33,728 nt of DNA from a virus: the IMG/VR virus record IMGVR_UViG_3300034375_005070, positions 1 through 33,728 of that record; one strand, 5' to 3'. Positions 1 through 33,728 of the stretch are shown piece after piece. The notes below the pieces were generated by a model. It searched no databases and was not told the DNA's origin. It saw only the letters and a program-made list of their open reading frames with translations. A program made the translations under genes and the position numbers. Position 1 is the stretch's first letter. Each line of letters begins with the position of its first letter.

Positions 1-85
1 CGGTGTTACCGTGTATCGGTCCGCGGTTCATGCTTACCCGTATTGATTCAATCTGATTATCAATTATATATTTTTCAAAGTTCAT
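1..85 (-). CDS. Leftward gene cut by the left edge (N-terminal 28 codons)
   Basis: An open frame starts with ATG at 85-83 and runs off the window without a stop. A GGAG Shine-Dalgarno lies 5 bases upstream, preceded by the leader AACCTACCA that also precedes three rightward genes. The visible residues begin MNFEKYIIDNQIESIRVS and show no recognisable motif. It is the first gene behind the leftward promoter at 128-156. The right-edge gene (33120-33725) has the same orientation and no visible upstream boundary, so the two may be parts of one gene in a circular genome. The strong start signals make the start convincing; the function is unknown. Confidence 0.6.
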   Translation of the reverse strand, partial: MNFEKYIIDNQIESIRVSMNRGPIHGNT

Positions 86-103
86 TTTTGCTCCGTGGTA
101 GGT

Positions 104-122
104 TAGATACACCGTGTATCTA
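104..122. promoter_or_regulatory. 19-bp palindromic operator at the leftward promoter
   Basis: This is a perfect inverted repeat with half-site TAGATACAC, a one-base centre, and the mirrored half. It begins 5 bases downstream of the leftward -10 box, so it covers the expected transcription start. A bound repressor would block initiation there. The architecture (9+1+9) is the same as that of the palindrome at 506-524, but the half-site sequence differs. Confidence 0.6.
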
Positions 123-127
123 CATAT

Positions 128-156
128 ATTGTATCACATGTGTATTGTTTTGTCTA
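128..156 (-). promoter_or_regulatory. Leftward sigma70-type promoter (PL)
   Basis: On the minus strand the -35 box is TAGACA (156-151) and the -10 box is TACAAT (133-128). The spacer is exactly 17 bases, and a TG one base before the -10 box gives an extended -10 element. Transcription would start near 121 and run into the gene at the left edge. The operator-like palindrome at 104-122 overlaps the start. Confidence 0.65.
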
Positions 157-247
157 TATTTTTTTGTATATAGTTACATATGATTACATTTATACCAAAA
201 CACCGGGTTGATTCGGAACGCCAATCTTCAAAAGGTGCTCACTACAT

Positions 248-265
248 AACAAATATGTATTTGTT
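248..265. repeat. 18-bp palindrome in the divergent control region
   Basis: The half-sites are AACAAATA and TATTTGTT around a two-base centre, with perfect pairing. It lies between the two divergent promoters, with no gene on either side. It could be another regulator site. It is AT-rich, so chance is not excluded. Confidence 0.4.
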
Positions 266-348
266 CTTCCGTTCAAACAGTTGTTTATAAACCCCAATAC
301 TCGCACCATCCCACGCATCCAGCAATAATCACAATGCATCCCATATCA

Positions 349-398
349 GGGGAGGTTGCACCCCCCAACCCCCACAAAGCAAAGGGGGGGGGATGCCC
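349..398. other. G/C-tract region with hairpin potential
   Basis: A run of C6-AA-C5 (361-373) is followed after ten bases by nine consecutive G (384-392), and GGGG (349-352) and CCCC (396-399) flank them. The tracts can fold into a stem of about nine G-C pairs. No T-run follows, so it does not look like an intrinsic terminator. The long homopolymers contrast sharply with the AT-rich surroundings. The role is unknown. Confidence 0.4.
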
Positions 399-399
399 C

Positions 400-430
400 G
401 ACATTGGAGTGACTTTTGACATTGGAGTGA
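400..430 (+). repeat. 13-bp direct repeat upstream of PR
   Basis: GACATTGGAGTGA occurs at 400-412 and again at 418-430, a start-to-start period of 18 bases. The pair ends about 43 bases before the -35 box of the rightward promoter, where an activator site could sit. Perfect identity over 13 bases at short spacing argues for a protein-binding site. Confidence 0.5.
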
Positions 431-472
431 GTTGTAGTGTTGTATTTATTTTTATTTATTTTTCAATTACCC

Positions 473-501
473 TTGACATATACTTTTATATAGGGTAATA
501 T
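473..501 (+). promoter_or_regulatory. Rightward sigma70-type promoter (PR) for the early operon
   Basis: A consensus -35 box TTGACA (473-478) is separated by 17 bases from the -10 box TAATAT (496-501). Transcription would start near 508 and read into the gene at 553. A perfect 19-bp palindrome begins four bases after the -10 box. This is one of the two cleanest promoters in the window; the other is at 25645-25673. Confidence 0.8.
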
Positions 502-505
502 AGTA

Positions 506-524
506 TATACAGTTCAACTGTATA
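506..524. promoter_or_regulatory. 19-bp palindromic operator at PR
   Basis: The half-site TATACAGTT, a central C and the mirrored half AACTGTATA form a perfect inverted repeat over the predicted start of PR transcription. It mirrors the position and size of the palindrome at the leftward promoter. A likely ligand is one of the helix-turn-helix proteins encoded in the window (1246-1668, 4840-5055, 5137-5433 or 29969-30283); which one cannot be told. Confidence 0.7.
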
Positions 525-552
525 CAACCTACCAACCACAAAGGAGCATAGA

Positions 553-789
553 ATGAAGAACGAAAAGTACAACCACATTAGACGCTACGCATACCCAGAG
601 CGAGTAGTTATTCGCAAAGGCTACAAATATATAAACGATTGCATGTGTGGAGCGGGTAACCGCTGGCTTCATCCAAGGAAACCCAACAAACTAATCTGTA
701 TGGAATGCAGCAAAACCATTTCCTCAGATTGGATTGAAGTCGAGGACACTGAAACCTCAGCTTACGCAACCACAATAAAAACACCTTAA
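553..789 (+). CDS. Small zinc-ribbon protein, first gene of the early operon
   Basis: This 78-residue basic protein has two Cys pairs, CMC near residue 32 and CMEC near residue 50, about 18 residues apart. That is the spacing of a zinc ribbon binding one metal ion. It is the first gene behind PR, with AAGGAG six bases before ATG and the leader AACCTACCA upstream (526-534). Small early zinc-ribbon proteins of phages often bind nucleic acid or host proteins, but nothing here says which. The zinc reading is inferred from Cys spacing only. Confidence 0.75.
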   Translation: MKNEKYNHIRRYAYPERVVIRKGYKYINDCMCGAGNRWLHPRKPNKLICMECSKTISSDWIEVEDTETSAYATTIKTP

Positions 790-808
790 CCTACCAAAGG
801 AGACAACC

Positions 809-1249
809 ATGTCCAACTTACCTGATGACTATGATTCATACAACGAATACTGCACACGCCACAACATTCACTATCACCCAGTTGATGGGTGCCCAGCCTG
901 CGAGGGGGAGCCAGCGATGCTCAAGCATACCATACCAGAAGCCAAAGAAGCATTGGAACAACTAGAAAAAGTCAGTGCATCATACGAACATCGAATCAGT
1001 GTTGTTGAAGGGTTGATTGCTGACCTTCAGCGAGAACTAGAGAAGCTACACTATGACCATGAGATAGTAGAGTCAATGGAGCGATCTATCGATTACGACA
1101 TTGATTGCGTACTCAATGATGAACCACCCGACGGATTCCACATTAACGAGATGTACGACAATGAGTTCTGGATGCCAGAACCTGTATCATGCGACTGCCT
1201 AGACTGTACACTTGCTAAGATTGATAAGAAATACGGGAGCGCACAATGA
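809..1249 (+). CDS. Hypothetical early protein with Cys pairs and a coiled coil
   Basis: The 146-residue acidic protein has an N-terminal Cys/His cluster (C-x2-H near residue 15, then CPAC near residue 28). A long heptad-rich helix follows (about residues 44-95, rich in Glu, Leu and Lys), then a C-terminal CDCLDC motif. The Cys groups at both ends suggest a metal-binding fold clamping a coiled coil, possibly a dimer. AAGGAG lies six bases before ATG, and the leader AACCTACCA is at 788-796. Its stop overlaps the next start as ATGA. The family is not recognised. Confidence 0.75.
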   Translation: MSNLPDDYDSYNEYCTRHNIHYHPVDGCPACEGEPAMLKHTIPEAKEALEQLEKVSASYEHRISVVEGLIADLQRELEKLHYDHEIVESMERSIDYDIDCVLNDEPPDGFHINEMYDNEFWMPEPVSCDCLDCTLAKIDKKYGSAQ

Positions 1250-1668
1250 CACACTTCAATCCAGAACAATTTAGAAAAGCCCGCAAGGAACTTTCATTTA
1301 CTCAAAAAGAATTTTCTACTGAACTCAGAACAAACCAGCGGTCGGTATGTTTCTGGGAAACAAAACGAACTGTCCCCGGTCGTAACAAACTTATCGACAT
1401 GGCTGTTTATTTCGCACTCCAGTTCGATGCTCATAGAGCGCACAGAATAACTGGTCTAGAAATAGACGCAATTCGAAATATGATTTCAAATGATAAACTT
1501 ACACCAACTCAACCACCCATAATCACGTATCAAAAAATACTTATTGTAACGTATGAGTCTGGTGTCCAGCGGTGGTATCCTGTGAATGCCACCACATTGG
1601 AAACCATTGTAATGGAACACACATTCATAGATGACCTACAGATTGTAGAACAGGGGGGTGAGCTATGA
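1246..1668 (+). CDS. Helix-turn-helix DNA-binding protein (XRE-like)
   Basis: The first 60 of 140 residues resemble an XRE-type helix-turn-helix: an initial helix (EQFRKARKELSF), the TQKEFSTEL helix, a turn, then a recognition helix NQRSVCFWE and a following KRTVPGR loop. The C-terminal 60 residues look like a small beta-rich domain with no known relative. The start overlaps the preceding stop (ATGA) and has GGGAG six bases upstream. In the first early operon, directly behind an operated promoter, it is a reasonable candidate for a regulator acting on the 506-524 or 104-122 palindrome. That link is inference. Confidence 0.75.
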   Translation: MTHFNPEQFRKARKELSFTQKEFSTELRTNQRSVCFWETKRTVPGRNKLIDMAVYFALQFDAHRAHRITGLEIDAIRNMISNDKLTPTQPPIITYQKILIVTYESGVQRWYPVNATTLETIVMEHTFIDDLQIVEQGGEL

Positions 1669-1682
1669 CTAAGGAGCCTACC

Positions 1683-2117
1683 ATGAACAATAACCAACCA
1701 ACCAACGGAGCACACCAAATGAGTGTATTCAAAAAACTACTTGACGTTCACGTCTTCATTTCCAACAACCCCAACGACAAAACGATGCCACTGTATTTCA
1801 ATCCTCAGAATGGCAACGGCTACTACTACACTGAGATTGACAACAACGGTGAGACATGGAACTACTGCCCAGTATGTGCTTTGGATTGTCTCTCTATCAT
1901 TGACAGCCCGTATGAGTGCCATGAGGTATCAGATGATAGCCAGTCTGTATGCTGTGACAACTGCCCACAGGTCATCGAGACAGGGAGCGTCAATGAGTAT
2001 TACCACTACGCTGGCACGTTCAGAATCCCCTGTGATGGTTCTATGAAGGTGTTTTTAGATGTGATGGATGGTGAGTTCAACGTATCCACAGTTGAGTATT
2101 TGGTAGGTGAGCTATGA
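1683..2117 (+). CDS. Hypothetical Cys-rich early protein
   Basis: This protein of about 144 residues has a CPVCALDC motif and, about 30 residues on, a CCDNC motif, consistent with one or two zinc sites. Three starts are possible. ATG at 1665 overlaps the preceding stop; ATG at 1683 has AAGGAG seven bases upstream; ATG at 1719 has CGGAG eight bases upstream. I chose 1683 for its Shine-Dalgarno. The first 18 residues before MSVFKKLL are Asn/Gln-rich and look dispensable. It ends in an ATGA overlap with the next gene. The function is not recognised. Confidence 0.7.
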   Translation: MNNNQPTNGAHQMSVFKKLLDVHVFISNNPNDKTMPLYFNPQNGNGYYYTEIDNNGETWNYCPVCALDCLSIIDSPYECHEVSDDSQSVCCDNCPQVIETGSVNEYYHYAGTFRIPCDGSMKVFLDVMDGEFNVSTVEYLVGEL

Positions 2118-2332
2118 AATACACAACGTTGCAAATAGAGGTTGGGACTCCAAGAATGGAAGACGGTGTTGTCGTAAGCACCATGTTTATCATTGATGAC
2201 AGCATTCGAATACTGGATGAATACCTAGCCAATATGTTTTCACAAAACTATTTTCAATATATTGTAACACTGGACGGCGTACCGCTCTGTTGGAACCTGA
2301 CTGCAACTGGAAGCACATGGAGTATCAAATGA
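2114..2332 (+). CDS. Small hypothetical early protein
   Basis: The 72-residue product has alternating hydrophobic strands (TLQIEV, VVVSTMFIID, YIVTLDG) suggesting a small beta-rich fold with one helix near residues 30-45. It is locked in the operon by ATGA overlaps at both ends. The next start (2329) lies inside its last codons. No family is recognised. Confidence 0.65.
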   Translation: MKYTTLQIEVGTPRMEDGVVVSTMFIIDDSIRILDEYLANMFSQNYFQYIVTLDGVPLCWNLTATGSTWSIK

Positions 2333-3039
2333 TTTTACTTACACTTATATCCTCTAGACAAAAGACTATGGTCAACCTGTCGAGTATGCTATACACTGCA
2401 CCAAACAAGTTGGGTACTGAGATTGTCTACGACAAGGGACGTGTCGCTGTTATAGAGACATCAGAGGAGATATACAAGCTTTGGCACGAATCTTGCACTA
2501 ATAGTACTAATAGTACTAATAGTACTAATATAGCTGTTGATAATAAAAATAATAATTCTATTAACAACTCTAATAGTGATAGTATTGGTGATGGTTATGT
2601 ACTGGTTGTCAATGACATGCCTATTCCAGTTGACCCGTCAATAAAACCAAAACTGTGGAGCTACTGTAAAACCAATGAAGAACTGATAGGTCTGTTCGGG
2701 TATTGGATGAAGCTGTACGAGGACCATGGGGGTGAGGTTAACATAGTTAGCAGCATTGACCTTGGTACACTAGCCAAGGTGATTAGAACTGGAGCGACTG
2801 ACAAAGCCAAGGCTGTGTTCGACTGGTTGTTTTCAAGTGACCACTACCGTGCTGTCTACCTTAGAAGCAAAGGCATGGTCAATCCAGCCGTGGTGGTGTC
2901 TACAAGAAAGCTGGACGCAAACTATGCACTGGCGCAACAGAAACCCCTACCTGCACTGCCACAGTCCGTTCAGCGTCCATCCATGGCGATTCCATCATTT
3001 GACGAAAACGGTAACATTGTTGGAGGTAACCATGGCTAA
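2329..3039 (+). CDS. Putative phage replication initiator (lambda O-like position) with internal origin
   Basis: The start ATG at 2329 overlaps the preceding stop (ATGA) and has GGAG six bases upstream; an upstream TTG start is less likely. Of 236 residues, about 1-55 resemble the small FlbD-type fold (MILLT, then VNLSSM, then VAVIETSEEI). An Asn/Ser-rich linker (about 57-85, with three NST units) follows. The C-terminal part (about 95-200) resembles the C-terminal regions of phage replisome organisers, with helical segments ending in KAVFDWLFSSDHYRAVYL and RKLDANYAL. It directly precedes a helicase-loader-like gene, the order seen in lambda O-P and SPP1 38-39. The linker is encoded by DNA iterons. 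The initiator role is inferred from this context. Confidence 0.6.
   Translation: MILLTLISSRQKTMVNLSSMLYTAPNKLGTEIVYDKGRVAVIETSEEIYKLWHESCTNSTNSTNSTNIAVDNKNNNSINNSNSDSIGDGYVLVVNDMPIPVDPSIKPKLWSYCKTNEELIGLFGYWMKLYEDHGGEVNIVSSIDLGTLAKVIRTGATDKAKAVFDWLFSSDHYRAVYLRSKGMVNPAVVVSTRKLDANYALAQQKPLPALPQSVQRPSMAIPSFDENGNIVGGNHG
2497..2590 (+). repeat. Candidate replication origin: 9-bp iterons plus AT-rich segment
   Basis: ACTAATAGT occurs three times in perfect tandem (2497-2523), followed by a partial fourth copy and a degenerate copy at about 2569-2577. Each unit is itself a dyad (ACTA-A-TAGT). The following roughly 60 bases are strongly A+T-rich. The array lies in the linker-coding part of the putative initiator gene, the same plan as the lambda origin inside gene O. 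A coding-only explanation (an Asn-Ser-Thr linker) is the alternative, but perfect synonymous repetition favours selection on the DNA. Confidence 0.55.
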
Positions 3040-3757
3040 TCCACACATGATAAACATTGCACTCGATATGTTTGCAGCAACGTTCAACAAGAAAGATGAT
3101 TGGAAGCAGCAGTCATTCTCAGTTTGGGAACATGGACTGGAGAAGGTCAAAGACGTACACCTGCACAAAGCAATCCTAAACATCTGCATGAAGAAGCACC
3201 AATACCCACCCACATTGGGACATGTTCTTGAAGAGGTCAAGGATGTTATTCGTGAACTTGGTGGCACTGGTGTGTCCATCAAAGAATACCACTTCTGTGA
3301 TGACTGCTTGCAACGTGAGGGAATACGTGAGGTGAGCGCACACTTCATTGTCATCAAAGAAAAGAAGCAAAGGATACACAACTGTGTAGCACGTTGCACC
3401 TGTGAAGGGGCAAGTCAAAAGTATCCAGTAATGGGTACGTGGGAAGCACTACAAACTCGCATGATGAACGATGCACGTATAACACTCACAAACTGGCACA
3501 TGTCAGATGGAAGGCAGCCAGTGTTACTCATGCAACAACGACAACCACAGCATTACGAGCGCATGCGCCGTGTACAAGCTGAACGAGAAAAGGAAGGAAG
3601 GATTAACCCATGGGCAAAGGTCGCTCAGGATATGATTGATGGTCGATACGTACCTGATGAAAATCCTATTCCAATGACAAAACCTATTGACAAACCACAG
3701 AGAAAACACTATAATCATTCACATACAAACATCGGTCCCGATGACTGTATATTTTAA
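3032..3757 (+). CDS. Helicase loader-like replication protein
   Basis: The 241-residue product starts at ATG 3032, with GGAGGT five bases upstream and an 8-base overlap with the initiator gene; a longer upstream frame is rejected. Residues about 5-70 resemble the N-terminal helical domain of phage helicase loaders such as SPP1 G39P. Landmarks are a Trp in a WEHGL segment, then alternating helices ending in YPPTLGHVLEEVK. A Cys-rich middle (CDDC near residue 89, CVARCTC near 122) probably binds zinc. The tail is basic and Gln/Arg-rich. Such proteins load the host DnaB-type helicase at the origin. No helicase gene is in the window, which fits use of the host enzyme. Confidence 0.55.
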   Translation: MANPHMINIALDMFAATFNKKDDWKQQSFSVWEHGLEKVKDVHLHKAILNICMKKHQYPPTLGHVLEEVKDVIRELGGTGVSIKEYHFCDDCLQREGIREVSAHFIVIKEKKQRIHNCVARCTCEGASQKYPVMGTWEALQTRMMNDARITLTNWHMSDGRQPVLLMQQRQPQHYERMRRVQAEREKEGRINPWAKVAQDMIDGRYVPDENPIPMTKPIDKPQRKHYNHSHTNIGPDDCIF

Positions 3758-3782
3758 CCTACCACCAACCACGGAGTAAACC

Positions 3783-4265
3783 ATGTTCTTCTTAGAACAA
3801 CTACAATATGTCATCGATAAGGTCGTTGACAATGCAACAAAATCAACCCTGCAAAAAGCACATACCATACTGGTTGCGATTGATTCATTGAGTCCTCTGA
3901 ATGAAATGATTGAAGAATGGTACAGCGAACAAGCAGACGACAAAGATGTTGTCCCATATACTGAGCAGTGGCGACAGCTACAAATCAGCATGGACAAATA
4001 CCGTTCTGAACTGGAGCGACTTGGATGGTTGCACTGTCCAGAAACCACACCACCAAACTTTAACGGTGAGCGTGGATGGATGCACCCATTCTATTCACAA
4101 CGTGGACACCACCACATTCTATACATTTCAAATGATGTCAATGACATACCTTATTTGGATGTAACTTTATACCTTAAAACCGAAATGAAATACCACGAAA
4201 ACCTATCTGTCGGTGCACTTATGGACTGGATGGATGGAGCATTAGGAGAAAACCATGCAGAATAA
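3783..4265 (+). CDS. Hypothetical early protein
   Basis: This 160-residue acidic protein has a helical N-terminal half (MFFLEQLQYVIDKVVDN onward) and a mixed second half with a His cluster (RGHHHILYI). GGAG lies six bases before ATG, and the third rightward copy of the AACCTACCA leader is at 3756-3764, marking a fresh translation start rather than coupling. Its end overlaps the ERF gene by 11 bases. It sits between the loader and the annealing protein, so a DNA-replication or recombination role is likely, but no motif shows it. Confidence 0.7.
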   Translation: MFFLEQLQYVIDKVVDNATKSTLQKAHTILVAIDSLSPLNEMIEEWYSEQADDKDVVPYTEQWRQLQISMDKYRSELERLGWLHCPETTPPNFNGERGWMHPFYSQRGHHHILYISNDVNDIPYLDVTLYLKTEMKYHENLSVGALMDWMDGALGENHAE

Positions 4266-4827
4266 TAGTACAATATACCAAGCAATACTTCAGTTTCAAA
4301 AGAACAGCGGTGCTGTCATCATGTCAGCCGTTAACCCCCGATTCAAATCAAAGTACGCCAGCTTGACTGACATACAGAAAGCCATTCGCAAACCACTAGC
4401 CGATGCTGGTCTGGTTATCGTACACCAACTGGGTGAGAATAACACGATGACCTCATCGCTTATTCATGCTGAGACTGGACAGTCCATCTCCAGCACGTAC
4501 AACCTTATCGTACAACGCAATGATATGCAGGCACTTGGTTCTGCTATCACCTATGCCAAACGTTATGCTGTAGCAGCTCTACTAGACATTGTGACTGACA
4601 TTGACGATGACGGCAACAAAGCAGTAGACAGTATGGAAGGCAACAGGTCTGCTTCTAAATACGACGATGATGACAAGCCATGGTTCAGTGAGAAGCTACC
4701 GAACTATGAAGAGGTATGCCACTGGGTTGCCAGAGGTAATGACCCCAAGAAGCTAAGAGACAAGTACAAAGTCTCACGTTCAACAATGTCATACTTAGAG
4801 AAACTACACAACACTGTCAAAAATTAA
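4255..4827 (+). CDS. erf: ERF-family single-strand annealing recombinase
   Basis: The 190-residue protein shows the ERF signature through its first 130 residues: the NPRFKSKYASLTDIQKAI segment, then PLADAGLVIVHQL, then GSAITYAKRYAVAALLDI and the acidic DIDDDGNKA. ERF proteins (P22 Erf, Sak relatives) anneal complementary single strands for phage recombination and genome circularisation. The C-terminal 60 residues are acidic, then basic, and variable, as usual in the family. GGAG lies seven bases before ATG. It overlaps the preceding gene and forms part of the replication block. This is the most secure functional call in the early region. Confidence 0.92.
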   Translation: MQNNSTIYQAILQFQKNSGAVIMSAVNPRFKSKYASLTDIQKAIRKPLADAGLVIVHQLGENNTMTSSLIHAETGQSISSTYNLIVQRNDMQALGSAITYAKRYAVAALLDIVTDIDDDGNKAVDSMEGNRSASKYDDDDKPWFSEKLPNYEEVCHWVARGNDPKKLRDKYKVSRSTMSYLEKLHNTVKN

Positions 4828-4839
4828 TATGGAGGTTGT

Positions 4840-5055
4840 ATGTTTTCAATACAACTTAAAGAAACGTTATCTACTGTTAACAAGTCTGCACTGGCAACTG
4901 CTATTGGTTGCCATCGTGACACGGTTGCCAAATGGCTACAAGGCAAACAGGTTCCTTCAGTAGCGTACCTCATGCGAATGTGTATTTACTTGTACCCAAC
5001 AGAGTGGGAGAAAGCGTTCTTACACTTTGCTGTATTGATAGAAGCAGATAAATGA
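4840..5055 (+). CDS. Short helix-turn-helix protein
   Basis: The 71-residue protein is essentially a single helix-turn-helix domain: NKSALATAIGCHRDTVAKWLQG gives helices 2-3 and the turn, and QVPSVAYLMRM forms helix 4. GGAGG lies five bases before ATG. It is the last gene before the terminator at 5093-5119. It resembles the products of 5137-5433 and 29969-30283 in the order of helices and a WLxGxxxP-like loop. It probably binds DNA as a dimer, as a regulator of early or late promoters. Confidence 0.75.
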   Translation: MFSIQLKETLSTVNKSALATAIGCHRDTVAKWLQGKQVPSVAYLMRMCIYLYPTEWEKAFLHFAVLIEADK

Positions 5056-5065
5056 GTTATAGTAG

Positions 5066-5089
5066 CCTACATGCTTCGTGCATGGTAGG
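5066..5089 (+). other. Hairpin in front of the early terminator
   Basis: CCTACATGC (5066-5074) can pair with GCAT-G-GTAGG (5080-5089) with one bulged G and a TTCGT loop. It lies between the stop of the 71-residue HTH gene and the terminator at 5093-5119, so it could stabilise the message end or act as a protein-binding stem. A reverse-strand copy of the AACCTACCA leader word falls in its right arm. Confidence 0.4.
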
Positions 5090-5092
5090 TTT

Positions 5093-5119
5093 GGGTAGGG
5101 GTGGTTCCCTGCCCTTTTC
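5093..5119 (+). terminator. Rho-independent terminator of the early operon
   Basis: GGGTAGGG (5093-5100) pairs with CCCTGCCC (5107-5114) over eight pairs with one G-U, around a six-base loop, and is followed directly by TTTTCT. It closes the PR transcript after the 71-residue HTH gene. It also shows that the next gene starts at ATG 5137 rather than at the in-frame GTG at 5101, which lies inside the loop. Confidence 0.8.
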
Positions 5120-5136
5120 TGTTTGTGGTGGTGGTT

Positions 5137-5433
5137 ATGATTAAAGGGTTTGGTAAATGGCTAAACAAAGCAATGCACCGCAACTCAATCAGCACAACGT
5201 ATATGGCTGACCAAGCAGGACTGCATGTCAACACCATAAACAAATACCTCAATGGAGCCTATGAGCCACGGATGAGCAACCTGATTGTGATTGTCACGGT
5301 CATCGCATTTAAAGAAAAGAGAAGCCCCACACAGCTAATGTTTGAAGCCATCACGTCGATGCATGAAATGAAAATGGTTGAAGCTAGGTGGCGACGGAAA
5401 ATAAAAAGGGATCCAGAGGCTGACCTGCCCTGA
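5137..5433 (+). CDS. Helix-turn-helix protein downstream of the early terminator
   Basis: From ATG 5137 the product has 98 residues. The helix-turn-helix is ISTTYMADQAGLHVNTINKYL, followed by an NGAYEPRMSNL loop and helix, the usual XRE-type arrangement. The C-terminal third is helical and basic. The start has only a weak G-rich Shine-Dalgarno, and the gene lies behind a terminator with no clear own promoter, so it would be expressed at low level by readthrough. Low-level expression would suit a repressor. It converges with the end of the late operon. Confidence 0.75.
   Translation: MIKGFGKWLNKAMHRNSISTTYMADQAGLHVNTINKYLNGAYEPRMSNLIVIVTVIAFKEKRSPTQLMFEAITSMHEMKMVEARWRRKIKRDPEADLP
5398..5430 (-). 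terminator. Possible terminator of the leftward late operon
   Basis: Read leftward, GGG and CAGG can pair with TCTG and CCC (with a three-base bulge) around a six-base loop, followed by a T-rich run TTTTTATTTT. It lies just beyond the last leftward gene, inside the 3' end of the convergent HTH gene. The stem is short and imperfect, so termination may be partial. Confidence 0.35.
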
Positions 5434-5463
5434 ACCCCAGTAGTGATTTGGTGTCGTCTAAAC

Positions 5464-5640
5464 TTAACTTTCAACATCATCCATGTCAACAAGTTCTTTG
5501 AGCACCTTGTACAACAGTTGGATTAAATCGGCTGCCAACTCTTGACGTTCATCCTTTGTTAACCCACCACGACTGTGCATAACTAGTTTCTTTACAAACA
5601 ATACAAGTTCTGGAGTGAGCGCAAGTAAGTCTTGATTCAT
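5464..5640 (-). CDS. Last gene of the late operon, 58-residue acidic helical protein
   Basis: A frame of 58 codons begins MNQDLLALTPELVLFVKKLV and ends in an acidic tail VDMDDVES. Its ATG overlaps the stop of the preceding gene as ATGA, as at many other junctions of this operon, which is the main reason to call it. It is mostly amphipathic helix with no membrane segment. Function is not recognised. Confidence 0.65.
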   Translation of the reverse strand: MNQDLLALTPELVLFVKKLVMHSRGGLTKDERQELAADLIQLLYKVLKELVDMDDVES

Positions 5641-5990
5641 TTCTTTTTCCTTCTTAATGGGGTTACTTTTCTACCACGACCAACTCTACTCTTCTGTGAT
5701 ACTTTGGAGCGATACTGGCTCTTGCTCATTTCAGAACGAGTGCGTGGTGTTTTAGAACTAACACGTTTGGATGGTCTGCAATAGGGAGTGCCTTTTCTTT
5801 TAGTACCACAAGCCTTTCCAGACTGGTCCTTCCATTTCTCTTTGCCCCATCGCTTCAAGGCTGCACCCTTAGATGTCTTACGTACTTGACCCTTCTTCTT
5901 GCGACACTTGGCAATAGCCTGTGATGCACGGGCAGATGGGAAAACCTTGTATCGGCTCTTGACCGAATGATAGCATGCGTCTTTACTCAT
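5637..5990 (-). CDS. Highly basic conserved phage protein (DUF5872-like)
   Basis: Of 117 residues, 41 are Lys or Arg. The middle contains GKEKWKDQSGKACG and, after a short gap, PYCRPSKRVSSKTPRT. This Cys-containing signature is one I recall from a domain of unknown function in phages and large eukaryotic viruses (DUF5872); the name is from memory. Strong positive charge suggests nucleic-acid binding, perhaps a packaged or DNA-condensing protein. It lies downstream of the holin-like gene, beside another highly basic gene. The Shine-Dalgarno is weak. Confidence 0.75.
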   Translation of the reverse strand: MSKDACYHSVKSRYKVFPSARASQAIAKCRKKKGQVRKTSKGAALKRWGKEKWKDQSGKACGTKRKGTPYCRPSKRVSSKTPRTRSEMSKSQYRSKVSQKSRVGRGRKVTPLRRKKK

Positions 5991-6017
5991 ACGTACAAGT
6001 ATACCTGAAGATGTACG

Positions 6018-6296
6018 TTAACGCATGGATTTTTTACCACGACATTTCCATTTCTTGCGTGATAAGTTGTTGGGGCTGTTTGGGTTATTGCGTTTCTTGG
6101 GAGACAGTCGTTTCTTGATTCCTGCACTGCGTGCGCAATAGGAGTCTCCTTTCTTTGTCCCCGGTTGTATACGATCCTTGCCACTCTTCGACTTGCCTGC
6201 CTGCCCATAGGAGACCTTTCGAGTTCGACCAGTCTTCTTATTCTTGACAACCTTGACAAAACGTTTTCCCTTTCTTGGACTAGCTTTACGTGGCAT
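6018..6296 (-). CDS. Second highly basic conserved phage protein (YCARS / LSRKKWKC type)
   Basis: Of 92 residues, 34 are Lys or Arg. Motifs in order are KTGRTRKVSYGQAGKS, PGTKKGDSYCARSAGI, and NSPNNLSRKKWKCRGKKS. This pattern belongs, from memory, to a small conserved family of unknown function in phages and giant viruses. It starts inside the end of the holin-like gene (11-base overlap). A competing frame at 5987-6259 was rejected because it lacks these motifs. The role is unknown; DNA binding is plausible from charge. Confidence 0.75.
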   Translation of the reverse strand: MPRKASPRKGKRFVKVVKNKKTGRTRKVSYGQAGKSKSGKDRIQPGTKKGDSYCARSAGIKKRLSPKKRNNPNSPNNLSRKKWKCRGKKSMR

Positions 6297-6612
6297 CGTG
6301 TACTCGTATTAGTGCTGCTTTTATTTCTGAAACTATTGTACTCAAGTTGGTAATGCTTTGCTCTACCAATGACATACGCTTATCAAGGTCTGCCATTTCT
6401 TTTAGAATAGTTTCTCTAACGACTTCTTCTTTGGTTTGATAGTCAGAGATAACAGCATCGTATCGTTCACGAAGTGCTTCTATCTTCTGCTCTGCTTTGA
6501 TTTCTCGCTCGTCTGCTCGCTTTTGCAACTCACGGTTTTGTGTATACAAGAAAATACCAAACGCAACGTTGGCACCACCAGACATAATCAACTGCAACAC
6601 TGAATCTTCCAT
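6286..6612 (-). CDS. Holin-like protein (BhlA/UviB type)
   Basis: The 108-residue protein begins MEDSVLQLIMSGGANVAFG, continues through one hydrophobic segment (about residues 6-23), and then a charged coiled coil (about 25-100) with a YDAVISDYQ segment. That plan matches BhlA/UviB holin-like proteins: N-terminal membrane segment, then a charged helix. It would act in the host membrane to release or time the lysis enzyme, here probably the amidase at 25676-26101. It lies just after a strong terminator, so its expression depends on readthrough. AGGA is about seven bases upstream of ATG. Confidence 0.65.
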   Translation of the reverse strand: MEDSVLQLIMSGGANVAFGIFLYTQNRELQKRADEREIKAEQKIEALRERYDAVISDYQTKEEVVRETILKEMADLDKRMSLVEQSITNLSTIVSEIKAALIRVHDAT

Positions 6613-6627
6613 ATCTACATCCTATCA

Positions 6628-6660
6628 CAAAAAATAGGGTGAGGACATATGCCCCCACCC
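6628..6660 (-). terminator. Strong rho-independent terminator after the tail fibre gene
   Basis: Read leftward, GGGTGGGGGCA and TGTCCTCACCC pair over 9-11 positions, two of them G-U, and are followed by TATTTTTT. It lies just past the fibre gene stop and before the holin-like gene. It should lower expression of the lysis and basic-protein genes relative to virion genes. Confidence 0.8.
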
Positions 6661-6669
6661 ATAAACAAC

Positions 6670-8271
6670 TTACAACGAGAAATACATTACAGTAATTTGG
6701 TCGCCATTGTTTGGAGCAGAACCAAAGGTTACACGTAAAGCACCACCACTACCGCCAGTAGCTGACAATGTGTATTGGTCTTGTCCAGATGGAGAAGACT
6801 CAACAAGTCCCATTGCCAAACCGTTTCGGAATACAATAGCACCACCAAGCATGGTAGCATCAGCAGCAGCAGATGCATCAAATGTAGTAGCAGAACCATC
6901 GCCAGCAGACAATGTTTCGTATGATGCCATGAAGTTTAACTTGGCAGCAGTAACATTTGCATCAGCAATCTTTGCTGTAGTTACAGCATTGTTATCTAGG
7001 CGATCACTGTTAATAGCTGCATCAGCAATCTTTGCTGCTGTAACAGCATCATCAGCAATCTTGGCAGTTTCAACTGCTCCAGAAGCAATCTTTGCTGTGG
7101 TAACAGCATTTGATGCCAATTGGGTTGCACCGATTCCACCAGCAGCAACACTTAAACCACCAGCACCAAGAGCTAAAGTACCACCGTCAAGAGATACAAT
7201 CAAAGAACCACCAGAGTTCTCAACACCATTACCCAAAACAAGTTTGTCGGCAGGAATAGAACCAGCAAGTTTGGCAGCGGTTACGGATGAATCAGAAATC
7301 TTTGCTGTGGTAACAGCATTGTCAGCAAGCTTGTCAGCAGTTACTGAAGTTCCTGCAAGAGCAGCTGTTACAACGGCACCATCTGCAATCTTTGCTGAAG
7401 TAACAGCATCATCTGCAAGCATCAAAGTAGCAATGCCACCAGTATTAACTTTAAGCCCGTTAGAACCTGTAGCCAAACTAGAACCATCTAAGTTGATAGA
7501 AGCAGAAACAGCAGCAGAACCATTGTACGTACCACTAAGACTCAAACCACCTGTTGAAGATGCTGTCAATCCTTGCAAACTACCACCAAGAGCAATACCA
7601 CTGATAGTGGAGTTGCTGAGCTTCGAGTTCGAAATGGACCCAGCCAACATGCCGTCTGTAATACCCAGAGCCTTGACACGTAAAGCATCCGATGAAACTT
7701 CGATAGATGAACCGTCTACCTCAACATCAAGACGGTCACCTGTCTTGCTCATTGCGGCTCCAGCTTCAATGGTCGAAACCCCAGTGTACTGGCTGAACGT
7801 TAAGTCATTCGTTCCAACAACATCGGCACCTTTGTTTGATGTACAAACAAAACCTTTGTCTCCATTTTCAGAACCTTGTTCGATGAACATTGAAGAACCA
7901 GCAGCATCAGTACCAGCTAACATGTCGTTTGCACGTTGCCACGTACTTGCAGCACAACGGTAGATACCATTTTCAGATGCAGTAGATTGGTTTTTAACAA
8001 GTACACGATCACCAGCAGAAATTGATACACCGTCAATCGTTTGTGTTCCACTCAATGTAATGTTTGCTGTCGTAGCAACCTTACATGAATCCTTAGGGTC
8101 AAGACCAGCAGCTACTGAGTCGACATAAGAACGGGTAGCAAGAGCGTTAGCATTGGTATCAGAACCTGTGTAACGAACCTGTCCTGAGAAAGAGAAGTTT
8201 GCTGTCCCATCCAGTTTGGATTGGTCAACTGCATTATTTTTAATTTGTTCCTTGGAAATTTGAACTGCCAT
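6670..8271 (-). CDS. Repetitive tail fibre protein
   Basis: The 533-residue protein has an N-terminal segment typical of phage fibres (NALATRSYVDSVAAGLDPKDS, near residues 42-62, then a DRVLVKNQ...NGIY module). Long runs of 10-residue repeats of the type AVTTAKIADGAV follow (about residues 277-337 and 387-437). The C-terminal domain, about 75 residues long, has a VFRNGL segment and ends in ITVMYFSL. It is Ala/Gly/Thr/Ser-rich and nearly Cys-free. It should form an elongated trimeric fibre for receptor binding. The C-terminal domain resembles the small neighbouring protein at 8281-8538. GGAG is seven bases before ATG. Confidence 0.88.
   Translation of the reverse strand: MAVQISKEQIKNNAVDQSKLDGTANFSFSGQVRYTGSDTNANALATRSYVDSVAAGLDPKDSCKVATTANITLSGTQTIDGVSISAGDRVLVKNQSTASENGIYRCAASTWQRANDMLAGTDAAGSSMFIEQGSENGDKGFVCTSNKGADVVGTNDLTFSQYTGVSTIEAGAAMSKTGDRLDVEVDGSSIEVSSDALRVKALGITDGMLAGSISNSKLSNSTISGIALGGSLQGLTASSTGGLSLSGTYNGSAAVSASINLDGSSLATGSNGLKVNTGGIATLMLADDAVTSAKIADGAVVTAALAGTSVTADKLADNAVTTAKISDSSVTAAKLAGSIPADKLVLGNGVENSGGSLIVSLDGGTLALGAGGLSVAAGGIGATQLASNAVTTAKIASGAVETAKIADDAVTAAKIADAAINSDRLDNNAVTTAKIADANVTAAKLNFMASYETLSAGDGSATTFDASAAADATMLGGAIVFRNGLAMGLVESSPSGQDQYTLSATGGSGGALRVTFGSAPNNGDQITVMYFSL
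6961..7440 (-). repeat. 30-bp repeats in the fibre gene
   Basis: Units of exactly 30 bases, with the core GCAATCTTTGCTG and a following GTAACAGCAT, recur in register at 6961, 7021, 7051, 7081, 7261, 7291, 7321 and 7381. They encode 10-residue repeats of the fibre shaft. The closest copies differ at only a few positions, which makes the tract prone to unit gain or loss. Confidence 0.8.
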
Positions 8272-8280
8272 TGTTGGCTC

Positions 8281-8538
8281 CTATCGAAGTATATATATTA
8301 CGACCAAGGAGTCATTACTCGCTGGCGTAAATGAAGTTGTAAAATTAGTAACAGAAGACTCCCCAATGTCCGTGAACAGTTGAAGAAGTCCATTCCAATA
8401 TACCTGTAATGAACCAGATTTGTAGTCACTGCTTACTGTGAAACTTTGGGTGGATCCGTCCGTCTGTGCCGAGATGTCCTCATACTCCAGATTGACTTCA
8501 CCACCACCAGCCGGCTCAAATGGACTGGCAACGGGCAT
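8281..8538 (-). CDS. Small tail appendage protein
   Basis: The 85-residue protein is mostly beta-strand: DGSTQSFTVS, SLQVYWNGLLQ, then TNFTTSFTPASNDSLVVIYIL. The same order of elements (FT strand, WNG/RNG-L strand, final DxIxVxY strand) is found in the C-terminal domain of the fibre gene just downstream. That suggests a shared appendage fold used once as a separate protein and once as a fibre tip. It overlaps the preceding gene by one base (TAATG). Confidence 0.7.
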   Translation of the reverse strand: MPVASPFEPAGGGEVNLEYEDISAQTDGSTQSFTVSSDYKSGSLQVYWNGLLQLFTDIGESSVTNFTTSFTPASNDSLVVIYILR

Positions 8539-8960
8539 TATTCACTCCAAACAATCTGCGAGTAGTCAATCGTTATGTTTCCAGAACCATTTATTTTAAA
8601 GAACAAGTATACATCTGGATTGTCAAAATACGATTGAACTGGCAGCTTAAACTCATATGCAGCACTACCTGTTGTAGTTGTAGTTACACCTAATGCAATG
8701 GCACCTGCTGTATCTGGAAACCATACGTGGTCACCAGCAGCATCCCAAGTTCCTTTAAGGGTAAGACTGGTATTGCTACCACCCAGACCTGTACAACGCA
8801 CTATGATTGATTCAATACGACCAAGGAACTTACCAGATGTGTCGATTTGTTCAGGGATTGATAATGTATGTTTATGAAATTTAGCAGCATCAAAATTTTG
8901 GTCTACCGATGCAACGTTTGTATCGTTAATACTTGGATGGTCTATATGTCTAATGTTCAT
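8538..8960 (-). CDS. Minor tail/structural protein
   Basis: The 140-residue protein starts MNIRHIDHPSINDTNVASVD and continues as a probable beta-sandwich with Thr/Gly-rich strands ending in GNITIDYSQIVWSE. The short N-terminal segment resembles the anchors of other minor tail proteins here. Its ATG overlaps the stop of the giant virion gene (ATGA) and has GGAGG four bases upstream. Position before the fibre suggests a fibre-associated or baseplate role. No family is recognised. Confidence 0.65.
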   Translation of the reverse strand: MNIRHIDHPSINDTNVASVDQNFDAAKFHKHTLSIPEQIDTSGKFLGRIESIIVRCTGLGGSNTSLTLKGTWDAAGDHVWFPDTAGAIALGVTTTTTGSAAYEFKLPVQSYFDNPDVYLFFKINGSGNITIDYSQIVWSE

Positions 8961-11900
8961 TGTTCCTCCGATGGTTTATATAAAAGTTCTTGATCACGAT
9001 AAATAGCAGCTTCTGTCATGCCTTCCTCGCCGTTGATTATAGCACGTAGATAAGCTTCCCTGCGCTTTAAAGCTTCCAATTGTTGTTTGTCTTCTGTATC
9101 AACTTGTGAAAGAGTATATGCACCAGTAATCTGTCCTAGTATAAGTAGTCCACTAGAATCTCCACCAAGGGTACTTCCTTCTGGAGAAACGACTCTAGCT
9201 ATAGACCTCAATCTACTAGTCATGCCTAATGTATTTAACACCGTGTATAATGAGCGATGATACAACTGATACTGTTGTTCTTCTGATAGTGGATAAACAT
9301 AACCGTTGCGAACACCCTTTGCGCCTTTAGGACGTGCAGTAGGTACAATTCGTCCACCTGCCATACCTTCTAGTGCTGTTGCTATTTCTGATGGTGTTTT
9401 GTTACCAGCTAATTCCAAATAAAAGATTAACTCTGGCATGGCATTTGTAGGTGTGTATTTATCAATACTTTTTGGTTGTAACACTTCCTTTAAAAGAGGG
9501 TTTAAAAGTTGTATTGCAGGTTCAAATGTATTTAAATCCTTTGTTTCAACAAGGGGAAACAATGACATACCTGTGCCAACAAGCAAATTAACACTATCAA
9601 CTATAGGATTGCTGTAAGCCATTGCAAAAGTGACTTTGTCACCATATACACCCGTTGGCATTTTTATACGGTTTTGCGCATACTCTGGATAATACATGTC
9701 ATAAGGGAACTCCACACCACCATTTAAAGTTTGTAAAACTGTTTCAGTAGACTTTGTAAGGTCTACCGCTTTAGCCAGTTTTATTAACTTTGTTGGGTCA
9801 TGCATTGCAAAAAACACTTCTTTTGCAGCTTGTGTTATAAATGATGAAAACACAAACACTGCATTCATCATACGCTGAACATCTTCTGGTATGTCAGAAT
9901 AGTCAAACATTGAACGACGTGCTAGTTGCATAGCTTCATCAAATGACCTACCTTCCTGTAAAGCCTTAAGAGCAGCTGCACTTCTAAACACAAAGTCTTC
10001 TTTTGTCTGTGCTGCTAAAGCCAAAGTAGATGCGTCTCGCATTGTTTTCGTAATCTTTTGAAATCCGCGCTTATTAAATTCACCTTTATATCTGCTCTGA
10101 ACTTCTTTCACAAACATATTCTCTTTGCCACCCTTAGATTGAATGTAAGAAAACTGGTTTCGAACTCCTACTTTTTGTATGCCCTCATATATATCAGCAT
10201 TTGTATAGACCCTTCCATCTGGTGTGCGTACAGCTATTTTACCATAGCCTTCGCTTCCAATGTTACTGCCATACCTAACGACATCCCATCCCTTTGTGGC
10301 AAGTTCTGGTGTAAATATGACACCAGTAGTTTGATATATTATATTTGGACCAGACAGTATGTTACGCCCATGCGATGCTGGACTGTATCCTAGAATTGTA
10401 GTGTAAAAAGTTTGGTTAAATACGTCTATGATTTTGTTTACAATTGGTAGCAACTTACCGCCTTCAGCTCGCATTGCTTGTGCAATATTTTTTCGAACTT
10501 GTTGATTAGGCGTTTCTAGCAATTTTTTACGCATTGTTTCATAATCATCTGCGCCAAACAATGCTCTTGCCATACCTTCTTCACCACGAAACAAAGTATC
10601 AACCATATTTTCCAATGCTTCTAAGCTGCTTTCGCTTAAACTATAACTAATGTCATTGTTGCGCATAACAACTTCTGCTGCATCTTTTACAGCCTGCACT
10701 ACTATGTCTAAATCTTCTACATCAACAATGTTTTCTTCTAATGCATCGATTATATCATCAAAAGAAGCATCGTATGTTTCGGTCATTCGTTTCATGTATT
10801 GAAGCTTTTCTAATGGTGTCTGTAACATCGACAGTTGTACTTCAATCATTTTAAGTTGGTTCTCACCAATAGCTGAAGATAGTATATTATCTAATTCTTT
10901 TTCTTGTTCTTCTAACAAGTCTTGCTTTAACTTTTTTAATTGTTTATTACCCCTTTCTTTTAAAACCTTTAAATCACCTTCAAGTCTAGCTTGTAACTTT
11001 TTATCTAGTTTGTCTTTAAGATTTTGTACATCTTGATCAAACTTCTTTTCTATGTCTTTCAGTCTTTTACTTTTAGTGTAGCCACGCCCAAGCTCTTTTT
11101 CTAATAAACCTTTACGCCTTTTAAACTCCGCTCTTACTTCTCGAACCTGCTTCAGTGAATTAGCAGAACTTTTACCAAGACGGTTATGTAGTGCTTTTAT
11201 TTGCTTATCTCTAATTTTACGCAAGTTTAAAAGTCGTTTGTTGGTCTTTTCTGCTTTAGAAAGATTGTCTATTGCCTCAGACTTTTCTGTTTCCAATTTA
11301 TTTTCTTTTTCTAAAAACTCCTGATCTAACTCCTCTTTTACTGCGTCTCTTTTTTTCTTGTATTGTGCATTTAAAAACTGTCTGCGCTCAGAAAGTTCTC
11401 TTCTTACTTTTTGTCGCGAAACTCTTTTTGCATCTCTTAAATCTTTTTGTATTTTTACATCATACAATTTAGATTCTGCCTTAACTTCCCTGATTATAGC
11501 CTTGTCTAGTTTTTGCATATTTATTGCTGTCTCATAGCCTAAATACTTTTCTAAACGTTCTACAATATCAATCTGGCTTTGCAACTTAACTGATTCAGTT
11601 AACAGACTGTAGATTTCATCGTCTGTTTTTGGATAAAATAAAATGTTAATAGCATCCTTTACACTATTTTCGAACATTGATTGCGTAATATTGGCATCTG
11701 GTAAAACGTTTTTCACAGCTCCATCTGGAAACTCAAACTGCAACACGTCATTTAATGCTTTTGAACTTACACGATTGTTTTCAGCAACTAGATATGACGA
11801 AATCATAATAGTTGCGTGCATGTCATTCATAGACCTACTATTTATTGGTGGGACATTAGCACTGTTATAATTAGGGTTAACTATTTCTTTAGACAGAACC

Positions 11901-14900
11901 CTTGGTTTACCATTAGAATCTAGCAATACAACGCTTCTTGCCCTATCATAGGGCAGCTGTATAGCTTCGTTTATATTACGAACAACACCACTAAACAAAC
12001 TCCATAGCTTAGATGGGTCAACCATTATTTGTTCAGAAATTTTGCGCAGTTCTTGTTGAATATACATCTGCCCATGACTGTTAAATATGCCTGTTTTATA
12101 AGCATTATTAGCACCACTAACTTTATCTTCTAAGCTATACTTTGACGGTACTTTTTCACTTTTTGCAACAAATAAGTTATCAAGCATCCAAGTTAAAGTT
12201 TGTTCTAGGTTTACTTGTTGTTGTATCATACCTTTTAAGTCTGATCTTTCACCAACTATCATGTACCCAAGAGCACTTACGCTATCGACTCCTGCTGTAT
12301 CTGTTAGAAGTGGGTCGTATTTTGCTAATATGTTACCTTTGTTTTTCATTAAATTTTGATATAGCTCTTCTGCACGTATGTTTATTGTTCCACGCTCTGC
12401 ATTCATCCTTTGCAAGAATCTTTGCTGTTGAGTAGGCAATAAAGCTTCACTTTGAACTATCGGGGTATTTAAATACCTGTCTAATGATTTTCTACTAATT
12501 ATACCCTTATCACTAAAATACTTTGTAAGACGCTTGCCTAATACAGTAGTTGAAAGCTCTTTTACAAAATCTGATACATCAGCCACACTTCTATAAACTG
12601 TACCTTCTGCTTCTAATAATCTTGACCTTTGCTCAACACTTAATCTGTTTACATTTTCAATTGACAAAGTTTGTGGCTCAAGCTCTGCTACCTTATCAAT
12701 TATTGCATGCCTTAATCTGTTGTAGTCTTGTTGAAATAACAGCTTGTCATCTTTTATGTTTTTTAAAACTTCTTGTTTATATGTAGCAGGCAAAGATATG
12801 TCATTTATTAAATCTTCAAGTGCTTTTATTTGTTTGTCTTTTAATGAAAACAACAAAAATGCAGGCTCAGCAGTAGTTGGAAGTTTATAAAACTCTTCAT
12901 TAAATACATTAAAGCCCGGTGTTCTTGTATTTCTAGTTGCCAACTCCATATCGTCTGGCACTGATTTAATTATGTCGTTTAGAACCTCACCCATGTCGCT
13001 TTTTGCTGCTACAGCAAGCAACTTGTTTCTGAAGCTTTTATGTACCAATGTATTTGGTGTAACCCATTGTACTTTATCTAAGAACTTTGTGTCGGGTGCT
13101 AACTCAAACATCATGTTTCGCCCATATATTTTAGACAATGCTTTGCTAGCTTCAGTATGCCCTAAAGCCTTAACTTTATTTACGTCTGCCATATTGGCTT
13201 TTGGGTACATACGCTTTATTTGTGTTGGTGGTAACTGTGCATGTCCGATTTCCTGACGTACCGTTATTTGATGTAAAGCTCCCATTGTATCTTCATATTC
13301 GTCAAGCATTTTTTTGGTGACTGGGTTTGATTCAACCTGTCGATAGAAAGAATCAGGTCCACCTTTTGCTTCCATTTCAAGTACAACTTTATCATCAAAC
13401 ACTTCACTTATATTATCGCCATGCTTTTTCATATGGTTGTAATGCATGGTTCTACCTACATTATCACCCATTGACAACAACACATCACCACGTTCAAGTT
13501 TGGGTATGTCTACATCAAATCGTTTGGCTACTGTTCTAGTAGCATCTAACAACAAACTATTGTCTATTTCATGCGACATTGCAGAAGCAAACGCTCTTTT
13601 CGCTTCATTCAGGTTACTTGCACCATAGGCAGCCTTGTGCAATCTTCTACTTTGGTCAGCAGCTTTTAAACCCTTTAATGTTCCTGCTGCTATGTCAAAC
13701 GAGGGGTCCAATATATCAAAGACAAAATAAGCACCTACTGTACCATATTTAGTAAGACCTTCCATTTGCAGTTGTTCTGCCAAAGCTTGTCCTTCACCAA
13801 CAAAACCTTTATCTCTAGCTATATTGTCAGCAATAGCACCTATCAATCCATATCCTTGATATGCTGCTGGGCGTTCTTTTTCTCTTAGTCTTGTTGTTGC
13901 TAATGGGTCAAAGTATGAAACACCTTCTTCTAACTCTGGTATAATACCAGCTGCTTCTAACCCTTCAGCTAAAATACCTGCACCTGCCGAACCGTACTGT
14001 TCTAATGATGGAGTTGCTACGGCTGCAAATGCATTAAATGGTGACATAGCAGCTCGTATTACCCATCCAGTCGATGTTTCTGTTATACCACCCGTTGGAA
14101 TCGTATCACCTAAAATACCCTCTTTAGTGTACGTTTCAAGGTTGCCTAAAACCTGTTGACGCTTTTCTAAATCTGTTCGCCAATCTGGGTCACCTAATTC
14201 CTTATAAGCTCTTGCCCTTGCTACTGCTTCTCTAGCACTTTTATTTTCTGTTATGTTTATTGATGTACCAGTTTCATAATCCCCTGATTTTATTTTCTCT
14301 AGAATCTGTGTGTCTTTCTCTGGAGAATATATTACACCACCAGTAGGATGATCTTCTAAATATCGTTGCACTTCATCTGGTACATATTCATAAATGCCGG
14401 GCCCTAGTTTAAAAACATTACTCGAAAAAACGGTTCTTTTACGGTAGATTTCTGCTTGTTGTTGAGCAGCGTATGGATTTGTAGAGTCAAATTCTACTTG
14501 AGCTGGTGGTCTTTGTAACTCAATAATTTGTTTATTTATTTCTGGTGTGTATTTAAGTTGTTGTTGCTTTTTCATTAAGGCGTATTGTCGAGGACTATAA
14601 TTAGGCAAATCCTCACCAGCAGTCTTTTTCTTTTCAAACGCTTGACCAAGTAATTCTAATTCAGATGCATCTTCTATTTCTTTTGTTTGAATCCTAGGGT
14701 CAACTTGAGCTTCCGATGTTGTAGGAACATCTTGCATACTGTTAATAGTTTGGACTACCTCGTCGTATATTTGCTCTTCAGATAACTGTGGGTTCTGTGC
14801 TTTTATGTCATCATACATAAAAGTTGCCGCTTGTACGTTTGCTTGTCGGTCTGCCTGTGGTAGCTGTTCATAGTATTTGTCTAAGTCATTGATTAACTTG

Positions 14901-15277
14901 GATTTTATTGAAAATACTGTAGGCTGTTCAATGCTTGCTCTAGTTTGCCCAATAGTTTGTTGCGGAAACAATGAAGCAATTATAGGTTGAACTCCAGTGT
15001 AAGCAGTTTTAGATTCAAATGGTAATGCTGTTAATGATTGTTTACGTGTATCAAACGTACCAAAATGTTGACGCATCCCCTGACCCATCTCATTATACAT
15101 ACGGTCAAGTTCTGCTTGCTTTTCTTCAGGGCTTCTTACAGCACTTGTTTGATAAGCTAGCATTGCATTAGTAAGTTGCTCTTCATACTCCAATGACTTT
15201 GACATGAGGTCATACTGTGGGTCTGATAGCTTTACCCCAAACAATGTTTCAAATTCATCTTTGGTAAACTTTCCCAT
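8957..15277 (-). CDS. Giant internal virion / ejection protein (2106 residues)
   Basis: By far the longest gene. It is Gln/Lys/Glu-rich with few motifs. An unusually long charged coiled coil spans about residues 1265-1470. Several semi-hydrophobic helices occur, for example near 410-440 (SPFNAFAAVATPSLEQ) and about 1600-1830, including FNQTFYTTILGYSP and MMNAVFVFSSFITQ. Its place after the nozzle and minor tail genes and before the fibre, its size and its composition match the largest ejected internal proteins of podoviruses (T7 gp16 role: passage of DNA through the envelope). I see no peptidase or transglycosylase active site. The ejection role is inferred. The gene looks A+T-richer than the capsid-to-nozzle genes. 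Confidence 0.75.
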   Translation of the reverse strand: MGKFTKDEFETLFGVKLSDPQYDLMSKSLEYEEQLTNAMLAYQTSAVRSPEEKQAELDRMYNEMGQGMRQHFGTFDTRKQSLTALPFESKTAYTGVQPIIASLFPQQTIGQTRASIEQPTVFSIKSKLINDLDKYYEQLPQADRQANVQAATFMYDDIKAQNPQLSEEQIYDEVVQTINSMQDVPTTSEAQVDPRIQTKEIEDASELELLGQAFEKKKTAGEDLPNYSPRQYALMKKQQQLKYTPEINKQIIELQRPPAQVEFDSTNPYAAQQQAEIYRKRTVFSSNVFKLGPGIYEYVPDEVQRYLEDHPTGGVIYSPEKDTQILEKIKSGDYETGTSINITENKSAREAVARARAYKELGDPDWRTDLEKRQQVLGNLETYTKEGILGDTIPTGGITETSTGWVIRAAMSPFNAFAAVATPSLEQYGSAGAGILAEGLEAAGIIPELEEGVSYFDPLATTRLREKERPAAYQGYGLIGAIADNIARDKGFVGEGQALAEQLQMEGLTKYGTVGAYFVFDILDPSFDIAAGTLKGLKAADQSRRLHKAAYGASNLNEAKRAFASAMSHEIDNSLLLDATRTVAKRFDVDIPKLERGDVLLSMGDNVGRTMHYNHMKKHGDNISEVFDDKVVLEMEAKGGPDSFYRQVESNPVTKKMLDEYEDTMGALHQITVRQEIGHAQLPPTQIKRMYPKANMADVNKVKALGHTEASKALSKIYGRNMMFELAPDTKFLDKVQWVTPNTLVHKSFRNKLLAVAAKSDMGEVLNDIIKSVPDDMELATRNTRTPGFNVFNEEFYKLPTTAEPAFLLFSLKDKQIKALEDLINDISLPATYKQEVLKNIKDDKLLFQQDYNRLRHAIIDKVAELEPQTLSIENVNRLSVEQRSRLLEAEGTVYRSVADVSDFVKELSTTVLGKRLTKYFSDKGIISRKSLDRYLNTPIVQSEALLPTQQQRFLQRMNAERGTINIRAEELYQNLMKNKGNILAKYDPLLTDTAGVDSVSALGYMIVGERSDLKGMIQQQVNLEQTLTWMLDNLFVAKSEKVPSKYSLEDKVSGANNAYKTGIFNSHGQMYIQQELRKISEQIMVDPSKLWSLFSGVVRNINEAIQLPYDRARSVVLLDSNGKPRVLSKEIVNPNYNSANVPPINSRSMNDMHATIMISSYLVAENNRVSSKALNDVLQFEFPDGAVKNVLPDANITQSMFENSVKDAINILFYPKTDDEIYSLLTESVKLQSQIDIVERLEKYLGYETAINMQKLDKAIIREVKAESKLYDVKIQKDLRDAKRVSRQKVRRELSERRQFLNAQYKKKRDAVKEELDQEFLEKENKLETEKSEAIDNLSKAEKTNKRLLNLRKIRDKQIKALHNRLGKSSANSLKQVREVRAEFKRRKGLLEKELGRGYTKSKRLKDIEKKFDQDVQNLKDKLDKKLQARLEGDLKVLKERGNKQLKKLKQDLLEEQEKELDNILSSAIGENQLKMIEVQLSMLQTPLEKLQYMKRMTETYDASFDDIIDALEENIVDVEDLDIVVQAVKDAAEVVMRNNDISYSLSESSLEALENMVDTLFRGEEGMARALFGADDYETMRKKLLETPNQQVRKNIAQAMRAEGGKLLPIVNKIIDVFNQTFYTTILGYSPASHGRNILSGPNIIYQTTGVIFTPELATKGWDVVRYGSNIGSEGYGKIAVRTPDGRVYTNADIYEGIQKVGVRNQFSYIQSKGGKENMFVKEVQSRYKGEFNKRGFQKITKTMRDASTLALAAQTKEDFVFRSAAALKALQEGRSFDEAMQLARRSMFDYSDIPEDVQRMMNAVFVFSSFITQAAKEVFFAMHDPTKLIKLAKAVDLTKSTETVLQTLNGGVEFPYDMYYPEYAQNRIKMPTGVYGDKVTFAMAYSNPIVDSVNLLVGTGMSLFPLVETKDLNTFEPAIQLLNPLLKEVLQPKSIDKYTPTNAMPELIFYLELAGNKTPSEIATALEGMAGGRIVPTARPKGAKGVRNGYVYPLSEEQQYQLYHRSLYTVLNTLGMTSRLRSIARVVSPEGSTLGGDSSGLLILGQITGAYTLSQVDTEDKQQLEALKRREAYLRAIINGEEGMTEAAIYRDQELLYKPSEEQ

Positions 15278-15280
15278 ACA

Positions 15281-17284
15281 TCACCGCTTATCTTCTATAA
15301 CTGCTAAATACATCAACTCTAACATATCCATTGCTTTGCGCTTTTGTGTTTTATCAAGAGCTGGACTAAGTTTAATTTGTTGTTGTGCATTTTTATACAA
15401 TGCGTCTACTTCTTGTACTTTTGTTTCATCATTTACTGCAAACAACGATGCAACAAAGTTTTTTGTGTCTTTTGACAAACCACGTATATCGTCCCCTAGT
15501 TTAATATATAAACCTGGGTTGTTTTCTTGTAGTGATTTTACCCGTTTTAAATTACGCGCTTGCTTAGGGTCAATGCTTTTTACCATCGTATCAAGTATGC
15601 GTTTCTTAGCATTCTTAAACTCTTTACTTGAAACGCCAAATGCCGCTTTTGCTTGAGCTATTAAATGCATACCCATAGCTTGTTTGTCTTTCGGACTTTG
15701 ATTTTTAATTTGTTCAAAGGATTGTGTGATTGGGTCTACTGGCATATCTGCCATAGATTCTCTAAAGGTAGACATTTTACCCAATCGTACTACACCCGTT
15801 TGAGTGGGCATAGGTGATGGTGCTGGTGTTGGTGACAAAGAATCAGGAGTTACTTCTGGAAGCTGTTGATTTCTGCGCATTTCTTCTTCACGAGCCTGTC
15901 GTTCCATAAAGTCTTGCCGTAAAGCATCACCTATTTCATTTTGTGCTGGTTTTGGTTGTATTGGTGCTATTGTCTGCTCTTCTACAACTTCTTCCATCAT
16001 TGGTTCTTCTGCTGGTGCAGAAGGCATTTGTGGTTGGTCCTGTGGTATTGTTAGCTCTTGACCTACACCTATTACATTTGGATTTGATATACCACTTGCT
16101 GCTGCAATGTCTTTATAACGACCAGCATCACCATAATAGTCTTGTGATATAGAACCAAGTGTGTCACCTTTTTGTACTGTATATTTTTGCGCTGTAGGCA
16201 TTTCAACAGGAGTATTTGTAACTTGACCTTTTGCAATTTCGCCTTCTATTGGGTCTACTTCTACTACTTCTTCCTCTGGCTCTATATCCAAAGCTTCCAT
16301 TTCAGCACGCCTATTAAATAATCTGCGTCTAGGTCGTTTATCAGCATATCTTTCATCGTATATTTCACTAGCTCTATCCAAAACATTTACAGGGTCTACG
16401 TCTGCTTCTTCTGTTTCAAGGGCTTCTAGTTCTAGTTTTAAAGCTTTTTTTCTTGCAGCTAATTCATCTTGTGCTGCTGAATAGTCTACCCTGCTGACAT
16501 ACCCCTTGGGTTTTGAGCTACCATCTGTTCCATCTGTGCCCTCTGTACCCTCTGTACCCCCTGTAAATTCTATAGTCGGCAGTTCATTGGCTCTATACCA
16601 CTCTAAATATTTATCATCATCTTGATATGTGCCTAGCAAAGCTATGTCTGCACGTAATTGCGTAATAGCTTTGTTGTTATCTTTTATTGTGTCTACATTA
16701 GTGTTGTATGATACTTCTTGAGTAGTAGCTGGGTCTGCTATAAACCCAAATAAATCATTCTGAGATTGTTTTTTTACTTTTCCTTCTACAATAGATCTTT
16801 CAAGATTCTTTAAACTGTTTTCTAAATCTTTATTACTTTTAGAAATCGTATCAATGCGGTCATTAAGTGTAGCTATCATTTGCCTTTTTGTAGGTATTTC
16901 TTGTTTTACACCACGGTAACCTCGTGTACCTCTACTACCTCTACTACCACTACTACCACCATCTTTTTCACGGTATTCTAATTCCCTTTTGCGCTCTTCT
17001 CCACGCAACTGTTGTCTGCGTAATTGGTCTGCGGCTTTTGTTATATCTCTTTGTTCTCTTAGAATCTGATCACGCATGCCTTCTATACGTTTTGCTCGTT
17101 CTTTGGCACTGATTTGTCCTGATTCGTATTCACGCATAGCTTGGTCATATGCTGACTTATACAGCATGTACTTTTGCTTAGTAACTAAATCTGCCCATGA
17201 CTGACCGTTACTTGTTTTACGAGGGTCACGACCACTACCTGTAATAACGTATACGCCTTGTCCACCAACTTGTTGAATAGCCAT
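15281..17284 (-). CDS. Internal virion protein with a LysM domain
   Basis: The 667-residue protein has helical, Arg/Gln/Lys-rich ends and a LysM domain at about residues 365-415. The LysM landmarks are YTVQKGDTLGSISQDYYG, SNPNVIGVGQELTIPQ. LysM binds N-acetylglucosamine-containing glycans, so this protein could hold peptidoglycan during ejection. Low-complexity stretches occur near residue 110-120 (GSRG/TRG units, collagen-like) and about 235-250 (GTEG/GTDG units). A Pro-rich linker lies at about 430-500. It is adjacent to the giant virion protein, as T7 internal core genes are. Not secreted: no signal peptide. Confidence 0.78.
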   Translation of the reverse strand: MAIQQVGGQGVYVITGSGRDPRKTSNGQSWADLVTKQKYMLYKSAYDQAMREYESGQISAKERAKRIEGMRDQILREQRDITKAADQLRRQQLRGEERKRELEYREKDGGSSGSRGSRGTRGYRGVKQEIPTKRQMIATLNDRIDTISKSNKDLENSLKNLERSIVEGKVKKQSQNDLFGFIADPATTQEVSYNTNVDTIKDNNKAITQLRADIALLGTYQDDDKYLEWYRANELPTIEFTGGTEGTEGTDGTDGSSKPKGYVSRVDYSAAQDELAARKKALKLELEALETEEADVDPVNVLDRASEIYDERYADKRPRRRLFNRRAEMEALDIEPEEEVVEVDPIEGEIAKGQVTNTPVEMPTAQKYTVQKGDTLGSISQDYYGDAGRYKDIAAASGISNPNVIGVGQELTIPQDQPQMPSAPAEEPMMEEVVEEQTIAPIQPKPAQNEIGDALRQDFMERQAREEEMRRNQQLPEVTPDSLSPTPAPSPMPTQTGVVRLGKMSTFRESMADMPVDPITQSFEQIKNQSPKDKQAMGMHLIAQAKAAFGVSSKEFKNAKKRILDTMVKSIDPKQARNLKRVKSLQENNPGLYIKLGDDIRGLSKDTKNFVASLFAVNDETKVQEVDALYKNAQQQIKLSPALDKTQKRKAMDMLELMYLAVIEDKR

Positions 17285-18129
17285 TACTCACCCCCATAAA
17301 TACCAGCTCGTGTACCAGTAACATCTGCTGCACTTATATTACCCATGGTCCCTGATTGTACTAATCTAGGATTTGCTTTATACATTTGGGTTGAAAAGTA
17401 TTCGGCTATTTCAGAATCCGTCATACCCATATCTAACATCTCATCATATGTATATGCTTGAATAGGTCGAATCATAGACATTGCTTGACGAATAGAAACC
17501 TCATTTGGATCTGGAGCAAAAGCATTTCCAATCCCTTGACTTATACCTTGCCCAAATGATCTAGCTCCTTGTCCTAACCTTTGCATAAACATCATATCTA
17601 CAGCTTTTTGTTGTTGTTCTGGAGACATTTGACTTATCATACGTTCCAATCCCATTTGTCCAACATATGCTTCTGTACCTGCTTGAATTGGTGCAGTTAA
17701 ACCTTCAGCTCTGCGTCTTCTATATTCTGCTTGTGCGGCTTCTAAATCTTTTATTTCTTGTTCTTGTTGTTGTTGCCGCTGCAAATCCATATTCAGTATT
17801 TGTGATGCCAAATCCGCTTCTAGACGCTGCCTGCTTTCATCCTGCATCTGTTGACCTAGCAACGCCATCTGTGGCTGTGCTGTAGGCTGTGTAAGTCTTG
17901 CTCGCTCTGCTTCTGCGTATTGTTGTGCTTGTTGACGAGCACCACGCATTTGACCTTCGATTGCAGACCGCTGTTGCTCTGTCAAGCCAAGCGCACCCAT
18001 CTCTTGTTTTCGCTGCATTTCACGAAGTCGTTTTTTCTGATCGCGCTCATACTTACTTGGAATAATGTCTGGTAACGCTCCAACAGCAGTTCCTGCACCT
18101 GCAAGCAATGACATAGTTAATGGATCCAT
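17284..18129 (-). CDS. Internal virion protein (small, Gln-rich, helical)
   Basis: Of 281 residues, the first 25 are hydrophobic and Gly/Ala-rich (MSLLAGAGTAVGALPDII). A long Gln/Arg/Glu-rich helical region with poly-Q patches (QRQQQQEQE) follows. The C-terminal part is more globular. This looks like the smaller ejected core proteins of podoviruses (T7 gp14 role), in which a short hydrophobic segment inserts in the outer membrane. It shares one base with the LysM gene (TAATG overlap). The role is by position and composition. Confidence 0.65.
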   Translation of the reverse strand: MDPLTMSLLAGAGTAVGALPDIIPSKYERDQKKRLREMQRKQEMGALGLTEQQRSAIEGQMRGARQQAQQYAEAERARLTQPTAQPQMALLGQQMQDESRQRLEADLASQILNMDLQRQQQQEQEIKDLEAAQAEYRRRRAEGLTAPIQAGTEAYVGQMGLERMISQMSPEQQQKAVDMMFMQRLGQGARSFGQGISQGIGNAFAPDPNEVSIRQAMSMIRPIQAYTYDEMLDMGMTDSEIAEYFSTQMYKANPRLVQSGTMGNISAADVTGTRAGIYGGE

Positions 18130-18136
18130 AGTTCAC

Positions 18137-18847
18137 CTACACATGAAATGTTTCGATTGTAAATGTTTGACAGTTTATGTTGCCTTTTTCAATTTTAGGA
18201 TTGACCGCAATTGAAAACTTATACCTACCTGCACTTAATGTTAACATACGAGTCATCATTATGCTGCGGTGACCACGAGCAGCACCTGTGTCATTTGGTT
18301 GTATAGTTCCAGAACCTGTAAGAGTTGTGTCGTTTTCAAACACGTACATACTTGTTCCGACATAACGGTTAATCAAACCATCTTTTTCATACTGTAACAA
18401 AAACTGATTTTCATATCCGCTACCAGAAGGTGCTCTAGTAAAAGAACTATTAAGAAGACCAAACGCTTTGGCATAAAAGGTTATCATTACCTTTGTATTT
18501 GCCTTAGTTATAACTACTTCAGCACCAGTGTTGCTTAGTGGTTGATAGTCTTGGACAGTAGTAGAGACTTGATTGTTGCTCTTAGTGGTCGAGGTGAACC
18601 ATGCATATTCTTGTGGTAATCGTATTTTTGATACACCCTGAATAGTTTTAGAAACAAAGTCACCAGTTTGTACAGCAGTAATAAAACGAGGGGAAGCAAT
18701 ACTTTCTCCAACAATGGTATCCACAGATACGTCAGAAGCAGTGATTTCTTGGTTAACATATTCCCTCAGTGCATCTTCATTTGATGCGTGATTAGTAGCC
18801 GATAAAACTGCACCGTCTACGTATGTAAATGGTTTTGTAAATGCCAT
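18137..18847 (-). CDS. Minor tail protein, third of a tandem set
   Basis: The 236-residue protein begins MAFTKPFTYVDGAVLSATN, a short anchor-like segment, then a 40-residue helical or linker part. A beta-rich C-terminal domain follows (strands AEVVITKANTKVMITFYAK, GRYKFSIAVN, INCQTFTIETFHV). It has the same plan as the products of 18847-19518 and 19521-20255. It overlaps the preceding gene by one base (TGATG). Probably a tail or neck appendage. Confidence 0.65.
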   Translation of the reverse strand: MAFTKPFTYVDGAVLSATNHASNEDALREYVNQEITASDVSVDTIVGESIASPRFITAVQTGDFVSKTIQGVSKIRLPQEYAWFTSTTKSNNQVSTTVQDYQPLSNTGAEVVITKANTKVMITFYAKAFGLLNSSFTRAPSGSGYENQFLLQYEKDGLINRYVGTSMYVFENDTTLTGSGTIQPNDTGAARGHRSIMMTRMLTLSAGRYKFSIAVNPKIEKGNINCQTFTIETFHV

Positions 18848-19518
18848 CAGTTCTCCACTACTATTGCTTGTATATGATTGTGTCGAATGTTTAATGTGTT
18901 TCCAGTGTTACCAACACATGCTTGTAACTCGATTGAATCTATAACATTCCCCGGTGCTAATGTATAAAGACCGCTAAATGAAAACGAACGAAACTGTATC
19001 CATTGATTAAAATATAGTGTATTGGTAGTTAAAGCAGCCTTCTTAGTAAAACTGTAAGTGCAGTTAGCCAAGTCTACAGTAGATGGAGTTCCACTACCAT
19101 TTATTCGCATAAACAACCGAAATGCATATGTGTTGTAGGGGATTTGACCCGATGTGCCATTGCCGTCATTAACACCACCAGTCATAGACAACCCACCAAC
19201 CAACCCACTTGCGTGAACTCTAATCACCACATGACCATGTGAACTGTAGTTTGGCAATACTTTGCTTGGGGTACCTGCTACATTTTCTATAGTGGTAAAT
19301 GTAGTGCTTGTTGTAGACCAATCAGCTATACCATCATAATCAAATGTATACAAACTAGTTAAACTATTGGCATCACTAAAATGCTGTTTCTGTGCCCACT
19401 CGGTATCCAAGTTAACATCTTGCACACTATCACCAGCAACACTATTATAAACTGCATTTAGCTCTGCTGCTGTTGGTGCTTGCCCACCTTCAAAGTATTG
19501 ATTTGTAATTTTACTCAT
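18847..19518 (-). CDS. Minor tail protein, second of a tandem set
   Basis: Start chosen at ATG 19518 (223 residues): GAGG is six bases upstream, and the preceding gene stops three bases before. The upstream frame to 19545 would overlap that gene. The N-terminus MSKITNQYFEGGQAPTAAEL is an anchor-like segment with an Asn-rich pattern, followed by a beta-sandwich domain (HVVIRVHASGLVGG, TYAFRLFMRINGSG, NVIDSIELQACVG). The family is not recognised; it is likely a virion appendage. Confidence 0.65.
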   Translation of the reverse strand: MSKITNQYFEGGQAPTAAELNAVYNSVAGDSVQDVNLDTEWAQKQHFSDANSLTSLYTFDYDGIADWSTTSTTFTTIENVAGTPSKVLPNYSSHGHVVIRVHASGLVGGLSMTGGVNDGNGTSGQIPYNTYAFRLFMRINGSGTPSTVDLANCTYSFTKKAALTTNTLYFNQWIQFRSFSFSGLYTLAPGNVIDSIELQACVGNTGNTLNIRHNHIQAIVVEN

Positions 19519-19520
19519 AC

Positions 19521-20255
19521 CTACCTCTTGGTATTGCAAGTCCAAATGCTTGCCCCATATATTTCCATATGTGATTTGGGAGTAGTCGATACACCATGTT
19601 TATCAATGGGATTTGTATTTATAGTCTGCCATCTAAGTTCTAAGCGAACTGGTTGGTCACCTACAAAAATTTTGTATGGTACTGACAAGTTTTCAAGTCT
19701 TGGATACACACGACCAGTTTCAGCTATTAAAACATCGTTGCAAAATAATCCCCATCGACTCCACCAATTGTTATCAAATACAACTACCTGTGGCGTTGGA
19801 CTTGAATTGTCTTGAAGTCTGTCTACACCATGACGAAAGTCTATGTCAAAACAACCCGATAACGTACCGCTCTTCGCTTCAAACTCTAAAACCAAATCAT
19901 TAAAAGCTGCATCAATGTCGGCAATGTTGTTCCAGCCACTAGACCAACTGTTATTGTTTAAGTCAAACACAACCAGTGGAAAGTGTACATTAAGACTTCC
20001 TTCATAAGTATTCCATCGGCGAACAAAATGATAGTCTTGGGTTTGTCCAGTATGTTTAAATGCATAAACATTTGCAGTGCTTTGTGATGTAAGAGTTGAT
20101 GGTGCTAATTTTAGTTTGTCTATTGTTTTAATTGGAAAGTTTTGCCCGTCCAATTTTCCGTTGTATTCACCAACAACTTTTCGTGTATTGTCATTAATGT
20201 TTTCTGGTTTAACCTGATCAAGGTCTTTTTGTCCTACTTGTGTAAATACTTTCAT
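19521..20255 (-). CDS. Minor tail protein, first of a tandem set
   Basis: The 244-residue protein begins MKVFTQVGQKDLDQVKPENI, similar in length and position to the anchors of the two following genes. Its C-terminal 170 residues are rich in beta strands and Trp (NNNWWSRWG, PVRLELRWQTI). Start overlaps the nozzle gene stop (ATGA). Three such neighbours between nozzle and internal virion genes suggest proteins decorating the tail hub. The function is not recognised. Confidence 0.65.
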   Translation of the reverse strand: MKVFTQVGQKDLDQVKPENINDNTRKVVGEYNGKLDGQNFPIKTIDKLKLAPSTLTSQSTANVYAFKHTGQTQDYHFVRRWNTYEGSLNVHFPLVVFDLNNNSWSSGWNNIADIDAAFNDLVLEFEAKSGTLSGCFDIDFRHGVDRLQDNSSPTPQVVVFDNNWWSRWGLFCNDVLIAETGRVYPRLENLSVPYKIFVGDQPVRLELRWQTINTNPIDKHGVSTTPKSHMEIYGASIWTCNTKR

Positions 20256-22456
20256 CGTGACACCTTTGTAGATTGATTTAATGCTGGCATAGCAACTGAA
20301 TCTGACAAAATGTTAAATGACAACAAATGCCACTGCTGAGAGTTAATGGTTCGCACACCAAACTTAAATTGGTCACACAGTTCCGTATTTACATCGTACC
20401 GTAATGTAATTAGTCTACCTTCTGCAATCTTACTAGAGTTTACTGTAAACGGCACTTTTGTTACAGACAGGTCAGCTGGACCAAACACTGCATCTTCTTT
20501 AATAGTGTACACCGTTTCACTTTTTGCCTGTTTCTGAGTAGATGTTGTGCTTTCTGTATACGAATAATCGATGCCATAAAAGAAATCGAACCCATTATCT
20601 CCATATGACATAATGCGTAGTTCAACACTATAGTATCGCACCTTGACACTGTTTTCATTTGAGTTGTACCAAGCACTTTCCCATTGATGTCCGTTGTGCG
20701 CTGTGTCTGCAATCGTAAACGTTACATTGTCACCGTATGCACTTATTTGACACTTTTGACCCCAGTTAACACTTGAACTCATAATCTGAAGAGGTCCAAA
20801 CTTGTTTGTGGTCGCATTTAATGCAGGCGTCCAATTTGGGTCATTTCCTAACAAAAAGTACCCATTAACAGTTGTAGTCATTGCTGACCAATAACTATTT
20901 GTTGGGGTTTCTAAATCAGTGCGAATAGACCACATGGGTTGCTGAGGGGTCAAATGTAAAACAAAACCAAAATCTGGTGTAGTTGAATCGTCTGTTGGTA
21001 GATGCATCCATACTTCTTTTTCTCGAAAAGAGTAAGCAGCAATAGCCTTGTGCATCATTGAACGATTAACTCTGCGCAACAATTTATCAATAGGCTTGCT
21101 AATCTTTTGCATGCTTATTGATGCTCCGCCATTTAGACCGCCTGAAAGCATCCACACGCCCTGTTCATTAATAAAGACAACACCTAACTGTGGTATAACT
21201 ACAACTGCTTTACTAGCCACTGTCCCCAAGGTATTAGTAATAGTACTAATGTTGTAACTGTCAGTATCAAAGCTTATTATATTTATAGCGTCTTCACGAA
21301 ATACAATTAAATTATTATAAAAGGCTACTAATTGGGTAATGTCTCCACCTGTTTGGTTACCCAAATCAAAGTATGCCAACGCTCCAAACTGCTCAAATAT
21401 ACCCTTATTAGAATAAATGATACGACTTCCTGCTGCCAACCAAAGTCGATTGTCCCATACTTCACCAAACTTCCAACCTGTAGTAATAGTTGTGCTTGCT
21501 GTAAACGATGGTGCTTGGTCTACCAAAAATTTGTCAGGCAATGTATCTATAAAAAATCTACTAGAGTTTTCATTTATCTGAGTTACAAAATAGTATAGTT
21601 CACCATTATTGTTTATTTCTTTGGTACGATATATACGTCTAGCAACTATACCCTGTTGACCTATTGGCAAGTCAAGTGCCACGCCATATCTATATGCTGG
21701 ATCACCATCATCAATTGACCATGTAACACTTTGGGTAGCTGATAATGGTGTCTCAGCACCCAAATCTGACACCATACTCATTTTGTAATTATATGTGTAC
21801 GTATTTTCTACTACATTGCCATCTGAATTAAATTCTAAATATCCCAATCCATATTGAGTCTTTTTATTAAACCAAACAGCAGCACCACCAGTTAAAGCTT
21901 TGCCATCTGCATATTGAGTATCTACATCCAATGGATTTGCAGATGCTGTTTGTAGCGTAAAACCAAAATCTCGATACACTTGATCACCACTAAACAGTAT
22001 GGCTCTGTCACGACCATTAATAATCAACAAGTGCTGACCAAGATTAACAAACTGACTACCGACATCTCCTAGTTTGGGTATGTACCGGTCACTGTCAATC
22101 GTTACCAAGTCATTCTCATAGAAAGTACCTGAATACGTTGCGCCCTGTCCTTTGTTACCAATAGCATAGTACAGTTGCCCTGACTGCTCAATAAAGGTGT
22201 AAATGTCATTGGTGCCTTGTCTCTTCCACTGATAAACGGCATCAACTTTGTCAGTAAAGTACTTTGTAACAATGGCACTGGTAACAGTCCAAGATGCAGG
22301 CGCATGCCACCATGACTCAAACCCAACATCTGCCTTCCAACCGCCTTCAGATACGTATCTACAGTTGTTTACAGTGTTAGCGTCTCCAATGTTAGGCATC
22401 AATACTTGACTAATACCTCCACATGGAACAAAACGTTTGAACCGTTGTGGCTTCAT
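20252..22456 (-). CDS. Tail nozzle / stabilisation protein (T7 gp12 or P22 gp10 role)
   Basis: The 734-residue protein is mostly beta. It starts MKPQRFKRFVPCGGISQVL and includes the segment NNLIVFREDAINIISFDTD followed by LGTVASKAVVVIPQLGVVFINEQGVWMLSGG. The order LIVF strand, Gly-Thr, then a V-F-x-N-xx-G-V-W repeat is typical of propeller-like nozzle proteins that close the tail tube. It directly follows the adaptor gene and overlaps it by ATGA. The size is close to T7 gp12 (about 800 residues). Specific family assignment is tentative. Confidence 0.7.
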   Translation of the reverse strand: MKPQRFKRFVPCGGISQVLMPNIGDANTVNNCRYVSEGGWKADVGFESWWHAPASWTVTSAIVTKYFTDKVDAVYQWKRQGTNDIYTFIEQSGQLYYAIGNKGQGATYSGTFYENDLVTIDSDRYIPKLGDVGSQFVNLGQHLLIINGRDRAILFSGDQVYRDFGFTLQTASANPLDVDTQYADGKALTGGAAVWFNKKTQYGLGYLEFNSDGNVVENTYTYNYKMSMVSDLGAETPLSATQSVTWSIDDGDPAYRYGVALDLPIGQQGIVARRIYRTKEINNNGELYYFVTQINENSSRFFIDTLPDKFLVDQAPSFTASTTITTGWKFGEVWDNRLWLAAGSRIIYSNKGIFEQFGALAYFDLGNQTGGDITQLVAFYNNLIVFREDAINIISFDTDSYNISTITNTLGTVASKAVVVIPQLGVVFINEQGVWMLSGGLNGGASISMQKISKPIDKLLRRVNRSMMHKAIAAYSFREKEVWMHLPTDDSTTPDFGFVLHLTPQQPMWSIRTDLETPTNSYWSAMTTTVNGYFLLGNDPNWTPALNATTNKFGPLQIMSSSVNWGQKCQISAYGDNVTFTIADTAHNGHQWESAWYNSNENSVKVRYYSVELRIMSYGDNGFDFFYGIDYSYTESTTSTQKQAKSETVYTIKEDAVFGPADLSVTKVPFTVNSSKIAEGRLITLRYDVNTELCDQFKFGVRTINSQQWHLLSFNILSDSVAMPALNQSTKVSR

Positions 22457-23964
22457 GAAAGTCTCCTAAGTGTTGTACCATCGTATGTAGGTCTGCCGTA
22501 TGCCATATGGAACCGTCCACGCACAATACGCTGATCAATCTTATCAACATATCGTTTAGCTAACCCATTGATTTCTTTCATGTATTTTCTTTCGTAAGTA
22601 GTTGCCAACCCTTGTTGACCCAACTTTAAGTATATGTCTTCCAATGCTTTGTAAACAATAAGTTGATGAAACTCGTATGGCATTTGTGGTACATCGGTAG
22701 ACAATAACAAGTCCTTTGGCTTTACCATAAACCGCATTACCATTTCGCGTACATAATCGTGGTACACTTCAATTTTATCACCAGCTTTCTTTTGCGGTAC
22801 TTCAAAATCATAGCCTACTGGACGTGGGTACGGTCTTATTTGTTGATGGTTGCCATCAATCTCAATGTAGCGTGGGGAACCATTATCTAACTGGTTTAAC
22901 TTAACTATATTAACAAACGAGTTAATGTCTGTAACTACAATAGGTTGTAGGTAATCAGGGTCATTACGTGTACCAGATGTTGTACTCGTACCATTGACTA
23001 CATACAACCAACATGGCAACCCTTTGCGCTCACCTGTGTTCTGATCAAAGTTTTTATTCCAACATACAACCTTACGATACCCTTCCCATTGTGTTGGGTT
23101 TTGGTCTTTATCGTTGTATGTGTCAGCTTGAATTGCTAGGTCATCCCACCCAGTAAACACCAGTTTTAACGTTTTATTGTTACCAGATACTTTATGAATA
23201 GCAGGTTCTGACAAAGCACCAACTTTACCATCTTTAATAAATGCCCAAGCAAACTCATAATGTTTGTTGCCTTGGAACTCGCCCGTCGGACTTTCCAGTT
23301 CTGTAATAGTAAGTTGTTCTGCTGGTGTTATATGTTGTGTTGGGCTAGTAATGTATGCTTCTGCATATGACTGTGTATAATCAACTCTTAAATCTAAGTC
23401 TTCTTCTCGTCTTGGTAAAATAGCTGTAGATTTACCATATGGGTTTTGTGAACCACTAACGCTTACGTAAGGGTAGTCTCTGTGCCCTAAATATAGTAGT
23501 TCCAAACAGTTTTCTGGTAGGTCATACCATCGCTTCTTTATTTTCCAACCGCTGTTAGTGGCAGTGCTAGTGCCTTCAAATGGTTTGTCTAACAATATGG
23601 TTTTCATGTCTTCAAGCTTGGAAATGGTGTATTCCATATTGTCTATTTCCATTGGTTGACCTTCCCACACATCCATATTATGTAGTCGGTCAATGTCATG
23701 ACTTAACACAACTCTTCTTTGTCCTTTTACAACTGTTGCAGTTACGTTGGCACCACTACTGTTTTCTGTATCTGTACTAGCTGTAATGTCTGTGTGCAAT
23801 CGCATAGTGCTAAGTTCTGTACTAAAACTCCAACGCTTCATTGTCCATATACAGTAGTACGCATCGTTTAACAACTCATCCAACTGATTGTTAAACTGCG
23901 CTAGTTCTGGACTGTAGTCTGTTATGTTTTTTACTTTCTGTCTCAATGCTTTTAAATTTGCCAT
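22453..23964 (-). CDS. Head-tail adaptor / tail tube A-like protein
   Basis: The 503-residue protein has a helical N-terminus (LKALRQKVKNITDYSPELAQF followed by LDELLNDAYYCIWTMKRW). A beta-rich central insertion follows, including a fibronectin-like EFAWAFIKDGKVGALSEPA segment at about 240-260. The C-terminus is helical (PYEFHQLIVYKALEDIYLKL, then YMKEINGLAKRYVDK). Helical ends with a beta middle are the pattern of podovirus adaptors such as T7 gp11, but this protein is longer because of the insertion. It is the first gene after the capsid terminator, with no own promoter seen. Confidence 0.65.
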   Translation of the reverse strand: MANLKALRQKVKNITDYSPELAQFNNQLDELLNDAYYCIWTMKRWSFSTELSTMRLHTDITASTDTENSSGANVTATVVKGQRRVVLSHDIDRLHNMDVWEGQPMEIDNMEYTISKLEDMKTILLDKPFEGTSTATNSGWKIKKRWYDLPENCLELLYLGHRDYPYVSVSGSQNPYGKSTAILPRREEDLDLRVDYTQSYAEAYITSPTQHITPAEQLTITELESPTGEFQGNKHYEFAWAFIKDGKVGALSEPAIHKVSGNNKTLKLVFTGWDDLAIQADTYNDKDQNPTQWEGYRKVVCWNKNFDQNTGERKGLPCWLYVVNGTSTTSGTRNDPDYLQPIVVTDINSFVNIVKLNQLDNGSPRYIEIDGNHQQIRPYPRPVGYDFEVPQKKAGDKIEVYHDYVREMVMRFMVKPKDLLLSTDVPQMPYEFHQLIVYKALEDIYLKLGQQGLATTYERKYMKEINGLAKRYVDKIDQRIVRGRFHMAYGRPTYDGTTLRRLS

Positions 23965-23977
23965 AGGTCACCATACG

Positions 23978-24006
23978 AAAAAAGGGATGGGCGAAACACC
24001 CACCCC
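23978..24006 (-). terminator. Rho-independent terminator after the capsid/decoration genes
   Basis: Read leftward, GGGGTGGG (24006-23999) pairs with CCCATCCC (23991-23984) over eight pairs with one G-U, with a seven-base loop, and TTTTTT follows. It lies in the 65-base gap between the decoration gene and the adaptor gene. It would end most capsid transcripts and let a fraction continue into tail genes, like the T7 terminator after gene 10. Confidence 0.85.
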
Positions 24007-24029
24007 TTCGGCTTAATAAAGAATCGAAC

Positions 24030-24506
24030 TTAGAACTGTTTGATTACAATCACAGTTGCAACATCAGCCGCATCATCAGCGCAAGCATATGCAACAGGTG
24101 GCAATACATCAGCATTAGCGTAGTTTTTCAACTCACCTGCTGTTGTAAACAGTGACAATGCAGAACCTTTAGTAACACTACCATCTGTTTTTGCTTGACA
24201 CAAGCCAGCAATACAAACGTCAATAGCGTCACCAGCAGCAGCAGCAGCAGCCAAAGCAATACCAACAAATGCAGTTCGATCTGCATCATTTGAATCTGCC
24301 TTAACAACGTGAATCATTTTATCACCGTCAGCAGTTTTGGTAATGTCAAAAGCAACCGCTTCCTTCTCAGCAATGGCTTCAGATGCAATAAAAGTTTCGA
24401 TTTGACGACGGTTCATCGCATCGACACCCACTGCAACTGTACCACCAGAAGGTAATGCGTTGTACTGAGAAGTTTCCAAGTATTGAATAATGTTTTGTGT
24501 AGCCAT
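24030..24506 (-). CDS. Capsid decoration/stabilising protein
   Basis: The 158-residue Ala/Asp-rich protein has a run of alternating beta strands (AVAFDIT, FVGIALAAAAAAGDAIDVCIAG, VIVIKQF) with the AAGD-x-V-x-V-x2-G pattern of phage head decoration proteins of the DUF2190 type. It lies between the capsid gene and the terminator. GGAGG is seven bases before ATG, the strongest ribosome site in the late region, consistent with a protein needed in hundreds of copies. Confidence 0.7.
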   Translation of the reverse strand: MATQNIIQYLETSQYNALPSGGTVAVGVDAMNRRQIETFIASEAIAEKEAVAFDITKTADGDKMIHVVKADSNDADRTAFVGIALAAAAAAGDAIDVCIAGLCQAKTDGSVTKGSALSLFTTAGELKNYANADVLPPVAYACADDAADVATVIVIKQF

Positions 24507-24517
24507 GATAAACCTCC

Positions 24518-25546
24518 TTAAAAAGTGTCGCCGTCAAAGAGAACACCACAAGAACCGAGGTGGTCTGCAATCAATTGCATTTTAACATACAATTGGGCAG
24601 CTCGTGCTGTAGTTCCAGAAATGTGCTCGAAAGGTGAAACAGCGAAGTCAGCATCTTTGTGCATGCACAACTTAACACCGTCAAAGTTCAGGAAGTAACC
24701 AGACAATGGAGCAGGGGCACCACCATTAAATGATGCAGATGTATAGTTAAAACCAAGTTCAAGGTCTTGTTCAACTACTGCGCCACCAAAGGCAAGTTGC
24801 ATACGTCCACCATCAAGAGTCTTCTCGTTGATGTATCGTTCTTGTGCAAACAAAGCACGACGATAGTTAGCCATTGCTGCTTCAGACAAAAGCACACATT
24901 GAATCTCACCCATGTGAGTTACAGTGTTTGCTTGGATTGCCATTTGTTGCATACCAAGGATACCGTTTGTACCAAATGCACCTTGAATGTCAGCAACCTG
25001 ATTCAACCAACCGTTTACTGGGTAAGTAGTCTTAGAAATACCACCAACAGTATTGTTTTGATTTGCCTTAGTTTCTGCTTCTAAAAATCCATTAGCACTA
25101 GCATCACCGTTCAAAGTGTTTACAGTGGTTAAAACAGTAGAGTTACCGCGAAGCAACTGCTTGTTTAACTCACGTCGAAGCATACCCATTACTGAGCGCA
25201 TACGAGCTTCAACAATCTTTACGATTGCTTTCTCGCCTTTGTTTTCCAACTCTTCTTTCTTGGTGATAACGATGGGAGCAGTAAAGTCAGCCCACTCGTA
25301 AATAGCAGGTTGCAATACGTCTTTAACTGCAAGATTTACAGCTTCGTATCCTGTTGGAAGGTTGGTGATTTGAGAGTGTTCAGCGATTGATAGGGGACGT
25401 TGGATTTTAATACCACCATCTTCATACTCAATACCGCCGTAACGTTTTGCATTGTCAAGGAATGCGACCTTTTGAAATAATTCGTCAACTTCACCATCAC
25501 GGATGGAATACAGGGTTGACGATAGCAAATCATTAGAAATAGCCAT
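24518..25546 (-). CDS. Major capsid protein (HK97 fold)
   Basis: The 342-residue protein starts MAISNDLLSSTLYSIRDGEVD. It has the long spine-helix region (about 100-130, KKEELENKGEKAIVKIVEARM) and later beta segments (LGFNYTSASFNGG, GYFLNFDGVKLCMH) expected of a small HK97-fold capsid protein. It sits between scaffold and decoration genes behind its own consensus promoter. AAGG lies seven bases before ATG. The call is based on position, size and promoter more than on a signature motif. Confidence 0.78.
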   Translation of the reverse strand: MAISNDLLSSTLYSIRDGEVDELFQKVAFLDNAKRYGGIEYEDGGIKIQRPLSIAEHSQITNLPTGYEAVNLAVKDVLQPAIYEWADFTAPIVITKKEELENKGEKAIVKIVEARMRSVMGMLRRELNKQLLRGNSTVLTTVNTLNGDASANGFLEAETKANQNNTVGGISKTTYPVNGWLNQVADIQGAFGTNGILGMQQMAIQANTVTHMGEIQCVLLSEAAMANYRRALFAQERYINEKTLDGGRMQLAFGGAVVEQDLELGFNYTSASFNGGAPAPLSGYFLNFDGVKLCMHKDADFAVSPFEHISGTTARAAQLYVKMQLIADHLGSCGVLFDGDTF

Positions 25547-25644
25547 TGTTTTACCTTAGTGTTTAGTTTATTGTTTTGCCTAAACCGTATTCCCATTGGA
25601 ATGGTTGCTGTCCGAGTGCTCAAAAGAGTTCATTCAACAAAGGC

Positions 25645-25673
25645 ATTTTAAATTGAAAATGTTGCATTGTCAA
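25645..25673 (-). promoter_or_regulatory. Strong sigma70-type promoter for the capsid gene
   Basis: On the minus strand TTGACA (25673-25668) is followed after 17 bases by TAAAAT (25650-25645). The -35 box starts only two bases after the amidase stop. The start point near 25638 gives a leader of about 90 bases before the capsid ATG; the leader contains two short inverted repeats (ATTCC/GGAAT and GTTTAG/CTAAAC). Confidence 0.8.
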
Positions 25674-25675
25674 CC

Positions 25676-26101
25676 CTATGCAAGTAACCCAGCCTTAAAC
25701 TGTTGCAACATAGCATACAAAAAGTTGCCTGGACATTCGGTAGCACCGAAGTCCCTATGACCATAGACATTATGCCTATCTAGATTATATTCTTCCATTA
25801 AGAGTTTTACCTTACCCCACAACGATTCCATTTGTGCAGTGCTAGGTGCTTCATTAGACGTATTGCCAGTAACACATATACCAACAGAACCTCTATTGTG
25901 ATTTTTACAATGTGCTCCTGTTTTATTTATGTGCCTACCAGCAACCACTTGACCATCGCCAAGAACTATAAAATGATACCCAATGTCAGACCACCCGTTG
26001 CCATTGACATGCCAATCGTAAATCTGCTCTTTTGTAGTGCTCTGTGGTGATGCAGAATGATGAATGATGATTTTGTTGACGGTCCTTTTACCCTTGGGCA
26101 T
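25676..26101 (-). CDS. N-acetylmuramoyl-L-alanine amidase (T7 lysozyme type endolysin)
   Basis: The 141-residue protein is a complete amidase_2 domain. The N-terminal strand KIIIHHSAS gives the first zinc ligand (H14), GYHF supplies the conserved Tyr (Y42), GHRDF the second His (H115) and ECPG the Cys ligand (C123). The enzyme cuts the bond between muramic acid and the peptide stem in peptidoglycan. The T7 lysozyme Lys two residues before the Cys ligand is Thr here. No signal peptide is present, so a holin is needed. The gene lies between scaffold and capsid genes, far from the holin-like gene. Confidence 0.93.
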   Translation of the reverse strand: MPKGKRTVNKIIIHHSASPQSTTKEQIYDWHVNGNGWSDIGYHFIVLGDGQVVAGRHINKTGAHCKNHNRGSVGICVTGNTSNEAPSTAQMESLWGKVKLLMEEYNLDRHNVYGHRDFGATECPGNFLYAMLQQFKAGLLA

Positions 26102-26109
26102 GTTTACTC

Positions 26110-26961
26110 CTACTTCTTAGCCTGTTGTGATTTGTGATACTGATATGCTTCCCAAGCACTACGAAACTTAGGTGTGCCGCTAGGACTTACCGACTTACCA
26201 CCAGATGTTTTACGCAATGTTTGTCTACGTTGTGATTTCTGCTTGGCTACCTGTTCTCGTTCGGTTTTAAGTTTTGTTGCATCTACCTTTGCTTTGACAA
26301 TATAAAAAGCATCTTCAAGTTTTAACTCTGGTCTATCTTGCAACATTTGGGCAACTGGCAAACGATAATCATCGTCCATTAGTTCTGGATTGTCTGTTTT
26401 AAACTGTTCCAGTTGTATACGACGCTGCTTCATTTGTATTTCTTCTTGGGCAGGCTTCATCATTTCTTGAAGCATTTTAGCTGCTTGCCGTTTTATTTCA
26501 GCTTGCATCCCTTCCGTTGTATAAATGTCGTACTCTTCTTCCTTAGCCAGCTCTTCTTCTGCTCGTTTAAGGAAGGGGTTGTTGACAGCATTGTCTTGTT
26601 GTCGTTGCAGTTCCATTCGTTCTGCATCAAGTGCCTTTCGCATTTCAGCAAGTTCTTGTGTCTTACGAGTATATGATGAGCGTATATTAGCAACATGTTT
26701 TCTAACGTCCTCAGGAATGTGCTGCATCCATTCATGCAAGGGCTTCATACCTTTATGGTTTGCATCCTCAGTAAACTCATCAAAATCTTCTTCATCGATT
26801 CCCATTAGTTCTTCAATAGTCATCAACTCATCTTCACCATCATCAGCACTATTATCGACTTCAGGTGTATCTACAGTTTCTTCAGTTTCTGTTTCAGTTG
26901 TTTCAGGGGTTTCTACGTTTTCAACAGTCTCCGCACCGGAGGTAGTGTCATTCATTTTCAT
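26110..26961 (-). CDS. Capsid scaffold protein
   Basis: The 283-residue protein has a very acidic N-terminal third (ETVENVETPETTETETEE and later EELMGIDEEDFDEFTED). A long helical, Glu/Gln/Lys/Met-rich middle follows (about 85-200), then a basic C-terminus (QKSQRRQTLRKTSGGKS). An acidic start, helical rod and basic tail are typical of podovirus scaffold proteins, in which the basic end contacts the capsid. It lies between portal-side genes and capsid. Start overlaps the preceding stop (ATGA). Confidence 0.78.
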   Translation of the reverse strand: MKMNDTTSGAETVENVETPETTETETEETVDTPEVDNSADDGEDELMTIEELMGIDEEDFDEFTEDANHKGMKPLHEWMQHIPEDVRKHVANIRSSYTRKTQELAEMRKALDAERMELQRQQDNAVNNPFLKRAEEELAKEEEYDIYTTEGMQAEIKRQAAKMLQEMMKPAQEEIQMKQRRIQLEQFKTDNPELMDDDYRLPVAQMLQDRPELKLEDAFYIVKAKVDATKLKTEREQVAKQKSQRRQTLRKTSGGKSVSPSGTPKFRSAWEAYQYHKSQQAKK

Positions 26962-27113
26962 TTCCTTTTGTATGAGCCTTTTTTAGGCATGGTTTTTTTG
27001 CGTTTTGCTGCTTTGGCTTTTGCCATTTTTGATGTCTTAGCATCTTTTGCTTTTTTGGCTGCTGCTTTACCCTTAGCTGTATAAGGGAATTTTTTTCCGT
27101 TTACTTTTGGCAT
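26958..27113 (-). CDS. Small Lys-rich protein (51 residues)
   Basis: The frame begins MPKVNGKKFPYTAKGKAAAK; 21 of 51 residues are Lys or Arg. Its ATG overlaps the preceding stop (TAATG) and its stop overlaps the scaffold start (ATGA), so it fills the only gap between these two genes. Small Lys-rich proteins with a GKKFPYT-like start occur near the portal/scaffold genes of many marine phages, as I recall. It may bind DNA or scaffold. The function is unknown. Confidence 0.7.
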   Translation of the reverse strand: MPKVNGKKFPYTAKGKAAAKKAKDAKTSKMAKAKAAKRKKTMPKKGSYKRK

Positions 27114-27592
27114 TACATTCTCTCCATAAAAAGTGCATCCACATCCTGTGGGGGCATGTCTTCAGTTGTTGTTTCATCGTCAATCATTTCTTCACCCTCT
27201 TCTGAAGGCTGTGATTGTAAATACCTGTCGTATCTTTTATCTGTAGCAAGCTTATTTATTTTACCTGCCAATATCATTATGTTTGCATCGTCTGTTATGT
27301 TTTCAAAATCAAAACCAAACTCGTCGTCTACAATGCCCATTTCTACGGCACCATCGGTAGCCCCTTGAAACATAGCAAGAACACGCACTAAGTCTGTTGG
27401 AAAAACTGTTTCGTCACTATTAAACAATGGATAATCAGGTGTTTGTCCAAACTTAGGCAACAAACGATTACTGGCTTTAACAAGGTTGTTCAATGCCTTA
27501 GCACTGAATCTGCCTTTTGGTGCCATCTCTGCAAAGGCAACTTCTTCTTCTTGTTGCGCTCCACCCATTTCATTTTCAAGGTCCATCATCAT
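27113..27592 (-). CDS. Hypothetical acidic protein between zinc-ribbon and scaffold genes
   Basis: Start chosen at ATG 27592 (159 residues, MMMDLENEMGG onward); GTG at 27601 is the alternative. A longer frame to 27688 would overlap the preceding gene strongly. The protein is acidic, with a helical middle (FSAKALNNLVKASNRLLPKFG) and a C-terminal tail rich in Glu, Asp and Thr. It may be a portal- or scaffold-associated factor by position. Its family is not recognised. Confidence 0.65.
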   Translation of the reverse strand: MMMDLENEMGGAQQEEEVAFAEMAPKGRFSAKALNNLVKASNRLLPKFGQTPDYPLFNSDETVFPTDLVRVLAMFQGATDGAVEMGIVDDEFGFDFENITDDANIMILAGKINKLATDKRYDRYLQSQPSEEGEEMIDDETTTEDMPPQDVDALFMERM

Positions 27593-27593
27593 T

Positions 27594-28082
27594 TCATTCA
27601 CTTTTCCCCCATGTTTTATCAAGTTTACCACTAACTGCATCAGCAGCTGTAAATGCTTCCACCACGGCTTCTTCTTTTGTTTTACCACTTTTTAAAGCCT
27701 CCGTGTATGTTTCTATATTTTTATCTTGTTCAGACACTCGTCTTTTTTGTGTTTCAACTGCTGTGTCCCAACGGTCTTTGGGCAAATCTGCCTCGCACAC
27801 AAACCCTTTGCTTTCCATAATCTTTTGCTCTGTATGCTTATTGGCTACATGTTTACCCAATGCTTTACTGTAGAACCCATTCACACCATGCTTACCAGTT
27901 CCATCCCAACTACTGTGAGTGCCCGGCGCTCTAAGCACTCTATACAAATCACCGCCACATCCTTGTTCATACGTATCTGCACCGCACACTTGTGGAATGT
28001 TGTCATTCTCATAGTCACGAAAGAATATAAGTTCCTCATGAACTTTGGAACATACGTGGCATTGGTAGGTATACATTGGCAT
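27594..28082 (-). CDS. FmdB-type zinc-ribbon protein
   Basis: The N-terminal 45 of 162 residues form the FmdB-like zinc ribbon: MPMYTYQCHVCSKVHEELIF (C8, C11), then C33 and C42 (GCGG) before a basic strand. The remainder is helical and Lys/Glu-rich (QDKNIETYTEALKSGKTKEE). FmdB-like ribbons occur in small bacterial and phage proteins of mostly unknown function. Lying between the portal and scaffold genes, it may be a minor head or assembly factor; nothing shows this directly. Confidence 0.75.
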   Translation of the reverse strand: MPMYTYQCHVCSKVHEELIFFRDYENDNIPQVCGADTYEQGCGGDLYRVLRAPGTHSSWDGTGKHGVNGFYSKALGKHVANKHTEQKIMESKGFVCEADLPKDRWDTAVETQKRRVSEQDKNIETYTEALKSGKTKEEAVVEAFTAADAVSGKLDKTWGKSE

Positions 28083-28084
28083 GG

Positions 28085-29734
28085 TTATCTCTGTTGATTA
28101 AGCATTTGAGTCAGTTGTTCGGAAGGCAGTTCTCCTTGTGCTCCTATATCACCTGCTGTGGTTTGCATTTCTTGTGGTGCAGGACCACCCATTCCGCCCT
28201 GTGGTGCTTCAGGAGCTTGTGGTGGAGGTGGAGGTTCTTCATTAAAAGATTCTGGCAAATCATAAAGTCGTACTAACTCTTCTTTAATTTTACCGCCCGG
28301 CACACCTAGCTGTGTCAGCACAGGAAGCAGTTGCACCAGATTATTTCTTTTTAAGGCTTCTGACAATGGCGTGCTTGACTGGTCAAGAGACACTATTTTA
28401 AATTTAGCATCTAAGTCTTGTACAGTAATGACCTTTGGCAACCCTTCTACCTCAATCACAGCTTGTTCTTTTTCTTCTGCTAACAAAGATACAATGCGCA
28501 AATATGTAAGTGCAATAAGTTCAACCGCATTGTCACGCTCTCTAGCAAGCTTACCAATTTCCGATGCACTGTACTGAGCAAGGGCAGTCACCTCAGTAGC
28601 CGTAGCTTTAGTCGCTTCCCCTCGACTAAACGGTGCCAAGATGCTGCCGCGATTTATATCTTGCTCAATATAGCCTAGATACCTATCAAAGTTACCTGAT
28701 AATGGCTCTACACCAACAGCACGAATAATACCATCTAACACAGGTTCGTCAACTGCAATCATTGCCCCGTCAACACCTGCCGTAATCTTTGCCAAGGCTT
28801 CTTCATCCAACGAGCCTTCCTTGTACAAATACTGTCTTGAATCTCTACGTACGGAGTTCGCCCAATACGTACGTAGTATGTTCTTTTCATAAAACTGGTC
28901 GTATACCCTCGATACTGCCGACAATCCACACATTGGCTTTTCTGGTTTACGTGCGTAGTACAATGGACACAACGGACTCATTGGTTTATCGTCATACGTA
29001 CGTACGGGTATTTCACTCTTTTCTAATAGCTCACCACCATCACGGTAGTTTGGACTCCAAAAATACAACTTGTCATATGCTAGGTCATAGAACTCTACAA
29101 TCTGCACATACAAATAGTCATCTGGCAAATCTTCACTTACGCCCGTGTACTTTTCTTGTGGTGTAAAATAATCCACCTTTGGTATTGGCGTAAACTTCTT
29201 AGCACCAAACCGCTGACGCACTTCAGGCATTGGCAAGTAATATACATGCGCCATAAACCTTTGCTCATCCCATGCACAAGCATCCATATCAACAATCACT
29301 TCCCAACAAGGAATAGCACGAATAGAGACTTTTTCAAGCATATCCGTACTATCAGTTGGGGAAAGTTTGAGGAATGAGGAGGGATATATGAGGGCAAGGC
29401 GTGAAGCTATTTCTAACTGTTCTCTCTTATCAAATAAAAACCGATTGACAACTGCTTGTGCCATTTTAGCATTGCCTTCTATGATTGATGCATCCTTTGC
29501 CACAACCACAGCAGGATTGCGAGAAAACAAGCTAGCAATAAAACCTTCAACGTAACTGAAGCAGTCGGATGTTTCCACTCGGACCATTGTATCGTCCATG
29601 TATTCAGATTGCCAAAAACGATTCTCGTAGACATCCCTGTACCTCTTCATTTCAGCTCGTTGGTCATCCCAGAAATGATTGTGTTCATCTAAGACTGTTC
29701 GTATTAAAGCTACTGTTTCTCTATTGGTTCTCAT
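28085..29734 (-). CDS. Portal protein
   Basis: Start chosen at ATG 29734 (549 residues, MRTNRETVALIRTVLDEHNH): GGAG lies seven bases upstream; an upstream start at 29788 is unlikely. The body contains features of podovirus portals: an early helix with EMKRYRDVYENRFW, then YVEGFIASLFSRNPAVVV. A long helical segment (about 325-430) is followed by a Pro/Gly/Gln-rich C-terminal tail with a PPPPPQAPEAP-like run. It forms the 12-subunit channel for DNA packaging. It lies after terL, ahead of scaffold and capsid. The size is about that of the T7 portal (536 residues). Confidence 0.8.
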   Translation of the reverse strand: MRTNRETVALIRTVLDEHNHFWDDQRAEMKRYRDVYENRFWQSEYMDDTMVRVETSDCFSYVEGFIASLFSRNPAVVVAKDASIIEGNAKMAQAVVNRFLFDKREQLEIASRLALIYPSSFLKLSPTDSTDMLEKVSIRAIPCWEVIVDMDACAWDEQRFMAHVYYLPMPEVRQRFGAKKFTPIPKVDYFTPQEKYTGVSEDLPDDYLYVQIVEFYDLAYDKLYFWSPNYRDGGELLEKSEIPVRTYDDKPMSPLCPLYYARKPEKPMCGLSAVSRVYDQFYEKNILRTYWANSVRRDSRQYLYKEGSLDEEALAKITAGVDGAMIAVDEPVLDGIIRAVGVEPLSGNFDRYLGYIEQDINRGSILAPFSRGEATKATATEVTALAQYSASEIGKLARERDNAVELIALTYLRIVSLLAEEKEQAVIEVEGLPKVITVQDLDAKFKIVSLDQSSTPLSEALKRNNLVQLLPVLTQLGVPGGKIKEELVRLYDLPESFNEEPPPPPQAPEAPQGGMGGPAPQEMQTTAGDIGAQGELPSEQLTQMLNQQR

Positions 29735-29972
29735 CGTTATTCTCCGTAACAACACCTCTAATATACACCACAACACTACCATCTGCATTCATAACTTCAA
29801 CTTCCTTATACAAGCTTGTGTATTGCTTTACCAATCTTACTGGCACATGCAATGTAAACGATGCATCGTCTATATAGTACGTTAACGTCACCATATCAAC
29901 AGATGTAGCCCCATGACAATCGCAAGGGTCACAGCAACAAACAGGACAAGTCGTTAAATCTTTACCACTCAC
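29721..29972 (-). CDS. Small Cys-rich protein
   Basis: The 83-residue protein has an N-terminal Cys cluster (TCPVCCCDPCDCHG, six Cys within about 12 residues), followed by a beta-rich domain (MVTLTYYIDD, FTLHVPVRLV, GSVVVYIRGVV). It overlaps the portal start by 14 bases and its own start overlaps the preceding stop (ATGA). A metal-binding role is inferred from the Cys cluster. No family is recognised. Confidence 0.65.
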   Translation of the reverse strand: MSGKDLTTCPVCCCDPCDCHGATSVDMVTLTYYIDDASFTLHVPVRLVKQYTSLYKEVEVMNADGSVVVYIRGVVTENNDENQ

Positions 29973-30283
29973 TTAGCACCACCACCACTTCTATTCATTA
30001 TGATTTGGCACGACTGATACGACGGCATTGTCTCTATAGCACTAAAAAAAACGTTTTTTAATTTTTGGTTGGTCTTTAATGCTATGAATGCACTAAAAAC
30101 TATCAATCCATCAAACGTTGGTCCATTGCGTCCCTTTCTCCATTGGTACATTGTGTAGTATGACATGCCTGATTCTTTCTCTATCTCCAACATCGACAAT
30201 CCAGTTTTCTCTATCTGATTCATAACCCACTTGGAAAACTCAGTTGTACTGTCTTCTGAACTTAATCGCTTGCCACCTGTCAC
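29969..30283 (-). CDS. Helix-turn-helix protein between terL and portal
   Basis: Of 104 residues, about 12-65 form a helix-turn-helix: EFSKWVMNQIEKTG, LSMLEIEKESGMSYYTMYQW, then RKGRNGPTFDGLIV. The same KW-helix, SG-turn, T-x2-W, P-x3-L-I-V plan occurs in the product of 5137-5433. Unusually, it lies inside the packaging/head block. It overlaps terL by one base (TAATG). It could be a late transcription regulator or a second packaging/recognition factor. The DNA-binding call is good; its target is unknown. Confidence 0.75.
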   Translation of the reverse strand: MTGGKRLSSEDSTTEFSKWVMNQIEKTGLSMLEIEKESGMSYYTMYQWRKGRNGPTFDGLIVFSAFIALKTNQKLKNVFFSAIETMPSYQSCQIIMNRSGGGAK

Positions 30284-31800
30284 TAATACCTCCTATGTAA
30301 ATGTGGACTCACACCACTTGTACGCAATGATTTATCTGCTTTCTGACTTATAATCCATTCTGGTAAATATGCACTCTGTTTTATCTTCACACTGTTTAAA
30401 CACCAATACGCTAATGCCATTGCCATTGCACTATCACAGTGACTTTCTACTTCCTCACCAAACTTCAATATACCCTTCTCATCTACTGTAATACTTCTAA
30501 GTTCCGTCATCGTTACATTGTCTATTAGTCGTATTGCTCCTGTCTGTACACCCTTCTTTAAGTTCTCAAACAACAATGGTTTACTCCTACTTGTTGTTAG
30601 AAAGTCTTTACCTGTATGTGCATCCTTCCATAGCTTGTAGAAACCTTGGTGTATTAACTCTTGTATTGTTGCTAATCCATAGTTGTTACTCTCTACTAAG
30701 GTCAATGCATTGTTATATGTAACTGACATATCGTATATATAATCTGCTAGCTGTATAGGACTTACTGTATTCGACCTGTAGATACACACTGGTTGTAATG
30801 TCATCCTACTTACACAGAACACTACAGCATAGTCTCTACCTACACCACCACTAACATCTACTCCAATAGCATACGTGTCATCTGGATTAGGCTCTTCAAA
30901 TGTTACCCACTCTGTAGGATTAACAGTCACTACGTCAACATGCTCAAAGTCATCGTATGTAAAGTATGTATTACCACTAATACGATATGCTTCGTCTAGT
31001 GTCATTGGATACTCACGTACAAACTTCTCCCAACCTAGCTTACTTATCTTCTCCCTTCTCCAAGCAAACTGACCTAGTGTTAACCCATACTCTTCCTGTA
31101 ACCTAAGCTCTTCATCTGTTAACTGTACTGGTATGTCATCCATACTATACTCAGCATGCTTAAACCAAGGAAAGAACAAGTAGTTCCAATCAGCTTCTCC
31201 TATTTGATGCTTGTGTACTTCCTTCCATAATGCATCGTTGTAATAGTTAGCTGTACTCTCTATGACTAGTTGTCCATCGTTCAATGCTGAGATTGCAGTA
31301 GCTTTTAACTCTTCAGGATTCTCTGCAAATGCATACTCTGAAATGTGTAGCATACTACAAGTCTGACTACGTAAACCACCAGCTTGTGTTGCAGCAGCAG
31401 CAATAACACGCCCACCACCCATGAACGCTATCTCGGTTGTATTGTCTACCTCCAATGGACGCTTTAATGTCTCTGGTAGGTACTGATAGAAACGCTTGTG
31501 TATATGCAATAGGTGTTTACTAGAAGCAATCTTGTACGACAATATAATCAATGTAAGTGGTGTAGTAGCTGTGTAAGCCTTCCAAAACATGTAAGCACAT
31601 ACAACCGTACTAGACCCAATCTGCCTAGGCTTAAGCACCAATGTGTCACGACCCTCCTCTAAGGCATTGATTATCTCAACCTGCTCAGCATTCAACGTCA
31701 ATGGTACAACCCGCCCACTCTTGTTGACTATTCGTAACCTCTGTATAAACTCGAATGGATTGCTGAACACCCTTGCTAGTTCAGTGTGCATACCTGTCAT
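30283..31800 (-). CDS. terL: Terminase large subunit
   Basis: The 505-residue protein has all expected motifs. An ATPase P-loop KPRQIGSST lies at about 57-65, Walker B LHISE with its catalytic Glu at 151-155, and a coupling motif EST at 181-183. The nuclease domain has the first acid at D315 (AIGVDVSGG), a downstream E370 (TLVESNNYG) and D456 (CDSAMAMALAYW). It powers DNA into the head and cuts the concatemer. The start ATG 31800 has GAGGG four bases upstream. A short open frame ends in an ATGA overlap with this start. The location next to the portal is typical. Confidence 0.95.
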   Translation of the reverse strand: MTGMHTELARVFSNPFEFIQRLRIVNKSGRVVPLTLNAEQVEIINALEEGRDTLVLKPRQIGSSTVVCAYMFWKAYTATTPLTLIILSYKIASSKHLLHIHKRFYQYLPETLKRPLEVDNTTEIAFMGGGRVIAAAATQAGGLRSQTCSMLHISEYAFAENPEELKATAISALNDGQLVIESTANYYNDALWKEVHKHQIGEADWNYLFFPWFKHAEYSMDDIPVQLTDEELRLQEEYGLTLGQFAWRREKISKLGWEKFVREYPMTLDEAYRISGNTYFTYDDFEHVDVVTVNPTEWVTFEEPNPDDTYAIGVDVSGGVGRDYAVVFCVSRMTLQPVCIYRSNTVSPIQLADYIYDMSVTYNNALTLVESNNYGLATIQELIHQGFYKLWKDAHTGKDFLTTSRSKPLLFENLKKGVQTGAIRLIDNVTMTELRSITVDEKGILKFGEEVESHCDSAMAMALAYWCLNSVKIKQSAYLPEWIISQKADKSLRTSGVSPHLHRRY

Positions 31801-31916
31801 AAATCCCTCACAATACAGTTAGCCGCCTCCATTGTAGTGTACAACGTAACCATACATGTTGCAAGGGCAGCAAATGAAACGCTACTCGCATTACATTTCC
31901 AACCACACCGTAACAT
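31797..31916 (-). CDS. Possible short gene overlapping the terL start
   Basis: A 39-residue frame (MLRCGWKCNASSVSFAALAT onward) ends with a TGA that overlaps the terL ATG, the junction used by many genes of this operon. The frame extends upstream to a GTG. The product has four Cys and a mildly hydrophobic middle. The Shine-Dalgarno is weak and the region is repetitive, so this may be chance. Confidence 0.25.
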   Translation of the reverse strand: MLRCGWKCNASSVSFAALATCMVTLYTTMEAANCIVRDL

Positions 31917-32250
31917 CGCCCACCATCCAACACCCTCTATGCTGCATATCGCAAGCCGCAACACTGTGTGTCACGTTTGCAAATGCGCATAGGTACAATG
32001 TTAGTTTGGTAGTACCATGCTGCAAATGCACAATGCATGTCGCAAGGTCCAGCATTACATGCTGCACTCGCACATGCCCTGTTCGCATTAGCGCATTCTG
32101 TTAGCCCGCACCCGCTACATGCTGCTTCTGCATCACAAGTGCTGCATAAACGCATTCCGCTCTGCTCAGTTGCTGCATCAACAGCACGGTTGTGCTGCAT
32201 ATGCGCAAGTTACCTGTTGGTTTTGTTAGTTCGGTCATGCCGCTGTTGCG
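31801..32250. other. G+C-richer repeat region between terS and terL (candidate packaging site)
   Basis: This 450-base stretch has about 55% G+C where counted (32041-32100), against about 40% around it. TGCTGC occurs seven times on the plus strand (31940, 32018, 32060, 32120, 32140, 32171, 32193). A GCAAG motif, often preceded by CATGT or CATAT, recurs at 31861, 31951, 32042 and 32205, the first three 90-91 bases apart. More than one frame is open on the minus strand, so coding is ambiguous. Small-terminase recognition sites commonly lie in or near terS, so a cos or pac site is a reasonable guess. Confidence 0.45.
31937..32200 (-). CDS. Possible Cys-rich protein (87 residues, 12 Cys)
   Basis: The frame begins MQHNRAVDAATEQSG and contains CSTC, CSGC and AAC/HC/QCC clusters, 12 Cys in all, a metallothionein-like composition. 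There is no good Shine-Dalgarno, and the Cys/Ala pattern could be a by-product of the TGCTGC-type DNA repeats. Two other minus-strand frames are also open here. It is listed because it fills most of the gap before terL. Confidence 0.25.
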   Translation of the reverse strand: MQHNRAVDAATEQSGMRLCSTCDAEAACSGCGLTECANANRACASAACNAGPCDMHCAFAAWYYQTNIVPMRICKRDTQCCGLRYAA

Positions 32251-32562
32251 TCACTCTGCGGTGCTAGTCAACCATGCTTGGACTGCACTCGTATCCAACT
32301 GGTCTGGACTAGATAACTTATTGCTTACCTCTCGTTGGTGAAGTAAAGCCACAAACTTACTCAAGTCCGCTCCGCTAAATGTAGTCACCCTTCCCTCGTG
32401 TTTTATCTCATGCTGGGCAAGTTGTATCAGTGCCCATAGCAAGCCAGTTATAGACTCTTCCTTAATGCACTTTGCTATCTGGTTATGTGGCTTCAAAAGG
32501 TTCTTGGATTTACTACCTTTCGGCCTCCCGCCAGTACGTTTGTTTCGTTGGTCATTTTGCAT
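32251..32562 (-). CDS. Putative terminase small subunit
   Basis: The 103-residue protein starts MQNDQRNKRTGGRPKGSKSK; GGRPKGSKSK resembles an AT-hook. It continues with a helical region (LLWALIQLAQHEIKHEG, LSKFVALLHQREVSNK). A basic DNA-binding N-terminus, helical body and position just upstream of terL fit a small terminase. AAAGG lies about eight bases before ATG. It is short for the family and has no clear helix-turn-helix, so the call rests mostly on context. Confidence 0.5.
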   Translation of the reverse strand: MQNDQRNKRTGGRPKGSKSKNLLKPHNQIAKCIKEESITGLLWALIQLAQHEIKHEGRVTTFSGADLSKFVALLHQREVSNKLSSPDQLDTSAVQAWLTSTAE

Positions 32563-33009
32563 ATTTGGTACCTTTCTTTTAGTGTTGTTGTTGCTGATTA
32601 AAGTATTTTATCACACCTTTATCCCATTCACCAAACTTGTACCGTTACATTTCACACAGCATACCGCACCATGGTTTACGTACTGCACTCCACCCGTATG
32701 GCACTGCCACGTGGATTTGCGCTCTATAACATGCGACGGTGCGCATGTTTAACCGTTTGCATCCCCTACCATCCCATACTGGAGATTTCATATTACACCA
32801 ACCATGGTGCTTCCTTGTTCAACCACGGGGGTTCTTTTAATTACCAGCCAGTTTCCCCAAGCCAAGCCCGCCTAATGATAATGCTGCAAAACACGCAAAT
32901 GTTTCGGTGTTTCGTTTTGGTGGTGCTGTGAGTGCAGTACAAAACCACACCCACATTTTTTTGTCAACACTTCAAACACTGACACACCAAAACTATCAGA
33001 ATCCAAAAC
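32563..33009. other. Intergenic region upstream of terS
   Basis: About 450 bases without a convincing gene. It holds a possible late promoter (32605-32634). There is also an isolated minus-strand TTGACA at 32962-32967 whose -10 partner (TTTTGT after 17 bases) is poor, and a short Cys-containing minus-strand frame at 32645-32791 with no ribosome site. The right part is T/G-rich on the minus strand. I see no tRNA or perfect large repeat. Confidence 0.5.
32605..32634 (-). promoter_or_regulatory. Possible late promoter upstream of terS
   Basis: On the minus strand TAAAAT (32610-32605) is preceded by TGA, an extended -10 element. TTGGTG lies 18 bases upstream as a weak -35 box. It is about 43 bases before the terS start, a suitable place to drive the packaging and head genes. 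The poor -35 match keeps confidence moderate. Confidence 0.4.
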
Positions 33010-33123
33010 TCAAACCGTCCCATAATACACCCCCAACAGATACGGAAAGTAGGCAACACAGAACAGAAACAAACACACAAACCACATACAGACTATAGCT
33101 ATATCCATTCTATCCCCGTTCAT
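33010..33123 (-). CDS. One-TM membrane microprotein (37 residues)
   Basis: The ATG overlaps the stop of the preceding gene (ATGA). The frame reads MNGDRMDIAIVCMWFVCLFL and continues hydrophobic to residue 36, giving one transmembrane segment of about 25 residues with a short charged N-terminus. It is rich in Phe, Cys and Tyr, and no clear terminator follows. Small phage membrane proteins include holins, antiholins and superinfection-exclusion proteins; which applies cannot be said. The coupling plus the clear membrane profile support a real gene. Confidence 0.55.
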   Translation of the reverse strand: MNGDRMDIAIVCMWFVCLFLFCVAYFPYLLGVYYGTV

Positions 33124-33725
33124 TTTACACCCCGCAGACTCAGAAAATAATCGCTCATCACTTCGTTTTGTTCCATCGCCACAGCTTCAAGGACATCATC
33201 AAAGCCCATCACAAAATCAGCATCAACACCGCCGCGCCCTTTTGCTGTCACGTTCTTCACTTGTAGCAAAACATAACGCCGTTTATCTAACGCCCTCATA
33301 TCATGCTCATCACCATCACAAAACCAAGACGGCAACATCTCAAGAAGACGCTTTTTTGTCTTCTTCGTTACAACCATAGCCATTCTATCAAAACCACGGT
33401 GTCCCCTAGGCGGCAAGTTATACCAAGTTTTTTCGCTCCAACTGTATGTCAAATGGTAATTATCCCACTTATTGAAATTGCGGGGGCATTTCGTATAGTC
33501 ATAGAAGCCCGCCAACCCGTTAAAATCATTGACAATAGCATCCATATTCAAAACCCGATAGAACGGGATATCACTAGTTCCATTCAAACGACAAAACAAT
33601 TGTTTATCATCAATTGAAGCCTTGAAACATTGTAAATACAACTCACGCAACATATCAACCAGATACTTTTTTGTATGATGATACAATGCAAGTGTGCGTT
33701 TTTCCATTGATTCTTGTTGGAACAT
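33120..33725 (-). CDS. Hypothetical protein, possibly cut at the right edge
   Basis: The frame has 201 codons from ATG 33725 and may continue beyond the window, since only three bases precede it. An internal ATG (MEKRTLALYHHTKK) is an alternative start; neither has a clear ribosome site. The product is mixed helix/beta with a basic middle (KKTKKRLLEML), Trp/Tyr-rich segments (YSWSEKTWYNLPPRG) and an acidic end. It runs in the same direction as the gene cut at position 1. No family is recognised. Confidence 0.7.
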   Translation of the reverse strand: MFQQESMEKRTLALYHHTKKYLVDMLRELYLQCFKASIDDKQLFCRLNGTSDIPFYRVLNMDAIVNDFNGLAGFYDYTKCPRNFNKWDNYHLTYSWSEKTWYNLPPRGHRGFDRMAMVVTKKTKKRLLEMLPSWFCDGDEHDMRALDKRRYVLLQVKNVTAKGRGGVDADFVMGFDDVLEAVAMEQNEVMSDYFLSLRGVK

Positions 33726-33728
33726 ACC

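Follow-up and report, generated by a model that had tools for sequence, protein, structure and literature searches.

Does a short array of tandem repeats, written inside a phage gene, mark the place where the phage genome begins to replicate? The locus that raises this question lies in G000, a 33,728-base linear record in IMG/VR, the whole of which is called the window here, within an open reading frame on the plus strand (2329-3039) that encodes a candidate replication initiator of 236 residues. An earlier note on this DNA had proposed an origin on the plan of phage lambda, in which iterons and an A+T-rich stretch sit inside the gene of the initiator that binds them.

The sequence features on which this proposal was built are confirmed. 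TRF reports a tandem repeat at 2497-2530 (period 9, 3.8 copies, 100% matches), consisting of three perfect ACTAATAGT units (2497-2505, 2506-2514 and 2515-2523) and a partial fourth, ACTAATA (2524-2530). Each unit contains a dyad, ACTA-A-TAGT, with 4-bp arms. The motif ACTAWTAGT has three matches in the window when 0.39 are expected, a count reached in none of 100 shuffles of the window, and the array is its sole site there. The density of half-sites also peaks in the cluster at 2497, with 8 per 100 bp as against 4 for the runner-up. The array runs into an A+T-rich tract (2508-2590), a candidate unwinding element as judged by A+T composition alone: in a scan of 60-mers, 2508-2567 is 83% A+T, the highest value of the 33.7-kb record, tied with the 60-mer at 443. 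Both the array, which is in frame, and this A+T maximum fall within the linker-coding part of the 236-codon reading frame; neither element is assigned a strand.

The case for a function of this DNA comes from relatives. The 236-residue protein has 15 distinct homologues in IMG/VR, 51-72% identical over the blastp match, many of them on contigs that are fragments. The array motif is preserved letter for letter in distant relatives, beyond the needs of the encoded protein. Synonymous divergence of the array where the peptide is kept, which the earlier note had named as the outcome that would refute its reading, is the opposite of what we see: given the same residue, codons are identical in 95.5% of cases in the array (1067/1117, all pairs among 15 sequences), as against 64.8% in the N-terminal and 58.4% in the C-terminal part. 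Since these pairs are not independent, single comparisons matter. Between the window and L024, all 12 array codons are identical, compared with 43 of 90 in the flanking domains (P=0.0004); for L022, the figures are 9 of 9 and 44 of 90 (P=0.003), these two being the most distant relatives compared with the window. A sliding scan placed the most synonymously constrained stretch of this gene and the next one at the array. When the peptide was held and codons were drawn according to the codon usage of the gene, the observed count of ACTA/TAGT half-sites was matched in none of 2000 draws for 15 of the 16 linkers. Most linkers also exceeded a null built from A/T-ending codons, L005 not clearly so; by one or more measures, L005, L022 and L024 have motif counts only slightly higher than the A/T-rich-codon null gives.

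Three relatives (L003, L005 and L014) have changed the peptide itself, which reads NILVSNST instead of NSTNSTN. Exact ACTAWTAGT is absent from them, and their DNA retains a sequence resembling it, ACTAATATACTAGTATCTAATAGTACTAATATAG (L005 differs at a single base), with the site in another frame, which bears out the suggestion that the NST linker is a by-product of the DNA. Across ten records, ACTAWTAGT is found at the array locus and at one site elsewhere. In all six relatives checked, A+T content along the gene peaks in the linker; the part that follows the array is C-rich/G-rich and not strongly A+T-rich in most relatives, and is replaced in the window. From these sequence comparisons, we consider it well supported that the DNA of the array itself is under selection.

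We weighed several other explanations of the array. One dispenses with any role for the DNA and sees a low-complexity Asn/Ser/Thr linker whose coding sequence owes its uniformity to replication slippage and A/T-ending codons. Such codons do raise the expected half-site count, low complexity is common in linkers, and among relatives the array differs in copy number. We nevertheless hold this explanation to be quite improbable: serine is written AGT in 78 of 86 linker codons and in only 26 of 220 elsewhere, despite TCT and TCA being equally A+T-rich; codon identity holds between members that agree at only ~48% of other synonymous sites; and the three members with a changed peptide carry their motif out of frame. 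Nucleotide constraint alone leaves the binding protein unspecified, however, and the array could be a selected site with another role, such as an operator for a Cro/C1-type HTH protein, a site for partition or packaging, or an element controlling the downstream gene. HTH proteins are encoded nearby (1246-1668, 4840-5055 and 5137-5433), and we regard a role of this kind as unlikely but a serious possibility. A dispersed operator is disfavoured because the motif occupies one locus, with a single further occurrence in ten records; unlike such operators, it is missing from the early promoter region, which has a conserved palindrome of its own, TATACAGTTCAACTGTATA, at 506-524. This palindrome is perfect with an odd centre, its core is preserved in L012/G005 and L016, and it is likely to be an operator. 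The position of the array in an initiator-type gene, beside an A+T maximum, is in turn what an origin predicts.

The early promoter region is also where a competing origin might be sought. Two 18-bp direct repeats, GACATTGGAGTGA (in fuller form GACATTGGAGTGA(C/G)TTTT-like), lie at 400-435, a short way before the early promoter (-35 box TTGACA near 473), and an A+T tract follows them at 443-466. The repeat pair may be a conserved early control site or a rival origin, and is a live alternative: it recurs as a conserved feature in front of the early genes of several relatives, with related (G/T)ACATTGGAG(T/C)G copies in L005, L006, L008, L011, L012, L016 and L018, most of them paired 16-18 nt apart, and the 60-mer at 443 shares the A+T maximum with that at 2508. 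That the true origin lies here and the in-gene array does something else is very unlikely in our estimate, given that there are just two repeat copies, that they stand ~40-75 bp upstream of the -35 box, as one would expect of an activator site, and that an intergenic origin leaves the in-gene constraint unexplained. A role at the RNA level, in which a structure of the early mRNA would control translation of the downstream gene, seems extremely improbable. RNA of the linker region folded well in all three relatives examined (z -3.5 to -4.4), in part through a 10-15 bp stem after the array that pairs ACC/AAC codons with GGT/GTT codons ~30-50 nt later and is found in most relatives (L001, L002, L008, L014, L018, L022, L024 and others). 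This stem is absent from the window, whose RNA folds no better than shuffles (z -0.85); arm swapping revealed no covariation, the arms pairing equally well with those of other members (P=0.94); and the constrained array falls outside it. The hairpin was accordingly rejected as a candidate element. We also rejected a DnaA-driven origin: the search returned no conserved DnaA boxes or DnaA-trio-like repeats, and neither the window nor most relatives have an exact box close to the array.

If the array is an origin, the protein that it is written into would be expected to be the initiator. This protein comprises an N-terminal domain (residues ~1-53), the Asn/Ser/Thr linker (56-90) and a C-terminal helical domain (~91-205). 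It has no family match in Pfam, PHROG or PDB and no detectable similarity to the initiator families searched, and no homologue was found in INPHARED (50,697 phage records) or in GTDB genome contigs. Foldseek searches of PDB and viral structures yielded nothing at E <= 0.001; among the viral structures, weak hits include replication-initiation/membrane-attachment proteins (E >= 0.62) and, at E 0.11, a phage C-terminal domain protein. AlphaFold runs with 8 and 13 sequences, taken over this protein and that of the next gene, gave poor models, and the N-terminus of the candidate initiator, with a pLDDT of ~27, was unusable. The earlier note had envisaged an FlbD-like N-terminal fold as a new type of origin-binding domain, a claim that our results do not support. 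Co-linear matches to PF06289 (FlbD) from residue 1 occur in only two of 15 members, L022 (18.2 bits) and L024 (17.1 bits), both below the curated cut-off of 24.7, and neither the window protein nor the other members match this family. Because the matches in two members are sub-threshold, the window has none and the N-terminal model is unusable, an FlbD-type origin-binding domain is speculation. To our knowledge, FlbD has no known role as an origin binder.

The next gene (3032-3757, plus strand), whose start overlaps the end of the candidate initiator gene, encodes 241 residues, and all 12 relatives whose sequence extends that far have it downstream of the candidate initiator. It had been described as helicase-loader-like; a conserved second gene is indeed present, while the loader label finds little support from the tools used. 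The 241-residue protein has no family or fold match, including to the helicase-loader families in Pfam, its AlphaFold model was too poor for use, and a search of viral contigs with this protein alone confirmed no relatives. We propose it as a candidate helicase loader from its position and the organisation of the locus alone.

Genome context is consistent with a need for such proteins. Early genes run rightward and structural genes leftward in the window. Three related genomes (G002, G003 and G005) share its gene order in circularly permuted form, and genes from the two ends of the window are less than 1 kb apart in G005; the window is therefore near a whole genome of ~35 kb, and these comparisons indicate a genome that is circular or circularly permuted. 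DnaB_C, PolA and integrase had no match in ten records, some of them fragments. A phage of this kind would rely on the host replisome, and would need an initiator as well as, probably, a loader for the helicase. The early operon also varies in content: next to the conserved gene pair, an ERF-type single-strand annealing protein (4255-4827) is encoded, among relatives with sequence there, only in the window and L012 (94% identity), and its gene is a mosaic replacement within the operon. Among the late genes, a giant protein of 2106 residues (8957-15277) is 61% identical in G005 and ~25% identical in G002 and G003, unlike most other late genes, which are 58-95% identical.

The likeness to lambda that had been noted stands at the level of layout, which matches both the lambda origin in gene O and oriL of SPP1 in gene 38. 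In both lambda and the window, iterons and then an A+T-rich tract are embedded midway along the gene (O in lambda, the candidate initiator here), with order and orientation shared, and an overlapping second gene (P in lambda) lies directly downstream. Lambda replicates with the host replicative helicase (PMC3985674; PMC7466680), which is comparable to the lack of a DnaB or PolA match in these phages. The details differ: lambda iterons are 18-19 bp long and 20-24 bp apart, whereas the unit here is 9 bp without spacers; O has 299 residues compared with 236; and hhalign gives probabilities of 0.3% for the candidate initiator against O and 0.2% for the downstream protein against P. There is precedent for origin DNA dictating a linker, because lambdoid phages with extra iterons have extra linker residues, as in Stx phages, where two extra iterons correspond to 13 added residues in O (PMC7466680). 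Relatives of lambda O, tried as a positive control for the test of codon constraint, were uninformative because the retrieved phages differ in their iterons and are nearly identical in the C-terminal half; among these relatives, the Turner and PhiR5_1 phages have a repeated LPxSGK linker peptide.

Bacillus phage SPP1, compared here by its published description, offers a second parallel: oriL, with direct repeats and an A+T-rich unwinding element, lies inside gene 38, which encodes a 256-residue origin-binding protein and is followed by the overlapping loader gene 39, with gp40 as helicase (PMC6316719). The repeats and A+T-rich element in the gene and the overlapping gene next to it are as in the window; SPP1 differs in having the gp40 helicase, none being matched here, and the downstream protein here has no Pfam helicase-loader match. 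Phage P1 offers a third parallel, its oriL having been located inside repL, where replication is lowered by synonymous changes to an A+T-rich stretch (PMC9948254). P1 resembles our case in an origin postulated inside an initiator gene and constrained at the nucleotide level, and differs in the protein and in its key element, an A+T-rich region rather than iterons like these.

We conclude that the array and the A+T-rich tract probably form the replication origin of this phage, embedded in the coding sequence of the initiator and in the manner of lambda and SPP1, with a probability that we put at roughly 0.6. Because the array DNA is conserved more strictly than the protein requires, it is most likely where replication starts. 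The lambda plan as first proposed is supported in part, by the DNA-level constraint, the single locus per genome, the adjoining A+T maximum and the conserved second gene; its FlbD-like domain is not supported. GC skew, which had been suggested as a check, does not mark the array and is uninformative because it is confounded by gene strand. Several observations count against an origin at the array: the absence of similarity of the two proteins to lambda O and P or to initiator and loader families, the 9-bp unit, the half-site spacing that varies among relatives, the rival repeats at 400-466, the three relatives without the exact motif, and the part after the array that is often not strongly A+T-rich.

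Were the array the origin, the 236-residue protein, or its dimer, would bind the tandem dyads at their ACTA/TAGT half-sites, and the bound complex would strain and open the adjoining A+T-rich tract. The downstream gene product would then recruit to this opening a DnaB-type helicase of the host, and the host replisome would copy the circularised genome. The Asn/Ser/Thr linker would be largely incidental coding of origin DNA. A more specific scenario, in which an unrelated initiator-loader pair independently reached the lambda/SPP1 layout, with a 6-bp ACTAAT-type half-site, variable spacing, a linker freely rewritten by origin DNA and an FlbD-like small barrel that binds the origin, strikes us as distinctly doubtful.

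If an origin at the array is correct, an origin and an initiator gene would be assigned to an uncultured phage group without a match in the phage collection searched. The locus would provide another example of an origin written inside an initiator gene, apparently with unrelated proteins, and codon-level constraint in metagenomic relatives could reveal origins without culture.
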